Source: Flavobacteriaceae bacterium (lineage in GTDB: Bacteria > Bacteroidota > Bacteroidia > Flavobacteriales > Flavobacteriaceae). From it: 64,000 nt of DNA. The position numbers and the translations under genes were made by a program. Under the pieces are notes generated by a model. It was not told the origin of the DNA and searched no databases. It saw only the letters and a list, made by a program, of their open reading frames with translations. How positions within the stretch are numbered: the stretch's first letter is position 1; each line of letters starts with the position of its first letter. Of the stretch, positions 1-64,000 are shown piece after piece. Where the stretch lies: positions 1 through 64,000 of the forward strand of contig JANQKN010000190.1 of NCBI GenBank assembly GCA_028281065.1, in the 5' to 3' direction.

Positions 1-1
1 G

Positions 2-679
2 GGGGGTGTGTATTCAGGCCCTGGCGTTACAGATAAAGGGAATGGAATCCATTTTTCTTTCGATCCAGCTGTTGCAGGTATTGGAGAGCATGAAATTACG
101 TATAGCTTAGCGGAAACTCCCTGTTTTCCTGCTTTTGAAGCGACTAGACTGGTAGAAGTAGGCGAAGACACCGAGCCACCTCGTATGAATTGCATTGAAG
201 ATAATACCCAAAGCTATATTGCCATGTATGGGTTCGAGTTACCCGACTATACCGAGGAGGTGTTTATACAAGATGACTGCTCTGGTTTTGTAATGGAACG
301 AATTACCCAAAAACCCAAAGCGGGAACATTGTTAAGTAAAGGGATTGTTGAGGTTACAATTGAAGCCGAGGATCCAGCAGGCAACATTTCAAGCTGTAGT
401 TTTAACCTTAGTTTGATAGAAATTAATGACTTTGGGGGGTTTCAATTTGGGGTTATTCCAAACCCAGCTGTTTCGCATGTCACTATAGATAATCCATCTT
501 TGATACATATCGACGAGTATCATGTTTGGAATCTTTTAGGTGAAAAAGTAATTTCCGAGAAGATTAATGCCAAACAGGGGGCCATTACCATTCCCATGGA
601 AACATTACAACAAGGGATGTATTTCTTATCCATCGATTTCGAAAATACAAGGGAAACCTTTAGGATTATCAAAAACTAG
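2..679 (+). CDS. C-terminal part of a T9SS-secreted protein (5' end outside window)
   Basis: The open frame runs in from the window edge with no start codon, so only the last ~226 residues are visible. They hold three pieces. First is a glycine-rich module (GGVYSGPGVTD then FDPAVAGIGEHEITY) that recurs almost unchanged in the two M36 peptidases downstream. Second is a HYR/Ig-like domain with the EDTEPPRMNC and EDPAGNISSC signatures. Third is a type A T9SS sorting domain (GVIPNPAVSHVTI, LLGEKVIS, QQGMYFLSI). The product is therefore probably a surface or secreted protein. The shared module suggests a paralogue of the M36 enzymes, but no catalytic part is visible, so its activity is unknown. 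Its TAG stop overlaps the TAG stop of the opposing anti-sigma gene. Confidence 0.85.
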   Translation, partial: GGVYSGPGVTDKGNGIHFSFDPAVAGIGEHEITYSLAETPCFPAFEATRLVEVGEDTEPPRMNCIEDNTQSYIAMYGFELPDYTEEVFIQDDCSGFVMERITQKPKAGTLLSKGIVEVTIEAEDPAGNISSCSFNLSLIEINDFGGFQFGVIPNPAVSHVTIDNPSLIHIDEYHVWNLLGEKVISEKINAKQGAITIPMETLQQGMYFLSIDFENTRETFRIIKN

Positions 680-1461
680 GGTGCAACGGTCCCAAGGGCA
701 TACAACTGATCCAGTGTAGGACTTTCACTTCCGCCTTCGGGTTCTAAAGTAATTCCAAATGCCTCAGGAGTAGGGATATTTTCAACTTTAAAGAATTTGC
801 TTTCGGTCGTTTCAAAATCGGAGAGCAGGCCAATACTACTAGGCGTAAGAGGTTCCAACTTTAAGGACCAAACCTGGTATACTTTTCCTTTGGGAGGAGT
901 AGGTAAGCCTTGGGCATCTATATAAGCAATATCTTCAGCTTCGTTATAATACACGGTAACATAAGCATCTGGGGATACGGCAACATTTCCAGGAAGGTTT
1001 ACTGTTTCAAAATCACGCGAACGTACTATTTGTAACAGTTGGTTGGTTTCGGCCAATTCTACTCCCTGTAATTCTATCTGTTCTTTCAGTAGTTCATTTT
1101 GGGTAGTGCTTTCTTCCAACTGTTCTTTTAAGTCACCGTTGTTTTTCATCATCCAGAAAAGCCCCAAGAAACATAGAATAGCAGCGGCCCATCCAGTTAT
1201 GGAACTCCAGTTCCTTTTTCTAGTGGTTATGGGTATAGTTTTTTCTGTTTGCTCTTTTATACCCGTCCAAACACTGTCCGGAACCCTACCGCCTGTAGCT
1301 TCCGAAAGCTTGATCAAGGACAATTCTATTTGTTCTATTTCAGAAACCAAATCAGGATAACGGGCAATAGCATCCTCTACCAAGAGAGTTTCTTCTTGGG
1401 TAAGGGAACCGGTTACGTATAGTTCCAATAATCCAGATGCTATGATTTCCTCACGGGTCAT
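676..1461 (-). CDS. Anti-sigma factor, RskA-like, single transmembrane
   Basis: This 261-residue protein should sequester the ECF sigma factor encoded just upstream and release it on an envelope signal. Residues ~1-75 form an acidic helical anti-sigma/zinc-finger-like region (ASGLLELYVTGSLT) without an obvious Cys/His zinc site. A transmembrane helix lies near residues 88-106 (GWAAAILCFLGLFWMM). A coiled-coil stretch follows (LKEQLEESTTQNELLKEQIE), then a periplasmic RskA-type C-terminal domain (YQVWSLKLEPLTPSSIGLL). Its ATG overlaps the sigma factor stop by 4 nt (ATGA), so the pair is translationally coupled. The pairing and order are typical of SigK/RskA systems in Bacteroidota. What signal it senses cannot be read from sequence. 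Confidence 0.9.
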   Translation of the reverse strand: MTREEIIASGLLELYVTGSLTQEETLLVEDAIARYPDLVSEIEQIELSLIKLSEATGGRVPDSVWTGIKEQTEKTIPITTRKRNWSSITGWAAAILCFLGLFWMMKNNGDLKEQLEESTTQNELLKEQIELQGVELAETNQLLQIVRSRDFETVNLPGNVAVSPDAYVTVYYNEAEDIAYIDAQGLPTPPKGKVYQVWSLKLEPLTPSSIGLLSDFETTESKFFKVENIPTPEAFGITLEPEGGSESPTLDQLYALGTVAP

Positions 1462-2000
1462 ACGGTATCGTCCTTCACTTTGTTACGCAATTCATTAATA
1501 CAATTTCTTGCCCGGGTTTTAAGGGTACCCAACGGGCTGTTCATTTCTTTGGCTGCCTCTACTTGGGTAAATCCCTTAAAGTAAAGCAAATCTATAATTT
1601 GAATACAAATAGGCTTAAGAGCTTCCACAAATTTCCGTATCCCCAAGGCATCCATTTTTTTGGATAAGTTGTCATGCCCCGACAATATATCTACGAAATT
1701 TTCGGTAGCAAGGTTTTTGTTGGAATTCTTAAAATCTTTGGATCGGGTCCTGTCTATGGCGGCATTTCTGGCAATGTTCAATAACCAAGTGTAAAAACGG
1801 CCTTTGCCTACTGTATAGGAACTACAGTTGTTCCAAACTTTTACAAAAACATCCTGAACAACCTCTTCGGTTAATTCACGATCCCTAAGGATGGCATAAA
1901 TTACCCCCTGGATAGCTCCAGAATACATTTGGTAAATGTCAGCAAATGCTTTTTCATCTCCTTGCTGCATTTTTTGGATCAAATGGTTGGGTTGGTTCAT
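1458..2000 (-). CDS. ECF RNA polymerase sigma factor (SigK/RpoE-like)
   Basis: This 180-residue sigma-70 family protein has only regions 2 and 4. Region 2 covers about residues 20-95 (LTEEVVQDVFVKVW, then FYTWLLNIARNAAIDRTRS). Region 4 covers about 120-175, with the helix-turn-helix GFTQVEAAKEMNSPLGTLKTR. It directs RNA polymerase to a stress or envelope regulon under control of the membrane anti-sigma factor encoded directly downstream. The start is the ATG at 2000, about 0.39 kb from the divergent M36 gene. A 14-bp dyad lies 143 nt upstream. Whether this sigma factor controls the adjacent secreted peptidases is only suggested by position; the M36 promoters look like ordinary housekeeping promoters. 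Confidence 0.93.
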   Translation of the reverse strand: MNQPNHLIQKMQQGDEKAFADIYQMYSGAIQGVIYAILRDRELTEEVVQDVFVKVWNNCSSYTVGKGRFYTWLLNIARNAAIDRTRSKDFKNSNKNLATENFVDILSGHDNLSKKMDALGIRKFVEALKPICIQIIDLLYFKGFTQVEAAKEMNSPLGTLKTRARNCINELRNKVKDDTV

Positions 2001-2142
2001 GTATTAATTCGCCTAGGGTAGTACAATATAGCTAAAATAAGCTGGATATTTTTCTTTCAGACTTAGTTATTCCATACCTGTTTAAAGAAGGGGACTACAA
2101 CGATAATCATTGATGGTTTTTGACTGAAATTTCATTCATCTG

Positions 2143-2156
2143 TTATGCACGCATAA
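2143..2156. promoter_or_regulatory. 14-bp dyad TTATGCACGCATAA, MarR-box look-alike
   Basis: Two 6-nt arms (TTATGC/GCATAA) flank a 2-nt centre. The sequence matches the perfect palindrome upstream of the MarR-family fad regulator (TTATGCATGCATAA within 39489-39506) at 13 of 14 positions. It lies 143 nt upstream of the sigma factor start and 233 nt upstream of the M36 start. Binding by that MarR protein is inference. Confidence 0.45.
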
Positions 2157-2307
2157 AGGAAATTTACAAACTAAGTTTCCCTATGGTGTTACTAGGGTAT
2201 TTTAAGTAATTTACAGTAAAACCGCATATTTTTTATAGAATTCTAACTATTAGTAGGTTAAAGGCTATGAAAAATGAAGAAAATAGGGGTTGAAAATGTG
2301 GATTTTG

Positions 2308-2339
2308 TTTGTGGTATGAATTCTATTTTGGTAGATTTG
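2308..2339 (+). promoter_or_regulatory. Promoter of first M36 gene (TTTG-N20-TAGATTTG)
   Basis: TTTG at 2308-2311 and TAGATTTG at 2332-2339 are separated by exactly 20 nt. This is a perfect fit to the Bacteroidota consensus TTTG-N19/21-TANNTTTG. The same boxes with the same spacing precede the second M36 gene. Confidence 0.85.
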
Positions 2340-2388
2340 CGGGAAGTTGAAATCCCATATTGTTTAGTATTAATTTAAAATTTTAACT

Positions 2389-5300
2389 ATGAGAAAACTT
2401 ACCATGCGAATATTCAGTGCACTTCTGTTTTGTGCACCGGCTATGGTATTTGCGCAGAATGCTCAGCAAGCTGTTGACCAACAGGTAAACGAATTGCTGC
2501 AAAAGAACAAGATTACCGCTCAAGATGCCGAGTGGGTAATCAATGACCAACACACGAGTAGAACCAGTGGGGTTCACCACGTATATTACCGTCAAGTTAT
2601 CAACGGACTTGAGGTGTATGGTAGTGAGTCTAGTGTTCACCTTTTATCCAATGGCGAGGTTATAAAGGCAAACACAAAGTTCGTTAACTCACAAAAACTA
2701 AAGGGGATTGCTTCAGCTACACCAAGCCTTACGGCTACGCAGGCTGTGGAAAGTGCAGCGAATCACTTTAACTACGTGATTACGGAATCAATCACCGAGA
2801 TTTCTTCACTTAACGATATAGCACAATCCAAAGTGCTTTCCGATGGAGGAATTTCCCTAATGGATATCCCAGCTAAGTTGATTTACCACGTAAACGATGC
2901 CAATGAGCTTCGTCTTACTTGGGATATTTCTATTCAGGAAATTACTGGACACGACTGGTGGAATGTTTTTGTGGATGCCCAAAATGGTGCTATCGTAAAC
3001 CAAGTAACTTGGATGTCTTCTTGTAATTTCGATCATGAGCATGGAGAGCACCCAAATGGAGGTCTTAACTACCACAAAAACCTTTACGACATGCCTAACT
3101 ATGGTAAAAATACAGTAGAGAATGCTCCTACTTCCATGGCGGCCAATACGTATGAGGTATTCCCAGTTCCTGTCGAAAGTCCTTACTATACGGCTCCTAT
3201 CGGAACCCGTACTGTAGTAACCGATCCTGCTCACCCAACAGCTTCTCCTTTTGGATGGCATGATACCGACGGGTCTCCAGGTGCTGAGTTTACAGTAACC
3301 GAAGGAAACAACACAGATACTTTTGAAAATGGAGATAACGTAGGTTATCAAGCAGACGGTGGACCTACCTTGGATTTCGTAGGTTTTCCATTCGATATCG
3401 ATTACGGACCTGGAACTCAATATGAAGATGCTTCTTTAACCAACCTTTTCTACTGGACCAATGTATGTCACGATATTAAGTACATCTATGGTTTCGACGA
3501 GGCTTCTGGTAACTTCCAGGTAAACAACTATGGAAACGGTGGTGCTGGTGGAGATTCTGTAAATGCAGAGTGTCAAGACGGTGCTGGTACTTGTAATGCA
3601 ACTATGGGTACACCTCCAGATGGAAGTAGCCCTAACATGTCTATGTTTGTCTGTGGTGACAAAGATGGAAGTTTCGATAACTTGGTAATCGTTCACGAAT
3701 ATACGCACGGTACTTCTAACCGTTTAACTGGAGGACCTGGTAACGTAGGTTGTTTGAACAACTCCGAGCAAATGGGAGAAGGATGGAGTGACTGGTATGG
3801 AGTTGTATTCACTATCGAGCCTAGTGATATGGGAACTGACTCAAGAGGAGTTGGTACATACCTATTCGATCAAGGACCTGGAGGTCCTGGAATCCGTCCA
3901 TTCCCTTACAGTACAGATATGGGTGTTAACCCACAAACGTATGGAGATATCGGAGGATTGTCTATTCCTCACGGTGTAGGTTCTGTATGGTGTACCATGC
4001 TTTGGGAAGTAACTTGGGATCTTATCGATACTCACGGATACGATCCAGACTTCTATAACTTCACAGGAGATGTTGCTCAAGATGCAGGTAACATCCAAGC
4101 GATTGCTTTGGTTACCGAAGCAATGAAATTACAACCTTGTGGCCCTGGATTCGTAGATGGAAGGGACGCTATCTTAGCTGCCGATGCAGCTCTATATGGT
4201 GGAGCTAACGAGTGTCTTATCTGGGATGCTTTTGCTAGAAGAGGTCTAGGATTTAGTGCTGACCAAGGAAGTCCTAACAGTACTACCGATGGTACAGAAG
4301 CATTTGACTCTCCAGTACCATCCCTTAACACTGCTGAAGAAGTATGTGTTGGACAAGGAACTCAAGTTTACGGAGGTGGTACTCCTGTAGGAGGGGTATA
4401 CAGTGGTCCTGGTGTTACCGATAATGGTAACGGTGTAGACTATACCTTCGATCCTGCTGCTGCTGGAATCGGAACTCACACTATTACTTATGATGTAGTA
4501 GCTGCTTGTGCTTCTGGAGCTGTTACCGACGAGATTGAAGTAACCGACGATATTCCAGAAGTAATTTGTCAAGACCATACTTTAGAATTGGACGCTAACG
4601 GTCAAGCGACTCTAGAGCTTGATGACGTAGTAGTAAATATTATTCCTGGTGGAATCGAAGTAGATCAGACAGGTACTTTTGCACCTATCGACATCACTGC
4701 TACCGGAACTACTGTTTCTTTAGGAGATGACGATACTTCTGCTGCATTGCCAGTAGGATTCGACTTCTTCTTCTTCGGAAACACATACACAGAATTCTAC
4801 ATCTCTTCTAACGGATTCTTGTTCTTCGACGCAGGAACCGATGATGGATGTTGTTCTGGAAACCCAATCCCGCAAGCGGATGGAATTGATAATATCATTG
4901 CTTTTGCTTGGAATGATATTGATCCAACTTCTGGAGGAACGATTCGCTACGAAACCGTAGGAACGGCTCCAGACCGTAAGTTGGTAATGGAGTTTGACGC
5001 TGTACCTTACTTTGGATCCTCTAATACGGTAACCACACAAGTTCATATGTTCGAGGATTCTGGAATTGTGGAAATACACAGTACAAGCATCCCTACCAAC
5101 GGAACTGCAACCCAAGGGGTTGAGAATGGAGATGGCACCCTAGGTATCGCTACTCCAGGAAGAAATTCGAACCCTTGGACAGCTACAGACGACTATGTTC
5201 GTTACTTCTACGCTCCTGGAACTCCTCCAGAGAACTGTGGAACTGCAACCAACATTACTTTGAGTCAGTCCGACTTCGACTGTACCGATTTGGGTGATAC

Positions 5301-5658
5301 TACCATTACAGTTACCATCACAGATGGAAACGGTAACACTGCAGAATGTACTGCCGTAGTAACCGTTACCGATCCTCTTGGAGTTTGTGTTGCTGGAGTG
5401 AACGATAACATCTTGGATCAGCAAGTTGGATTGTTCCCGAACCCAACTTCAGGACAAGTAACTTTGGTAAACAACAGTAACCTACAGTTAACTACTGCTC
5501 GAATTACTGATGTAAACGGAAGAATTATTCAGAACATCGATTTATCTGAAGCTGGAAACACAACAAATCTATCACTAGATAAGTTGGCTTCTGGATTGTA
5601 CTTCGTACAAATCAATACTGAAGATTCAAGCACTGTAAAGAGAATTGTTAAGCAATAA
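2389..5658 (+). CDS. Secreted M36 (fungalysin) zinc metallopeptidase with T9SS sorting domain, copy A
   Basis: This is a 1089-residue exported endopeptidase. A signal peptide (cleaved near VFAQ, residue ~22) leads into an FTP/PepSY-type propeptide (~25-210) that should act as chaperone and inhibitor. The M36 domain has the zinc site HEYTH at 436-440 and the third ligand Glu464 in EGWSD. After ~660 come a glycine-rich module (GGVYSGPGVTD) and a HYR/Ig-like domain starting at ~723. That domain is interrupted by ~190 residues of a nidogen-like beta domain (GFDFFFFGNTY, ISSNGFLFFDAG) and resumes at NCGTATNITLS. A type A T9SS domain (FPNPTSGQVTLV, LASGLYFVQI) ends the protein. AAC, TTC and GGA codons are strongly preferred, suggesting high expression. 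It is the first copy of a tandem duplication. Substrate unknown. Confidence 0.95.
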   Translation: MRKLTMRIFSALLFCAPAMVFAQNAQQAVDQQVNELLQKNKITAQDAEWVINDQHTSRTSGVHHVYYRQVINGLEVYGSESSVHLLSNGEVIKANTKFVNSQKLKGIASATPSLTATQAVESAANHFNYVITESITEISSLNDIAQSKVLSDGGISLMDIPAKLIYHVNDANELRLTWDISIQEITGHDWWNVFVDAQNGAIVNQVTWMSSCNFDHEHGEHPNGGLNYHKNLYDMPNYGKNTVENAPTSMAANTYEVFPVPVESPYYTAPIGTRTVVTDPAHPTASPFGWHDTDGSPGAEFTVTEGNNTDTFENGDNVGYQADGGPTLDFVGFPFDIDYGPGTQYEDASLTNLFYWTNVCHDIKYIYGFDEASGNFQVNNYGNGGAGGDSVNAECQDGAGTCNATMGTPPDGSSPNMSMFVCGDKDGSFDNLVIVHEYTHGTSNRLTGGPGNVGCLNNSEQMGEGWSDWYGVVFTIEPSDMGTDSRGVGTYLFDQGPGGPGIRPFPYSTDMGVNPQTYGDIGGLSIPHGVGSVWCTMLWEVTWDLIDTHGYDPDFYNFTGDVAQDAGNIQAIALVTEAMKLQPCGPGFVDGRDAILAADAALYGGANECLIWDAFARRGLGFSADQGSPNSTTDGTEAFDSPVPSLNTAEEVCVGQGTQVYGGGTPVGGVYSGPGVTDNGNGVDYTFDPAAAGIGTHTITYDVVAACASGAVTDEIEVTDDIPEVICQDHTLELDANGQATLELDDVVVNIIPGGIEVDQTGTFAPIDITATGTTVSLGDDDTSAALPVGFDFFFFGNTYTEFYISSNGFLFFDAGTDDGCCSGNPIPQADGIDNIIAFAWNDIDPTSGGTIRYETVGTAPDRKLVMEFDAVPYFGSSNTVTTQVHMFEDSGIVEIHSTSIPTNGTATQGVENGDGTLGIATPGRNSNPWTATDDYVRYFYAPGTPPENCGTATNITLSQSDFDCTDLGDTTITVTITDGNGNTAECTAVVTVTDPLGVCVAGVNDNILDQQVGLFPNPTSGQVTLVNNSNLQLTTARITDVNGRIIQNIDLSEAGNTTNLSLDKLASGLYFVQINTEDSSTVKRIVKQ

Positions 5659-5681
5659 CAATCATCTATAAGTTGAAATTA

Positions 5682-5706
5682 GGCCCCACAATGTGGGGCC
5701 TTTTTT
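5682..5706 (+). terminator. Rho-independent terminator of M36 copy A
   Basis: GGCCCCAC / GTGGGGCC forms an 8-bp GC-rich stem with a 3-nt loop, followed by six T, 24 nt after the stop codon. A second weaker hairpin (CAGTTG-GTTAG-CAACTG then TTTT, 5742-5762) could act as a back-up. Confidence 0.9.
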
Positions 5707-5858
5707 ATGCAATTTATTTACCATGTAGGGCTATTTCATAGCAGTTGGTTAGCAACTGTTTTATGTGATTTTTAAATGTAATAGGACGCTTTTTGTGAGA
5801 TTTTGATTGCAATTGTATTAAAATATGAGAAAAATAGGAGTCTTAAATCCAATTTTCG

Positions 5859-5890
5859 TTTGTACTGCCTATTCTATTTTGGTAGATTTG
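5859..5890 (+). promoter_or_regulatory. Promoter of second M36 gene (TTTG-N20-TAGATTTG)
   Basis: TTTG at 5859-5862 and TAGATTTG at 5883-5890 with a 20-nt spacer, identical in boxes and spacing to the promoter of copy A. The flanking motif CTATTTTGGTAGATTTG is also shared, so the promoter was duplicated along with the gene. Confidence 0.85.
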
Positions 5891-5937
5891 ATTTGAAGAA
5901 AACCCCCTGTGTTTTTAATTAATTTAAAATTGTAACT

Positions 5938-8900
5938 ATGAGAAAACTTACCACGCGAATATTTAGTGGACTGATGCTCTTAGCATCAGCTACGTTATTT
6001 GCACAAAACGCTCAGCAAGCAGTTAGCCAACAGGTGAACGAATTGCTGCAAAAGAACAAGATTACCGCTCAGGATGCCGAGTGGGTAATCAATGACCAAC
6101 ACACGAGTAGAACCAGTGGGGTTCATCACGTATATTACCGTCAAGTAATCAATGGGCTTCAAGTAATAGGTAGTGAATCCAGTGTTCACATTGCATCCAA
6201 TGGCGAGGTGATAAAAACCAGTAACAGTTTCCTTAACTCAGGGAAGTTAAAAGGGATTGCTTCGGCCACACCTAGTATTACAGCCACACAAGCAGTAGAA
6301 AGTGCTGCCAATCACTTTAACTATGTCATTACGGAGGCAATTACCGAGATTTCTGCGCTTAATGATATAGCACAATCTAAAGTACTTTCCGATGGAGGGA
6401 TTTCTCTAAGGGATATTCCTGTTAAGCTTATTTATCACGTAAACGATGCCAATGAGCTTCGTCTTACTTGGGATCTATCCATACAAGCAGTAACGGCACA
6501 AGAGTGGTGGAATGTTTTTGTAGATGCCCAAACTGGAGCCATTGTAAGCCAAGTTAGCTGGATGTCTTCTTGTAATTTTGAGCATGAGCATGGAGCAGAC
6601 GAGGGTCTTAACTATCATGCAAATCTTTATGATATACCTAACTATGGAAAAGAAGTTGTGGAAAGCGCTCCTGCTTCCATGGCGGCCAATACCTATGAAG
6701 TATTCCCGATTCCACAAGAGAGCCCTTATTTTTCAACTCCTGCAGGGACCCCAACCGTAGTAACCGATCCAGCCAACGCAACAGCTTCTCCTTTTGGATG
6801 GCATGACACCGATGGTGTAGCTGGGCCTGAGTTTACAACAACCGAAGGAAACAATGTCAATGCTTTTGAAGATGGAGACAACGTAGGGTTTCAACCTGAT
6901 GGTGGTGCAACTTTGGATTTTGTAGGTTTTCCATTCGATATTGAATATACCAATGCGACTCAATTTGAAGACGCTTCTATAACCAACCTATTCTATTGGT
7001 CCAATCTTTGTCACGATATTAAGTACATCTATGGTTTCGACGAAGCTTCCGGTAACTTCCAGGTAAACAATTATGGAAATGGTGGTGTTGGAGGAGACTC
7101 TTGTAATTCACATGGTCAGTCTGGAATTGTTTGTAATGCCTTTATGGGAACACCTCCAGATGGTCAGAGCCCAGATTTAACTATGTTTGTTTGTAATAAT
7201 AATGGCGGATTCAGGGATGGTGATTTCGATAACTTGGTGGTTGTTCACGAATATGGTCACGGTACTTCCATTCGCTTAACCGGAGGAGCTGGAAATGTAG
7301 GTTGTTTGAACAACACCGAACAAATGGGAGAAGGATGGAGCGATTGGTATGGTATCGTATTTACCATCGAGCCTGGAGATACAGGTCCAGATTCAAGAGG
7401 AGTAGGAACTTATTTATTGAACGAAGGGCCTGGAGGCCCAGGTGTTCGCCCAACCCCTTACAGTACCGACTTTGCTATTAACCCAACTACTTATGGCGAT
7501 ATTGGAGGCTTGGCCGTTCCTCACGGAGTGGGATATGCTTGGTCTACCATGCTTTGGGAAATGACATGGGATTTAATTACTGAACACGGATTCGATCCGG
7601 ACGTATATAACTTTACAGGAGATGTAACCCAAGATGCAGGTAACATCCAAGCGATAGCTTTGGTAACCGAAGCATTGAAGTTACAACCATGTAGCCCTGG
7701 ATTCGTAGACGGAAGGGATGCTATCTTAGCTGCTGACGCTGCTATCTATGGTGGAGCCAACGAATGTCTTATCTGGGATGCTTTTGCTAGAAGGGGTCTA
7801 GGATTTAGTGCAGACCAGGGAAGTTCTAATAGTAGTACAGATGGTACCGAAGCATTCGATTCTCCTGTACCAGGCCTTAACACTGCTGAAGAAGTTTGTG
7901 TTGGGCAAGGAGTTCAAACCTATGGAGGTGGAACTCCTGTAGGAGGGGTGTATAGCGGTCCTGGAGTTACCGATAACGGTGATGGACTTACCTACGACTT
8001 CGACCCAGCTGCTGCTGGAATCGGAACCCATACGATATCTTACGATGTAGCCTCTACTTGTGCTACGGGAGCTGCTACCGACGAAATAGAAGTTACTGAC
8101 GACATTCCAGAAGTGGTATGTCAAGACCACACCCTAGAGTTGGATGCCAGTGGACAAGCTACCTTGGAAATCGATGACGTAGTAGCGAACATTGTTCCAG
8201 GAGGTATCGAAGTAGATCAGACAGGTACTTTTGCACCTATCGATATTACGGGTACAGGTGCTACAGTATCCTTAGGAGATGACGATACTTCTGGAGCATT
8301 GCCCATAGGATTCGACTTCTTCTTCTTCGGAAACACTTATACTGACTTCTTCATTTCATCCAATGGATTCTTGTTCTTCGATGCAGGTACCGACAACGGA
8401 TGTTGTGTAGGAGGAACCATTCCTAATGGTGCAGACGGGATCAATAACATTATTGCTTTTGCTTGGGAGGATATTAATCCAACAGCTGGAGGTACCATCC
8501 GCTACGAAACCGTAGGGACAGCTCCAGACCGTAAGTTGGTGATGGAGTTTGATGATGTACCTTTCTTTGGAACTACCAATGGAGTTACAACCCAAGTTCA
8601 TTTGTTTGAGGATTCTGGTATTATTGAAATCCACAGTACCGACATTCCTGCTGCTGATGATAATACCACCCAAGGAGTGGAGAATGGAGATGGTACCGAA
8701 GGTATCGCTACTCCAGGGAGAAATGCCCAGATATGGTCAGCTACCGACGATTATGTACGTTTCTTCTATGCTAACGGAACACCACCAGAAAACTGTGGTG
8801 TGGCTACCGATATTACCTTGAGCCAGTCTGAATTTGACTGTACAGACCTTGGTGATACTACCATTACAGTTACAATAACTGATGCTAATGGTAATACGGC

Positions 8901-9216
8901 TGAGTGTACTGCTGTAGTAACTGTTACCGATCCTCTTGGGGTTTGTGTTGCTGGTGTGAACGATAACATCTTGGATCAGCAAGTTGGATTGTTCCCGAAC
9001 CCAACTTCAGGACAAGTAAGCTTGGTAAACAATAGTAACTTGCAGTTGACTGTAGCTAAAGTTATCGATGTAAATGGAAGAATCATTCAGGAATTCGATT
9101 TATCCGAAGCTGGAAATACAACAAGTCTATCCCTAGACAAGTTGGCTTCTGGATTGTACTTCGTACAGATCAACACTGAAGATTCAAGTACTGTAAAACG
9201 AATTGTTAAGCAATAA
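5938..9216 (+). CDS. Secreted M36 (fungalysin) zinc metallopeptidase with T9SS sorting domain, copy B
   Basis: This 1092-residue paralogue of the preceding gene has the same architecture: signal peptide (to ~LFAQ, residue 22), FTP/PepSY propeptide, M36 domain, glycine-rich module, HYR domain split by a nidogen-like insert, and T9SS domain. Zinc ligands are HEYGH (437-441) and Glu465 in EGWSD. Differences from copy A include HEYGH for HEYTH, a shorter His/Glu loop near residue 220, and an altered loop before the zinc site (NNNGGFRDGDFDN). The N-terminal ~60 and C-terminal ~80 residues are almost identical to copy A, while the middle has diverged. It has its own promoter and terminator, so the two genes are separate units. 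Codon bias again suggests strong expression. Confidence 0.95.
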   Translation: MRKLTTRIFSGLMLLASATLFAQNAQQAVSQQVNELLQKNKITAQDAEWVINDQHTSRTSGVHHVYYRQVINGLQVIGSESSVHIASNGEVIKTSNSFLNSGKLKGIASATPSITATQAVESAANHFNYVITEAITEISALNDIAQSKVLSDGGISLRDIPVKLIYHVNDANELRLTWDLSIQAVTAQEWWNVFVDAQTGAIVSQVSWMSSCNFEHEHGADEGLNYHANLYDIPNYGKEVVESAPASMAANTYEVFPIPQESPYFSTPAGTPTVVTDPANATASPFGWHDTDGVAGPEFTTTEGNNVNAFEDGDNVGFQPDGGATLDFVGFPFDIEYTNATQFEDASITNLFYWSNLCHDIKYIYGFDEASGNFQVNNYGNGGVGGDSCNSHGQSGIVCNAFMGTPPDGQSPDLTMFVCNNNGGFRDGDFDNLVVVHEYGHGTSIRLTGGAGNVGCLNNTEQMGEGWSDWYGIVFTIEPGDTGPDSRGVGTYLLNEGPGGPGVRPTPYSTDFAINPTTYGDIGGLAVPHGVGYAWSTMLWEMTWDLITEHGFDPDVYNFTGDVTQDAGNIQAIALVTEALKLQPCSPGFVDGRDAILAADAAIYGGANECLIWDAFARRGLGFSADQGSSNSSTDGTEAFDSPVPGLNTAEEVCVGQGVQTYGGGTPVGGVYSGPGVTDNGDGLTYDFDPAAAGIGTHTISYDVASTCATGAATDEIEVTDDIPEVVCQDHTLELDASGQATLEIDDVVANIVPGGIEVDQTGTFAPIDITGTGATVSLGDDDTSGALPIGFDFFFFGNTYTDFFISSNGFLFFDAGTDNGCCVGGTIPNGADGINNIIAFAWEDINPTAGGTIRYETVGTAPDRKLVMEFDDVPFFGTTNGVTTQVHLFEDSGIIEIHSTDIPAADDNTTQGVENGDGTEGIATPGRNAQIWSATDDYVRFFYANGTPPENCGVATDITLSQSEFDCTDLGDTTITVTITDANGNTAECTAVVTVTDPLGVCVAGVNDNILDQQVGLFPNPTSGQVSLVNNSNLQLTVAKVIDVNGRIIQEFDLSEAGNTTSLSLDKLASGLYFVQINTEDSSTVKRIVKQ

Positions 9217-9233
9217 CAATCATCTATAAAAAA

Positions 9234-9257
9234 GGCTCCACATTGTGGGGCCTTTTT
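9234..9257 (+). terminator. Rho-independent terminator of M36 copy B
   Basis: GGCTCCAC / GTGGGGCC stem (8 bp, one G-T pair) with a 3-nt loop and five T, 17 nt after the stop. It matches the terminator of copy A apart from one base in the left arm. Confidence 0.88.
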
Positions 9258-9380
9258 CATGACCCTGAATACTTTGGCATTTTTTTTGAATGTATACTAA
9301 GTGTTTAACCTACTGTGCAAATGAAACATAAAGTAAACGCGAAGCGTCCCTAAAAAGAAACATTTGTTACTAGGATAAAA

Positions 9381-9412
9381 AAGCCTTTTCAGACTTCTGA
9401 AAAGGTTTTTTT
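9381..9412 (-). terminator. Terminator of the VOC gene
   Basis: The inverted repeat CCTTTTCAGA / TCTGAAAAGG is flanked by A and T runs on both sides. Read on the minus strand it directly follows the stop codon at 9413 and ends in a T run. It could also end stray plus-strand transcripts. Confidence 0.8.
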
Positions 9413-9778
9413 CTAGGGTAAAGATTCCACTATAAAAATAGCATTGTTGTTAGGGTCATAAAAACCAAACTCATGGGTATTCCATGGGGTATTTTTTTGC
9501 AATTTTTCCTTAGTAACTGTCCCTCTTTCCACAAACTCATTGAAAATAGGTTCAATAGTATCTACGAACAACCTAACCACAGAACCTCCCAATAAAGGAT
9601 CCTCTTCGGTATTGGCATGCCATTGCAAGTGGATAAACAAATGATCCCTTTTTAATACGGAATAATGATCATCCCCAAACAATACCTGGAATCCTACTTT
9701 GGATTGATAAAATTCCAAATCACGCTGCATGTTTTCGGTTGGAAGCACAGGGACAATCCCTAATAACTTAGTTTCCAT
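9413..9778 (-). CDS. VOC (glyoxalase/bleomycin-resistance-like) family protein
   Basis: This small 121-residue protein has the repeated beta-alpha-beta pattern of the vicinal-oxygen-chelate fold. The first half carries VPVLPTENMQRDLEFYQSK and the Phe-rich LGFxxxF-like strand, and the second half ends with HEFGFYDPNNNAIFIVES. The FYDPxGN-like motif and terminal Glu are usual for the family. Metal ligands are only partly clear: His in HLFIHLQWH and Glu in FIVES. Proteins of this type range from glyoxalases to antibiotic-binding proteins, so the substrate is unknown. I take the ATG at 9778; a TTG two codons earlier is possible. The gene stands alone between two terminators. Confidence 0.85.
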   Translation of the reverse strand: METKLLGIVPVLPTENMQRDLEFYQSKVGFQVLFGDDHYSVLKRDHLFIHLQWHANTEEDPLLGGSVVRLFVDTIEPIFNEFVERGTVTKEKLQKNTPWNTHEFGFYDPNNNAIFIVESLP

Positions 9779-9803
9779 AATCAAGGTATTTTACGTATTC
9801 AGC

Positions 9804-9846
9804 CAAAAAAAGGCGTTTACTCCCATAAAGGTAATAAACGCCTTTT
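9804..9846 (-). terminator. Terminator of the sodC-like gene
   Basis: A 12-bp perfect stem (AAAAGGCGTTTA / TAAACGCCTTTT) with a 15-nt loop and a T run on the minus-strand side, 23 nt after the superoxide dismutase stop. Confidence 0.85.
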
Positions 9847-9868
9847 AAGACATTCTTTTACGTTGTGG

Positions 9869-10456
9869 TTATTCTATGATTCCAGCACAGCTTACACGAG
9901 CTCCTGCAGCCCCGCTGGGTTGCGAAGTAAAATCATCGGTTCCTTGGTGCACCACCACAGCTTTTCCTAAAATATCTTTTTTATCATCGCCACAGCCTAT
10001 ACACCATTCGTTGGTGGAGAACTCTACTTTACCTAAACCATCTTCGCCTACTTCAAAGTTTCCTATGTCCCCTTTATGGTAGCCTGTTTCAGCACCCCAT
10101 TTACCATGATCCTTAAACGTGGGGTTCCAATGTCCTCCAGAAGATTTAGCATCTGCCGAACTACAATCTGCTTCGGCATGCAGGTGAATTGCATGTGTAC
10201 CAGGAGTAAGTCCGCTCATATCTGCCACCATGGACACAACACCATCGGTTTCGGAGAAATTCACGGTTCCTGTTACAGTGGATTCACTTCTGGCTTCCAA
10301 TTGTATAGTAACAGCTTTTGGTTCTTCCTTAACTTCTTCAACCACTTCTTCTACTTCTATTTCCTCAACTTCTTCATCCGCTTTTTTGGTTTCGTTTTTA
10401 CATCCTATAAAAGCAATTAGGGATAAGCTTAATAGGGATAGATATATTTTTTTCAT
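9869..10456 (-). CDS. sodC: Cu-Zn superoxide dismutase, lipoprotein
   Basis: This 195-residue protein converts superoxide to peroxide and oxygen outside the cytoplasm. A lipobox ends at Cys19 (LIAFIGC), so it should be lipid-anchored. Residues 24-47 are a very acidic, Glu/Val-rich linker. All active-site residues are present: Cu ligands His91, His93 and His170, bridging His109 (GGHWNP), Zn ligands His117, His127 and Asp130, and the guiding Arg187. Cys98 and Cys190 can form the conserved disulfide. The gene is monocistronic, with its own terminator. The acidic tether is longer than in typical SodC and may hold the enzyme away from the membrane. Confidence 0.95.
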   Translation of the reverse strand: MKKIYLSLLSLSLIAFIGCKNETKKADEEVEEIEVEEVVEEVKEEPKAVTIQLEARSESTVTGTVNFSETDGVVSMVADMSGLTPGTHAIHLHAEADCSSADAKSSGGHWNPTFKDHGKWGAETGYHKGDIGNFEVGEDGLGKVEFSTNEWCIGCGDDKKDILGKAVVVHQGTDDFTSQPSGAAGARVSCAGIIE

Positions 10457-10537
10457 ACCAGTTTGTATTAGGGTTGATCTCTATAATTGCTACTAAAGGT
10501 ACTAGCTTTCTATAAAAATGGCAAACCCTAAGGCCCT

Positions 10538-11443
10538 TTATGGATTTGTAGTCGCTGTTAATGGATCTGAGTATTCACTATAACCATCGCTACCACAGTT
10601 GGAGCGTACGTAGAACTCATAGGTAGTGTTTGGGGTTAAGCCGTTAACAAAATAACCCATTTGGTCAGTTTGCAAGACAGTCCCAGTACCCAATGGGAAA
10701 CCAGGTGCACCGTATTCTACCTCCCAAAAACTACCCCAGTAATCGGTCCATTCTACAGTTATCCAAGTAGAGGATACCCCATCAAGTCTAAAGCTCTCAG
10801 GAACTCTACAAATGGGGAATGTTGTAAACTGCAATACGGAGGAGTAATCACCCAAAGTGGTACCGCATTTAACGCGAACATAAACATCGTATGCTGTATC
10901 TGGTGAGAGATTGTTAAGAGAAATATCGCTATTTGCGGTTTCCACGGTTGTTCCAGTACCAGGGGTAAAACCAGATGGACCGTATTCTACCACAAAATCA
11001 TGCATGATATAATCCCAACCAATATCTGCATACATATCCCCAATATTATTTATAAACATCCCGGTAGGGATAGGGCAGTCATCCGTAGTGGCAGTAACCG
11101 AAACGGAATAAGTACTAATGGACTGTGCAGAACAATTGGAACGCACATAAAAGTCGTAGGAGGTTCCAGGCATCAAATTACTGATTTGGGCTTGGTTTGT
11201 GAATACATTCATTGTGGTTCCACTTCCTGTAGAAAAACCACTTACCCCATATTCTACTTGATATGAAGTAATATCTGCTAACTGGGTCCATGTTATTTCG
11301 ACCGATGAAATATCTACCGAACTAACCGCAAGCCCAAAAGGGGTTTCACAGTTGTTTTGAGGGTCGTTTTGGGTATCATCATCAGATGAACAGGATGCAA
11401 TAGTAATAATCGTTAATAGAAGTAGGATACTTTTAAATTTCAT
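10538..11443 (-). CDS. Lipoprotein with three fibronectin type III domains
   Basis: This 301-residue protein has a lipobox at IASCSSDDD, where the acidic residues after Cys resemble a Bacteroidota surface-lipoprotein export signal. Three FN3 repeats follow at about 33-119, 120-208 and 209-301. Each opens with a Cys-Pro-type start (CETPFGLAV, CPIPTGMFI, CRVPESFRL), contains VEYGxxGFxxGTGT, ends with a Y-D/E-FYVRSNC-type strand, and has one Cys pair. No catalytic domain is visible, so it is probably an adhesive or carbohydrate/protein-binding surface protein. It is monocistronic. The near-identical repeats indicate internal duplication. Confidence 0.88.
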   Translation of the reverse strand: MKFKSILLLLTIITIASCSSDDDTQNDPQNNCETPFGLAVSSVDISSVEITWTQLADITSYQVEYGVSGFSTGSGTTMNVFTNQAQISNLMPGTSYDFYVRSNCSAQSISTYSVSVTATTDDCPIPTGMFINNIGDMYADIGWDYIMHDFVVEYGPSGFTPGTGTTVETANSDISLNNLSPDTAYDVYVRVKCGTTLGDYSSVLQFTTFPICRVPESFRLDGVSSTWITVEWTDYWGSFWEVEYGAPGFPLGTGTVLQTDQMGYFVNGLTPNTTYEFYVRSNCGSDGYSEYSDPLTATTNP

Positions 11444-11588
11444 AAGGTTCTTTTTTAGTCGCCCAAAAATAGTAAAGTATTCCTTGCCAACACTATAAGT
11501 TTATTAATAGTAGGCTGTTTTTTTTAAAAACTGTTTAACTGCTTAACTTCTTCGATAATGTGCAATAGAAAAGACTTCTTTTTTGGTG

Positions 11589-12077
11589 TTATCGCCTGTC
11601 TTTTAGCAATTCCTTCATGTCGGTAATGCCCATTTTTAAATTTTCGGTAAGTATAAGGGCTTTATCTATGCGGGTTTGGCTGTTTTTATAGCGCAATAGG
11701 GTATAGATGATAGATCTTTTTTTGCCATCGGTTAAACCTTCGAACATAGCAAAAGCCTCTGGATCGCTATCTAAAACTGCCTGAAATTCTTCGGGCATTT
11801 CTACCCCATATTTAGAAGTATCTTCAAAAAATTGTAGTGAGAAAGAGTCATGAGTATCCAACCCAATTGCTTTTTGGTGTTTCTTACCAAAAGTCATTTG
11901 GTATTGCCCCTTTATCTTTTGTAGGGCGGCATGAAACGTATGGATTTTATCTTGATGAAATGCTTTTACAAGAACTCTTTTATGACCAGCATTCACAAAA
12001 ACATCAGCGATACTATCTGGAATGTAAATACTGTGATAGCCTTGTACACGAACTTCAAACTTTTCCGAAGAAAGCAT
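11589..12077 (-). CDS. YdeI/OmpD-associated (DUF1905-type) family protein
   Basis: This 162-residue protein has an N-terminal beta-rich half (FEVRVQGYHSIYIPD) of DUF1905 type. The C-terminal helical half carries MPEEFQAVLDSDPEAFAMF and SQTRIDKAL, typical of the YdeI/OmpD-associated bacteriocin-protection-like family. The biochemical function is not known. The ATG at 12077 shares its A with the TGA of the upstream hydrolase/OsmC gene (TGATG), so it is translationally coupled and last in a probable four-gene operon. A TTG one codon upstream is less likely. A second, differently built YdeI-type gene lies at 25941. Confidence 0.8.
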   Translation of the reverse strand: MLSSEKFEVRVQGYHSIYIPDSIADVFVNAGHKRVLVKAFHQDKIHTFHAALQKIKGQYQMTFGKKHQKAIGLDTHDSFSLQFFEDTSKYGVEMPEEFQAVLDSDPEAFAMFEGLTDGKKRSIIYTLLRYKNSQTRIDKALILTENLKMGITDMKELLKDRR

Positions 12078-13294
12078 CAATCAATAACTTTAGAGATCAC
12101 TTGTACCTCACTGTGCAATGTTTTGTGAACTGGGCATTTATCGGCAATCTGCATCAATCGGGTAATTTGTTTTTCATCCAAATCGCCTGTAAACTTAATT
12201 TCTTTGTGAAAGGTATCGATCTTGGCACCTGGATCATCTTCACAAGATGCACAGTCCACAGCGTAATCCTTGGAATAACTTGTATGTACCTCTACATTCT
12301 CGATCAACCATCCTTTTCTTCGGGCATACATTTGTACGGTCATGGCAGTACAGGCAGAAAGTGCTCCAGCCAATAACTCATAGGGTGTGGGGCCGAAGTC
12401 ATGCCCACCCACTCGGGCAGGTTCATCAGCCTTAAAATAATGGTTGCCCAATTTTAATTGGGTGGTAAAATGATCCTCGTCGTCCAAACTAGCTACCACA
12501 TCATGTGTGCTACGTATCACCTCCTCTTCGGGCACTCCAATATAACGCGTAGCCCATCCTGCAATCACTTTGCCAACATAAGAGGCATTTTTTCGATCCA
12601 TAAGCAAGTGTTCGGACCCATCTAAGGTTACAAAACTTTTTGGGTGGTGGGCTGCATGATAAATTTCTTCAGCATTTTTAATAGATACCGTGGCATCCTG
12701 GGGCGAATGCATAATAAGCAGTGCCTTGTTCAAATTTTTGGCGGCTTCTGTACAGGAGCAGGATTCTAGATCGTCTATAAACTGCTTTTTGAAAGTGAAA
12801 TCACGCCCCGCGAGGGTGACAACAGCTTCCCCTTCTTGCTGAATCACGGCAGCCTGTTCACCCAGCTGCTTCTGTACATGTACAGGATTACTGGGAGCTC
12901 CAATGGTAGCCACAGCTTTTATGGAGTCTATCTCGGCCCCAGCAAAAATAGCAGCCGCTCCACCCAAGGAATGCCCAACCAATAAGGAAGGAGCTTTGTA
13001 TTCCTTGGCCAAAAAGTCGGCAGCACAAAGTAGATCATCTACATTGCTGGAGAAGTTTGTGTTGGCAAAGTCGCCGTGACTATCACCCAATCCGGTAAAA
13101 TCGAAACGAAGTACTCCAAAGCCTTCCGAAGCTAATGCTTTGCTTATGTTCCTTACCGCCGAAAAATCCTTGCTACAGGTAAAACAATGGGCAAAAATGG
13201 CAAAATTATGGGGGTACTGATTGGCAGGGAGGTCCAATCGTCCCGAAAGGATTTCCCCGTCTTTGTTTGTAAAGTTGATTTTACTGGATCTCAT
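12077..13294 (-). CDS. Bifunctional alpha/beta hydrolase - OsmC family protein
   Basis: This is a 405-residue fusion. Residues ~1-255 are an alpha/beta hydrolase with the nucleophile elbow GHSLGG (Ser109), the acid in SPQDATVS and the His in GSEHLLM. Residues ~265-405 are an OsmC/Ohr-like domain with the first Cys in SACTAMT and the second at Cys387 (CPVHKTLHS), the pair used for thiol-dependent hydroperoxide reduction. The C-terminal domain also has an insert with extra cysteines (CASCEDD). The fusion is widespread in Bacteroidota and proteobacteria; joint function may be esterase plus peroxide detoxification. It lies 11 nt after the DUF2490 gene and is coupled to the YdeI-like gene. Confidence 0.92.
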   Translation of the reverse strand: MRSSKINFTNKDGEILSGRLDLPANQYPHNFAIFAHCFTCSKDFSAVRNISKALASEGFGVLRFDFTGLGDSHGDFANTNFSSNVDDLLCAADFLAKEYKAPSLLVGHSLGGAAAIFAGAEIDSIKAVATIGAPSNPVHVQKQLGEQAAVIQQEGEAVVTLAGRDFTFKKQFIDDLESCSCTEAAKNLNKALLIMHSPQDATVSIKNAEEIYHAAHHPKSFVTLDGSEHLLMDRKNASYVGKVIAGWATRYIGVPEEEVIRSTHDVVASLDDEDHFTTQLKLGNHYFKADEPARVGGHDFGPTPYELLAGALSACTAMTVQMYARRKGWLIENVEVHTSYSKDYAVDCASCEDDPGAKIDTFHKEIKFTGDLDEKQITRLMQIADKCPVHKTLHSEVQVISKVID

Positions 13295-13305
13295 GGTTGT
13301 GTCTT

Positions 13306-14019
13306 TTAAGGTGTGTCGGACGTATCTGTCTTTTTCCTTAAGTCGGTTTTAAGGAACACACCTAACTGAAGCCTGTCGAAATTACGTCCTGTAAAATGAT
13401 TCTTCAGGTATCCAGCCTGTATAGCCAGATTGCTCGATACATTGTACCCTACAGCACCGTACAATCGATTTTGCCCGAATATAGGCTCTTGTAGGTTGAT
13501 AAAAACCTCATCGTAAGCCGTAAGGAACCAATCATCGTTAATAGGGTAAGTTACCCTTAAAAAGTAACGGGCCCTGTGCTGGGTATCGTTACCGGTTACG
13601 GGATGATCTATAAATCGCTGCTCCAATCGGTATCTGTGACTAAATTTGAATTTACCTACAGAATTCCTCAAAACAAATTGTTGGTAAATACGGTTTTCGG
13701 TTACGTTCTCCTCTCCATCGATATCCCCAAAATTGGTGTCCGTGGTAATGTTACCGTACCCAAGGGTTGCCATGGCATTATCTGAAATATGATAATTCAA
13801 CCCTCCCCGTAACAGTAATTGATTGAAATTACCGAAAGTTTCATAGTAACGTGCCTGTACTTCGGCATGAATACTCAGTTTCTCGCTTACCTTGTTGGTG
13901 GTAAAAAGCATGTACCAGGCCCCTAAGTCATCTTCGCCTGTTTCTTGGCTAATTCCGTTAAAATTAAATGCAAATAATAGTGCTAAAAGTGTTAGTGTAC
14001 GAAAGGTTTTATTAGTCAT
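13306..14019 (-). CDS. DUF2490 family outer-membrane barrel protein
   Basis: This 237-residue protein has a signal peptide (to ~ISQE, residue 26) followed by alternating amphipathic strands with aromatic girdles, as in DUF2490 outer-membrane beta-barrels. Recognisable parts are GAWYMLFTTNKVSEKLSIH, LLRGGLNYHIS and YRLEQRF, and the last strands end in LQLGVFLKTDL. Its role is unknown. The start ATG lies inside the end of the upstream BNR-repeat gene (8-nt overlap), so expression is coupled. The C-terminus carries a short charged tail after the last strand. Confidence 0.85.
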   Translation of the reverse strand: MTNKTFRTLTLLALLFAFNFNGISQETGEDDLGAWYMLFTTNKVSEKLSIHAEVQARYYETFGNFNQLLLRGGLNYHISDNAMATLGYGNITTDTNFGDIDGEENVTENRIYQQFVLRNSVGKFKFSHRYRLEQRFIDHPVTGNDTQHRARYFLRVTYPINDDWFLTAYDEVFINLQEPIFGQNRLYGAVGYNVSSNLAIQAGYLKNHFTGRNFDRLQLGVFLKTDLRKKTDTSDTP

Positions 14020-17000
14020 TTAGATTAAAAATTTTTGTTTCCTTAAAAGGGGAAATTTCTACTTTTTCGATTTTCTCTTTATACTCTGCCCAATCCTTGT
14101 TGAAAAAGGCATTGGTCTGGGTTAATGCATCACTAAGGGCGTCCTTGGCTTGTTTTATAAGCCGTTCTTCGGTGGCCGTAATTCCACCAAGGCGACTGCC
14201 TGTATACCAATTGGCAGTCCCTATGCGCTGCATGACATTTACTTCAGGATTGCGTGTAATCCCTTGGCGTTTGTCTTCCTTGCCCAAATAAACCGCTAAA
14301 ATAGAATCTATTTTCTTAACTACTTTACCCGTAAGCTTAATTTCTTCCTTGTATTTTTCATCATCGTCCTTTTTCATTTTCTTTTTGAATTCTTGGGCAA
14401 TGTTTTTACTCTCTACCAATTGTTTTACAGCATCGGCTGCCGTTTGGGTCATTTGCTCTAAATCTTTCTGATAGTTGTATCGATCGTCTATGGCTTTTTG
14501 GGTAATATCCAGTCTTGGATCGCTTTCCACTTTTATGTTGGCAGAAGAACTCTGGTCCATATATTTCAATTCGGCTCGATATGTCCCCGGTTTTACCTCT
14601 ACACCCCCAGGTTCGTTAGTACGTTTCCTGATTTTACGGGAAGGACGATTTACACCCTTCTCGTTCATATACCAAGTCCATTTGTAAATCCCTGTGCTAT
14701 CGGGAATCTTTCTTTTTAAACTCCGTATAAGGCGCTCACCGTCGTATATTTTTAAGTAAAGTGAATCTTTGGAAGGTCCTTTAGGCTTTTCCATTTCTTC
14801 CTCTGTGTTAGATTCCTCTTCTTCTTCGGTCTTTTCTTCCGCTTCTTTTTTCTGAAAATAATAGCTGAAATGCGCTCCGTAATCACGGTTTTCTCCATTG
14901 TATAAAGCATCGCCACCAAAACGACTTCCCGTAGGTTGTTGATAGGCCGCTTGATACGCAGTTGGGGGGTCGAACAATTTGATGTCCGAACTTAATACTG
15001 AACTGTTCTTGGCAATTTCACGCAAAGGGCGGATATCGTCCAACACCCAGGCAGCCCTTCCAAAAGTACCAATCACCAAATCGTGCTCCCGCTGTTGGAT
15101 CACGAGGTCTTTCACCGAAGTGGTTGGGAACCCATGTGTCCATTTTTGCCAGTTCCTTCCAGCATCTACGGAAACGTAAAGACCATCGTCTGTTCCTAAA
15201 AACAACAGGTTTTTCTCTACAGGATCCTCAACAATACTCAAGGTATAACTTAACACATCGTTACTGTCTACAATACGTGTCCAGGTTTTTCCATAATCGG
15301 TTGTTCTGTAGGCGTAGGGCGTATAATTGAATCTTCGGTAATCGTTAGCTACCAATAGGGCTTCTCCTTTGTTTTTGTTACTGGCCTTTATTTGTACAAT
15401 CCAACTGCCAGCAGGCAATCCTTTTAGGTTTTGGGTGACTTCGGTCCAACTTTCCCCTCCGTTTTGTGTGTAGTGAATACGTCCATCGTCCGTACCCACC
15501 CAAAGCATATTACGCTCTAGGGGAGAAGGCTCAATCACCAAAATAGTGGTGTGATTTTCGGCTCCTGTAGCATCCATGGTAAGCCCTCCACTTTCACTTT
15601 GTTTCTGCTTTTCGGGATCGTTGGTGGTAAGGTCGCCCGAAATAAGCTCCCAGGTTAACCCTTTGTCCGTACTCTTGTGCACAAACTGACTTCCAAAATA
15701 AATAGTGTTGCTGTTAAAAGGATCAATATTAATGGCACTGTTCCAGTTAAAACGCAGTCTTACTTCAGGATCGGGATGCGTAGGTCTTACGGTATGGTTG
15801 TTTCCAGTTACCCAATCGTAACGGCTTACGAAACCTTGCTGGCTCATACTCCATCCATAACGACTGTCGTCTGGGTCGGGAACTACATCGAAACCATCCC
15901 CAAAACTAATTTCCTGCCAATAAGCGTTTCGTATACCCTGTGATCTCCAAACATAGGCAGGTCCGCGCCAGCTTCCGTTGTCTTGCATTCCTCCATATAC
16001 GTTGTATGGAAATTCGTTGTCCACATTAATATGGTAGAATTGGGCTACGGGTAGGTTACCTATAAAACGCCAGGTTTTCCCACCATCTTTGGTAATGTTC
16101 ATTCCCCCGTCGTTTCCATCGATCATAAAGTCACCATTTTCAGGGTGTATCCACCAAGCATGGTGGTCGGGGTGAACTCCATTGTCTACACCATAAGCAG
16201 GCATCAACTGAGTGAATTTTTTTCCTCCGTCTTGGGACACATTTACATAAGTGAAAATAGAGTAGACCCTATTTTCGTTCTGTGGGTCTACATAGATTTC
16301 AGAATAATAAAAAGGGCGGTTTCCAATATCATCATTATCGTTTACTTTTTTCCAGTTAGCACCACCATCCACACTTTTGTATAAAGCATTCTTTTTGGCT
16401 TCCACCAAAGCGTAAACGGTATTGGGTTTGTTCCTTGCTATGGCAATACCAATCCTTCCCAGATCTCCTTTGGGCAATCCGTCAGCATCTGTCCGTTCTT
16501 CCCAGGTTTCGCCCCCATCATGGGTAATGAACAACCCTGAACCTTCGCCACCACTCTTAAAAAACCACGGATCGCGTTTGTGTTCCCAAAGGGCTACGAT
16601 CAATTTATTGGGGTTGGACGCATCCATGACCATATCGGCCACCCCGGTTTTATTGTTGGCAAAAAGTATTTTCTTCCAGGTTTTTCCACCATCGGTGGTT
16701 TTGTACACCCCGCGTTCGGAATGTACACCCCAAGGTGATCCTATGGCCCCTACATAAACAACATCGGGATTGGCAGGGTCTATGATCACTCTATGAATGT
16801 GTCGGGTGTTCTCCAAGCCCATGGACTTCCAGGTCTTTCCACCATCCAGAGATTTGTAGATACCATAGCCGCCATTTAAACTATTTCTGGGATTTCCTTC
16901 TCCAGTACCTACCCAAATAACCGATGGGTTGCTTTGCTGAATCGCTAAGGCTCCAATGGAAGCAGTGGGTTGATCGTCAAAAATGGGATACCATTTTATC

Positions 17001-17215
17001 CCTCCGCTGGTCGATTTCCAAAGACCACCCGAAGCGGTACCCACATACATGATATCGGGATTGGATAAAACCACGTCAATGGCAGTAACACGTCCAGACA
17101 TCCCCCCAGGTCCAATGTTTCGGGGTTTCATGTCTTTTACGATGTCCATGGAAAGTTGTTGCGCAGATAAGGAAGTAGCCATGCAAAGAAGCATGCATAG
17201 GAATAACTTTTTCAT
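14012..17215 (-). CDS. Secreted BNR/sortilin-like beta-propeller protein (VPS10-type)
   Basis: This 1067-residue protein has a signal peptide (MKKLFLCMLLCMATSLSAQ), then a long double beta-propeller region (~25-780). It has many Asp-box repeats (DGGKTW, DGGETW, DGGANW, DKGLTW, DAGRNW), as in sortilin/VPS10 and glycosyl-hydrolase-like repeat proteins. A mixed-charge segment rich in Glu and Lys follows (~855-880), then a helical C-terminal third. No sialidase catalytic residues are evident, so annotation as a glycosyl hydrolase would be doubtful; binding or scaffolding of secreted polymers is a possible role. I chose the ATG at 17215 because it opens a clear signal peptide; the frame continues open to 17479 but would overlap the divergent gene. 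It leads a probable operon. Confidence 0.9.
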   Translation of the reverse strand: MKKLFLCMLLCMATSLSAQQLSMDIVKDMKPRNIGPGGMSGRVTAIDVVLSNPDIMYVGTASGGLWKSTSGGIKWYPIFDDQPTASIGALAIQQSNPSVIWVGTGEGNPRNSLNGGYGIYKSLDGGKTWKSMGLENTRHIHRVIIDPANPDVVYVGAIGSPWGVHSERGVYKTTDGGKTWKKILFANNKTGVADMVMDASNPNKLIVALWEHKRDPWFFKSGGEGSGLFITHDGGETWEERTDADGLPKGDLGRIGIAIARNKPNTVYALVEAKKNALYKSVDGGANWKKVNDNDDIGNRPFYYSEIYVDPQNENRVYSIFTYVNVSQDGGKKFTQLMPAYGVDNGVHPDHHAWWIHPENGDFMIDGNDGGMNITKDGGKTWRFIGNLPVAQFYHINVDNEFPYNVYGGMQDNGSWRGPAYVWRSQGIRNAYWQEISFGDGFDVVPDPDDSRYGWSMSQQGFVSRYDWVTGNNHTVRPTHPDPEVRLRFNWNSAINIDPFNSNTIYFGSQFVHKSTDKGLTWELISGDLTTNDPEKQKQSESGGLTMDATGAENHTTILVIEPSPLERNMLWVGTDDGRIHYTQNGGESWTEVTQNLKGLPAGSWIVQIKASNKNKGEALLVANDYRRFNYTPYAYRTTDYGKTWTRIVDSNDVLSYTLSIVEDPVEKNLLFLGTDDGLYVSVDAGRNWQKWTHGFPTTSVKDLVIQQREHDLVIGTFGRAAWVLDDIRPLREIAKNSSVLSSDIKLFDPPTAYQAAYQQPTGSRFGGDALYNGENRDYGAHFSYYFQKKEAEEKTEEEEESNTEEEMEKPKGPSKDSLYLKIYDGERLIRSLKRKIPDSTGIYKWTWYMNEKGVNRPSRKIRKRTNEPGGVEVKPGTYRAELKYMDQSSSANIKVESDPRLDITQKAIDDRYNYQKDLEQMTQTAADAVKQLVESKNIAQEFKKKMKKDDDEKYKEEIKLTGKVVKKIDSILAVYLGKEDKRQGITRNPEVNVMQRIGTANWYTGSRLGGITATEERLIKQAKDALSDALTQTNAFFNKDWAEYKEKIEKVEISPFKETKIFNLND

Positions 17216-17302
17216 AAGTAAAGTCCGCAAGAGCGGTGTTTTTGGTTGCGTATTGTTTGAACCCCTAAATTTAGTAAAATGAAACCTCCCAATTCTTAAA
17301 TA

Positions 17303-17314
17303 GGTGTTAACACC
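17303..17314. promoter_or_regulatory. 12-bp perfect palindrome GGTGTTAACACC
   Basis: A perfect dyad in the 135-bp divergent region, 88 nt upstream of the BNR gene start and 37 nt upstream of the VWA gene start. The position suits an operator acting on one or both promoters. The cognate regulator is unknown. Confidence 0.5.
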
Positions 17315-17350
17315 GTTAGCATCTTTCGGTTTTGTAGTATTTTTATATAA

Positions 17351-18514
17351 ATGAAAAGGAAAAACCCCGATCACAAGATTAACAAAAGGCCTACAGGGTT
17401 TGTTTTTACCAAACATACCCCCAAGGAGCAAACCCCTTTCGATCGACTTTTCGAAATATTCCAAGAGCTTATTACTCATACCTCAGGGGATTTCGATGAA
17501 GCCATAGATTGGTTACGCCAATTGGATGAAGAATACAACCTGACCACCGAGGATTACACTATCGACGATTTTATTGAAGAACTAAAAGCCAAAGGGTACA
17601 TACGTGAAGAAATTCGCCCCGATGGCAGTACCGATGGATCCGAAGGCGGAGGTACCTTAAAAATGTCCGAAAAGCTGGAGCGTTCCCTAAGAAAACGTGC
17701 TTTGGATCAGATCTTCGGAAAGCTAAAGCGGAATACAAGTGGAAACCACAAAACCAAATACACAGGTCAAGGAGACGAACAGTCGGGCGAATACCGAAGC
17801 TATCAATTTGGGGATGCCTTGGAACAAATTTCCATGACCGAAAGTTTAAAGAATGCCCAGATCAACCATGGCATGGATGACTTTTACCTTACCGAAAACG
17901 ACTTGGTAGTAGAAGAGAACATGTTTAAGGCACAGATGAGCACGGTGTTGATGATCGATATAAGTCATTCCATGATCCTGTATGGAGAAGACCGCATTAC
18001 CCCTGCCAAAAAGGTAGCCATGGCACTTTCGGAATTAATCACAACACGCTACCCAAAGGATACCTTGGATATTTTGGTGTTTGGAAACGATGCATGGCCT
18101 ATAGAAATAAAAGACCTGCCGTATCTTAATGTAGGCCCTTACCATACCAACACCGTGGCAGGTTTGCAGTTGGCTATGGATATGTTGCGAAGAAAACGAA
18201 ACACCAACAAGCAGATTTTTATGATTACCGATGGTAAACCCAGTTGTATGCAATTGCCCGATGGTAGGTATTATAAAAACAGTGCAGGGTTGGATCCGCA
18301 TATTGTGAGTAAATGCTACACCATGGCACGACAGGCCCGTAAATTACACATTCCCATTACGACTTTTATGATTGCCAACGACCCTTATTTGCAACAGTTT
18401 GTGGATCATTTTACAGAAGCCAACCAAGGAAAGGCCTTTTATACAGGATTAAAAGGATTGGGAGAAATGATTTTTACCGATTACGAAAACAATAGAAGAA
18501 AGAAACTAAGATAG
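17351..18514 (+). CDS. VWA domain protein, partner of AAA+ ATPase
   Basis: This 387-residue cytoplasmic protein has an acidic helical N-terminal region (~1-185) and a C-terminal von Willebrand A domain (~190-385). The metal-ion-dependent adhesion site is intact: DISHS at 203-207 (DxSxS), a Thr in HTNTVAGL, and Asp294 in MITDGKPS. VWA proteins of this kind work with MoxR/Mg-chelatase-type AAA+ ATPases to remodel or load metal into client proteins. The ATPase gene follows after a 47-nt gap, supporting such a pair. The client is unknown. There is no signal peptide. Confidence 0.9.
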   Translation: MKRKNPDHKINKRPTGFVFTKHTPKEQTPFDRLFEIFQELITHTSGDFDEAIDWLRQLDEEYNLTTEDYTIDDFIEELKAKGYIREEIRPDGSTDGSEGGGTLKMSEKLERSLRKRALDQIFGKLKRNTSGNHKTKYTGQGDEQSGEYRSYQFGDALEQISMTESLKNAQINHGMDDFYLTENDLVVEENMFKAQMSTVLMIDISHSMILYGEDRITPAKKVAMALSELITTRYPKDTLDILVFGNDAWPIEIKDLPYLNVGPYHTNTVAGLQLAMDMLRRKRNTNKQIFMITDGKPSCMQLPDGRYYKNSAGLDPHIVSKCYTMARQARKLHIPITTFMIANDPYLQQFVDHFTEANQGKAFYTGLKGLGEMIFTDYENNRRKKLR

Positions 18515-18518
18515 ATAG

Positions 18519-18547
18519 TCACCTCGAGCCTAGTCGAGAGGTCTTTT
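18519..18547 (+). repeat. Short imperfect palindrome between VWA and ATPase genes
   Basis: CACCTCGAGCCTAGTCGAGAGG folds into a small bulged stem around CTCGA/TCGAG and is followed by TTTTT. Elements of this style (CACCTCGAG...TCGAGAGG) recur between genes in flavobacterial genomes in my recollection, so it may be a copy of a dispersed palindrome. It could weakly attenuate transcription into the ATPase gene. Confidence 0.45.
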
Positions 18548-18561
18548 TACATGTGATAATT

Positions 18562-20025
18562 ATGAATATAAAAAACATAAAAACCTTCGGACAATTAAAA
18601 GCAGCTGGGTACGAACCCAAAACCATTAAGGAAGAACTTCGAAGGAACCTGCTTCAAAAACTAATGAAGAAGGAAACCGCGTTTCAAGGGATTCACGGAT
18701 ACGAATACACGGTAATCCCTGAATTGGAACGTGCCATTCTTTCCAAGCACAATATCAACTTATTGGGGTTGCGGGGACAAGCCAAAACCCGATTGGCACG
18801 CCAGATGATAGGCTTGTTGGATGAATACATTCCATTTGTAGCAGGAAGCGAAATAAACGACGATCCGTTTCGTCCCATTTCACGCTATGCCCGTATGCTT
18901 TTGGCCGAAAAAGGGGATGATGCACCCATTGCTTGGTTGCACCGTGACGATCGCTTTGCTGAAAAGCTAGCTACGCCCGATGTAACGGTGGCCGATCTTA
19001 TTGGGGATGTAGACCCTATAAAAGCAGCCAATCTTAAATTGACGTATGCAGACGATAGGGTGATTCATTTTGGAATGATCCCAAGAGCCAATCGCTGTAT
19101 TTTCGTTATCAATGAGTTGCCCGATTTGCAGGCTCGCATTCAAGTAGCTTTGTTTAATATTTTACAGGAAGGTGATATTCAAATCCGCGGATTTAAGCTG
19201 CGATTACCTTTGGATACCCAATTTGTCTTTACCGCCAACCCTGAGGACTATACCAATAGGGGAAGTATTGTTACTCCTTTAAAAGACCGAATTGGTTCTC
19301 AGATATTGACTCATTATCCCGAAAATCTGGAAATAGCCCGTACCATTACCGAACAGGAAACGGAAGCTGCCATTGCGGAAAAAGGACATGTATATGTACC
19401 CGAGTTGGCAAAGGATATTTTGGAACAAATTAGTTTTGAAGCTAGGCAGAGTGAGTTCATAGATGTGAAGAGTGGTGTAAGTGCCCGACTCAGTATCACT
19501 GCCTTCGAAAACCTGTTGAGTACCGCGGAACGTCGTGCCATTCAAAATGGTGATGAAAAGACGACAGTTCGTTTGGGAGATTTCATGGGTATTATTCCTG
19601 CCATTACCGGAAAAGTGGAATTAGTCTATGAGGGCGAGCAGGAGGGAGCTGCTGCTGTCGCCCAGCAATTGATTGCCGATGCCGTACATACAGAATTCCT
19701 GGGTTACTTTCCCAAGATCGAAAAACTACAGAAGGAAAGCGATGTAGATCCGTATGATGAATTGGTTTCTTGGTTTTTTGAACAGACAGGCTTCGAACTG
19801 TTGGATTCCCTTACGGATGATGAATACCGTGAAAAACTGAACACTATAGGACCCTTAGAGCGTTTGTTGGCTAAATATGTGCCCGATGCTGCGCCCGAAG
19901 ACCGCCCTTTCATTAAAGAGTTTGTGTTGTGGGCCTTGGCAGAGAACCGAAAGCTAAGCAAGTACTATATGAGCAATGGCTTGCGGTTTAAAGATGTGTA
20001 TGGAGGGTATATTAGTGGGTTGTAA
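18562..20025 (+). CDS. AAA+ ATPase, MoxR/magnesium-chelatase subunit I-like
   Basis: This 487-residue ATPase has the Walker A motif GLRGQAKT (69-76), with Ala in place of the usual Gly/Ser before Lys. Walker B is CIFVINE (179-185), where the first acidic residue is replaced by Asn184 but the catalytic Glu185 is kept. The sensor/arginine region is TPLKDRIGSQILTHYP. A Mg-chelatase-like helical lid and a longer acidic C-terminal region follow. It should supply ATP-driven remodelling for the VWA protein encoded immediately upstream. I chose the ATG at 18562; a GTG three codons earlier is possible. Annotation as a sigma-54 activator would be wrong, as no GAFTGA loop is present. Confidence 0.87.
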   Translation: MNIKNIKTFGQLKAAGYEPKTIKEELRRNLLQKLMKKETAFQGIHGYEYTVIPELERAILSKHNINLLGLRGQAKTRLARQMIGLLDEYIPFVAGSEINDDPFRPISRYARMLLAEKGDDAPIAWLHRDDRFAEKLATPDVTVADLIGDVDPIKAANLKLTYADDRVIHFGMIPRANRCIFVINELPDLQARIQVALFNILQEGDIQIRGFKLRLPLDTQFVFTANPEDYTNRGSIVTPLKDRIGSQILTHYPENLEIARTITEQETEAAIAEKGHVYVPELAKDILEQISFEARQSEFIDVKSGVSARLSITAFENLLSTAERRAIQNGDEKTTVRLGDFMGIIPAITGKVELVYEGEQEGAAAVAQQLIADAVHTEFLGYFPKIEKLQKESDVDPYDELVSWFFEQTGFELLDSLTDDEYREKLNTIGPLERLLAKYVPDAAPEDRPFIKEFVLWALAENRKLSKYYMSNGLRFKDVYGGYISGL

Positions 20026-20040
20026 ATAAAAGGGATTACT

Positions 20041-20598
20041 TTAATCACCCCGCTTTTTCTTATGTATTTTTTTCCACTCACTGCGAAGCATTACTTCTTT
20101 TATGATATAAGATTCACAAGGCTCACTAATTGAGATTCCTAAGGTTATGGTTTTTTTTTCCCCCGATTTAAGTTCAATGGGTTCAAAGTCATAATGAAAT
20201 TCGTATCCACTACCGGGATACCGACTCCCCATATCCAGTTTATATGTGCCAGGACGAACAAAGGCCTTGGTATTGGGGTCGAAACCAAATTTTAAATCGT
20301 AATCAATTTCCTGACTTTGCAGTTTCATTTCAAAACCAAGATGATCCATAGAAGATACATTGGCATCTTTTGGGGTATTTTCAAAAACGATGAATTCAAT
20401 TTCGGCAAATACTCTATGATCATTCCTTTCGGTTATGTTGTTGGTTATAGATACATAGTGGTCTGTCCAACACTTACCACTTTCTCCATAAACTTCAATA
20501 TACTTTGGTTGAAATATGGAACAGCTGGAGCAAAAAAACATGGATAGTCCAATAAGGCTCAAATAAAATAGAGATTTGCTATTTGAATATGATCTCAT
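20041..20598 (-). CDS. Lipoprotein of unknown function
   Basis: This 185-residue protein has a lipobox at FFCSSC (Cys at ~26). The mature part is beta-rich with mixed charge, contains a single GSRYPGSGYEFHYDF loop, and ends in a Lys-rich tail (KKIHKKKRGD). I do not recognise a family. It starts 4 nt after the stop of the agmatinase-family gene and is probably cotranscribed with it. It converges on the AAA+ ATPase gene, 15 nt apart. Confidence 0.7.
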   Translation of the reverse strand: MRSYSNSKSLFYLSLIGLSMFFCSSCSIFQPKYIEVYGESGKCWTDHYVSITNNITERNDHRVFAEIEFIVFENTPKDANVSSMDHLGFEMKLQSQEIDYDLKFGFDPNTKAFVRPGTYKLDMGSRYPGSGYEFHYDFEPIELKSGEKKTITLGISISEPCESYIIKEVMLRSEWKKIHKKKRGD

Positions 20599-20602
20599 GA
20601 CT

Positions 20603-21379
20603 TTATAACATGATTCCTAGCAGTTCTTTCATCAACTTTGCCGCCAAAAATGCGGTCATATCCTGGAAATCCCTTTTGGGGTTGTATTCCACAATATCGG
20701 CACCAACAATCTCTGCATCGAGATTATGGATAAGATCGATGACCTGTCGAGAGGATAAGCCTCCAGGTTCGTGATGGGACACTCCTGGGGCGTAGGCAGG
20801 ATCCAAACCGTCCAAATCTATGGAAATGTACAGCGGATTTTCGAACTTGGAGATTCGAGAAAGGTCCAAATCCTTCATTTCGTGGATTTCCACTTGGTAC
20901 TTCTCGGCTTGCTCTACTTGATGGGTATTCAACGTCCGTATCCCTACCTGTACCAACCGAACGGCCAGTTTGTTTTCCATGATTCGGGCAAAAGGGCAGG
21001 CATGCGAATAGGGGTCGCCTTCAAATTCGTGGTATAGATCGGAATGGGCATCGATATGAAGGATATCCAACTGAGGATGTTTTTCATGATGCGCCTTAAT
21101 CAAGGGATAGGTAATGGAATGATCCCCTCCTAGGGTTAGGATTTTCCCTCCTTCATCTATGTGTTTTTTGGTGATGGTTTCTATATCGAAATAATCCTTT
21201 ATGTCGAAATTGCCTTTGTCTTCAATTCCCGGGTTTTCTATAGAGATTTTGTTTTCAGCATAGTAGTTGAAGGAACCCGAATGTAGGGCTTTTCGAATCA
21301 ATGGCGGTGCTAGGCTTGGCCCTTGCTGATAGGACGATTTTTTATCGTACTGTATTCCTTGGATAAAGATTTTGGTCAT
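20603..21379 (-). CDS. speB: Agmatinase/arginase (ureohydrolase) family enzyme
   Basis: This 258-residue enzyme has every manganese ligand of the ureohydrolase fold: His87 in GGDHS, Asp110, His112 and Asp114 in HIDAHSD, and Asp188 and Asp190 in SIDLDGLDPAYAPG. The short length and the HHEPGG motif fit agmatinase-type members best, giving putrescine and urea from agmatine. Other guanidino substrates, such as formimidoylglutamate, cannot be excluded. It probably sits in an operon with the OmpH-like gene (42 nt upstream) and the lipoprotein gene (4 nt downstream). Confidence 0.85.
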   Translation of the reverse strand: MTKIFIQGIQYDKKSSYQQGPSLAPPLIRKALHSGSFNYYAENKISIENPGIEDKGNFDIKDYFDIETITKKHIDEGGKILTLGGDHSITYPLIKAHHEKHPQLDILHIDAHSDLYHEFEGDPYSHACPFARIMENKLAVRLVQVGIRTLNTHQVEQAEKYQVEIHEMKDLDLSRISKFENPLYISIDLDGLDPAYAPGVSHHEPGGLSSRQVIDLIHNLDAEIVGADIVEYNPKRDFQDMTAFLAAKLMKELLGIML

Positions 21380-21421
21380 TTGTAGGTGAATTGATGCATA
21401 AAAATAACAACAATTCCTGTA

Positions 21422-21928
21422 TCAATTTGTTCTGTCAGGTGCTGAGTTGATGTATTTGATAATTTCGTCTGTAAAATCCGAACAGTTGTCACAATAAACA
21501 ACAGATCTCCTAGGGTATAAGTACGTTATTTTATTTTCTGCTTTATAGCTTTCTATGGCTAAATAGACTTTGTTTTTAATATAGATTGCATGTACACGTT
21601 TTGTGCTATCTATTTGTTTTAATGCATTTTTCCTAAATGTGTTGATGCTGTCTTGCATTTGCAAAACCTCTTCTTGCCGCTCTTCCCATGATTTTACGGT
21701 ATGACACCCCTCCATTTCCCTGGAAAAGAGTTTTAAGAGTCGGTTTAGCTTGTTTTCTGCCGAATCTATTTGTACTTGTAATGCTAACTGCTTCTTTTTT
21801 GCCCAATATGTGGATTTAGTTACGGAGTCCAGATTATAGTGGCCGTAGTCTTCCTGTCCAGCACATACATGAAATCCAAGAATGAAAAAAAGAAAGGTAT
21901 TGATGTAAATAAATTTCAGATAGTCCAA
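21422..21928 (-). CDS. Divergent OmpH/Skp-like periplasmic protein
   Basis: This 168-residue protein has a signal peptide (to ~CAGQ, residue 25), a long charged helix-forming middle (~35-120: QVQIDSAENKLNRLLKLF, VLQMQDSINTFRKNAL), and a C-terminal end KVYLAIESYKAENKITYLY...DFTDEIIKYIN. That end matches the closing strands of OmpH/Skp chaperones, whose tentacle helices hold outer-membrane proteins in the periplasm. It is shorter and more diverged than usual and has an extra Cys pair (YCDNCSD). The only plausible start is a TTG, since an in-frame stop lies five codons upstream and no ATG precedes the helix. It sits between a TauE permease and an agmatinase, an unusual setting. Confidence 0.65.
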   Translation of the reverse strand: MDYLKFIYINTFLFFILGFHVCAGQEDYGHYNLDSVTKSTYWAKKKQLALQVQIDSAENKLNRLLKLFSREMEGCHTVKSWEERQEEVLQMQDSINTFRKNALKQIDSTKRVHAIYIKNKVYLAIESYKAENKITYLYPRRSVVYCDNCSDFTDEIIKYINSAPDRTN

Positions 21929-21971
21929 TTTTATATGAAACTATGAATATTACTGTAAAGGGATAGTGACT

Positions 21972-22742
21972 TTAAGAAAAGAATAACGGAGGAATGGCTT
22001 TAATAATCAGTAAAAGTCCTGCAATCACCATAATGGTGATCAACCACCGCCGAAAGGCCAGTTTACTCATACGGAACAGTAACCATTTTCCGATGAGGTT
22101 CCCCAAGATGGCTCCCAGCCCCAAGGCAATTCCATACGTCCATAAAGTGGGATTTAACAATCCAAAATACACATAACCTATTACTTGTGCCAAGCCCAAA
22201 AAGAATGACTGAGCGGCTTTGGTACCCACCAAATACTCTTTATCGATCCCGGCATTGATGAGGAATGGATTAACTATAGGACCCATGCCCCCGGTAAAGG
22301 TTCCTATAATGGAAACAAAGAAGCCCAAGGGGATGAAATACCACAACTTTACATGAAAGGAGCGGTCTTTTTTACCAAAACGGAACTGAAAGATGGTACT
22401 CACCAAAAACAAACCTACCAGCAGTTGTATCCAATAGATTTTTACTTCAGAAAACAACCAGGCAGCTAGCAAAGCACCAATCATGGCTGCAGGCACGAAA
22501 TACCAAAAAACCTTCCATACGATGTATTTCCAAAAGATGAGGATTCGGGTAGGGCGGCTTATAAATGCTCCTAAATTGATCACGGGAGCGGTTTGTGAGG
22601 CACCAATAAGAAAGTTGAGAACTGGGATTTGCATCATGGCACCCCCACCACCACTAATCGTGGATAGGGTAAAGGTACTGGCTCCCAACAAGAATAGAAG
22701 AAAAAGCGAAAGATAGGGTATGTCTGTAAGAATGAGATCCAC
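21972..22742 (-). CDS. Sulfite exporter TauE/SafE family permease
   Basis: This 256-residue integral membrane protein has seven to eight hydrophobic helices, with the family signature near each half: GGGGAMMQIPVLNFLIG early and GTFTGGMGPIVNPFLI in the middle. The ligand may be a sulfur oxyanion or organic acid; sequence alone cannot tell. Translation starts at a GTG, since the codon just upstream is TAA and no ATG lies before the first helix. The next gene follows 43 nt downstream and may be cotranscribed. Confidence 0.9.
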   Translation of the reverse strand: MDLILTDIPYLSLFLLFLLGASTFTLSTISGGGGAMMQIPVLNFLIGASQTAPVINLGAFISRPTRILIFWKYIVWKVFWYFVPAAMIGALLAAWLFSEVKIYWIQLLVGLFLVSTIFQFRFGKKDRSFHVKLWYFIPLGFFVSIIGTFTGGMGPIVNPFLINAGIDKEYLVGTKAAQSFFLGLAQVIGYVYFGLLNPTLWTYGIALGLGAILGNLIGKWLLFRMSKLAFRRWLITIMVIAGLLLIIKAIPPLFFS

Positions 22743-22871
22743 TTAGGATATAAAGATAACAGTTATGTAGATATAGTTTGAGATGTTAGATATTAGAAAG
22801 TTATAGGAGATAATGTAGTTCTGTTTAATTTAAGTCGCTATTCTTTTTTGGAAACCTGAAGTTATACAAAC

Positions 22872-22898
22872 AAAAAACCCCCACTTCAATAGTGGGGG
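22872..22898 (-). terminator. Terminator of the LysM gene
   Basis: CCCCCAC / GTGGGGG 7-bp GC stem, 7-nt loop, with six T on the minus-strand side, 26 nt after the LysM gene stop. Confidence 0.88.
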
Positions 22899-22923
22899 CT
22901 GCTTTTTATTATGTATTCTTAAT

Positions 22924-23301
22924 TTAGAGATTCGGAATCGTTAATTCCTGTCCTGGGTGAATCATGTCCGGGTTGTCAAGAATGTGACGGTTCGCCTCAA
23001 AAATAGCTGTGTACTTCATAGGATCTTTGTAGTAGTGCTTAGCGATTTTACTCAAAGACTCTCCACTAGATACAGTATGACGAGCATAATAGGAGTCGTC
23101 TGCAACTTTAATGTCTGCCATGATATCGCTTGGGTTTTCCCCTCCAGCAGCTTTAATGGCATCCCAAAGGACGTTTTTCTCATATTGATTGGCGGCCGTA
23201 CCCGTAATGTGAAGTACTCCGTTTTCTTCTTTTACATCACCATCTTGGATATTTAGTTGCTCCCCTAGATCCAAAACGCTTTGATATTTTGCTTTTACCA
23301 T
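22924..23301 (-). CDS. LysM domain protein, YgaU/Kbp-like
   Basis: This 125-residue cytoplasmic-looking protein has a reduced BON-like N-terminal half (~1-68) and a LysM module (~73-124: HTVSSGESLSKIAKHYY, MIHPGQELTIPN). The pairing resembles E. coli Kbp (YgaU), a small BON-LysM potassium-binding protein, though this one is shorter and has no signal peptide. Potassium sensing is therefore inference from the family. It stands alone between intergenic gaps and has its own terminator. Confidence 0.85.
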   Translation of the reverse strand: MVKAKYQSVLDLGEQLNIQDGDVKEENGVLHITGTAANQYEKNVLWDAIKAAGGENPSDIMADIKVADDSYYARHTVSSGESLSKIAKHYYKDPMKYTAIFEANRHILDNPDMIHPGQELTIPNL

Positions 23302-23419
23302 GTTGTCGGTGTTTTAAATTAGTATGTTAAATTTACGAATTTCATACAAAAGTTGTTCCCCTTTCCCTCTTTAAAAAATTGTAAAGATTGGTTTTCGATA
23401 TTAGGATGGTTTTTCTCGA

Positions 23420-24490
23420 TTAATTAGCGTTGGGGAAGGTGCCATCGTCCACATCCTTTATAAACGAAATAAGCCCTGGAAAAAAATGCTCCTGATCGTC
23501 GTACTGCGATAAATGAGCCCCGTTGGGACAGTGCAGGTAACGTCCATTCTGTACTTCGTTGGCAAGCCATTCCATTTGTTTGGGATCCATGGTATCGTAT
23601 TGGGCACCTATGGAAAGGGTAGGAACAGTAAGTTCTTTAAGTCGATCCTTTACATCCCAATCTTTTAGTGTCGCATCTCCTTTTATCCCAAACTCGCTAG
23701 GCCCTTGCATGGTAACGTACACATCTGGGTTTAAATGGTTGAACCCGCGATTGATGGAATTGGGCCATGCTTCCATGGGGATGCGGATAACATGCTTAGG
23801 GTAATAATGTTCTACAATTAAGCCAAGGTATTCTTCGTTTCCGTAGTCTTCGGCCTCTTCATATTCCATGATCGTAGCCAATACATCTTCTGGTAGTTGT
23901 GGAGCCAAGACCTCTTCGTTGTACTTCATATAGTCCGGGATAGAAGGGACCATGTTAGAGATGATTAATCCTTTAAGGTTTTGCTGATATTTTAGAGCGT
24001 ATTCCATGGCAAGGATACCACCCCAGGATTGCCCAAAAAGATAAAAGTTATCAGAATTAAGCCCCAATGCTTTCCGAACCTGCTCTACTTCTTCTACAAA
24101 GCGGGCAGTGTCCCAAAGGCTTAAATCCTCGGGCTGTTCGCTATAATAGCTTCCTAACTGATCGTAATAGTAATATTCGATTTCTTCTTGTGGAAAAAAG
24201 CCATCGAAGCTTTCATAAATCTCGTGGGTCATCCCAGGACCACCGTGTAGCAATAGAACTTTCATCTTTGGATTGTTTCCTATACGCTTGGTCCAAACCT
24301 TAAAGGTTCCTTTTGGGGTTTCTATGGGGATCATTTTAATACCTCCCGTGGCTTGATCGTCACGGTCTTCGAACGACCAGTAGTTTACCGTTTCGGTTTC
24401 TGTTGCTGTATCTTTTTCTGAAGTTTCCGCAGGCGAATTACAAGAAATGCTTATCAATAAGACAAACATTAGGGAGAATAGAAGTCTCAT
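23420..24490 (-). CDS. Proline iminopeptidase-like alpha/beta hydrolase lipoprotein
   Basis: This 356-residue protein has a lipobox at Cys17 (LLISISC) and an S33-type alpha/beta hydrolase domain. The oxyanion motif HGGPG is at 82-86, the nucleophile Ser155 in GQSWGG, and the catalytic His in GAHLSQ near the C-terminus. Such enzymes remove N-terminal proline from peptides. The lipid anchor places it in the envelope rather than the cytosol, in keeping with the window's extracellular protease theme. It starts 3 nt after the HEAT-repeat gene stop and so is cotranscribed with it. Confidence 0.9.
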   Translation of the reverse strand: MRLLFSLMFVLLISISCNSPAETSEKDTATETETVNYWSFEDRDDQATGGIKMIPIETPKGTFKVWTKRIGNNPKMKVLLLHGGPGMTHEIYESFDGFFPQEEIEYYYYDQLGSYYSEQPEDLSLWDTARFVEEVEQVRKALGLNSDNFYLFGQSWGGILAMEYALKYQQNLKGLIISNMVPSIPDYMKYNEEVLAPQLPEDVLATIMEYEEAEDYGNEEYLGLIVEHYYPKHVIRIPMEAWPNSINRGFNHLNPDVYVTMQGPSEFGIKGDATLKDWDVKDRLKELTVPTLSIGAQYDTMDPKQMEWLANEVQNGRYLHCPNGAHLSQYDDQEHFFPGLISFIKDVDDGTFPNAN

Positions 24491-24493
24491 AAT

Positions 24494-25264
24494 CTATAGG
24501 TTTTTAAGGTTTTCGGAGAGGTAATTTACAACTTCCTCTTGAGATAGGGCCGAAAATTTCGCATATCGTTTTTCGCTGTGTACATCGACAATCTCATCCA
24601 ATGCGTCCTTTACCAAAGTCTTGTTGTGCCATGTATTGAGGGCTTTAATCACTTTGGGGAGGCATCCATTTTTGTAACTAATCTGTCCTATAACGTGCAC
24701 TAAGGTATCTCGAACCCTTCGGGTTTCGTCATTCTGCAATGTTTCCAGTAAGGGGAGGATGTCTTCGGGATGGGTCCGACCCCTGAGTTCGATCCCGTGG
24801 CATATCTCACGTCTCACTTCTTTATCAGGGTGGTTTAGATAGCCCTTGGCCCATTCCAGAACCGGCTGAGGGTTCTTTTGCCCCATCTTTTTTACAGATC
24901 CTATCACGGCATTGCGTACCCTATGATGGGGATCAAAAAGGGCTTCGTCAAAAAAATGGGATACTTTTTCGAAATGGAACATCCCAATCTCCCCAGCGGC
25001 ATTGATGGTGGTTTGCCTGATGAATTCGCTATCATGTTTTTTCAGTAATGATAACACCTGAAGTACTTTTTCCCGAAGTGAAACCTCACTATTATAAATA
25101 CGTCCTATGCCTTGATAGGCAGCTTTACGAATGTAGGTGTCTTCGTCATCAAAATAGGTGTGCATGGGGGAAAGGGTTCCGCCTTTCAATGCCTGCTCCA
25201 TTTCATATTGGATATTGGCCACTTTTTGAACCCTTTCTTCTTTGGGAAGATCGTAGAACCCCAT
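24494..25264 (-). CDS. HEAT-repeat protein
   Basis: This 256-residue all-helical protein has about five HEAT-type repeats (DEDTYIRKAAYQGIGRIY, HHRVRNAVIGSVKKMG, DKEVRREICHGIELRG). No enzyme motif is visible. HEAT proteins of this type act as protein- or nucleic-acid-binding scaffolds; some relatives are DNA alkylation-repair glycosylases, but the needed residues are not evident here. The ATG at 25264 shares its A with the TGA of the DUF3291 gene (TGATG). A TTG one codon earlier is less likely. Confidence 0.8.
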   Translation of the reverse strand: MGFYDLPKEERVQKVANIQYEMEQALKGGTLSPMHTYFDDEDTYIRKAAYQGIGRIYNSEVSLREKVLQVLSLLKKHDSEFIRQTTINAAGEIGMFHFEKVSHFFDEALFDPHHRVRNAVIGSVKKMGQKNPQPVLEWAKGYLNHPDKEVRREICHGIELRGRTHPEDILPLLETLQNDETRRVRDTLVHVIGQISYKNGCLPKVIKALNTWHNKTLVKDALDEIVDVHSEKRYAKFSALSQEEVVNYLSENLKNL

Positions 25265-25695
25265 CAATAGTCACTTTTAAAAGTGAAGGCATATTCACTT
25301 TCCCCATGCTCCCAAAGATGCTCCAAACGCTCTTTAGCTTCGTCTATGGTGGGAATATGACCTTCTTCCACATACCATAGCACCATGTGCATCTTGGGCA
25401 TGTTGGAGAACCATTCCTTTTTCCTCTTAAAGATTTCAACATGTTTGGAACGGTATACAAAGTCGAAAAGGCTTTGCCGGTCCTGCCAAACACTCATGTT
25501 AATGATAATGGATTCATTTTCGAAGGCCTTAATAGTATAGGCATGGTTGGACTCATCGGTTTTTAACCGCCATACAAATCCGGGGTAGGATTCTGCCAAG
25601 GCGTTGATCCTGTCTGTGTTGTTTACAAAGTCGGCCATAATGGGACTGTCCATAGGGGCTATGGCTTCTGCTATATTGAATTGCGCTAGAGGCAT
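25264..25695 (-). CDS. DUF3291 family protein
   Basis: This 143-residue small protein of the DUF3291 (dimeric alpha-beta barrel-like) family has the characteristic QFNIAEAIAPMDSPIMADFV start, the SVWQDRQSLFDFVYRSKH core and the MVLWYVEEGHIPTIDEAK end. Function is unknown; relatives resemble monooxygenase-type barrels. First gene of the probable DUF3291-HEAT-hydrolase operon. A strongly folded element lies 46-127 nt upstream of its start. Confidence 0.85.
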   Translation of the reverse strand: MPLAQFNIAEAIAPMDSPIMADFVNNTDRINALAESYPGFVWRLKTDESNHAYTIKAFENESIIINMSVWQDRQSLFDFVYRSKHVEIFKRKKEWFSNMPKMHMVLWYVEEGHIPTIDEAKERLEHLWEHGESEYAFTFKSDY

Positions 25696-25740
25696 GGGCT
25701 TAATTTTTTAGTAAGATAGCTAAAAATAGTGCATAAAAAA

Positions 25741-25822
25741 GGCACCTCGACTTCGGCGGTTCTAGTTGACGCAAACCTTACATTTCCGTCTGGGGAGATG
25801 ACTAGTACCTAATCTTGGTGCC
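25741..25822 (-). ncRNA. Multi-tier folded element upstream of the DUF3291 operon
   Basis: Read on the minus strand, nested arms pair in order: GGCACC/GGTGCC (outer, 6 bp), GGTACTAGT/ACTAGAACC (middle, 9 positions with one A-A mismatch) and GACG/CGTC (inner, 4 bp) with a 15-nt loop. The outer stem is followed by six T. It lies in the 5' region of the DUF3291 gene. It could be a structured leader, an attenuator or a dispersed palindromic element. I do not recognise a known riboswitch class, and it is not a tRNA. Confidence 0.45.
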
Positions 25823-25940
25823 AATACTTTATAATTGCGAAAACGGATGTTTTTTGCAAAGATGTTCCCAAATATAGCTTAAACGATTCGAAACAAAAAA
25901 TTACAAAGGCTTATTTGTAGGTGGTTTCACGAACGGAAAC

Positions 25941-26516
25941 CTAAATTCTTGTCTTTTTGTTCATTTCGCATAAGCGTATGATTTCTGTAATCCTTTTCTT
26001 TCTGGTTTCTTCCCGCTTAGCTCCATGCAGCCAACTTAAATACCCTTTTCTGTATCCAAAGGAAAAGTTCACATAGTTTTCAAAAGCGAGGGGAGAAGCA
26101 TCAAATGCTTTTTGTAAATCTTCGGGAATAACGCCGTTTTCTACATCATCCATGGCGGTCCATGTACCTGTTTCCTTGGCCAGATCGATCATTTTCCAAC
26201 CACTTTCGTGTATTAACCCTTCTTTTTCCAACCCTTCGACATGGGTTTTGTTTAACTTGCTCCAAGTACTCTTGGGATTTCGGGGACAGAAGTACTGCCT
26301 TCTTTTTCCCTCCCCCAGACTTTTTACCGTACTGTCTATCCAGCCAAAACACAAAGCCACTTTTACTGCTTCTTCCCAACGCATGGTTGGGATTCCAGTT
26401 TCCAGTTTGTAAAAAATTAAATAGATTCCGTTGGGATAGCAGTCGTGGTTTAGTAACAGCCATTCGCGCCATTCCACATCCCTGGGGAAGTAGAGTTCGG
26501 GTCTTTCGGGCGTCAT
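25941..26516 (-). CDS. YdeI/OmpD-associated family protein
   Basis: This 191-residue protein has the YdeI family core: ELYFPRDVEWREWLLLNH, the KVALCFGWIDST motif, RKSTWS-like PRNPKSTWSKLNK, and a C-terminal helical region (FDASPLAFENYVNFS, SWLHGAKREETRKKRI). These proteins have been called bacteriocin-protection proteins, but the mechanism is not established. The ATG overlaps the M1 peptidase stop by 4 nt (ATGA), so it is the tail of a probable secreted-protein operon although it has no signal peptide itself. Confidence 0.88.
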   Translation of the reverse strand: MTPERPELYFPRDVEWREWLLLNHDCYPNGIYLIFYKLETGIPTMRWEEAVKVALCFGWIDSTVKSLGEGKRRQYFCPRNPKSTWSKLNKTHVEGLEKEGLIHESGWKMIDLAKETGTWTAMDDVENGVIPEDLQKAFDASPLAFENYVNFSFGYRKGYLSWLHGAKREETRKKRITEIIRLCEMNKKTRI

Positions 26517-28132
26517 CGCTGTATTTTTTGTGAATTGACAAAAAAGTCTGGCTTCACATAAGCTTCCTTTATGTTTTTGTCAAATTCTTTAGTCTTCCAA
26601 GAAGCGGTTGGGAAAATCCATTCCTCTTTTCCGTCCACTACCATAATCACCGGCATATCGAATTTTTCGATAATATCCAGGTATTTGAATTTAAGCGTGT
26701 TGCCATCTATTACATACTCTATCTTGGGCACTTGGGTGGTTCGTAGGTACTGCTCCCAAAATTCAGTAAGGTCGATACCGGTTTCTTTGCTGAAGAAGTC
26801 TTCCACTTCTTTAGAGGTAACGGTTTGGTGGTAAAACTCTTTGTTCATTTTCCGAAGGATACCCCTCCATTTTTCATCGTCTTCCAATAATTGCCTTAAG
26901 GTGTGGAGGATATTAGCGCCTTTGTAGTACATGTCGCCACTGCCTTCGTTACGAACTCCATACTCGCCTATAAGGGGACTGTCATTTCTAATGATTCTAC
27001 GTGTTCCCACCACATATTCACTGGCAGCTTTGGAGCCAAAGTGATAGTCGAGGTATAAGCTTTCGCTATAAGCGGTAAACCCTTCATGTATCCACATATC
27101 GGCGACATCTTTATTCGTAATGTTATTGGCAAACCATTCGTGACCCGCTTCGTGGATAATGATAAAGTCGAAACGCAATCCCCAACCACTTCCGCTCAAA
27201 TCACTTCCATTATAGCCGTTTTTGTAGTTGTTTCCATAGGTAACACTGCTTTGGTGTTCCATACCCAGATAAGGAACCTCTACCAATTTGAAACTGTCTT
27301 CGTAAAAAGGGTAGGGGCCAAACCAATGCTCAAAAGCATCCATCATTAAAGGAGCTTGTTTAAACTGATGTTTCGCTTTTTCCAGGTTTTCTCTTAAGAC
27401 CCAATAATCCAAATCGAGTTCGTCTTTGGCACCTTTGTATTTTTCTGAAAAGTTCACATAATCCCCAATATTAACGTTTACTCCATAGTTGTTGATGGGG
27501 TTTACGACCTTCCAATACCATGTTTTGGTTTCTCCGTGGTCTTCGGTTTTTTGAAGCCTCCCATTTCCAACCGCCACTAAATCTGATGGAGCCGTAATGG
27601 CCAAATTGACCCCTTTATCGGGTTCGTCGGCAGGATGATCCTTATTGGGCCACCAAATACTCGCTCCAATGCCTTGGTTTGCTGTAGCGATAAAATCCTT
27701 TCCTGTACTATCTTTACTCCAGGTAAATCCTCCATCCCAGGGCGGGCGTACCGCTACTTTAGGCGTTCCCGAAAAATGAAGGGTTATTTTGTTTTCAATG
27801 CCTCCTCTCTGTCTTCTTAACTGAATATAATGTACAGCTCCCTTTTTTTGAAACGATAGCTCTTTCCCATCCTGAATTGCCTTATCAAGTTTCATGGGTT
27901 CCTGCAGTTCTATTTGCATGATATCCCCTTTTTTCAATGCTTTATAGGTAATTATGTTGACACCTTTTATGGATTTGGTTTCGGGAAAAACTTCTACCGA
28001 AAGGTCGTAATGCAAGACGTCCCACCAAGCCCTTTCCGGGGTAATGGATCCCATTAAGCGGTCTTGTTCACTAAAGGTTTGCGCCCCAGCAGTAAGGCTT
28101 AGGAGCAGTACTATATAGTTAATCAATTTCAT
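26513..28132 (-). CDS. Secreted M1 family aminopeptidase
   Basis: This 539-residue exported zinc aminopeptidase has a signal peptide (to ~AGAQ, residue 18). The N-terminal beta saddle (~35-245) is followed by the catalytic domain: the exopeptidase motif GMEHQ (290-294, in place of GAMEN), zinc site HEAGH (327-331) and third ligand Glu350 in WIHEGFTAY. The helical C-terminal domain of longer M1 enzymes is absent or reduced, and there is no T9SS domain, so it is probably periplasmic. I use the ATG at 28132; a TTG three codons earlier is possible. It is 15 nt from the M28 gene and coupled to the YdeI-like gene. Confidence 0.93.
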   Translation of the reverse strand: MKLINYIVLLLSLTAGAQTFSEQDRLMGSITPERAWWDVLHYDLSVEVFPETKSIKGVNIITYKALKKGDIMQIELQEPMKLDKAIQDGKELSFQKKGAVHYIQLRRQRGGIENKITLHFSGTPKVAVRPPWDGGFTWSKDSTGKDFIATANQGIGASIWWPNKDHPADEPDKGVNLAITAPSDLVAVGNGRLQKTEDHGETKTWYWKVVNPINNYGVNVNIGDYVNFSEKYKGAKDELDLDYWVLRENLEKAKHQFKQAPLMMDAFEHWFGPYPFYEDSFKLVEVPYLGMEHQSSVTYGNNYKNGYNGSDLSGSGWGLRFDFIIIHEAGHEWFANNITNKDVADMWIHEGFTAYSESLYLDYHFGSKAASEYVVGTRRIIRNDSPLIGEYGVRNEGSGDMYYKGANILHTLRQLLEDDEKWRGILRKMNKEFYHQTVTSKEVEDFFSKETGIDLTEFWEQYLRTTQVPKIEYVIDGNTLKFKYLDIIEKFDMPVIMVVDGKEEWIFPTASWKTKEFDKNIKEAYVKPDFFVNSQKIQR

Positions 28133-28147
28133 GTTTTTCAATTCAAT

Positions 28148-29482
28148 TTAATTTCTAAAGGTTCCTCCTGGAAAAACCACAACACTTTCATGGCCGTCCT
28201 TTCCTACGGAAGCCACGCCAAAGAAATAGTTGTCGATTACAATTCCATTCAAAGTGTATGCCGAAACATCCCCAACAAATTTACTATGGTCCCAAGTAGG
28301 GGAGGTGGTATCCCGCCAATAGATTTTATAGCCAACCGCACCTTCTACTTTGTCCCATTTTAGTTTGGCAGAAGGCTCTACGATCCCGCCTATTTTTACG
28401 TTTTTGGGTTCGGGAGGCGCCGAAGCTAGATTGGCCATGTTTATGGCGTTTACAGCGGTGAGTTTGGCAGCGTAATCGAAGTTTACGAATTTCAATTTAT
28501 CACCGTATTCAATTCCATCTTCATTGCGGATGTCTTGATGCTGTTGGGTGTAGTTTTCATGGGCTTCCATGATTCGGATTCCTGGGAAACCCACATCGCA
28601 AAAGGGTCTGTGGTGTCCACCACGTCCAAAACGGTCCAATCTATAGATCAACATCGGATTCATTTCGGGCATATAGGTTTTGGTGGTTTTATGAATGTAT
28701 CGGGCCAATTGTCTGGAAATACCGTCTACTTCCCCTCCGGTGTACCGTCGTCGGTTTCGGTTGTCGTCGGTTTCGGTAGGAGGGACTGGTTCACTGAAAA
28801 TCCTAAAATCACGATTGCTTATAACGCCGTCAACACCCGTAATGTTTCCGATCATGTCGTTATTGAGCACCCCGATTATTTCCCAACCGTTTTCCTTGGC
28901 GTAATTGGCAAAGCCCTTACCACCAAAGAGGCCTTGTTCTTCGCCACTTAATCCCAAATAGACAATGCTGTTTTCAAATTTGTATTGGCTCAACACCCTA
29001 GCGGCCTCTATGGCACCTGCCATACCACTGGCATTATCGTTGGCTCCAGGGGAGTCGTCCGTATAATTATTGGGATCGCTTATGCGGGAATCGATATCAC
29101 CGCTCATAATGATGTATCGATTGGGGTATTTGGTGCCTTTCTGTACAGCGGCCACGTTAACCACCCATACGTCTTTTGTGATTCTTCGGTTAGCTCCTTC
29201 TTTTACCAAATCTTTTTGGTAGAATACATCCAAGCAGTTGTTGCAGTCTTGGGAAATTTTGTCAAATTCAGATTTTATCCAACGTCGGGCTGCTCCAATC
29301 CCCCGTGTTTCCGAAAGGGTGTCGCTTAGGGTGTGGCGTGTACCAAAACCCGCCAATTTTGCAATGTCGTTTTCAATGCGTTCTGCAGAAACATTTTCAA
29401 TGATGTCATACATCTTAGTATCGGTCTGACATTTCGCAGTGTAAACCACTGATAATGATAGTAAAAATAGAAGGTATTTCAT
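28148..29482 (-). CDS. Secreted M28 family peptidase with altered first zinc ligand
   Basis: This 444-residue exported protein has a signal peptide (to ~KCQT), a Zn-peptidase M28 domain (~30-345) and a C-terminal FN3-like domain (~350-444). Metal site residues visible are Asp149 in GANDNASG (bridging), Glu181/Glu182 in SGEEQG, Asp209 in NNDMIG, and a His in TQQHQD. The usual first ligand, His in a GxHxD motif, reads Asp129 in SGDID (127-131). Asp can still bind zinc, so activity may persist with changed metal affinity. Members with this change may form a separate subgroup. Cotranscribed with the M1 gene. Confidence 0.9.
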   Translation of the reverse strand: MKYLLFLLSLSVVYTAKCQTDTKMYDIIENVSAERIENDIAKLAGFGTRHTLSDTLSETRGIGAARRWIKSEFDKISQDCNNCLDVFYQKDLVKEGANRRITKDVWVVNVAAVQKGTKYPNRYIIMSGDIDSRISDPNNYTDDSPGANDNASGMAGAIEAARVLSQYKFENSIVYLGLSGEEQGLFGGKGFANYAKENGWEIIGVLNNDMIGNITGVDGVISNRDFRIFSEPVPPTETDDNRNRRRYTGGEVDGISRQLARYIHKTTKTYMPEMNPMLIYRLDRFGRGGHHRPFCDVGFPGIRIMEAHENYTQQHQDIRNEDGIEYGDKLKFVNFDYAAKLTAVNAINMANLASAPPEPKNVKIGGIVEPSAKLKWDKVEGAVGYKIYWRDTTSPTWDHSKFVGDVSAYTLNGIVIDNYFFGVASVGKDGHESVVVFPGGTFRN

Positions 29483-29525
29483 GAGCTAACCATTTCACTA
29501 AAAATAGTAAAAATTATAGCGCGAT

Positions 29526-29972
29526 TTAGTCTTTTACCAAAACAAAACGATGGGTGTCGGTTTCGGTTACTGCCGTGCCGTTGTGTGTAATGGAATCAAT
29601 ATTATAGTCGGTACAGCAAGTACTTTGTAGGACGGAAAAATTGAACACCAGCGTATCAGTTTCAGTATCGCTCAATTCCAAAAAATAGGTGGTTTCGGTT
29701 TCAAGATCTGGGTACCTTGCTTCCAATTCATAATGATCTCCTTGAAGCCGTATTTTTAGGTACTGTGTACTGGTCGGGGTAAAGAGTTTAAAGGAATCCT
29801 TTACAAACACAGTATTAATGAGTGGGTTGTCTTCACTATCCCGATAGTCCAATAATACTGTATTGGGAGGACAAAGCACCAAGGAACAATCGGGGTATTT
29901 GTCTTCTTCACCTTCGCAGGCTATAAAAACAAACAAACCCATAAATAAGTATAGAAAATGAGCAGGTTTCAT
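29526..29972 (-). CDS. Small lipoprotein of unknown function
   Basis: This 148-residue protein has a lipobox at FIAC (Cys19) followed by EGEED, an acidic surface-export-like signal. The mature part is beta-rich and contains two CysCys-type pairs (CSLVLC, CC in STCCTDYNI) and a Thr/Asp-rich end (VTETDTHRFVLVKD). I do not recognise a family. Its ATG is 1 nt after the stop of the upstream PD40-NTF2 gene, so cotranscription and coupling are very likely. Confidence 0.75.
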   Translation of the reverse strand: MKPAHFLYLFMGLFVFIACEGEEDKYPDCSLVLCPPNTVLLDYRDSEDNPLINTVFVKDSFKLFTPTSTQYLKIRLQGDHYELEARYPDLETETTYFLELSDTETDTLVFNFSVLQSTCCTDYNIDSITHNGTAVTETDTHRFVLVKD

Positions 29973-29973
29973 T

Positions 29974-31503
29974 CTATTGAATAAAAGTGACCTTCGAAAT
30001 TAAGCCATTTTCCACTTCATAAATAGCAATGGCCGAATAATTTTGCCCATTAATGGTGAGGTATTCTTCATCGATCACCTTATTCCCTATAACGATCCTG
30101 TTCTTTATGGTGCAGTTAAGGTCGGGGGTGTTTTTAAAAAAGGTACCGTATCCACCCTTCATGGACGATTGCCCTTTAGAGGATAGTTTGTGGGGAAAAT
30201 TATATAGCTCTATATCTTGGGTATAGGTTGCCATAAAGGCATCGATATCCCTTGCATTATAGGCTTCCAATTGCTTGTCTACGATAATGGTTGGGTCTTC
30301 GGATGCTGTTTTATCCTGAATGAATGTCATTGACTGTATTTCTCCATTCCCTGTTTCATAAATAGTTGCTTGTCTAAAAGTAGACCGGTTCACTGTTCCC
30401 GTTTCTTCATCTACCACAATGTTTTTATAAACTATACGCGTTTTAACTTCCACAGTTAGGTTGGTATTGTTTTTCATAAACACATCATAACTGTTGCGCA
30501 TACGATCCCGTCCTACATACATAGTATCCTCTGGGAAATTACGTACCACTACATTTTCTGAAAAAGCATTGACAAAATCGTCCAATCTTCCTTCGTTGTA
30601 GGGCGCTATATGGGCTTGGACAATGTCTGATGGTGAAGGGAATTTGGGTTCAGCTACAAGGGCCATTTTTTTCCCATTAGGGCTAACGGCCAAGCGGGTA
30701 ATGTTTTCAATGTTGTTTTCAGAAAGGTTTGCCACTTGGTTCCATTCACCGTTTCCAAACAAATCGTATAAAAACAATTTATTACCGCTACCTATGAGCA
30801 ATTTGGTATCGTCTAGCCAAATATGGTCTTGAATACCAATGGGAAGCTGTACGACAAAAAAGCTTTCCAGGCTTTCCATATCCAATTGATAGACATCCCA
30901 GTTGCCTTCTTCGTTCACCGAAGTATAACTCATGGCGTCAGATCTTGGAACGTTATGAATCGACCTACCCGAAGCTTCGAGGAGAGTGTCTGTCTTTTTT
31001 GATATTAGGTTGGATAGTACTAAATCCAAGTTGTTTCCAGAAAGCACCGATCCTAGCATCCTGTTTTCATCATAGAATGTATAATAGGCTACTTGAAGGT
31101 TTTCGATGAGTTCTTTGGGAGCCTCGTTTAGGCTATATCTATACAAGCGCTGCTTCCCGTCGGGATCCAAACGAACAGCTGCTACATCTTTGGACTTTGG
31201 TATGAATTGGGGTGAATATTCACCACCTTCGGTAGTGTCGTATAGCCACTCTGTTGTGTTTGATGCAAAATCGTAAAGGGCAATATCCGTTTGGGCATTG
31301 CGGGTTTTGGCAAACAACAATTGCCCTTCGGGTGTAAAAGAGGGCTGGTTGTCGTAACCTTCGTTTTGGGAAATGTTCTGGAAATTTGAAACCTTGAAGT
31401 GGGCGTCAGAAAAGGAAAGATCCATTGTGTACACTTCCGTATTCGGTTGACTTATGGCTATAGTAGCACAAAGACAGCAGAAAATGGAAAAAAGGTGTTT
31501 CAA
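29974..31503 (-). CDS. Secreted PD40/TolB-like propeller fused to two NTF2-like domains
   Basis: This 509-residue protein has a signal peptide (MKHLFSIFCCLCATIAIS), a TolB-type WD40-like propeller (~35-290: GYDNQPSFTPEGQLLFAK, YSPQFIPKS, AVSPNGKKMALVAEP) and two tandem NTF2/SnoaL-like domains (~295-395 and ~400-509). The two share the pattern DDF/DAFMA ... NFP ... MKxxYxxF and the ending IxSMTFIQ/ISKVTFIQ, so the second arose by duplication. NTF2-like folds can be enzymes or ligand pockets; no catalytic pair is certain here. The start is a TTG, since a stop codon lies just upstream and no ATG fits. It follows the FG-GAP gene by 16 nt. Confidence 0.85.
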   Translation of the reverse strand: MKHLFSIFCCLCATIAISQPNTEVYTMDLSFSDAHFKVSNFQNISQNEGYDNQPSFTPEGQLLFAKTRNAQTDIALYDFASNTTEWLYDTTEGGEYSPQFIPKSKDVAAVRLDPDGKQRLYRYSLNEAPKELIENLQVAYYTFYDENRMLGSVLSGNNLDLVLSNLISKKTDTLLEASGRSIHNVPRSDAMSYTSVNEEGNWDVYQLDMESLESFFVVQLPIGIQDHIWLDDTKLLIGSGNKLFLYDLFGNGEWNQVANLSENNIENITRLAVSPNGKKMALVAEPKFPSPSDIVQAHIAPYNEGRLDDFVNAFSENVVVRNFPEDTMYVGRDRMRNSYDVFMKNNTNLTVEVKTRIVYKNIVVDEETGTVNRSTFRQATIYETGNGEIQSMTFIQDKTASEDPTIIVDKQLEAYNARDIDAFMATYTQDIELYNFPHKLSSKGQSSMKGGYGTFFKNTPDLNCTIKNRIVIGNKVIDEEYLTINGQNYSAIAIYEVENGLISKVTFIQ

Positions 31504-31519
31504 TGGATCTTAAAGCGTT

Positions 31520-33244
31520 TTATTTTCGCTTTTTACGAATGATTTTTCTACGTTTCTTTTTTCTTAATCCTATTTCTTCTATTTCAATAATATAGTCTCC
31601 TTCTGCTAAAGGAATATCACCAATGTCGATAGTGCTAATACCAGAACTCAGGAAGTTAGTCGAATACACCACACGTCCCTGCAAGTCGTAAATGGTGATC
31701 TTGGCAGAACCACTGGATAGTCCTTTAATGGAAATTCTATCTTTAAAAGGATTCGGGTATATAATAAGATTGTCTTGCTTCTGAACATCAACACTACTTA
31801 ATGTTGGAGTGTTTTCGTAAAGAATGATAATGTCTTCAATCTCGTCTATCAAGGTGATGTCCATAGCTCCATCATTGTTTCTGTCGTGGAGTATAGCACA
31901 AGAACCTGCTTGGGCGGTATCGTATGTAATAGGATTGGCAAAAATTCCGCCTCCTATGTTTTCGTAAAGGGTGAAGTCTGAAGTACCAAAGTTACTAGCG
32001 ATGAAATCGAGATCTCCGTCTCCGTCGATATCACCTACATCGATAGCAAGGGAAAAGCTTCCCACGGCATACTCATCGGAAACGGTTAGGTTTCCAGCAC
32101 CATCCCCAAGAAGGATACTTACTTCTCCAGAGGAAGAATTAACAGAAACAATGTCTGCATTTCCGTCGTTATCCATATCTCCTGTGGCTAACATCCATGG
32201 TGATCCAGAGATGGAAGTAACATCGGTTTCGGTAAAGTTACCTTGACCATCGTTGATAAGTGTCAATACATCGCTACTGCCAAATCCACCCACTGCTAAA
32301 TCCTGAATCCCATCGTTGTTAAGATCTACGGCAACGATAGAAGTTTCATTGCTTACGCTTGAGTTTGTAGTTATTGGAGCTTGGAATGTTCCTGTTCCAT
32401 CGTTCATAAGGATGGAATAGGAATTAGAGCTTCGGTTTGCGGTGGCAATATCGTCCCATCCGTCACCATTTACATCGATCACGGTAATACCGCGCACCCC
32501 AGTTTCGGCAGAATACCCTAATTCGTCCTCAAAAATATCAGTATTGGATCCCATGAAAACGCTTACGTTGTTGTTTTGGATGCTCCCTATAGCTACATCG
32601 ATACGTCCATCGTGGTTAAAATCGGATCCTTCGTTGGTACTCGGGTTGTTGGCGTTGGGCATATCGAAAACAGTAAAGTCGTCGTAACCACCGTTACCAT
32701 CGTTCAAGAATACGCGAATATCTTCAGCGGCTTCAGTAATCACCACCAAATCGGTATGTTCGTCATTGTTTACGTCACCAGCATACGCCCCGTAGCATTG
32801 TATAAAAGTTTCCCCAGGTTGCTCAGCCGAAAACTGATCTACCAATGTTTGGTTTAAAGTACCCGGCAAAGTTTTTATCCAGTAATTGTAAGCATACCCA
32901 TTATCCAATGCATCACCACCTGCACTTTCTATAGTCGAAGTAAGACGTACGGTTACCCATTCGCCATAAAAGAAATCGCGCTGTGGGGTAAAGGTAATTT
33001 CGGTATTACTTCCATTCAAACTAAGGGTTCCATCCATGGGTCCGGACCAACGTCCAAATACCATAAAGGAATCGGAAGTGACCGTGGCAGGATTCAATGC
33101 CTGATCGAAAGATATTGTTATGGAAGCAGTGGGTTCGGAAGCCATAGACTGTCTATCGGGGCTCATATTTTGCACTTGTGGTGCCTGTGCAAAACCCAAA
33201 GTTGCTAACAAACAGAGAGTTAGGGTGCTGGTAAAAATTTTCAT
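31520..33244 (-). CDS. T9SS-secreted FG-GAP beta-propeller protein with Ig-like head
   Basis: This 574-residue protein has a signal peptide (to ~FAQA), an Ig-like domain (~23-120: MSPDRQSMASEPTASITISF) and a propeller with seven calcium-type repeats: DVNNDEHTDLV, DFNHDGRIDVA, DVNGDGWDDIA, DLNNDGIQDLA, DMDNDGNADIV, DIDGDGDLDFI and DRNNDGAMDIT. It ends in a type A T9SS domain (IIYPNPFKDRISI, YDLQGRVVYS). The C-terminus runs on into an unusual polybasic tail (LRKKKRRKIIRKKRK) beyond the usual ending. Likely surface-attached or released; ligand unknown. First gene of a probable six-gene operon reaching 25941. Confidence 0.92.
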   Translation of the reverse strand: MKIFTSTLTLCLLATLGFAQAPQVQNMSPDRQSMASEPTASITISFDQALNPATVTSDSFMVFGRWSGPMDGTLSLNGSNTEITFTPQRDFFYGEWVTVRLTSTIESAGGDALDNGYAYNYWIKTLPGTLNQTLVDQFSAEQPGETFIQCYGAYAGDVNNDEHTDLVVITEAAEDIRVFLNDGNGGYDDFTVFDMPNANNPSTNEGSDFNHDGRIDVAIGSIQNNNVSVFMGSNTDIFEDELGYSAETGVRGITVIDVNGDGWDDIATANRSSNSYSILMNDGTGTFQAPITTNSSVSNETSIVAVDLNNDGIQDLAVGGFGSSDVLTLINDGQGNFTETDVTSISGSPWMLATGDMDNDGNADIVSVNSSSGEVSILLGDGAGNLTVSDEYAVGSFSLAIDVGDIDGDGDLDFIASNFGTSDFTLYENIGGGIFANPITYDTAQAGSCAILHDRNNDGAMDITLIDEIEDIIILYENTPTLSSVDVQKQDNLIIYPNPFKDRISIKGLSSGSAKITIYDLQGRVVYSTNFLSSGISTIDIGDIPLAEGDYIIEIEEIGLRKKKRRKIIRKKRK

Positions 33245-33410
33245 AGGGAATAATTTTTTAGCAATTTACAAAAAAAAGTGGTTCCTAATACAATTTAACA
33301 ACGGCTGAAAACCCTTGTTATTACTAGGGTTTTAATTCCTAAAACCCTATCGATTTAGTAGTTAATTAGTATTTTCCTTACAATTCCTTAGGATTTTGTT
33401 AGCAAAAAAG

Positions 33411-33438
33411 AAAAAACCGCCCCCAAAATGGAAGCGGT
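33411..33438 (-). terminator. Terminator of the fad operon
   Basis: On the minus strand, ACCGCTTCC / GGGGGCGGT forms a 9-bp stem (two G-T pairs) with a 5-nt loop and ends in six T, about 57 nt after the acyl-CoA dehydrogenase stop. Confidence 0.85.
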
Positions 33439-33494
33439 ATTCAACTAACTAACCAAGATTCAAAAAATAGAAGAAAACTTTCTGAATCTTTATC

Positions 33495-35306
33495 TTAAAA
33501 CGGATAGGTATTCTCCGCTGTTACTTTTTCTGCAATCTTGTTGCGCAAGGCTACTACATTCGGCATGTTCTGATATTTGGTAAAACGTTTTAAGCCCATA
33601 AGCATCATGCGTTGTTCGTCACCTTCGGCAAAGGATACAATCCCTTCTTTTGCTTTTTTAATGGTGGTTTCCACTGCATTGTACAAATACAACTGTGCCA
33701 TGGCAATCTGGATGTCCTGCTGCTCGGCCCCAAATCGTTTTACATTCTTCTGTGTACGTAAGATAGCACTTTCTGCCATATAAATTTCGATAAGGATATC
33801 GCTGGCTGCCATTAATAATTGCTGATGTTTTTCGAGGTCTGGACCAATTTTTTGCACAGCACTACCGGCAACCATTAGGAATACTTTTTTAAGCTTAGCA
33901 ATCATGGCATTTTCTTCGGATAATACTTCAGAATAATCGGGTGTATCGAAAGAGGGGATAGCCATCAATTCGTTGGCAACAGCCATAGCGGGTTCCAACA
34001 GATTAACGTGGCCTTTCATGGCCTTTTTTACCAGCATTCCTACGGCCAACATTCGGTTTATTTCGTTGGTTCCTTCGTAAATCCTGGAAATACGGGCATC
34101 CCTCCATGCAGCTTCCATAGGGGTATCGGCACTAAAACCCATTCCACCAAAGATCTGTATCCCTTCGTCGGAACAATTCTGGATGTCTTCGGAAACGGCT
34201 ACTTTTAGGATGGAACACTCTATAGCGTATTCTTCTACACCTTTTAGTTCGGCTTCTTGGTGAGTGTTGCCCTCGCCCATCCTTATGGTAATGCGGTCTT
34301 CTATGTTTTTGGCAGCACGGTAGCAAGCACTTTCCCCTACATAGGCACTGGTTGCCATTTCGGCTATTTTGGCTTTAATGGCACCAAACTTGGCGATAGG
34401 AGTTTTAAACTGAATACGCTCATTGGCGTATTTTACCGAGCTATCGATCACACGTCGCTGCGCATCCAAACAGGCTGCTGCTAGTTTGATACGTCCTACG
34501 TTTAGGGCATTCATGGCGATCTTAAAACCGTTACCCCTTTCAGAAAGCATATTGGCTACGGGAACCTTGGTTTCGTTGAAGAAAACCTGTCGGGTAGAGG
34601 AGGCGTGAATTCCTAATTTCTGCTCTTCTTCCCCAAGGGTAATACCATTTTCAGGATCGTTTTCTATAATAAAACCTGTAATGTTTTTATCGTCCTCGAT
34701 TCGGGCAAATACAATGAAGAGGTTACAGAACCCAGCATTGGATATCCACATTTTTTGTCCACTGATACTATAATAGGTGCCGTCTTCTGAAAGTACGGCT
34801 TTGGTCTTCCCACTGTTAGCGTCGCTTCCTGCTCCAGGCTCGGTTAAACAGTAAGCTCCGAACCATTCGCCGGAAGCTAACTTGGGGACGTATTTTTTGC
34901 GTTGTTCCTCAGTTCCATATAAGGTAATGGGCATGGTTCCGATTCCTGTGTGTGCTCCAAATGCGGTAGCAATGGATCCTGTGGCTCCAGAGATATAATC
35001 GCATACCAACATGGTGGTTACAAAGCCCATACCCAGTCCTCCGTAGGCTTCGGGAACGGCGATTCCCAAAAGACCCAGTTCGCCTGCTTTTTTCATGATC
35101 TCTTCGGTGAAGGCATAGTCCTTCTTCTCGAACCGCTCCTTATGGGGCCAAATTTCGCGATCCACAAATTCCCTTACGGATTCTTTCATCATCTTTTGCT
35201 CTTCGGTAAAATCCTCTGGCGTAAATACATCTTCACAAGGAGTTTCCTTTACCAAGAATTGTCCTCCGCGTAAGATATTCTGCTGTATGTTTTCTGTCGT
35301 TTCCAT
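33495..35306 (-). CDS. fadE: Acyl-CoA dehydrogenase
   Basis: This 603-residue FAD enzyme does the first step of beta-oxidation. It has the signatures CLTEPGAGSDANSG (flavin/substrate), GQKMWISNAG, and FGGMGFSADTPMEAAWRDARI with the YEGTNEINR helix near the C-terminal end of the dehydrogenase core. About 190 extra C-terminal residues (~410-603) make it longer than short-chain members, as in VLCAD-like enzymes and Bacillus FadE. It is third in the fad operon, 42 nt after the thiolase gene, and is followed by a terminator. The gene order matches Bacillus fadN-fadA-fadE. Confidence 0.93.
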   Translation of the reverse strand: METTENIQQNILRGGQFLVKETPCEDVFTPEDFTEEQKMMKESVREFVDREIWPHKERFEKKDYAFTEEIMKKAGELGLLGIAVPEAYGGLGMGFVTTMLVCDYISGATGSIATAFGAHTGIGTMPITLYGTEEQRKKYVPKLASGEWFGAYCLTEPGAGSDANSGKTKAVLSEDGTYYSISGQKMWISNAGFCNLFIVFARIEDDKNITGFIIENDPENGITLGEEEQKLGIHASSTRQVFFNETKVPVANMLSERGNGFKIAMNALNVGRIKLAAACLDAQRRVIDSSVKYANERIQFKTPIAKFGAIKAKIAEMATSAYVGESACYRAAKNIEDRITIRMGEGNTHQEAELKGVEEYAIECSILKVAVSEDIQNCSDEGIQIFGGMGFSADTPMEAAWRDARISRIYEGTNEINRMLAVGMLVKKAMKGHVNLLEPAMAVANELMAIPSFDTPDYSEVLSEENAMIAKLKKVFLMVAGSAVQKIGPDLEKHQQLLMAASDILIEIYMAESAILRTQKNVKRFGAEQQDIQIAMAQLYLYNAVETTIKKAKEGIVSFAEGDEQRMMLMGLKRFTKYQNMPNVVALRNKIAEKVTAENTYPF

Positions 35307-35348
35307 GATTCTATATGCTTTGACCCATTGTGGGTTCTGGGTTTTGTA

Positions 35349-36539
35349 TTAGTTTAAAAATTCGAATATTCCTGCGGCACCTTGTCCGGTTCCTACACAC
35401 ATGGTTACCATTCCGTACTGTCCTTGCATGTTGCGTTTACGCATTTCGTCAAACAACTGTACAGACAACTTGGCTCCGGTACATCCCAAGGGATGCCCCA
35501 AGGCAATGGCTCCTCCGTTTACGTTTACGATGTCTGGATTTAGGTCCAATTCACGGATTACGGCCAAACTTTGTGAAGCAAAGGCTTCGTTCAGTTCAAT
35601 CAACTTAATGTCGTCTTGCTTCAATCCACCTTGTTCTAGTGCTTTTGGGATGGCCTTTACGGGGCCAATCCCCATAATTCTGGGCTCTACACCAGCAGCG
35701 GCATAGTTCACCATCCGTGCTATGGGTTCTAGGTTCAGTTCCTTTACCATGTCTTCGCTCATCACCATAACAAAGGCAGCACCATCGCTCATTTGGGAAG
35801 AATTCCCAGCGGTAACGCTTCCCCCTTGTGCAAACACGGGACGTAACTTCGCCAAGGCTTCCCTATTGGTTCCTTTTCTGGGACCTTCGTCTTTGGTTAC
35901 GGTATATTTCTTGGTAGCTTTTTTGCCATTGTCATCTATAAAGGTTTGCTCTACTTCTATAGGAACAATCTGATCTTTAAAACGATCTTCTGCCTGAGCC
36001 TTCAAAGCTTTCATATGGCTGTTATACGCAAATTCGTCCTGATCTTCTCGGGATACCTTAAACTGATTGGCAACGGCTTCGGCAGTATTCCCCATACCCC
36101 AATAGTAATCTTCGTGCCCAGACTTTATAAGGTCGTAATTAAGTTCTGGCTTAAATCCTGTCATGGGAACGGAGCTCATGCTTTCGGATCCCCCTGCAAT
36201 GATGCAATCGGCCATACCCGCTTGGATTTTTGCTGTGGCAATCCCAATGGTTTCCACTCCTGAGGAACAGAAGCGGTTTACAGTCACGCCAGGAACATCT
36301 ACAATATCCAATCCCATGAGGGAAATAAGGCGCGCCATGTTTAATCCTTGCGATCCTTCGGGCATCGCATTCCCTACGATAACATCGTCTATGCGCTTTT
36401 TATCGAGTTGAGGTAATTCCTTCATCATGTGTTCGATGGTCTCGGCGGCCAATTCGTCGGCTCTTTTAAATCGAAACACACCTCTTGGGGCTTTCCCAAC
36501 TGCGGTTCTATATGCTTTTACTATATATGCTGTTTTCAT
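35349..36539 (-). CDS. fadA: Acetyl-CoA C-acyltransferase (3-ketoacyl-CoA thiolase)
   Basis: This 396-residue thiolase cleaves 3-ketoacyl-CoA in the last step of beta-oxidation. Catalytic residues are visible: nucleophile Cys91 in NRFCSSG, the His in [10 protein letters not shown], and the base Cys in [15 protein letters not shown] is also present. It lies 45 nt downstream of the multifunctional enzyme gene, matching the FadN-FadA order. Length and motifs are normal for a degradative thiolase. Confidence 0.94.
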
Positions 36540-36584
36540 AAATTTTTGCTTTATGCTATAAGCTTAAGGCGTATAGCAGAAACG

Positions 36585-38993
36585 TTAGTTTCTTAATGGT
36601 TTTCCTTTCTGAATCATATGCTGTAGGCGTTCCAATGTCTTGCGTTCACCACAAAGGCTCAGGAAGGCTTCACGTTCCAAATCCAATAGATACTGTTCGG
36701 TAACCAAAGTGGGTTCGGATAGGTCTCCACCTGCCATGACATAAGCCAATTTATTGGCAATCTTTTTATCGTGTTCACTTATGTAATTGCTGGCTTCCAT
36801 GCTATCGGTTCCTACCAAGAACATTCCCAAAGCTTGTTTTCCAAGTACTTTTACATCTTTTCTGCGTACGGGCTTGGTATATCCCATATCGGCCATTTGT
36901 CGTGCTACGGCTTTGGCGGTAGCAATCTGTCGGTCTTTATTAACAACTACAATGTCCTTACCTTTTTTAAGGATATCCAAATCGTAGGCTTCGTAGGCTG
37001 AAGTGGAAACTTTAGCCATCCCTATGGTTAGGAAATACTCCTGAAGCCTGTTAAGCTCTACATCGTTCTTTTGGAAAGAATCACTGGCACGAAGGGCCAT
37101 CTCTTTGGATCCACCCCCGCCGGGGATCACCCCAACACCAAATTCTACCAAACCTATATAACTTTCGGCAGCTGCTACGATGCGATCGGCATGTAGCGTC
37201 ATTTCGCATCCACCACCCAAAGTCATTCCATGAGGGGCAACTACGGTTGGGATGGAGGAGTAACGCAAACGCATCACGGTATCCTGAAAATACTTCACGG
37301 CCATGTTCAATTCGTCATATTCCTGCTCCACAGCCATCATAAAGATCATTCCAATATTGGCTCCTACGGAGAAATTAGCTCCTTGGTTCCCTATTACCAA
37401 GCCATCATAATTGGCTTCGGCTAGATCCAATGCTTTGTTCAGTCCTGCCAATACATTGCCACCAATGCTGTTCATTTTGCTTTGGAATTCGCAGTTTAGG
37501 ATTCCGTCACCCAAATCTTCTACAACAACACCGCTGTTTTTGAATACTTCGTTACTTTTTCTAATGTTGTCCAGAATAATGAATGCATCCTGTCCCGGGA
37601 TTTTTTCATGGGACTTTTTCGGAATATCATAATAATAGGAAGCTCCATCGTTTACGGTATAAAAGCTGGTTTTTCCTTCAGATAACATATCGGTAACCCA
37701 AGCGGCAGGTTCTTTGCCTAAGGTTTTGATCAATTCGATTCCTTTTTCTACCCCTATGGCATCCCAGATTTCGAAGGGTCCGTGTTCCCAACCAAATCCT
37801 GCCTTCATGGCATCGTCTATTTTATAAAGTTCATCGGATATTTCCGGGATTCGTTTGGAAACGTAGGCAAACATAGCCCCAAAGTTTTTGCGGTAAAACT
37901 CGCCCGCTTTGTCTTTTCCAGAAGCCAGTACCTTAAAACGGTCTATTACTTTATCGATGCTCTTGGTCATTTCCAAGGTGGCAAAACTGGCTCGTTTCTT
38001 AGCTCGGTATTCCAAGGTGTTTAAATCCAGGGATAGGATTTCGGATTTTCCATCGTTACCCTTTACTTTTTTATAGAACCCTTGTCCCGTTTTACTACCC
38101 AACCATTTGTTTTCCATCATGGTATCTATGAAGCTAGGCAGTTGGAAAAGATCGTGCTCTTCGTCATCAGGGCAGTTCTGGTGGATGCCATTAGCAACAT
38201 GTACCAAGGTGTCCAACCCTACCACATCTACGGTCCTAAAGGTGGCCGATTTGGGTCTTCCAATAACGGGACCAGTGAGTTTATCCACTTCTTCTATGGT
38301 CAAGCCCATTTCCTTTACTTGGTGGAACAGGCTTTGGATTCCAAAAATTCCGATGCGGTTCCCGATAAAAGCAGGAGTGTCTTTGGCAATGACAGATGTT
38401 TTTCCGAGGAATTGTTCTCCATAACTATTTAAGAAATCTAAGATTTCTTGGGAAGTATCGGGCCCTGGAATAATTTCGAATAGTTTCAAATATCGCGGAG
38501 GGTTAAAGAAGTGGGTCCCACAGAAATGTTTTCTGAAGTCTTCACTTCGCCCTTCATTCATAAACTTAATGGGGATCCCCGAAGTATTGGAAGTGATCAA
38601 TGTTCCTGGGGTACGGTACTTCTCCAGGTTTTCGAAGACCTGCTTCTTAATATCCAAGCGCTCTACCACCACTTCAATAATCCAGTCTACATCGGCCACT
38701 TTGGCGATATCATCTTCTAGGTTTCCAGTGGTAATCCTACTGGCGAATTTTTTATGGTATAGGGGAGCGGGTTTGGATTTTATGGAATTTGCCAGGGCGT
38801 CATTCACCAAACGGTTACGAACGGCTTTATCCTCTAGGGTAAGTCCTTTGGCTATTTCCTTTTCATTCAATTCCCTGGGAACAATATCCAACAGCAGTAC
38901 TTCCACTCCAATATTGGCAAAATGGCAAGCAATTCCGCTACCCATGATCCCAGAGCCGATAACAGCTACTTTTTCTATTCTTCTTTTTGGCAT
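36585..38993 (-). CDS. fadN: 3-hydroxyacyl-CoA dehydrogenase/enoyl-CoA hydratase (FadN-type)
   Basis: This 802-residue multifunctional enzyme runs in FadN order: dehydrogenase first, hydratase last. The NAD-binding Rossmann motif GSGIMGSGIA is at the N-terminus, followed by SNTSGIPIKF and FFNPPRYLKLFEIIPG (catalytic His just before, in GTHFF). The hydratase part has GANFSVGANIG and LGGGCEMTLHADRIV, with GLVEFGVGVIPGGGGS. The domain order is opposite to E. coli FadB. Its ATG shares its A with the TAA of the MarR gene (TAATG), so the regulator and enzyme are translationally coupled. Confidence 0.94.
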   Translation of the reverse strand: MPKRRIEKVAVIGSGIMGSGIACHFANIGVEVLLLDIVPRELNEKEIAKGLTLEDKAVRNRLVNDALANSIKSKPAPLYHKKFASRITTGNLEDDIAKVADVDWIIEVVVERLDIKKQVFENLEKYRTPGTLITSNTSGIPIKFMNEGRSEDFRKHFCGTHFFNPPRYLKLFEIIPGPDTSQEILDFLNSYGEQFLGKTSVIAKDTPAFIGNRIGIFGIQSLFHQVKEMGLTIEEVDKLTGPVIGRPKSATFRTVDVVGLDTLVHVANGIHQNCPDDEEHDLFQLPSFIDTMMENKWLGSKTGQGFYKKVKGNDGKSEILSLDLNTLEYRAKKRASFATLEMTKSIDKVIDRFKVLASGKDKAGEFYRKNFGAMFAYVSKRIPEISDELYKIDDAMKAGFGWEHGPFEIWDAIGVEKGIELIKTLGKEPAAWVTDMLSEGKTSFYTVNDGASYYYDIPKKSHEKIPGQDAFIILDNIRKSNEVFKNSGVVVEDLGDGILNCEFQSKMNSIGGNVLAGLNKALDLAEANYDGLVIGNQGANFSVGANIGMIFMMAVEQEYDELNMAVKYFQDTVMRLRYSSIPTVVAPHGMTLGGGCEMTLHADRIVAAAESYIGLVEFGVGVIPGGGGSKEMALRASDSFQKNDVELNRLQEYFLTIGMAKVSTSAYEAYDLDILKKGKDIVVVNKDRQIATAKAVARQMADMGYTKPVRRKDVKVLGKQALGMFLVGTDSMEASNYISEHDKKIANKLAYVMAGGDLSEPTLVTEQYLLDLEREAFLSLCGERKTLERLQHMIQKGKPLRN

Positions 38994-39445
38994 TATACGG
39001 TTTGTTTTTTAGTCGTGTATATTTTTTTGGACTGTATCAAGTCCAGTATGGTATTGGCTACATTTTTGAAGGTCTGCAGGTCTTTGTCCGAAACCTTTTC
39101 GCGTACCGCTTCATCAAAACGAAGAACCACTTGCTTGGAAAACTCGCGCATTTCCACTCCAAAAGGGGTGAGGTGGATTAATACCCCACGGCCATCTGCC
39201 GGATTGGGACGTCGCTCGATCAAGCCTTTTTCTTCCATGTTTTTTAAGGTGCGGGAAAGACTGGTAGCCTCCATTCCCATTTTGGGTCCCAAAGCAGTGG
39301 AAGGGGTGCCTTCTTCGGGGTCTATACTAATAAGTGCAAACCCTGTAGCCATGGTGCTTTCCTTTTTACCCGCTTCTTCGTTATACATTTTTTGTACGGC
39401 CATCCAAGTGGCGCGAAGCATGTAGTCTATGGTTTTTTCTTTCAA
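38993..39445 (-). CDS. MarR family transcriptional regulator of the fad operon
   Basis: This 150-residue winged-helix regulator has the MarR core MGMEATSLSRTLKNMEEKGLIERRPNPADGR split over residues ~70-100 (recognition helix and wing), and a coiled C-terminal dimer helix. It is first in the fad operon and should repress it until an acyl-CoA or related ligand binds. The start is a TTG (KEKTIDYM follows), because a stop codon lies seven codons upstream and no ATG fits before residue 9. An 18-bp perfect palindrome lies 44-61 nt upstream and overlaps the presumed -33 region, which suits autorepression. Confidence 0.9.
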   Translation of the reverse strand: MKEKTIDYMLRATWMAVQKMYNEEAGKKESTMATGFALISIDPEEGTPSTALGPKMGMEATSLSRTLKNMEEKGLIERRPNPADGRGVLIHLTPFGVEMREFSKQVVLRFDEAVREKVSDKDLQTFKNVANTILDLIQSKKIYTTKKQTV

Positions 39446-39472
39446 GGGAAATCTTGTTTGAAATTAGTTTTC

Positions 39473-39480
39473 CAAAGATA
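39473..39480 (-). promoter_or_regulatory. Candidate -7 box (TATCTTTG) of the fad operon
   Basis: TATCTTTG on the minus strand fits the Bacteroidota TANNTTTG box and would place transcription start near 39466, about 20 nt before the MarR start. No good TTTG -33 is visible 20 nt upstream; that position falls within the palindrome. Confidence 0.5.
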
Positions 39481-39488
39481 GAAAAAAA

Positions 39489-39506
39489 TATTATGCATGC
39501 ATAATA
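39489..39506. promoter_or_regulatory. 18-bp perfect palindrome, candidate MarR operator
   Basis: TATTATGCATGCATAATA is a perfect inverted repeat next to the only MarR gene in the window and covers the -33 zone of its promoter. The size is right for a MarR dimer. Binding is inference. Confidence 0.7.
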
Positions 39507-39562
39507 AATAAACAAAATTTTATGATAAGTTCCTATAGTTTTTTATGGATGACTCCACAGCC

Positions 39563-40534
39563 CTATTTCAGGGCTACGAGTTTGTTCCAGGATTCGAAGA
39601 AATCCTTATCGAACACAGATTCCTTTGTTCTGGGTTTTTTTAACCACTCCAATTGTTTGGGACTCAAATACTTTTGTGGATTTTGTTTTAACCCCAAGGC
39701 ACTGTTTATTTTGGTCTTTTGGACTTCGGTTAGGGGGATGTGCTTAAACTTACTGTGTTGTATGAAGTAATCTTCATCCCGTGGGGACCATTGAAACTGC
39801 GATTTGGCCACAGGTTCCATTTTGTTAGCCCTAGCAAAGCCCGATAGTTCTTCTTCGGAGATTTCATCAGCATCGTAGATAACCCGAACCACTTCGGCGC
39901 GATTCATAAAACCCGCTTGTGTAGCTAGAACACCTTCCTGGGATCCCAATTCTTTTTCACCCGTCCAGAAGCAATACATTTTATAGTGTTTTTCCTGAAG
40001 GTTATGATCCGAAGTAGTGGTAGTAAGTTCCTTACCCAAGATTTTAACGTATTCGGGCACAGGGTTGCCGTATACTTCCATAGCTTTTAGCATAGCATTG
40101 TACAATCCTTTGGCAGAATAATCGCTGGCTACCCTGCGTACAATATTTTCCCCTTTGTCGTTTACGATGCGAACCACAGGATTGTTCCAAGTGGGTTCGT
40201 TGTATTTTTTAAGGATCTGGCGGTCTTTACCTCCTTTATTATTGAATATGGCTAAGGGGATGAATTCGTTCTCTATAGCTTCGGTCATTAAAGGGTGGGA
40301 GAGTACATTATGACCATAGTTGCGACAGGTAGCACAACCGGGTACTTCCTGAAATAGGATAAGAACAGGTTTCCCTTCTTTTTTGGATAAATTAATGGCG
40401 GTGTCGTAATCACGGTACCAGCGTACTTTTCCTAATTCTTCGTCTTGATTCTGGCCGTTAGTACGTTCCTGGGCAGTCAATGGCTGTAACAATAGTACAG
40501 CCACAATTAACTGAAGCATTTTGGGTAGACTCAT
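39563..40534 (-). CDS. Exported thioredoxin-like protein fused to a partial MsrA-like domain
   Basis: This 323-residue protein has a signal peptide (to ~LTAQ, residue 21). A thioredoxin-like domain (~35-160) carries VPGCATC at 64-70, a CxxC pair (Cys67/Cys70) at the site where the related VPGUxxT family has selenocysteine. A second domain (~180-235) resembles the start of peptide-methionine sulfoxide reductase A: YCFWTGE with Cys188, then EGVLATQAGF and AEVVRVIYDADEISEEEL. The downstream MsrA parts (GxDxGxQYRS) are missing, and a ~75-residue unrelated C-terminus follows. Redox repair in the envelope is a plausible role, not proven. The gene stands alone. Confidence 0.75.
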   Translation of the reverse strand: MSLPKMLQLIVAVLLLQPLTAQERTNGQNQDEELGKVRWYRDYDTAINLSKKEGKPVLILFQEVPGCATCRNYGHNVLSHPLMTEAIENEFIPLAIFNNKGGKDRQILKKYNEPTWNNPVVRIVNDKGENIVRRVASDYSAKGLYNAMLKAMEVYGNPVPEYVKILGKELTTTTSDHNLQEKHYKMYCFWTGEKELGSQEGVLATQAGFMNRAEVVRVIYDADEISEEELSGFARANKMEPVAKSQFQWSPRDEDYFIQHSKFKHIPLTEVQKTKINSALGLKQNPQKYLSPKQLEWLKKPRTKESVFDKDFFESWNKLVALK

Positions 40535-40703
40535 ATCCTATGTTTATAAAATTACTCGCAAAGCGAAGGTTAAATATTTCAAGGCTTGCCTCGAAATTAA
40601 ACTTGGTTTTCAATGAATACCTTCTGGGTGTGTCCTGAGGTAGTCAACATAGAATAAGTCTACAGGAATAGGGAACACTTACAGCTAAGATGTTAGTTTT
40701 TCC

Positions 40704-41720
40704 TTAAAAGTCCATGGCCTCTTTTCGGGATTTGATATTGAGCTTGGTGTATATGTTGCTTACGTGCGACTTAACGGTGCTGAGCCCAATGTTGAAGGCT
40801 TCCGAAATCTCCTTATTGGAACGCCCCTGTTTAATCTCTTCCAGGATCTTCCGTTCCTGAACACTCAGCTTATGTAGTGGGTTGGCCTGTTTTTTCCGTT
40901 TTCGCTTCAAAAAGTGATTCAATACAAAACCAAGGATAAAGAACCCCAAGCCTATAATAATGTAGGTATAGTAGTTACTGTTGTCACGGGGCAGTTGCGT
41001 TTTAAACGCTTTAAAATACGTGGAATTTTCCCTCCGCCACTTTTTGAGATAGGCTTCGTAGTAGGATTTGTTTAATGGGTAGTTCGATTCGAACTTACTC
41101 TTCTGGAGCGCATATAGCGATACCAAGCTATGGGAACTGGTATCTGCCACATACCGAAGCTTTTCATAGATAGCTTGGGTAACAAATTCGCCCTTCATGG
41201 AAGAACCCCCAAAATGGGTGCTGTCCACATAGCTATAGATATGATCTATTTCCCTGATTTCCTTGGAAGGTTCGTAGCCTGATATTGCAACAGGGTAGAA
41301 GGGTGGGTTTCCCGGAACGTTTTCTATGGTAATGCTAACATTTTTATTACCGATAAGAAAAATGTGGTTTTCCTCCTTACCACCAATGATGAGCGAGGCG
41401 GCAGGGGAGTTTCTTTTGGAAACGTGGATGCGGTATAATTGGTCTTCTTCCGAAAAGTATTGGGTGGCAAACGAAAAATTACCCAAACTGTCCATAGGGG
41501 CTTCCGAAATAATCATTCCGTTAGACATGGTATACATATCGTTAAGGGTAGGGATATGCGAAAGGTAAACCACCGGATTCCAAATGGAATCCAGCTGTAG
41601 TTTACCTTGTATACCCGACTTTTGTTTTGAAGTGGATTGTCCTAATGCACTCTGAAAAAACATTAGGAGCCCACAAAGAACAAGGAGGGATCGGTATGGC
41701 GGGTTAGTTGTGTAATTCAT
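40704..41720 (-). CDS. Membrane-anchored regulator: periplasmic domain, one TM helix, LuxR-type HTH
   Basis: This 338-residue one-component regulator has a signal-like N-terminus (to ~LGQS, residue 28). An extracytoplasmic region (~29-250) starts with a beta-rich part recalling DUF4369-like domains and ends in a helical stretch. A transmembrane helix is at 251-270, followed by a basic KRKRKK stop. The cytoplasmic LuxR/GerE HTH (283-338) has LSVQERKILEEIKQGRSN and STVKSHVSNIYTKLNI. It lacks receiver and kinase domains, so sensing and DNA binding sit in one chain. It follows the secreted His/Asn-rich gene by 17 nt and is driven from the same strong promoter. Ligand and targets unknown. Confidence 0.88.
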   Translation of the reverse strand: MNYTTNPPYRSLLVLCGLLMFFQSALGQSTSKQKSGIQGKLQLDSIWNPVVYLSHIPTLNDMYTMSNGMIISEAPMDSLGNFSFATQYFSEEDQLYRIHVSKRNSPAASLIIGGKEENHIFLIGNKNVSITIENVPGNPPFYPVAISGYEPSKEIREIDHIYSYVDSTHFGGSSMKGEFVTQAIYEKLRYVADTSSHSLVSLYALQKSKFESNYPLNKSYYEAYLKKWRRENSTYFKAFKTQLPRDNSNYYTYIIIGLGFFILGFVLNHFLKRKRKKQANPLHKLSVQERKILEEIKQGRSNKEISEAFNIGLSTVKSHVSNIYTKLNIKSRKEAMDF

Positions 41721-41737
41721 AGGGAAGCAAACACTTC

Positions 41738-42211
41738 TTAATTACTTCCTGATTGATGTGAATGGATCTGAATTTTACCGGTTACCTTTTTGGGTTTCAA
41801 TTTTACTACCCAATCGCCTTTCATGGGATCCTTAAAGCTTTTGTTGAGCTGCCCACAAACCGATTCCGAACTTTTACCCCCATCCGAAGAACTGGAATTG
41901 AGTTCGCTTTCCACAGAGAAATTCCCTTGTTTGTCCCCTTTTGGGTTGTAGATTTCCATAGTGAGCGCGCCAGACGAAATGGAACTGGACACCCCAATGT
42001 TAAGATGCTCCACATCTTCCTGTACCGAAATCTTGACCGATTCGTTTTTGGAACTGGATTCCAAATTAATGGATTTACTGGTTTGATAACTGGAACAATT
42101 GTGGTTCTTGTTGTGGTTGCTGTTGTGATTACTGTTTTGTTGAGCGAAAAGCAAAGAGCAACTGCTCAGGAGAAACATAACGAGTACGATTGATTTGATT
42201 GATGTTTTCAT
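41738..42211 (-). CDS. Small secreted protein with NxNH repeats
   Basis: This 157-residue protein has a signal peptide (cleaved near LFAQ, residue 24), then a short repeat NSNH-NSNH-NKNH (26-38), a Ser-rich beta segment, and a C-terminal half that looks like a compact beta-sandwich (SGALTMEIYNPKGDKQGNF, MKGDWVVKLKPKK), similar in rhythm to PPC/P-type domains. The three His could bind a metal. There are two Cys (Cys39 and one in SVCGQL). I know no family. It is first in an operon with a membrane-anchored LuxR-type regulator and has a perfect housekeeping promoter, so it may be the ligand, co-sensor or target of that regulator. Confidence 0.8.
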   Translation of the reverse strand: MKTSIKSIVLVMFLLSSCSLLFAQQNSNHNSNHNKNHNCSSYQTSKSINLESSSKNESVKISVQEDVEHLNIGVSSSISSGALTMEIYNPKGDKQGNFSVESELNSSSSDGGKSSESVCGQLNKSFKDPMKGDWVVKLKPKKVTGKIQIHSHQSGSN

Positions 42212-42240
42212 GATTTCTGATTTTTAAATTCTGAATAACA

Positions 42241-42272
42241 CAAATCTATTTTCCACAGGGCCGTTAGGCAAA
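42241..42272 (-). promoter_or_regulatory. Promoter of the NxNH protein/LuxR-type operon (TTTG-N20-TAGATTTG)
   Basis: On the minus strand, TTTG (42272-42269) and TAGATTTG (42248-42241) are 20 nt apart. Boxes and spacing are identical to the M36 promoters. Transcription should start near 42235, about 25 nt before the ATG. Confidence 0.85.
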
Positions 42273-42360
42273 TGGAAAAAGGCTGAAAAAAGAACGAAAA
42301 AAGTGCTAAAAACGTCTTTTCCTCCCTAAGATAGCGATAAAGGGCGACATTTTTCCGTAA

Positions 42361-42390
42361 AATAAAAAAGGACAGCTTTACCTGCCCTTT
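42361..42390 (-). terminator. Terminator of the acyl-CoA synthetase gene
   Basis: Minus-strand AAAGGGCAG / CTGTCCTTT stem (9 bp, one G-T pair), 6-nt loop and T run, 15 nt after the stop at 42406. Confidence 0.85.
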
Positions 42391-42405
42391 GTATTTTTTG
42401 ATTGC

Positions 42406-44190
42406 TTACGATTCTTTCTCGTAGATCTTATTGTAGAGGTCTATGTACTTTTCTTTAATCACTTTCCGCTTCATTTTCATAGTAGGGGTAAGGTGGCCGT
42501 CATCGATACTCCAGATGTCTGGGGTAAGCTCAAATCTTTTGATTTTTTCCCACTTACCGAACCGTTCATTGAACTTCTCCACTTCTTTCTGGATACGCTT
42601 TATCAACACTTCGTTTTGATAAGCTTCTGCAGGATCGGAAGGAATCCCTTTTTCTTTTCGTTCGGACCAATCGGCTACAAACTCCCAGTTGGGTTGTATG
42701 AGGGCAGCTGGCATTTTTTCGCCTTCTCCCACTACTAAAATCTGCTCTATGAAACGGGATTGCTTCATGGCATTTTCAATAAGCTGTGGTGCTACATATT
42801 TTCCACCGCTGGTTTTGAACATGGATTTTTTACGATCGGTGATTTTAAGGAAACCGTTTTCATCCAAAATTCCGATATCTCCTGTGTGGAAATATCCGTT
42901 TTTAAGTACTTCGGCTGTTTTTTCGGGGTCTTTGTAATACCCTTGCATAACCTGTGGACCTTTTATGAGGATTTCCCCATCTTCGGCAATCTTCACTTCG
43001 GTATCAGGCAGCGGCTTTCCTACGGTTCCTATCTTAAAACCTTTGTCTCTCATATCGTTTACAGAAACAACGGGCGATGTTTCGGTGAGTCCGTAGCCTT
43101 CCATCACGGGGCAATCCGCGGCATTGAACACACGTGCCAATCGAGGTTGTAAGGCAGCACTACCCGAAGCTATGGCTTTTAGGTTACCGCCCAAGGCTTC
43201 TTGCCATTTACTGAAGATGAGCTTGCGGGCAATTTTCAGTTTAAATTCGTACCAAGCACCGTTTTTACCATAGGGTTCCCACTTTAATCCTAATTCCACA
43301 GCCCAGAAGAACAGTTTCTTTTTTATTCCAGTAAGGTCGGTTCCCTTGGCAATGATCTTATCGTATACTTTTTCCAATAACCTGGGTACAGCCGTCATTA
43401 CTTCGGGATGTACTTCTTTTAGATTGTCGCTTATGGTTTCCAGGCTTTCGGCAAAATAGATGCTTACCCCGCAGTATTGATACATATAAAGTAGCATCCT
43501 TTCGTAAATATGGCAAACAGGTAAGAAACTAAGGGCTTTGGAGTCACCCATTTGTATGGGAAGGCGCCCTTTACTGTGTTTGGCATTGCTGGCAATGTTC
43601 TTATGGGATAGCATGACCCCTTTGGGTCTTCCTGTGGTTCCGGAAGTGTAAATAAGGGTCGCTAAATCGTCTTCCTTAACGGCTGCTTTCCTTTGTTCTA
43701 CTTCTTCTTGGAGGTCTTGGTTTTCGTCGCCCAGTTTCAGTACTTCGGACCAATTATCGCAACTGCCTATGTCATCGAACGAATACACCCCTTTTAGCGA
43801 AGGGACATTGGCTTTTATTTTGTCTACTTTTCCCAAAACCTCGGTACAGGAAACAAAGCAGTATTTGGATTCACTGTGGTTGAGTACGTACTCGTATTCT
43901 TCTTCAGAAATAGTAGGGTAGATAGGCACATCTTGTGCTCCGATCTGTAGGATTCCAATATCGCAGACATTCCATTCGGTTCTATTGGTCATGGAAATGA
44001 TGGCTACTTTGTCATTGGGTTGTACCCCCAATTTTATGAGTCCACGGCTTATGGCGTTGGCTTTATCTATATATTCTTGGGTAGAAGTCTTTATCCATTC
44101 TCCATTTACTTTACTTACAAGGGCGGCTTCTAAAGGGTACTGTTCCAATTGGTAATACGGAAAATCGAACAGTCGTTTTACATCGGTCAT
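42406..44190 (-). CDS. fadD: Long-chain fatty acid-CoA ligase
   Basis: This 594-residue AMP-forming enzyme activates fatty acids to acyl-CoA for the fad pathway. It has the AMP-binding P-loop LIYTSGTTGRPKGVMLSH, the A5 motif GYGLTETSPVVS, the A7 motif YFHTGDIG, and A8 ITDRKKSMFKTSGGK. It has no signal peptide and is peripheral membrane or soluble. The length (594) fits the FAA1/FadD15-type group. It is monocistronic with its own terminator. No copy of the MarR-box palindrome was found upstream, so regulation is probably separate from the fadNAE operon. Confidence 0.93.
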   Translation of the reverse strand: MTDVKRLFDFPYYQLEQYPLEAALVSKVNGEWIKTSTQEYIDKANAISRGLIKLGVQPNDKVAIISMTNRTEWNVCDIGILQIGAQDVPIYPTISEEEYEYVLNHSESKYCFVSCTEVLGKVDKIKANVPSLKGVYSFDDIGSCDNWSEVLKLGDENQDLQEEVEQRKAAVKEDDLATLIYTSGTTGRPKGVMLSHKNIASNAKHSKGRLPIQMGDSKALSFLPVCHIYERMLLYMYQYCGVSIYFAESLETISDNLKEVHPEVMTAVPRLLEKVYDKIIAKGTDLTGIKKKLFFWAVELGLKWEPYGKNGAWYEFKLKIARKLIFSKWQEALGGNLKAIASGSAALQPRLARVFNAADCPVMEGYGLTETSPVVSVNDMRDKGFKIGTVGKPLPDTEVKIAEDGEILIKGPQVMQGYYKDPEKTAEVLKNGYFHTGDIGILDENGFLKITDRKKSMFKTSGGKYVAPQLIENAMKQSRFIEQILVVGEGEKMPAALIQPNWEFVADWSERKEKGIPSDPAEAYQNEVLIKRIQKEVEKFNERFGKWEKIKRFELTPDIWSIDDGHLTPTMKMKRKVIKEKYIDLYNKIYEKES

Positions 44191-44251
44191 ATTCTACTTT
44201 TTCTATCCCTGCAAAATAGGGAAAAATATTCAGTTTTGGGATTCCCCAAAG

Positions 44252-44281
44252 AAAATGGGATCCGTAACAGGATCCCATTTT
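44252..44281 (-). terminator. Terminator of M14 copy 1
   Basis: A perfect 12-bp stem (AAAATGGGATCC / GGATCCCATTTT) with a 6-nt loop, 24 nt after the stop of the M14 gene. Confidence 0.85.
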
Positions 44282-44305
44282 TATACAGTGTTTAAAATGA
44301 AAAGT

Positions 44306-46684
44306 TTACAAACGAACAATCTTAAAAGTTTGAACGGTATCCCCCGAAGAAAGCTTTAACAGGTACACTCCGCTACTAAGGTTGCTGTAATCGATGGTTT
44401 TGGTTCCGCTGTTATTTAACTCACTGCGAACCAATTGTCCTTGTAGGTTGAAAATTTCTACCGTATAGTTTTGTTCGGCAGTGGTAATGTTCAATACATC
44501 TTCTACGGGATTGGGGTAAATGCCAAAGGCAGATTGGGAAGTTTCGAATGTATTTAGAATATCGTCATTCACAATATTAATGGTGAGGTCATCAAAATAA
44601 AACCCGTCTGCCGTACCAGAAGGTCCTGAAACCAACTGAAACCTGACTAAAATCTGCTCGCCAACATATTCACTAAGATCGATGCGCTCCATGACCCATT
44701 CGTTTTGGCTTCCATCGTAGAGGGGTTCGCCTTCGGGTTGTACACCTCCAGGTTTTCCACTGTCGGTATACAATCCACATTGTGGAACCCAGTTGGTTCC
44801 ATTATCTGTAGAAACCTCGAACTGAACATAATCTTCGTTTTGCTCTATGGCCCAGCGTGCATAGAAGGACGCACTGGCTCCTACGGCAGTACTTAAATCG
44901 ATAGGATCTGAAAGGGTTATGGATGAATCCTCGTTGTTTGTGTATTGGGTAAAAGCAGAATCTGCAATGGAACTAGGGGCAGATACAAAGAACACATCGT
45001 TTATATCCCAGTCGGTTGTGTCAAAATTATCGGAGGTATTATCCCCTGGATCATAGAGTACAGATTCTTCCAAACCAAATCTCTTTTCAACCAATAGCGT
45101 ACTATCGAAGGTTCCGTTGTCTACTACAATTTCGAAAGCAATAAGGTCCCCAGCTTGCGTTCCTGCTTGCAGCGTGTATTGCAATGTTCCAGACACCAAT
45201 TCCAAAGGAACGATTCCACTAAAATTTTGCGGGCTTCCTACGGAAGCGATATTGGAGGAAATAGGATTGATACTTACCCCAAAATCATGGTTTTCGGTCA
45301 ATCCCAACCGCTTAAATTCGAAGTCCTGATTCACCACGGCTTGATTTCCTGTATACGGACTGCTTCTGTCGAAAATATTCACCCCGTTGTTGGTCATTTT
45401 AGCACTGGCGATGTTCATGTACATCATGTCCAAACAGGAAGGGATGATCTGTTCCATAGGCAACCAAAACTGATTCCCAATTTCGGGCGTAATGGCATAG
45501 ATCTTATTGTGGGTTCCAACAGTACCATACATAAAATCGTTGGCAGCACCTGCTATCCCATTTGTTTTTTGGAAGAAATAATCGTTTTTGGAAGTTAATT
45601 CAGTTTGAAAATCCACATACAAATCATGTTCTGGGGTAAAGGCGGATGATGTATACCCGTAGGGGAAAAAGATACCATTTCCCCAACTGTGGTTGTTAAG
45701 CGACATCACAAAATCGTGTTGCTCGCAAAACCACCTCATGGCTTGGTTTTCTACTTCAGAAAAGGGGCCTGTTCCGTGATACACCTGACTATTTGGGTCG
45801 CTGGACGTTCCTTCACCTCCCCAAGTACTGTTGGCTGGATCTCCATCTATGTAGTAATCGTAGTTTCGGTTGTTGTCCACCCCATGACCATCCTTTCGGT
45901 TTTTTCGCCAGAATCCACCTCCGTTGGGATCGGTGAGTTCATTATAGAGGTATCCATCGGGATTTAATACGGGGATGAAATACAGTTCGGTATTATCTAC
46001 AATTTCCTTTACCTCCCTATTAGTTTCATAGTTTTCCAACAGATACCACATAAAGAACAGGTTTTGCGATAGGGAAGTGGGTTCCCGAGCGTGGTGGATG
46101 GAATTATAGAGTATTTTGGGTTCTCCTTCGGAGCTGGAATTGGGATTGTCACTAATTTTTACCCACTTTATAGGATTCCCCCCTATGGGTGGTGTGGTAC
46201 CATTGTCGGGTTGTCCATCGGTAAGGAAGTTTCCAATATTGTCTGGTGCTGTGACGAGGTTAGGGTACATGGCAAACATATCGTCTATTTCATCCAGGAA
46301 TTCCTGATAGGTATAATAGCCTCCCATGCTTCCAAAGTTCCAGTTTTGCGGGGTTTCATAAAAATGTTCGCAAACGGAAGCTTGCCTTGAAATGGTTACT
46401 TTTTTATTGTTCTGAAGAAAATAAGCCTTGGAGTCTTCAATAAGGATATCGACCCTATATCCTGAATCCTTTACTTTTTGAACTTCGGATACCGAAAAAT
46501 CACAGAGCACGTATTTCTCTTGAAGGTCTATTCCGTGATCTATGGGAATACCCAAATTGTAAAGTCTTTGCAGGTCGTTGGTATCTTGAAAGTGTATTTT
46601 GGCCCGTTGGTGGATTTCCTGAACTTCTTGCGCAGACATGGAAAGTCCACAAAGCATCAGCAATCCTAGAATAATTGTTCTCAT
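44306..46684 (-). CDS. T9SS-secreted M14 zinc carboxypeptidase, copy 1
   Basis: This 792-residue exported carboxypeptidase has a signal peptide (to ~MSAQ, residue 19), a prodomain (~20-110) and the M14 domain. Zinc ligands are His198 and Glu201 (HHARE) and His332 (NNHSWGN), and the catalytic Glu401 is in ITPEIGNQFW. Substrate-binding NPDG (241-244) and DNNRNY are kept. A PPC-like beta domain, a jelly-roll-like domain (YFDDLTINIV) and a type A T9SS domain (FGIYPNPVEDVLNI, VYLLKL) follow. It is the most diverged of three tandem paralogues and has its own terminator. Expected action: removal of C-terminal residues from extracellular peptides. Confidence 0.94.
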   Translation of the reverse strand: MRTIILGLLMLCGLSMSAQEVQEIHQRAKIHFQDTNDLQRLYNLGIPIDHGIDLQEKYVLCDFSVSEVQKVKDSGYRVDILIEDSKAYFLQNNKKVTISRQASVCEHFYETPQNWNFGSMGGYYTYQEFLDEIDDMFAMYPNLVTAPDNIGNFLTDGQPDNGTTPPIGGNPIKWVKISDNPNSSSEGEPKILYNSIHHAREPTSLSQNLFFMWYLLENYETNREVKEIVDNTELYFIPVLNPDGYLYNELTDPNGGGFWRKNRKDGHGVDNNRNYDYYIDGDPANSTWGGEGTSSDPNSQVYHGTGPFSEVENQAMRWFCEQHDFVMSLNNHSWGNGIFFPYGYTSSAFTPEHDLYVDFQTELTSKNDYFFQKTNGIAGAANDFMYGTVGTHNKIYAITPEIGNQFWLPMEQIIPSCLDMMYMNIASAKMTNNGVNIFDRSSPYTGNQAVVNQDFEFKRLGLTENHDFGVSINPISSNIASVGSPQNFSGIVPLELVSGTLQYTLQAGTQAGDLIAFEIVVDNGTFDSTLLVEKRFGLEESVLYDPGDNTSDNFDTTDWDINDVFFVSAPSSIADSAFTQYTNNEDSSITLSDPIDLSTAVGASASFYARWAIEQNEDYVQFEVSTDNGTNWVPQCGLYTDSGKPGGVQPEGEPLYDGSQNEWVMERIDLSEYVGEQILVRFQLVSGPSGTADGFYFDDLTINIVNDDILNTFETSQSAFGIYPNPVEDVLNITTAEQNYTVEIFNLQGQLVRSELNNSGTKTIDYSNLSSGVYLLKLSSGDTVQTFKIVRL

Positions 46685-46786
46685 TTCTTTTTCAAATAGG
46701 TGAAGTCTTGCTAAGGTACGTATTTATAATGAGTCAATTTTGAGTAACAATCCTGACAGCTCTTGGTTTATAAATGGCTGGATATT

Positions 46787-46816
46787 AAAAAAAGAGCCCC
46801 AAGTGGAGCTCTTTTT
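46787..46816 (-). terminator. Terminator of M14 copy 2
   Basis: AAAAAGAGC / GCTCTTTTT 9-bp stem around a short loop, 24 nt after the stop at 46840, with a T run on the minus-strand side. Confidence 0.85.
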
Positions 46817-46839
46817 CATAAAAGAATATTTAAATGTGT

Positions 46840-49233
46840 TTATAAACGCACTATCTTAAAGGTTTGCACGGTGTCTTCTGAAGATAATTTCAGTAGATAT
46901 ACCCCACTGGCAAAGCTGCTATAGTCGATTGTTTTAGAACCGTTGATGTTTTCCTCACGGCTTACCAATTGTCCTTGTAGGTTGAAGATTTCCACGGTAT
47001 AGTTGTGTAGGGGAGTGGTAATGCTTAATATATCCTCTACAGGGTTAGGGTAAATACTGAAGGCAGAAGAAACGTTATCTTCTATAGCCAATTGGCCATC
47101 CACGACATTTATCTGAAGGTCATCGAAATAGAAGCCATCTTCGGTAAAACCTCCGTCCGATCTAAACTCGAAACGAACCAAGATGTTTCCCCCCAAATAA
47201 TCGCTTAGGTCTATTTCTTCGAACACCCAATCGTTTTGGTTCCCGTCATACAAAGGCTCACCTTCTGGCTGGAATCCATTGTCGCTACCAGGATTGGTAA
47301 ATTTTCCACATTGGGGTTCCCAAGTGGTTCCGCCATCAGTAGAAACTTCGAACTGGGTATAGTCCCAATTGTTTTCTATTCCCCATTTGGCATAGAAGGT
47401 TACATTGGCACCCGTGGCATTGGTAAGGTCTACTTCGTCACTAAGTGTAATGGTTTCATTGGCATTGTTGGGATAGTTCCCAACGGCAGACTCGGTAATA
47501 GAACTGGAAGGGGATACAAAAGTTGATGTAGTGGTTTCCCACCCGTTATTTTCGAAGTTGTCCGTGGTACTATCGCCAGGGTCTTGGAAAATGGCCACCA
47601 ACTCACCGAATTTTTTGTTCACTAGGATAGCCGAATCATAAGAACCGTTGTTCACCACAAGTTCGTACACTACATCATCCCCTGTTTGTACACTAGCGTC
47701 CAAAGTATAGGAAATGGATCCGCTGTCGGATTCCAGGGTTTCCATACCTGTAAAGTTTACAGGGGAACCTGAAGAGGTGATGTTTGCAGAAACGGGATTA
47801 AGGCTTACCGTAAAGTCCCCCGAGCCTGAAAGTCCCAACCTTCTAATATCAAAGGTAGCATCTACTGTAGTATTATCCCCAATGTATTGGGAAGCTGTAT
47901 CGTTAACCGCGGCATAGTTGTTCACCATTTTTGCAGCCGTTAGGTTTAGGTACATCATGGTTTTACAGATACTTTCAATCTGATTGGCAGGAGGCCAGAA
48001 AGACGGCCCAATCTCTGGAGTGAAAGAATAGGCTCCGTTATGGGTTCCTACGGTTCCGTACACAAAATCGTCACTATTTCCTGCTGCAGGGTATAAGTCG
48101 GTAGAAATCATATTGGTAAAGCCGTTTCGGGAAACCAATTCACTAGAAACCCCTTGAAAAAGGTCATCTTCTGGGGTGGGTGTATTTTCTGCATAACCAT
48201 AAGGATAAAGCAATAAGTTTCCAGAAGTATGGTTGTTGAAGACCATAACAAAATCATGGTTTTCTACCATCCATTTCATGGCTTGGTTTTCTACTTCAGA
48301 AAAAGGTCCCGTTCCATGGTACACATTACTGTTGGGATCGCTGGAAGTTCCTTCGCCACCCCAAGTACCGTTGGCAGGATCCCCATCTATATAGTAATCG
48401 TAGTTACGGTTGTTGTCCACACCATGTCCACCTTTTCGGTTTTTACGCCAGAATCCACCTCCGTTGGGATCGGTAAGCTCATTGTACAGATAACCATCGG
48501 GATTTAAAACAGGGACAAAGTATAGCTCTGTATTGTCTACAATACTTTGTATTTCTGGATCGCTATCGTAGTTTTCCAACAGGTACCACATATAAAAGAT
48601 AAGCTGTGAAAGCGACGCGGGTTCGCGGGCATGATGGATAGCGGTATATAGGATCTTGGGTTCGCCTTCGTTGGAGGTATCTGGGTTGTCGCTTATGCGT
48701 AACCAGTTAATTTGGTTCCCTCCAATAGGTGGGGTAGTACCATTGTCGGGCTGCCCTTCGGTCACAAAATTGTGAATGGGCGCTTTGGCCGTAATTAAGT
48801 TCGGGTAAGCAGCGCGCATCTCGTCCAATTCATTCAACATTTCCTGATAGGTAAAATACCCACCCATGGAACCTTGGTGAAAGTTGGTAGGGGTTTCGTA
48901 ATCGTTAGCAGAATCGTCACAACTTGGGTTAAGCTGGCGTGCTTGCATACCTTTAGCATTTTCAGCCAGAAAATGTGCCTTGGCATCTTCAATGATAACG
49001 TCTACCTGAAATCCGTTGGCGCGCGCCCGATCCAATTCGGATACAGAAAATTCGGAAATAATGAAATGGCCATGCTTTTTTATACCATGATCTACGGGAA
49101 TGTCCAAAGCCTCCAATTGACTTAAGGATTTTCCTTGATAGGAGATCTTTGCACGCTGAAAGGTTTCTTGGACATTTTGGGAAAATCCAAGGCAGGTAAC
49201 AAAGAGCAGGGAAACAAGTAAAGTGTTTTTCAT
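46840..49233 (-). CDS. T9SS-secreted M14 zinc carboxypeptidase, copy 2
   Basis: This 797-residue protein has the same layout as copies 1 and 3: signal peptide (MKNTLLVSLLFVTCLGFSQ), prodomain, M14 domain with HHARE, NNHTSGN and FTPEIGPSFW, C-terminal beta domains and a type A T9SS domain (FSIYPNPVEDILSI). It is closest to copy 3, sharing long identical stretches in the prodomain and tail. I chose the ATG at 49233 because it opens the signal peptide; the frame is open to 49392, but that extension contains the conserved upstream block and resembles no protein. Its own terminator follows. Confidence 0.94.
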   Translation of the reverse strand: MKNTLLVSLLFVTCLGFSQNVQETFQRAKISYQGKSLSQLEALDIPVDHGIKKHGHFIISEFSVSELDRARANGFQVDVIIEDAKAHFLAENAKGMQARQLNPSCDDSANDYETPTNFHQGSMGGYFTYQEMLNELDEMRAAYPNLITAKAPIHNFVTEGQPDNGTTPPIGGNQINWLRISDNPDTSNEGEPKILYTAIHHAREPASLSQLIFYMWYLLENYDSDPEIQSIVDNTELYFVPVLNPDGYLYNELTDPNGGGFWRKNRKGGHGVDNNRNYDYYIDGDPANGTWGGEGTSSDPNSNVYHGTGPFSEVENQAMKWMVENHDFVMVFNNHTSGNLLLYPYGYAENTPTPEDDLFQGVSSELVSRNGFTNMISTDLYPAAGNSDDFVYGTVGTHNGAYSFTPEIGPSFWPPANQIESICKTMMYLNLTAAKMVNNYAAVNDTASQYIGDNTTVDATFDIRRLGLSGSGDFTVSLNPVSANITSSGSPVNFTGMETLESDSGSISYTLDASVQTGDDVVYELVVNNGSYDSAILVNKKFGELVAIFQDPGDSTTDNFENNGWETTTSTFVSPSSSITESAVGNYPNNANETITLSDEVDLTNATGANVTFYAKWGIENNWDYTQFEVSTDGGTTWEPQCGKFTNPGSDNGFQPEGEPLYDGNQNDWVFEEIDLSDYLGGNILVRFEFRSDGGFTEDGFYFDDLQINVVDGQLAIEDNVSSAFSIYPNPVEDILSITTPLHNYTVEIFNLQGQLVSREENINGSKTIDYSSFASGVYLLKLSSEDTVQTFKIVRL

Positions 49234-49276
49234 AGTAAGATCCTTATGGGGTTTAAAATCGTTTCGTATTTGCCTC

Positions 49277-49342
49277 AAAAACGTAAATATAACCCACATA
49301 TTACAATATATAAGTGGATATGAGAATTTTATGACCCCAGAA
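49277..49342 (-). repeat. Conserved upstream block of M14 copy 2
   Basis: This block is shared with the block upstream of M14 copy 3 (51840-51909): the elements ACGTAAATATA, CACATATTA and GAGAATTTTATGA-type sequences occur in the same order. A TATATTTA (minus strand) resembles the -7 box but no clear -33 follows. Shared regulation is likely. Confidence 0.55.
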
Positions 49343-49360
49343 CTTAAATATGGCAAACTA

Positions 49361-49389
49361 AAAAAGAGCCCCTTGTAAGAGCCCTTTTT
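49361..49389 (-). terminator. Terminator of M14 copy 3
   Basis: Minus-strand AAAAAGGGC / GCTCTTTTT stem (one G-T pair) 25 nt after the stop at 49415, with a T run. It belongs to the same family of hairpins as the terminator after copy 2. Confidence 0.8.
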
Positions 49390-49414
49390 CAACTATATAA
49401 GGTTAAGTGTAAGC

Positions 49415-51799
49415 TTATAAGCGTACAATTTTGAAGGTCTGTACGGTATCTTCTGAAGATAATTTCAACAGATACACGCCGCTGGCAAAGTTGCTATAGT
49501 CAATTACCTTAGAACCGTTATTGTTTTCTTGACGGCTTACCAATTGCCCTTGCAGGTTGAAAATCTCCACGGTATAATTCTGAAGGGGAGTGGTAATACT
49601 CAAAATGTCTTCTACCGGGTTAGGATAGATGCTGAAGGCTGAAGAGGTGTTGTCTTCAATAGCCAATGGACCATCATCCAAAACGTTTATTTGTAAATCG
49701 TCGAAATAGAATCCATCGTCCCTAACGCCGCCATCGGATCTAAACTCGAAACGTACCAAGATGTTTTCACCCAAGTAATCGCTTAGGTCTATCTCTTCCA
49801 TTACCCAATCGTTTTGAGTACCGTCGTACAAAGGCTCGCCCTCGGGTTGGAATCCATTGCTGCTTCCGGGATTGGTGTATTTCCCACATTGTGGCTCCCA
49901 CGAAGCCCCTCCATTGGTCGAAACTTCGAATTGGGTATAATCCCAGTTGTTTTCAATACTCCATCGGGCATAGAAAGTTACATTGGCACCTACTGCGTTG
50001 GTTAAATCCACTTCGTCACTTAGCCTAATGGTTTCGTTGGCATCGTTGGGATAGTTTCCACTGGCAGACTCTGTAATGGAGCTAGACGGGGATACAAAAG
50101 TTGAGGTGGTTGTTTCCCATCCATTGTTTACGAAATTGTCTGTGGTGCTGTCTCCAGGATCTTGGAAGATGGTTGCCAAAGCACCGAATTTCTTATTTAT
50201 TAGAATTGTATTGTCGTAAGACCCGTTATTTACCACTAATTCGTAAGCAATATCGTCTCCTGGTTGTACACTGGCATCCAAGGTATAGGTAATGGTACCG
50301 CTGTCGGTATCCAGTGTTTGCATGTCAACAAAATTCACAGGGGTTCCTGAAGAGGTAATGTTTGCAGAAACGGGATTAAGGCTCACTGTAAAATCCCCGC
50401 TACCGGAAACACCTAGCATTCTAATATCGAAGGTAGCATCTACGGTTGTATTGTCTCCTACAAAGTTTGATGCAGTATCTGTAATGGCACCAAAATCATT
50501 TACCATTTTGGCAGCCGTTAAATTGAGGTACATCATGTTCTTTGCAATGGGTTCTATCTGATTGGCTGGAGGCCAAAACGAAGTCCCAATTTCTGGGGTA
50601 AATGCCAATATCTTTTCGTGGGTTCCCACACCACCATACATAAAATCATCACTATCTCCCGAGAAAGGGGAGTCTCTTAAGGCAGTATACCCATTACGTG
50701 ACACTAACTCACCCGAAACGGCAATGAATAGGTCTTCGTCTGGAGTAGGTACATCGGCATAGGCATGCGGGAAGTATAGCAGTTGTCCAGAAGTGTGGTT
50801 ATTGAAGGCCATGACAAAGTTGTGGTTTTCCACAAACCACTTAATGGCTTGGTTTTCCACTTCAGAAAAAGGCGCAGTACCGTGATATACTTGAGAGCTA
50901 GTGTCTGGAGAGGAACCGGGTCCACCCCAAACGCCCATACTGGGATCTCCATTTACATAAAAGTTGTAGTTTCTGTTGTTGTCTGTTCCATGTCCATCTT
51001 TTCGGTTTTTTCTCCAAAAACCACCTCCGTTGGGATCGGTAAGCTCATTGTACAGATAACCATCGGGATTTACAACAGGAACAAAATACAGTTCTGTGTT
51101 ATCTACTATGTTTTGTACTTCTGGATCACTGTCGTAGTTTTCCAGTAGGTACCACATATAAAAGATAAGTTGGGTTAGTGAAGCAGGCTCGCGGGCGTGG
51201 TGAATGGAAGTGTATAGAATCTGTGCTTCCCCTTCGGTGTTAGAGTCTGGATTATCGCTAATCTTTACCCACTTAATTCCATTACCACCAATAGGAGGAG
51301 TAGTACCATTGTTGGGCTGTCCTTCGGTCAGAAAATTTTGAATATTTTCTGGAGCCGTAATCAAATTGGGATAGGCAGCTTTCATTTCGTCCAATTCGTC
51401 CAACACTTCTTGATAGGTAAAATACCCGCCCATAGAACCTTGGTGGAAATTCACCGGGGTTTCATAATCGTTGTTAGCATCGTCACAACTTGGGTTAAGC
51501 TGGCGGGCTTGCATGCCTTTAGCATTTTCGGCTAAGAAATGGGCTTTTGCATCTTCAATAATGACATCTACCTGAAATCCATTGGCACGTGCCCGGTCCA
51601 ATTCGGATACCGAAAATTCGGAAATGATAAAATGGCCTTTCTTTTTAATTCCATGATCCACGGGAATATCCAAAGCTTCCAATTGACTTAGGGATCTTCC
51701 TTGATAGGAAATCTTTGCACGCTGGTAGGTTTCTTGGACGTTTTGGGAAAATCCAAGGCAGGTAACAAAGAATAGTGAGGCAAGTAAAATTTTTTTCAT
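49415..51799 (-). CDS. T9SS-secreted M14 zinc carboxypeptidase, copy 3
   Basis: This 794-residue paralogue of the two genes downstream has a signal peptide (MKKILLASLFFVTCLGFSQ), prodomain, M14 domain (HHARE, NNHTSGQ, FTPEIGTSFW) and the same C-terminal beta domains and T9SS domain. Relative to copy 2 the main changes cluster in the middle of the catalytic domain (for example PSMGVWGGPGSSPDTSSQ) and in the loop before ALRDSPFSG, so substrate preference may differ. It has its own upstream block and terminator, and lies next to purL, with which it shares no function. Confidence 0.94.
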   Translation of the reverse strand: MKKILLASLFFVTCLGFSQNVQETYQRAKISYQGRSLSQLEALDIPVDHGIKKKGHFIISEFSVSELDRARANGFQVDVIIEDAKAHFLAENAKGMQARQLNPSCDDANNDYETPVNFHQGSMGGYFTYQEVLDELDEMKAAYPNLITAPENIQNFLTEGQPNNGTTPPIGGNGIKWVKISDNPDSNTEGEAQILYTSIHHAREPASLTQLIFYMWYLLENYDSDPEVQNIVDNTELYFVPVVNPDGYLYNELTDPNGGGFWRKNRKDGHGTDNNRNYNFYVNGDPSMGVWGGPGSSPDTSSQVYHGTAPFSEVENQAIKWFVENHNFVMAFNNHTSGQLLYFPHAYADVPTPDEDLFIAVSGELVSRNGYTALRDSPFSGDSDDFMYGGVGTHEKILAFTPEIGTSFWPPANQIEPIAKNMMYLNLTAAKMVNDFGAITDTASNFVGDNTTVDATFDIRMLGVSGSGDFTVSLNPVSANITSSGTPVNFVDMQTLDTDSGTITYTLDASVQPGDDIAYELVVNNGSYDNTILINKKFGALATIFQDPGDSTTDNFVNNGWETTTSTFVSPSSSITESASGNYPNDANETIRLSDEVDLTNAVGANVTFYARWSIENNWDYTQFEVSTNGGASWEPQCGKYTNPGSSNGFQPEGEPLYDGTQNDWVMEEIDLSDYLGENILVRFEFRSDGGVRDDGFYFDDLQINVLDDGPLAIEDNTSSAFSIYPNPVEDILSITTPLQNYTVEIFNLQGQLVSRQENNNGSKVIDYSNFASGVYLLKLSSEDTVQTFKIVRL

Positions 51800-51839
51800 G
51801 TTGGGGTCCTTAGGTTATTTTTAGGTTATAGTTATTTGG

Positions 51840-51909
51840 TCTCAGAACGTAAATATAGCTTACATATTATAATAAATAAGCTTATGTGAGATTTTTATGA
51901 ACCTAGAAC
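51840..51909 (-). repeat. Conserved upstream block of M14 copy 3
   Basis: Second copy of the block described at 49277-49342. It carries ACGTAAATATA, TACATATTA and GAGATTTTTATGAACC in the same order and ends 8 nt before the purL stop. Confidence 0.55.
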
Positions 51910-51917
51910 CTTTGTAA

Positions 51918-54900
51918 TTACTTGTTTTCCAGCCACTTTCTAGCATTGACGAAAGCCTCTAACCAAGGGGAAACTTCGTCTTTTCTTCCGTTGGGATAAT
52001 GCGCCCAGTTCCACTGGAACATGGATCGCTCGAAGTGCGGCATGGTTGCAAGATGGCGCCCCGTGCTATCACAGATCATGGCTGTGTTGTAATCACTTCC
52101 ATTGGGATTGGCTGGATAGGATTCGTATCCATACTTGGCAACGATGTTATAGGCATCTTCCCCCATGGGTAAATTGAACTTTCCTTCCCCATGGCTCACC
52201 CAGATCCCAAGTGTACTTCCTGCAAGGGAGCTAAGCATAACGCTGTTGTTCTCTTGTATGGCTACGCTGGTAAAGACACTTTCGTGTTTTTGGGAATCGT
52301 TGTGATGCATTTTTGCCAATTTTTCATGGTCTGGATTAATAAGGTCCAATTCCAAGAATAGCTGGCAACCATTACAAATTCCAACAGAAAGGGTATCTTC
52401 CCTATTAAAGAAGTTTTTCAAGGCGGTATTGGCCTTTTCATTATAAAGGAAAGCCCCTGCCCAACCTTTTGCAGAGCCTAATACGTCGCTATTGGAGAAT
52501 CCTCCCACAGCACCAATAAACTGAATGCCTTCTAGGGTTTCACGACCAGAGATAAGGTCGGTCATGTGTACGTCCTTAACATCGAAACCAGCCAAGTACA
52601 TGGCGTGGGCCATTTCACGCTCACTGTTGCTTCCCTTCTCACGGATAATAGCTGCTTTTATCTTTCGTTCTGAGGGTCCCCAAGCAGCTGAAGCTGGTAG
52701 CTTTCCATCAAAATGCGATGGGAAGTTGTAGGTAAGGGGTTGTTGTTTGTAGTTATTGTAGCGCTCCTTTGGTAGGTTTCCTGCCGTTTGTTTTTTGTCT
52801 AACAAATAGGAAGTTTTATACCAGGTATCCCGTGTTTCAGAAACAGAGAAGCTGATTTCCGTTCCTTGATTGGTAATGGAAAGGGTATCGCTTTCAGTCA
52901 CCGATCCTATGTTGTGGAACTCAATCCCTTGACTGGTTAACAATTGCTCTACTTGAGAATCGTTGCTTGCTTGAAAGACAATTCCGCAGTTTTCAGCAAA
53001 TAAGAGTTTAACGTTATCAGCTTCACCCAAAGCAGAAAGATCTAATTGGGCACCTAGGTTAACATCGGCATAGCACATTTCCAGGAGGGTAGTGATCAAT
53101 CCACCAGAAGCTACATCGTGTCCAGCCAGTATGTTTTCTTTTTGGATGAGTTGCTGAAGGGTATTGAATACGTTTGAAACATACCCAGCATCCTTTACGG
53201 TTGGAGCTTCATTTCCAATGGTATTGCATACTTGGGCAAAGGAAGATCCCCCCAGTTTATATGCATCTTGTGAAATGTTGATGTAATAGATGCTTCCTCC
53301 ATCTTTCTGAAGTACAGGTTCTACTACTTTCGAAATATCATTGCAGTGACCAGCTCCCGAGATGATAACGGTTCCGGGGGCGATTACTTCGTCGTTTTTG
53401 TACTTCTGTTTCATGGAAAGTGAATCCTTTCCTGTAGGCACATTAACACCCAATCCAATGGAGAAATCGCTCACGGCTTCTACTGCTTTGTATAGGCGGG
53501 CATCTTCCCCTGGATTGTTACAGGGCCACATCCAGTTGGCTGAAAGTGACACACTCTTTATACCGTCTTCCAACGGGGCCCAAACCATGTTGGTAAGGGC
53601 TTCGGTAATGGAGTTTCGAGAACCGGCCACAGGGTCTATGAGCCCAGAAACAGGGGAGTGGCCTATGGAAGTGGCAATTCCTTGGTGGTTGTCGTAATCC
53701 ACTGCCATCACCCCGCAGTTGTTAAGGGGTAATTGAAGCGGTCCCACACATTGTTGCTTGGCCACCAACCCCCCTACACAGCGGTCTACTTTGTTGGTAA
53801 GCCAATCCTTACATGCTACGGCTTCCAATTGAAGTACCTGATCTAGATAAGATTTTATATTTTCTGAAGTATATGCTGGGTTTTGGTAGTTCCTTGCAAT
53901 GGTAGTGTCCCTCATGATGGTTTTGGGAGAACTTCCAAACATATCTTCCAAGGCAAAATCCATGGGTTTTTCGCCTGTCTTTTCACTTTCGAAACAAAAA
54001 CGGCCGTCACCCGTTACATCCCCAACTTGGTACATGGGCGATCGTTCCCTATCGGCAACACGCTTTAATAAGTCGATGTCCTTTTGTCCAATCACCAAGC
54101 CCATGCGTTCCTGGGATTCGTTTCCTATCAATTCCTTGGCAGAAAGGGTAGGATCTCCCACAGGCAATTCGTCCATATTGATGTGCCCTCCGGTTTCTTC
54201 AACCAATTCACTCAAACAGTTGAGGTGTCCACCCGCGCCATGATCATGAATGGAAACAATGGGATTTTCTTCACTTTCTACCAAAGCGCGTACCGTATTA
54301 GCAGCCCTTTTTTGCATTTCGGGATTGGAACGTTGTATGGCATTGAGTTCGATACCACTGGAAAATTCCCCGGTATCGGCACTGGAAACAGCAGCACCGC
54401 CCATCCCAATTCGGTAGTTTTCACCCCCTAGGATCACTACTTTATCTCCAGTTTCGGGAGTGTCTTTTAAGGCTTGGTCTTCTTTTCCGTAGCCTACGCC
54501 ACCCGCTAGCATGATCACTTTATCAAAGCCCAATTTACGAGCATCTTCTTCGTGTTCGAAGGTAAGTACAGATCCTGCGATAAGGGGTTGCCCAAATTTG
54601 TTTCCAAAGTCGGAAGCTCCATTACTGGCCTTGATAAGGATATCGATAGGGGTTTGGTATAGCCATTCACGTTCTTGCATGGCTTTTTCCCACGGTCTGT
54701 TTTCTTCCAAGCGCGAGTAGGAAGTCATATAAACCGCCGTTCCTGCCAGTGGAAGGGAACCTTTCCCTCCAGCCAATCGGTCACGGATTTCACCCCCACT
54801 CCCTGTAGCGGCACCGTTAAAAGGCTCTACCGTAGTTGGGAAGTTGTGTGTTTCTGCTTTTAGGGAAAGGACACTGTCATATCCTTTCTTTTCGTAAAAG

Positions 54901-55592
54901 TCGGGCCTATCTGCGCTTTTGGGAGCAAATTGTGTGGCTTTTGGGCCTTTTACAAAGGCAACGTTGTCTTTATAGGCAGAAACTATGGTGTTGGGGTTTT
55001 CTTTAGAAGTCTTCTTGATGAGTTTGAAAAGGGAAGAAGGCATCTCTTCTCCATCGATCACAAAGGTTCCATTAAATATTTTGTGACGGCAATGTTCGCT
55101 GTTTACCTGACTGAAACCAAACACCTCACTATCGGTGAGCTTTCTATCCAATTTTTCGGAAAGCTGCTCTAGGTATTCAATCTCGTCTTCGCTTAATGCT
55201 AATCCTTCTTGCTGGTTATATGCAGCAATGTCATCGATTTCCTGAACGGCTTCGGGTTCTATGTTAATGGTATAGATATCCTGATCCAGTTGTGAGTACT
55301 TTTGGGAGAGCATGGGATCGAAATCTGTAAAATCTTCAGCAACATGATAAAACTCCTCGATACGTATGATACCGTCTACGCCCATGTTCTGGGTGATTTC
55401 TACGGCATTGGTGCTCCAAGGCGTGATCATTGCGGCACGGGGCCCAATAAAAAAATCCGCGATGGCGGATTGGTCTATTTGGGACTGGTTGCCGAACAAC
55501 CATGTCAATTTTTGCTTGTTTTCGTGAGTGATTTCTCCAGTGGTTTGGACTGCGAATACTTTGCTTTGCGCGTCTCCAAAAAAGTGAATCAT
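51918..55592 (-). CDS. purL: Phosphoribosylformylglycinamidine synthase, large single-chain type
   Basis: This 1224-residue enzyme converts FGAR, glutamine and ATP to FGAM in purine synthesis. N-terminal PurS-like and linker regions are followed by two AIRS-like halves (HNFPTTVEPF with AATGSGGEIRD, SIHDHGAGGHLN, and GKDSLSMKQKYKN) and a C-terminal class I glutaminase with nucleophile Cys in VGICNGCQLFLEL and the triad His in MPHFERS. The length fits the single-chain form found in gammaproteobacteria and Bacteroidota rather than the PurS/Q/L complex. The start is the ATG at 55592: a TACCTTTG box lies just upstream, within an open-frame extension. Confidence 0.95.
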   Translation of the reverse strand: MIHFFGDAQSKVFAVQTTGEITHENKQKLTWLFGNQSQIDQSAIADFFIGPRAAMITPWSTNAVEITQNMGVDGIIRIEEFYHVAEDFTDFDPMLSQKYSQLDQDIYTINIEPEAVQEIDDIAAYNQQEGLALSEDEIEYLEQLSEKLDRKLTDSEVFGFSQVNSEHCRHKIFNGTFVIDGEEMPSSLFKLIKKTSKENPNTIVSAYKDNVAFVKGPKATQFAPKSADRPDFYEKKGYDSVLSLKAETHNFPTTVEPFNGAATGSGGEIRDRLAGGKGSLPLAGTAVYMTSYSRLEENRPWEKAMQEREWLYQTPIDILIKASNGASDFGNKFGQPLIAGSVLTFEHEEDARKLGFDKVIMLAGGVGYGKEDQALKDTPETGDKVVILGGENYRIGMGGAAVSSADTGEFSSGIELNAIQRSNPEMQKRAANTVRALVESEENPIVSIHDHGAGGHLNCLSELVEETGGHINMDELPVGDPTLSAKELIGNESQERMGLVIGQKDIDLLKRVADRERSPMYQVGDVTGDGRFCFESEKTGEKPMDFALEDMFGSSPKTIMRDTTIARNYQNPAYTSENIKSYLDQVLQLEAVACKDWLTNKVDRCVGGLVAKQQCVGPLQLPLNNCGVMAVDYDNHQGIATSIGHSPVSGLIDPVAGSRNSITEALTNMVWAPLEDGIKSVSLSANWMWPCNNPGEDARLYKAVEAVSDFSIGLGVNVPTGKDSLSMKQKYKNDEVIAPGTVIISGAGHCNDISKVVEPVLQKDGGSIYYINISQDAYKLGGSSFAQVCNTIGNEAPTVKDAGYVSNVFNTLQQLIQKENILAGHDVASGGLITTLLEMCYADVNLGAQLDLSALGEADNVKLLFAENCGIVFQASNDSQVEQLLTSQGIEFHNIGSVTESDTLSITNQGTEISFSVSETRDTWYKTSYLLDKKQTAGNLPKERYNNYKQQPLTYNFPSHFDGKLPASAAWGPSERKIKAAIIREKGSNSEREMAHAMYLAGFDVKDVHMTDLISGRETLEGIQFIGAVGGFSNSDVLGSAKGWAGAFLYNEKANTALKNFFNREDTLSVGICNGCQLFLELDLINPDHEKLAKMHHNDSQKHESVFTSVAIQENNSVMLSSLAGSTLGIWVSHGEGKFNLPMGEDAYNIVAKYGYESYPANPNGSDYNTAMICDSTGRHLATMPHFERSMFQWNWAHYPNGRKDEVSPWLEAFVNARKWLENK

Positions 55593-55613
55593 TGGGTATC
55601 TGATTTGAAAAGG

Positions 55614-55621
55614 CAAAGGTA
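55614..55621 (-). promoter_or_regulatory. Candidate -7 box (TACCTTTG) of purL
   Basis: TACCTTTG on the minus strand fits TANNTTTG and sits 22 nt before the ATG at 55592. No TTTG is found at the usual -33 spacing. It supports the chosen start, since longer forms would begin upstream of the promoter. Confidence 0.5.
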
Positions 55622-55718
55622 CGGAAATTTGCAGAAATAGCGATATGCATTCCTTTCGAAAAGAAGGAGTTTTCAACAAAGGAATTAACCATTGTTTGGA
55701 ACCTCTTTTTTGTGGGGG

Positions 55719-58079
55719 TTATTTCACAATAAACTTTCCTGTTCCGATCAGTTTTTTAGAAGAACGTACATAGAATATATAGATGCCCGAAGCCATATGA
55801 TCTTTTTTAAAGACGATCGTATCGTTTTCTATACTATATTCCAATATTATTTTTTGCCCTTTTGTGTTTGCAATTTGAAACAGTAAATCATTTGTGCTAA
55901 CTTCTGGTATGGGGATACGGACCGTATTGGTGTCTTTGGAAATAGGGTTGGGAATTACCTGGAGCTTTCGAATTTCGTATTTGGTAATGCCCAAAACCTC
56001 ACATTCGGCAGCATCGCCAAGGTACAAAAATAAGTCATCGAAATATGAATCATTATCGGTCCCTGCATTACGGGTCCCTTTTAGCTCGAAGGTTATGCTT
56101 CGGGTACCTATGGGAATTTCTGTAGCTAATTCTAAATACGTCCAAAAGCTGTTTTGTGTGGACAGGGTTTCGCTGGTTCCCAGTTCTGTATTGGTGTCGT
56201 CCAAAAACAGGAGTCGCATTTCGGGAAGGTCGGAACCATTAAAGTTGGACAAATACCCACCAAAATTGGCATTGAACCCGCCTTGATCGATTTCTGAAGC
56301 GTATTCAGTAACCGATACATTTTGATGTGCTATCCCTATTTCGCTATGGTCGCAGAGCCCGCCCACTGCAAAATAGTAATCCCCGGAGTTTGGATTTACC
56401 CCGTTGCACTCTCCAGCGGTTAGTGCTTCTACTTCGCCTTGAATGATCTGCCAATGGGTTAATTGTTCTTCGGCACCACCGTTTAAAAGAAGGTTTACTT
56501 CTTGCGATTCAGAAGTATCGAAACTTACAGGTTCGGACCAGTCGCTCCAGTTCATTTCCCGATCCCTATAACGTACCCGCCACCAGTAGGTTTCAAATTC
56601 GGCGAGATCGGTGACAGCTTCGTCAAAAAGGTTGTCGTTTTGTTGGGTATCGGTATCAAAATACCAGTTTTCGTAATTCTTCCAACTTTCTTTTACAGGA
56701 TTGGAAAAATCGTTTTCAATATCGGTAACCTGCCAATGGGATTGGCCATGCAGTGCATCGCTATTGCTGGAAGAAAAGTCGGTAGCCCGTAGCACGACAC
56801 AATCTGGAGAAACAGTGATGTTTTTAGGGAAAATTCCCGTTGGCGTATTCACAGGGGAAGCTGCACGCCTTACAACCAAACTATCCCTAACAACATTGTT
56901 TTCTATAACGTCTTGATCGCCCCTTCCTATACGTTTTAGAGTGAATTTCGGGTCGGCACCATCGGTAACTTCCATAACCACAAAACCATACTCGTCTTGG
57001 GATACGGAAAACTCGTCGTAATCGAAATTTGGGAATTCTCCCCAATTATCTATAGCACCCCCGGCAGTAGCCACATTTACCCACAGGTGTTTGTGGTCCC
57101 TGGATTGCCCTCTGGAGTACCCATGGGTGTGTCCAAAGAAGTGTATGGAAGGCTTGCCGCAATCGTTAGTAAATGTTTCCAGTTTAGTAATGACTTCCCC
57201 AGTGTAATCTTTTTCCCCGGGCGTCCATAGTTCGGACTTGAAGGGGTGGTGCAATTGTGCAAAGACAAAGTCGATGTCGTTGTTGTTACAGGCATCGGAA
57301 AGCACTCCATCCATCCAATTGAGTTGGGTGTCGTTGTCGTAGGGAGAATTGGAATCCAAGCCAATAATACGGACATTACCATAATCCTTATACCACCAGT
57401 GTTCTTCGAAACCAGCAGAGCCATTATCTGGGAGTTTAAAATAGGCGAAGTAAAACGGGCTGTCGGCTTCGTGGTTTCCCAGCACAGGATATAGAGGAAT
57501 GTTTGAAAACAATGCTTGCCCTGGATTGAAAAAGTGGTTTTCCCACTGACTGTAATTTGTGCCTGTTACCACCAAATCCCCGGGAATCATCACCAAAGCG
57601 AGGTTGTCGGTAATATCACCCCCAATTTCATCTTCCAAGTATTGAATAACACCTTCTTCCACGATCTCCTGAAACTTATCGGGATGGGATCCATCCCTTT
57701 GCATATCGCTCATGGCAACGATCCTGAAAGATTCGTTGTCTGTAGGGAATGGAGGGGTTTTAAAGGAAAATACTTCTGAAGTGGCACTTCCCGTAATCAC
57801 TCGATAGTAGTATTTGGTAAAACGTTCCAGATTTTCCAATTGCACTTCGTGTATTCTAGAACTCCCATCCGAAGGGGTTGCAGTACCCACTGTGGTATTC
57901 CCCAAAGCAGGGCTAAGTCCCCATTCTACTGTACTTTCTTCCCCAGAATCGGTTTCCCAAAGAATGTAGATGGAATTTGGGGTGGCATCCTGTAGATAGG
58001 GTTGTACCTTGATGTTTTGGGAATATATTGCAAACGAAACGGAAAGGGAAAGGGAAAGGAAGAATAAAGAGTACTTCAT
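55719..58079 (-). CDS. T9SS-secreted metallophosphoesterase (purple acid phosphatase-like)
   Basis: This 786-residue protein has a signal peptide (to ~IYSQ, residue 20), an N-terminal FN3-like domain (~25-118) as in purple acid phosphatases, and a calcineurin-type metallophosphoesterase domain (~120-380) with SDMQ, PGDLVV, GNHEA, LHHPF and FFGHTHGYS. A second FN3-like domain (~430-530) and a carbohydrate-binding-like jelly roll (~535-690) follow, then a type A T9SS domain (VIPNPISKDT, MASGIYIFYV). It probably releases phosphate from extracellular esters. The ATG at 58079 opens the signal peptide; the frame runs 15 codons further upstream without merit. Confidence 0.92.
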   Translation of the reverse strand: MKYSLFFLSLSLSVSFAIYSQNIKVQPYLQDATPNSIYILWETDSGEESTVEWGLSPALGNTTVGTATPSDGSSRIHEVQLENLERFTKYYYRVITGSATSEVFSFKTPPFPTDNESFRIVAMSDMQRDGSHPDKFQEIVEEGVIQYLEDEIGGDITDNLALVMIPGDLVVTGTNYSQWENHFFNPGQALFSNIPLYPVLGNHEADSPFYFAYFKLPDNGSAGFEEHWWYKDYGNVRIIGLDSNSPYDNDTQLNWMDGVLSDACNNNDIDFVFAQLHHPFKSELWTPGEKDYTGEVITKLETFTNDCGKPSIHFFGHTHGYSRGQSRDHKHLWVNVATAGGAIDNWGEFPNFDYDEFSVSQDEYGFVVMEVTDGADPKFTLKRIGRGDQDVIENNVVRDSLVVRRAASPVNTPTGIFPKNITVSPDCVVLRATDFSSSNSDALHGQSHWQVTDIENDFSNPVKESWKNYENWYFDTDTQQNDNLFDEAVTDLAEFETYWWRVRYRDREMNWSDWSEPVSFDTSESQEVNLLLNGGAEEQLTHWQIIQGEVEALTAGECNGVNPNSGDYYFAVGGLCDHSEIGIAHQNVSVTEYASEIDQGGFNANFGGYLSNFNGSDLPEMRLLFLDDTNTELGTSETLSTQNSFWTYLELATEIPIGTRSITFELKGTRNAGTDNDSYFDDLFLYLGDAAECEVLGITKYEIRKLQVIPNPISKDTNTVRIPIPEVSTNDLLFQIANTKGQKIILEYSIENDTIVFKKDHMASGIYIFYVRSSKKLIGTGKFIVK

Positions 58080-58114
58080 AATGTTGGTGGTTATGCAATA
58101 AAAACAGTCTCTAG

Positions 58115-58139
58115 GGATTCTCAAATATATAGAGAATCC
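58115..58139. promoter_or_regulatory. Inverted repeat over a candidate -7 box of the metallophosphoesterase gene
   Basis: GGATTCTC and GAGAATCC form a perfect 8-bp dyad around AAATATATA. On the minus strand TATATTTG (58129-58122), a full match to TANNTTTG, sits inside it, 43 nt before the ATG. The dyad may be an operator. As a terminator for the receptor gene it lacks a direct T run (a short TTTTT comes about 10 nt later). Confidence 0.45.
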
Positions 58140-58217
58140 TTCTTGCTTAATTTCAGCAAATTAATGTCACAAAGAAAAGTACAGCTTTTTTTATGAAAAG
58201 TAGTAGGGTAGGATGAT

Positions 58218-60557
58218 TTAAAATTCAAGCCTATAATTGAGTATGGGGATAAGACTCAATTGATTTTCGGTTTCTATTTCACCTGTATTGAAATTCAGTT
58301 CTTGCTCCATAATGTTCTTCCTGTTGGTTACATTTTGAATGTCCAAAGAAAAAACATGCGATACCTTAGGTCTATTAAGCCTAAAATAGAAACTAGTATC
58401 GAGTCTAAAGTAGTCCTTGAGCTTTGTGGTATTGCGTTGGGACTGTATTTGGATTTCTTCTCCTGCTATAAGGGAAGCTTCAATATCGATGGGAGTAGAA
58501 CGTTGCCCACCATTTAATAGCGTTCTGAGATTGACCCCTATAACATTGTTTTCTTTTTTTCCTACGGTAAATTCCTTTCCGCCTACGGCATTAAAAGTGT
58601 AGTTGTAATTGTAACGGCTGTCGTACCATTCCCCATTGGCAGCTTGGTACTCGCTGTTGTATAAGGACGCGGTAAATAGATAGTAGTATTGATCCGAAAA
58701 GAACTTCTCGAAGGTAAATTCGAGCCCGTAGTTCCTTCCTTTTCCCGTATCGGTAAGCCGATCGCTTATGAGTTCCCCGTTTAGGGTAGCATCGGTGTAT
58801 AATGGATTGGCAGATACTGCTACATTGTTCAGGTCTTGGAAGTAGGCTTCAATCTTTAAATGACCGTTTTTTATCAATCGCCAATCATAGCCAATTATAT
58901 AGTGTGTTGCGGATTGGAGTTTAAGGTTCTGATTGGGAAGGATTAAATTTCCGTTTCCATCGGTCACCCGCACAAAGTACTGGTTAAGCGGCAGTATTCT
59001 TGAGTGTATGCCAAAACCCACATTTAGGCTATGTTTAGGGGATACTTTCCAGTGCAATCCTGCCCTGGGTTCTACCCGAAAGTCTTCATTAATAGAAAAG
59101 TAGGTGGCATGTACCCCTGCAGTGGCCCAAAGATTTTTGGAAAACCGGTATTTGGCCTGTGCAAAGGATTGAAACAATTGGCCATTGCCTTTTTCATCTA
59201 CCTCAGTATCTGTAACTCCGTTTTCTGAAAATTCCCTAAAGAGATCGTAGTGTAATCTGCTGTAGACAACCCCTGTTTTAAAGGTTGTTTTAGCTCCAAA
59301 CTTTCGTGTGTAATTACTGCTTAGGCGAAATGCATTGTTTTTTAGGTCGGTAGCATTCGATTCTTCATACGTGCTTACAAGGGATCGGTATCTATTGCTT
59401 TCATCACTAACACTGCCAGAATAAGAAGCAATGATGTTTAAAGAGCTGTCGTCCTTAAAAAAGTGGGTAAGTGTAATTCCGCTTAGGTACGTATTCGATT
59501 TAAATGCTTCGATACTTTCAAAATTGGGGTCGTCCTGTTCTTCGTTGTCATTGTTGTTTTCGCTCAATCCTCCAATTCCCCAAATGTTCAGTTTGGTTTT
59601 AGTGCTTAAGGGTAAATGAAGTTTAAAGGATAAATCTTGAAAAACAGGTACACTATTTTCAGATACTTCCACTACATTATTGAGCAATGATAAGGTAGAA
59701 TACCGATAGTTGATGAGGTAGGAACCCTTGTAGTTTTTGCTGAAGGGTCCTTCTGCTGCAATATCGGTCCCCAATACCCCCAATTGAAAGGTATATTCCC
59801 CTTTGGAATTGTTTCCATTCCTTAGGTTAATGTCGAAAACCCCCGAAAGGGCATTCCCGTATTCGGCAGGGAAGGCTCCGGTAAAAAAGTCGGACTTGCC
59901 CAGCATATTGGTACTTAAGATGCTTACAGCGCCTGCACTGAACCCTTCTGCAGAAAAATGGTTGGGAGATGGTACCTCAATACCTTCAATCTTCCAGAGC
60001 AATTGGTTGGGGGCATTCCCGCGAATAATGATCTCGTTGGTGGCATCATCCGAACTGGAAACCCCGGCAAAACTCAATGCCATTCGCCCTGGATCGCTAA
60101 TGGACGCCGGAAACCGTTTGGTTTCTTCTACGCTGAATGAGCGTGCACTAACGGTAGCCAAGGTATTATTGGGATTGCCTCGGTTCTTTTTGGATACAAT
60201 AACAACCTCTTCCAGGGAATCCAGGTTTTGAAGCAGAGGAATGATCAAGTTTATTTCTTTGGCCGATCCTACTAGTATTTCCGAAACGATATAATCTTCG
60301 AAACCTAGGAACTCACACAATAGGGATTGTCGTCCTACAGGCACTTCTTCCAACACAAAATAACCTTCAGAATCGCTTATGCTTCCCTTAGTGGTTTCAC
60401 CTAACAGCTGAATGGTCGCTCCCGAAATGGGAACACCCGTTTCTGCATTAATAATCTGTCCTTTTATGGTTTGGGTGAGGGATTGACTATAACTTAGTTG
60501 GTAAAAGCCTAAAAAGACCATTAGGTACACAACTAATTTGAAGGAATTGAAAACCAT
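58218..60557 (-). CDS. TonB-dependent receptor with carboxypeptidase-regulatory domain
   Basis: This 779-residue outer-membrane receptor has a signal peptide (to ~SYSQ, residue 25), a CarboxypepD-regulatory-like domain (~31-115: GQIINAETGVPISGATIQLLG), a plug (~140-250: IIIRGNAPNQLLWKIEGIEVP) and a 22-stranded barrel region to the end (FRLNRPKVSHVFSLDIQNV). It takes up a solute using TonB energy; no SusD partner is adjacent, so a polysaccharide locus is unlikely. It lies upstream of a secreted metallophosphoesterase gene with a 138-bp gap, which hints at phosphorus scavenging but does not prove it. Confidence 0.93.
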   Translation of the reverse strand: MVFNSFKLVVYLMVFLGFYQLSYSQSLTQTIKGQIINAETGVPISGATIQLLGETTKGSISDSEGYFVLEEVPVGRQSLLCEFLGFEDYIVSEILVGSAKEINLIIPLLQNLDSLEEVVIVSKKNRGNPNNTLATVSARSFSVEETKRFPASISDPGRMALSFAGVSSSDDATNEIIIRGNAPNQLLWKIEGIEVPSPNHFSAEGFSAGAVSILSTNMLGKSDFFTGAFPAEYGNALSGVFDINLRNGNNSKGEYTFQLGVLGTDIAAEGPFSKNYKGSYLINYRYSTLSLLNNVVEVSENSVPVFQDLSFKLHLPLSTKTKLNIWGIGGLSENNNDNEEQDDPNFESIEAFKSNTYLSGITLTHFFKDDSSLNIIASYSGSVSDESNRYRSLVSTYEESNATDLKNNAFRLSSNYTRKFGAKTTFKTGVVYSRLHYDLFREFSENGVTDTEVDEKGNGQLFQSFAQAKYRFSKNLWATAGVHATYFSINEDFRVEPRAGLHWKVSPKHSLNVGFGIHSRILPLNQYFVRVTDGNGNLILPNQNLKLQSATHYIIGYDWRLIKNGHLKIEAYFQDLNNVAVSANPLYTDATLNGELISDRLTDTGKGRNYGLEFTFEKFFSDQYYYLFTASLYNSEYQAANGEWYDSRYNYNYTFNAVGGKEFTVGKKENNVIGVNLRTLLNGGQRSTPIDIEASLIAGEEIQIQSQRNTTKLKDYFRLDTSFYFRLNRPKVSHVFSLDIQNVTNRKNIMEQELNFNTGEIETENQLSLIPILNYRLEF

Positions 60558-60670
60558 GGCCCAGTATGAGGTTAAGTTAGTTTATGGCTACAATATGGGT
60601 TAACGTATGAGTTCGGTTTTAATTTTAACCGAGTATTTAAGAAATCGTTAATTGTAATGTGTTTTTAAAA

Positions 60671-61855
60671 CTATCCCACCATTTCCTGCACAGCCCTTTT
60701 GGCCGATCTAGCCGCTGTATGTACACTGCTCCAATCTTCCCCATCGGTGTAGGCATCTCCTGCAAAATAGACTTTGTTGGCCACAGACTCCCCTAAGGTT
60801 CGCACCTTTCTCCAATCCTCATGGTCTACGATATAGGCTCCTTTTGCAAAAGTCTCTTCGTTCCAGTTTTGCACAACATGGTCTATATAATTGGAAGTAG
60901 CTATGTTGCTCCCAAACACTGTGTCCAATTCATTCAATATGTAGTCGCGTTGTGCATTCCCAGAAAGGTTTTGATAGGGTTCAGCCTGCTGTCCTACGGT
61001 AAAAAGACCCAATATATTTGAGTTGGTGTTCTGGGCATAGGCGGCATCGTAGTAGAGTTTTTGCCCTGCTTCTGTTTGACTGTCTTCGAAAGCTAAATAG
61101 GTTGGGTAAAATTCTTCCGAAAATTTGAAGAATGCTTTAAAACCTCCCCATACCGAAACGCTGTTAATGGCATTCTGCTTTTCCGAAGGCAAGGAAGGGG
61201 TAAACGTAACCATGCCACTTTGTAGGATTTTTACGGGTACGGCAACGATCACCCGATCTGCTGTATAGGTTTGTCCGTTAGTATCGGTTACCGTGACCCG
61301 ATCCCCAGTATAATCGATAGCCGAAATAGGAGTGTTGTATGTTATTCTGGACTGCACATTGGGAAGTATATAGGTTTCAAAAAAGTCGAGCCAAGACGAT
61401 CCCACAAATTTTAAGTCGGTTTCACCTCCCGTAGCTCCTATGGTTGACATGGTTAGTGTATTGCCATCAAAATAACCCACAGGATCCTGATTGCTATAAC
61501 CTTGGGTTTGTGTAGTAATTTGTGTGGAGGGGTTATTAACGATCTCAGGCAAAATACTGTTTGCGACATGGATCCACTCTCCGCCTAAAGAAATAGGGAA
61601 GTCGGCAAAAGTGGTGGTGTGTCTAATCCTTCCCCCGTAAGTTGAAGAGGCTTCCAGTATTCGAAAATTGACCCCGCGTTGCGCCAAAAGGTGTCCGGCT
61701 GCCATACCTGCAGGCCCCGCACCTATTATGATTACCGATTCTGATGAGTCGATGGGATTGCCATTGTCATCATTACTACAGGAGGTAAAAAAAGATTGAA
61801 AGGGAAGGGAAACCCCCAAAAGTCCACATACCTTAACAAATTCACTTCTAGTCAT
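60671..61855 (-). CDS. Flavin amine oxidase-like FAD-dependent oxidoreductase, lipoprotein-type export
   Basis: This 394-residue FAD enzyme has the Rossmann motif VIIIGAGPAGMAAGHLL (~41-57), then YGGRIR and GGEWIH, typical of the flavin monoamine oxidase family, and a C-terminal FAD motif (VYFAGDAYTDGEDWSSVH). The N-terminus (TRSEFVKVCGLLGVSLPF) ends in a lipobox-like FFTSC before the FAD domain, suggesting export and lipid anchoring; there is only a single Arg, so the Tat signal is incomplete. The substrate (amine or other) is unknown. Confidence 0.87.
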   Translation of the reverse strand: MTRSEFVKVCGLLGVSLPFQSFFTSCSNDDNGNPIDSSESVIIIGAGPAGMAAGHLLAQRGVNFRILEASSTYGGRIRHTTTFADFPISLGGEWIHVANSILPEIVNNPSTQITTQTQGYSNQDPVGYFDGNTLTMSTIGATGGETDLKFVGSSWLDFFETYILPNVQSRITYNTPISAIDYTGDRVTVTDTNGQTYTADRVIVAVPVKILQSGMVTFTPSLPSEKQNAINSVSVWGGFKAFFKFSEEFYPTYLAFEDSQTEAGQKLYYDAAYAQNTNSNILGLFTVGQQAEPYQNLSGNAQRDYILNELDTVFGSNIATSNYIDHVVQNWNEETFAKGAYIVDHEDWRKVRTLGESVANKVYFAGDAYTDGEDWSSVHTAARSAKRAVQEMVG

Positions 61856-62080
61856 AACAATTGTATTACGTATAATCTGAAAACGAACTTAAGGTATTAA
61901 AAGTAGGGGAACGACAAAATTCAATCAGTGGAAGGGTTCTTTCGTCGAATGGACTTCTTTTAACCTTTAAGCGAATGGTAAAAACCCCTAAAATCGGTCA
62001 TAGGTGTACGAATTTCGGTTGTGGGGTAAATGTATCCGTTGGTAGGATTTATGCTTTCTTTTGTTTACTAATTTGTATTC

Positions 62081-63124
62081 TTGTTGAATATTTCAGTGAA
62101 ACGCAAGGAATACATACGGTATAGTGTTATAGGGCAAATCATTGTTTGGTTGTTGCTATGGGCTGTGAATTTTTCATTCGAAATCAGTTTGGTTTCGGTT
62201 TGGGAAGCTTCGCTATTGAGCTTGAATTTCGTAGTTATGGTTGCCGCCATTGTATACTTTCATTATTTTTTATTGCTTCCCTTATTGTTTCAAAAACAGT
62301 ACTTTAAATACGCTTTTTTTACCCTTTTGGTTATTTCGGCCTGTATTGGGTTTTATTTTTTCATCGACGTTATTTTGCCCATAGATTATCCAGTAAACGA
62401 GACTTTGTTGGGAGCTTACTTTTATAATTTTTTCTCCCTATTGCTTTTTGTGGCAGTTTCCAGTATGTTTTACTACGTAAACCATTGGTACGTAAGTAAA
62501 GAAAAAGAGAAGACCTTAAAGGCTGAAAGCTTACAAACAGAGCTTAATTTTCTAAAATCGCAGATCAATCCCCATTTTTTGTTCAACACCCTCAATAATA
62601 TATATGCCTATGCACAAAGCGGTAACAAAAATACCGCTCCCATGATCGAGAAGCTTTCGGGTATTTTACGTTTTATGGTATATGAGGGAAATCAAGATAA
62701 GGTAGCACTTAATAAAGAGTTTGAAGCGATTCATAGCTTGTTGGATATTTACCGCATAAAGAACTCCCGACAAACCCAGATTTCATTCAAAACAAACGGA
62801 AATAAAGCCTATCATTTGGTGGTCCCGCTTATTTTGGTGAATTTGGTAGAAAATGCTTGTAAACACAGTGATGCTATTAATAATCCCGACGGATTTATTG
62901 AAATCGTAGCTGGAGTGATTTCTGAAGATAAACTGTATTTTTCCATTTCAAACACAGTCGCTAAGAAAACAGCGAGTACAACCTTGGTGCAGGGAGGCGT
63001 AGGGCTAAAAAACATGCAAAAACGACTTGATTTGCTGTATGGTGATCAGTACCAATTCGATATCGAAGAAAAAGAAGGGATTTATAACTTAACGCTACAG
63101 ATTCCGTTGGAAAGAAAAAAATAA
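62081..63124 (+). CDS. LytS/YehU-type sensor histidine kinase
   Basis: This membrane histidine kinase has four hydrophobic helices in its N-terminal ~130 residues, a short coiled linker (EKEKTLKAESLQTELNFL), the His-kinase motif with phosphoacceptor His165 in INPHFLFNTLNN, and an ATPase domain with NLVENACKHS and GGVGLKNMQKRL. It should phosphorylate the LytTR regulator encoded 3 nt downstream. The start is not ATG: TTG codons at 62081 and 62084 and a GTG at 62096 are possible, with a stop at 62069 just upstream and the first in-frame ATG inside a membrane helix. I list the longest form. Confidence 0.92.
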   Translation: MLNISVKRKEYIRYSVIGQIIVWLLLWAVNFSFEISLVSVWEASLLSLNFVVMVAAIVYFHYFLLLPLLFQKQYFKYAFFTLLVISACIGFYFFIDVILPIDYPVNETLLGAYFYNFFSLLLFVAVSSMFYYVNHWYVSKEKEKTLKAESLQTELNFLKSQINPHFLFNTLNNIYAYAQSGNKNTAPMIEKLSGILRFMVYEGNQDKVALNKEFEAIHSLLDIYRIKNSRQTQISFKTNGNKAYHLVVPLILVNLVENACKHSDAINNPDGFIEIVAGVISEDKLYFSISNTVAKKTASTTLVQGGVGLKNMQKRLDLLYGDQYQFDIEEKEGIYNLTLQIPLERKK

Positions 63125-63127
63125 CCC

Positions 63128-63844
63128 ATGAGTGTATACAAAATCCTCATATTGGACGATGAAGAACCTGCAAGGGAACTATTGCAAAGTTATTGCGATA
63201 AGTTGGACGATGTACAGGTAGTTGCCAAAGCAAGTCATGCTTTGCAGGCAAAAGATCGTATTGAAAATGGGGAAGTGGATATATTGTTAAGCGATATACA
63301 AATGGACGATCTTACAGGTATCGATTTACTGAAGATGCTAAAGCAGAAACCCGTTACCATCTTTACTACAGCTTATTCGGAATATGCTTTGGAAAGTTAC
63401 GACCTCAATGTGGTGGATTATTTGGTGAAGCCTATATCGTTTCAGCGTTTTTACCAAGCTATCGAAAAAGCCAAGGACCTCATTTCGTTTTCATCCCAAG
63501 AAGTCGCTCCTACAAAATCACAATCTAATTACATCTTTGTGAAAACCAACCGCAAGATGGTTAAGATTAATTTTGAAGACATCCTTTTTACCGAAAGCTA
63601 TGGGGAGTATGTGAAAATCCATACCAAGGACGACGTGATTTTGGCCTTACAAACCACCCAGTTTATGGAGGCCCTTTTACCAGAAGATGATTTTGTGCGG
63701 ATTCACCGATCACACATCGTTAACCTTAACCACATTAAGGAAATTGAGGGTAATCGCATTGTTGTAGAAACGCATACCCTCACTATCAGCAAGCGCATGA
63801 AAGAACAATTCATGCAAAGGATTAACGAAAAGGGGATTATTTAA
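63128..63844 (+). CDS. LytTR-family response regulator
   Basis: This 238-residue regulator has a receiver domain (~1-125: acidic pocket Asp10/Asp11, phosphoacceptor Asp56 in LLSDIQMDD, Lys in YLVKPIS) and a LytTR DNA-binding domain (~137-232: KINFEDILFTESYGEY, FVRIHRSHIVNLNHI). It is the cognate regulator of the LytS-type kinase just upstream. It ends 8 nt before the stop of a convergent T9SS protein gene. Targets are not visible from the window. Confidence 0.95.
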   Translation: MSVYKILILDDEEPARELLQSYCDKLDDVQVVAKASHALQAKDRIENGEVDILLSDIQMDDLTGIDLLKMLKQKPVTIFTTAYSEYALESYDLNVVDYLVKPISFQRFYQAIEKAKDLISFSSQEVAPTKSQSNYIFVKTNRKMVKINFEDILFTESYGEYVKIHTKDDVILALQTTQFMEALLPEDDFVRIHRSHIVNLNHIKEIEGNRIVVETHTLTISKRMKEQFMQRINEKGII

Positions 63845-63852
63845 GGCTTATG

Positions 63853-64000
63853 TTATTCTATTAATAACCTTTCTACCTGTTTTTGCCCGTCGGCATTAAA
63901 TTCAATAAAGTACATACCTTTGGAAAGACTCTCCACTTTTATAGAAGGGTTTTGTGTTTCCAATACGCCCATCTTTAATTGTTGCCCCAAGGCGTTATAT
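63853..64000 (-). CDS. C-terminal end of a T9SS-secreted protein (continues beyond window)
   Basis: The minus-strand frame from 64000 to the TAA at 63853-63855 encodes 48 residues: NALGQQLKMGVLE, LSKGMYFIEF and QVERLLIE, the last strands of a type A T9SS sorting domain. The N-terminal part lies outside the window. The fragment is too short to be found as a complete open frame but is clear from the motif. It converges on the LytTR regulator gene with 8 nt between stops. Confidence 0.85.
   Translation of the reverse strand, partial: YNALGQQLKMGVLETQNPSIKVESLSKGMYFIEFNADGQKQVERLLIE

Follow-up and report, generated by a model that had tools for sequence, protein, structure and literature searches.

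SMALL-REG, a putative self-regulating pair of a secreted protein and a membrane-anchored LuxR-type regulator in some marine Bacteroidota

Introduction

In the co-component systems of the VtrA/VtrC type, described from enteric bacteria, a regulator with an N-terminal CadC-like HTH is encoded together with a downstream lipocalin-like partner, and the periplasmic parts of both proteins form an obligate heterodimer (PMC9214523). Transmembrane transcription regulators (TTRs), which combine a DNA-binding domain and a transmembrane (TM) helix in one chain, are enriched in Bacteroidota (PMC10269533). SusR of Bacteroides is described as a single-protein regulator that itself binds maltose in the periplasm and has a putative C-terminal HTH; its DNA-binding domain is reportedly unlike any known one, and no secreted partner was described (PMC3878776).

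Here, a gene pair encoding a small exported protein (SMALL) and a regulator predicted to be membrane-anchored (REG) is analyzed; the term window denotes the whole 64,000-nt stretch of DNA under study. In common with VtrA/VtrC, ToxR/ToxS, and PsaE/PsaF, some of whose ORFs overlap, the pair consists of adjacent genes for a membrane-anchored transcription factor and a fast-evolving periplasmic or exported beta-rich protein (PMC9214523). This two-gene adjacency was found in 31 of 31 testable loci, however with the partner upstream and not downstream. In contrast to the VtrA/VtrC type, the HTH of REG is C-terminal and of the LuxR/NarL class, which reverses the domain order, and SMALL carries a signal peptide, is modelled as a jelly-roll sandwich and occurs in Bacteroidota. 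Because domain order, HTH class, partner position, and modelled fold differ, SMALL-REG is not filed here as a member of the co-component systems, which are, by analogy, its closest working analogues. REG also combines a GerE domain and a predicted TM helix in one chain, as TTRs do, although that class (PMC10269533) implies neither an obligate secreted partner nor the operator of SMALL-REG. In contrast to SusR (PMC3878776), the DNA-binding domain of REG is clearly of the GerE type. No description of the SMALL-REG pair was found in the openly accessible literature searched.

Results and Discussion

In the window, SMALL and REG are separated by 17 nt and the locus comprises the following features:

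42273 to 42315, minus strand: tandem direct repeat with an 11-bp period, three units plus a degenerate fourth, candidate REG operator
42282 to 42315, minus strand: full model match of the repeat element
42269 to 42272, minus strand: -33 box TTTG, not kept in most relatives
42241 to 42248, minus strand: -7 box TAGATTTG, 34 nt from the repeat element, spacing conserved
41738 to 42211, minus strand: SMALL, exported, 157 aa, with the jelly-roll at residues about 38-157 and the NxNH linker at about 27-38
40704 to 41720, minus strand: REG, membrane-anchored LuxR/GerE-type regulator, 338 aa
40974 to 41636, minus strand: REG periplasmic region, residues 29-249, transthyretin-like beta domain plus helices
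41364 to 41396, minus strand: SLIIGGKEENH loop of REG, residues 109-119, found in the class paired with SMALL but not in the unpaired class
40905 to 40973, minus strand: predicted TM helix of REG, residues 250-272 (250-273 in the AlphaFold model)
40710 to 40871, minus strand: GerE/NarL-type HTH of REG, residues 284-337

The promoter TTTG-N20-TAGATTTG reported in the first-pass annotation is present on the minus strand (TTTG at 42272-42269, box at 42248-42241), and its description of the two proteins holds as well: SMALL has a signal peptide, followed by three NxNH motifs (NSNH-NSNH-NKNH) and two cysteines (C39 and C119), and REG consists of a periplasmic domain, one internal TM helix and a LuxR-type HTH. 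In line with this, the HTH of REG matches PF00196 (GerE) at E 1.6e-16 and 60.1 bits, compared with a gathering score of 23.5, and this match is found in all 34 REG family members; its model fits the NarL HTH (1je8) at 0.5 Å. Neither a receiver nor a kinase domain was detected in REG; its similarity to response regulators is limited to the HTH region. The AlphaFold model, built from a 34-member alignment (mean pLDDT 86), shows an N-terminal signal helix, a beta domain (36-148), helices (150-242), the TM helix and a NarL-like HTH. The stretch KRKRKK directly after the TM helix fits a cytoplasmic location of the HTH. Matches of the periplasmic domain to DUF4369 (PF14289) were obtained for two of the 34 members (best E 1.7e-4), the window protein not being among them.

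In the merged set of loci from Aureisphaera, Winogradskyella, Psychroserpens, Bizionia, Dokdonia, and several other Bacteroidia families, SMALL lies directly 5′ of REG in all 31 distinct loci with resolvable upstream DNA, irrespective of which of the two genes was used as query. Among 149 relatives, all seven REG orthologues with at least 40% identity are preceded by a homologous SMALL gene at a distance of 3-17 nt. A search with the periplasmic part of REG against 84,980 species genomes yielded 21 loci, with SMALL upstream in 20 and cut off by a contig edge in one, and REG adjoins every confident match when SMALL is the query. Pairs in further families (G1265, G1335, and G830) came from a class-wide search with REG, whereas SMALL was not found at the weaker REG matches G1185, G788, and G150 of this search; the weaker match in the window genome itself (C70) is one of the unpaired paralogs. 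The pair is rare (SMALL occurs in 10 of 397 genomes of the family and 3 of 395 of the phylum) and is found in several genomic contexts. The pairing had been proposed in the first-pass annotation, and the comparison across genomes, in which the two genes are not rarely adjacent and SMALL falls into no known unrelated family, leaves it standing and above chance. REG paralogs at roughly 30% identity are present in many Flavobacteriaceae without a neighbouring SMALL gene, and no repeat element was found upstream of them. Regulators of this periplasmic-TM-LuxR type form a widespread unpaired family in Flavobacteriaceae (L009-L031), in two cases (L010 and L028) encoded about 50 nt behind a serine hydrolase gene (for L010, one shown to match PF00144), an arrangement that echoes the serine hydrolase target proposed for REG below.

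Searches of Pfam, NCBIfam, and PDB sequences assigned SMALL to no named family above threshold; among the sub-threshold hits were galactose-binding-like Pfam families. The AlphaFold model of SMALL is a P-domain/GOLD-like jelly-roll (core pLDDT about 97), with the subtilase/P-domain protein Tk-SP (3afg), 9ues, and the GOLD protein TMED1 (7rrm) as nearest folds (Z 11.9-12.0, rmsd 2.4-2.9 Å over 96-100 residues). The modelled fold resembles proprotein-convertase P-domain and GOLD jelly-rolls at a sequence identity of 9-13%, and P_proprotein (PF01483) gave weak matches in five of 22 SMALL members (best E 0.0037), with none for the window protein. No lipocalin was among the listed fold matches. Both C39 and C119 are present in the Aureisphaera, Winogradskyella, and Psychroserpens members, except for the Winogradskyella locus L056, and C119 was never seen without C39, which suggests that the two residues may form a disulphide. 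A lipoprotein signal was considered for the window protein (LSSC) and rejected, as its cysteine is not kept in relatives.

Beyond the earlier annotation, the comparison revealed a tandem-repeat element of 11-bp period and a second putative target promoter. In an alignment of the upstream regions, one block is conserved above its surroundings, and this block is a direct repeat with an 11-bp period. Over 36 positions and 21 sequences, C is invariant at positions 3, 14, and 25 and nearly so at 36, T is invariant at 9, 20, and 31, and identity at a lag of 11 amounts to 0.61 compared with 0.18-0.42 at other lags. In leave-clade-out scoring, 24 of 26 training loci reached 20-46, the highest shuffle scoring about 17. 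The held-out locus L064 also scores for the element, as do L177 and L179, which were outside model training; the element is weak in L180 and L176, and no recognizable element was found in L057 and L062. In most loci, 34 nt separate the element from the -7 box (TAnnTTTG), compared with 45 nt, i.e., one repeat more, in L060. The -33 box is complete in only seven of 26 loci, as would be expected of an activator-dependent promoter.

The window genome contains two full sites (E 4.5e-7 and 2.6e-5), with the next match at 0.04. The second site precedes a PF00144 serine hydrolase gene, with TAGCTTTG at 34 nt, and the same arrangement is found in A. galaxeae (G008) before an 81%-identical hydrolase orthologue, where the flanking DNA differs. 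Among 22 searched genomes, the orthologue is present in these two (G000 and G008) and absent from the other 20. A site is present in 22 of 24 pair-bearing genomes, in most of them only at SMALL; the model was trained on the same upstream regions, and re-finding those sites is not independent. No site at E ≤ 1e-4 was found in 142 relatives without the pair, where stricter filters lose weak matches. Further regulon sites in G000 and other genomes were rejected, as the weaker matches checked had no -7 box within 70 nt and several lay inside ORFs.

Position, spacing, and co-occurrence of the repeats make it most likely that REG binds them as an array and thereby activates its own operon. REG would reside in the inner membrane, with its beta-plus-helical domain in the periplasm and its NarL/LuxR-type HTH in the cytoplasm, and SMALL would be its secreted jelly-roll partner. 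REG molecules may bind the 11-bp repeats side by side on one face of the DNA, at about -45 to -80 from the start site, and may from there recruit RNA polymerase to a promoter with a mostly degenerate -33 box, which would activate the SMALL-REG operon and, in Aureisphaera, the serine hydrolase gene. SMALL, or SMALL together with a bound envelope molecule, would be read by the periplasmic domain as co-sensor or feedback ligand, with the SLIIGGxEENH loop as candidate site. Binding of REG to the element, activation rather than repression, the contact between SMALL and REG, and the signal are all inferred. That REG acts at the 11-bp element on its own operon appears quite probable, whereas a direct modulation of REG by SMALL has about an even chance of being correct; for the statement as a whole, an autoregulated two-gene envelope-sensing cassette with REG at the repeats and SMALL read by REG, the odds are likewise balanced.

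The alternative that survives best, although we hold it to be doubtful, is that SMALL is the output: REG alone would sense an envelope condition and set the level of a secreted or surface-located SMALL with a structural or protective role, together with the hydrolase in Aureisphaera. This would agree with SMALL being the first gene behind a nearly sole element per genome and with the free variation of its N-terminal linker, which is Asn/His-rich in the closest relatives, His/Ser/Asn-rich in L052, Asn-rich in L062, long in Dokdonia, and short or absent elsewhere. A SMALL variant in L106 (958-1854) even carries a long coiled-coil-like insert. Also pointing in this direction, the SMALL protein of L105 in G753 (1495-2202) has a C-terminal CHU_C type IX secretion signal (E 5.7e-19). 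It therefore probably crosses the outer membrane, and this speaks against its staying in contact with REG in the inner membrane; this T9SS-tagged variant favours SMALL as a regulated product or as a reporter of export. On the other hand, the class of REG proteins that carries the SLIIGG-EENH loop is found exclusively alongside SMALL, and unpaired REG paralogs, which have no such loop, do without SMALL, so that SMALL accompanies a class-specific change of the sensor. Residues specific to this class are K102, S109-H119 (SLIIGGKEENH), D166, A192, and W228, as well as S306, G312, S321, and K330 in the HTH, which suggests a SMALL- or ligand-specific periplasmic site and an altered DNA specificity.

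T-tracts are able to raise transcription on their own. As phased T-tracts make up the element, it might be an intrinsic curved-DNA or UP-type promoter element that is not bound by REG. This is unlikely in view of its genome-wide rarity, its absence from relatives without the pair, the invariant C residues, and its recurrence before one unrelated gene.

The genomic neighbourhood raises the question whether the cassette is a local regulator of an adjacent beta-oxidation operon, in response to fatty acids that SMALL-REG would detect at the envelope. About 17 loci have the pair flanked by an acyl-CoA synthetase gene on one side and marR-fad genes on the other, and in L060 too it neighbours fad genes. 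However, Dokdonia and about a dozen further loci carry it in a different place, and many relatives that lack the pair have marR immediately next to the acyl-CoA synthetase gene. In addition, marR has its own conserved promoter (-7 box starting at 39480) with a further feature:

39490 to 39505, minus strand: palindrome ATTATGCATGCATAAT over the -33 region of the marR-fad promoter, outside the cassette, at the boundary of the downstream fad unit

A TATGCxxGCATA palindrome followed by a -7 box is found just upstream of marR in the window and in at least 10 of 15 loci, and ATTATGCATGCATAAT is likely to be the MarR operator of the beta-oxidation operon. Regulation of fad genes was rejected as main role, since the pair occurs without them and the marR promoter is separate, and we consider this reading very unlikely. 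The varied contexts, the direct adjoining of the acyl-CoA synthetase gene and marR without the pair and the own promoter of marR argue for a self-contained unit moved as a block, and the beta-oxidation neighbourhood looks positional.

At the roughly 17 loci with this neighbourhood, the intervening gene is of the VPGUxxT thioredoxin-like or the DUF1761-like kind, or there is none. In the window, 39563-40534 (minus strand) encodes a VPGUxxT-type thioredoxin-like protein, a Cys version of the (seleno)protein family NF041383 (E 3.4e-92), whereas in L049 (7022-7414) and similar loci of Winogradskyella/Psychroserpens a DUF1761-like membrane protein of 130 aa takes its place between REG and marR. Upstream of the acyl-CoA synthetase gene, 44306-51799 (minus strand) encodes three tandem paralogous large secreted proteins, which look like carboxypeptidases with T9SS-type C-terminal sorting domains.

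The metal-carrying role suggested in the first-pass annotation, with SMALL as metal-binding ligand via the three NxNH motifs of the window protein and, by extension, the His/Ser/Asn-rich linker of L052, is highly implausible and finds no support, as only the window and its two nearest relatives (and, in part, L048) have the repeats, which are absent or replaced by other low-complexity linkers elsewhere, while the pairing persists.

Conclusion

SMALL-REG looks like an undescribed, self-regulating envelope sensor in some marine Bacteroidota. With its candidate operator mapped and one further putative target at hand, it offers a defined two-gene unit of transmembrane signalling in a phylum whose signalling outside polysaccharide utilization is mostly uncharacterized. 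More tentatively, it may represent a Bacteroidota class of cassettes independent of the ToxRS type, in which a secreted jelly-roll protein and a LuxR-type membrane regulator of inverted topology would act as one sensor at a single self-directed operator of 11-bp tandem repeats, possibly reporting on the export of SMALL. If true, sensing by a regulator and a secreted partner would have arisen outside the ToxRS superfamily from unrelated parts.
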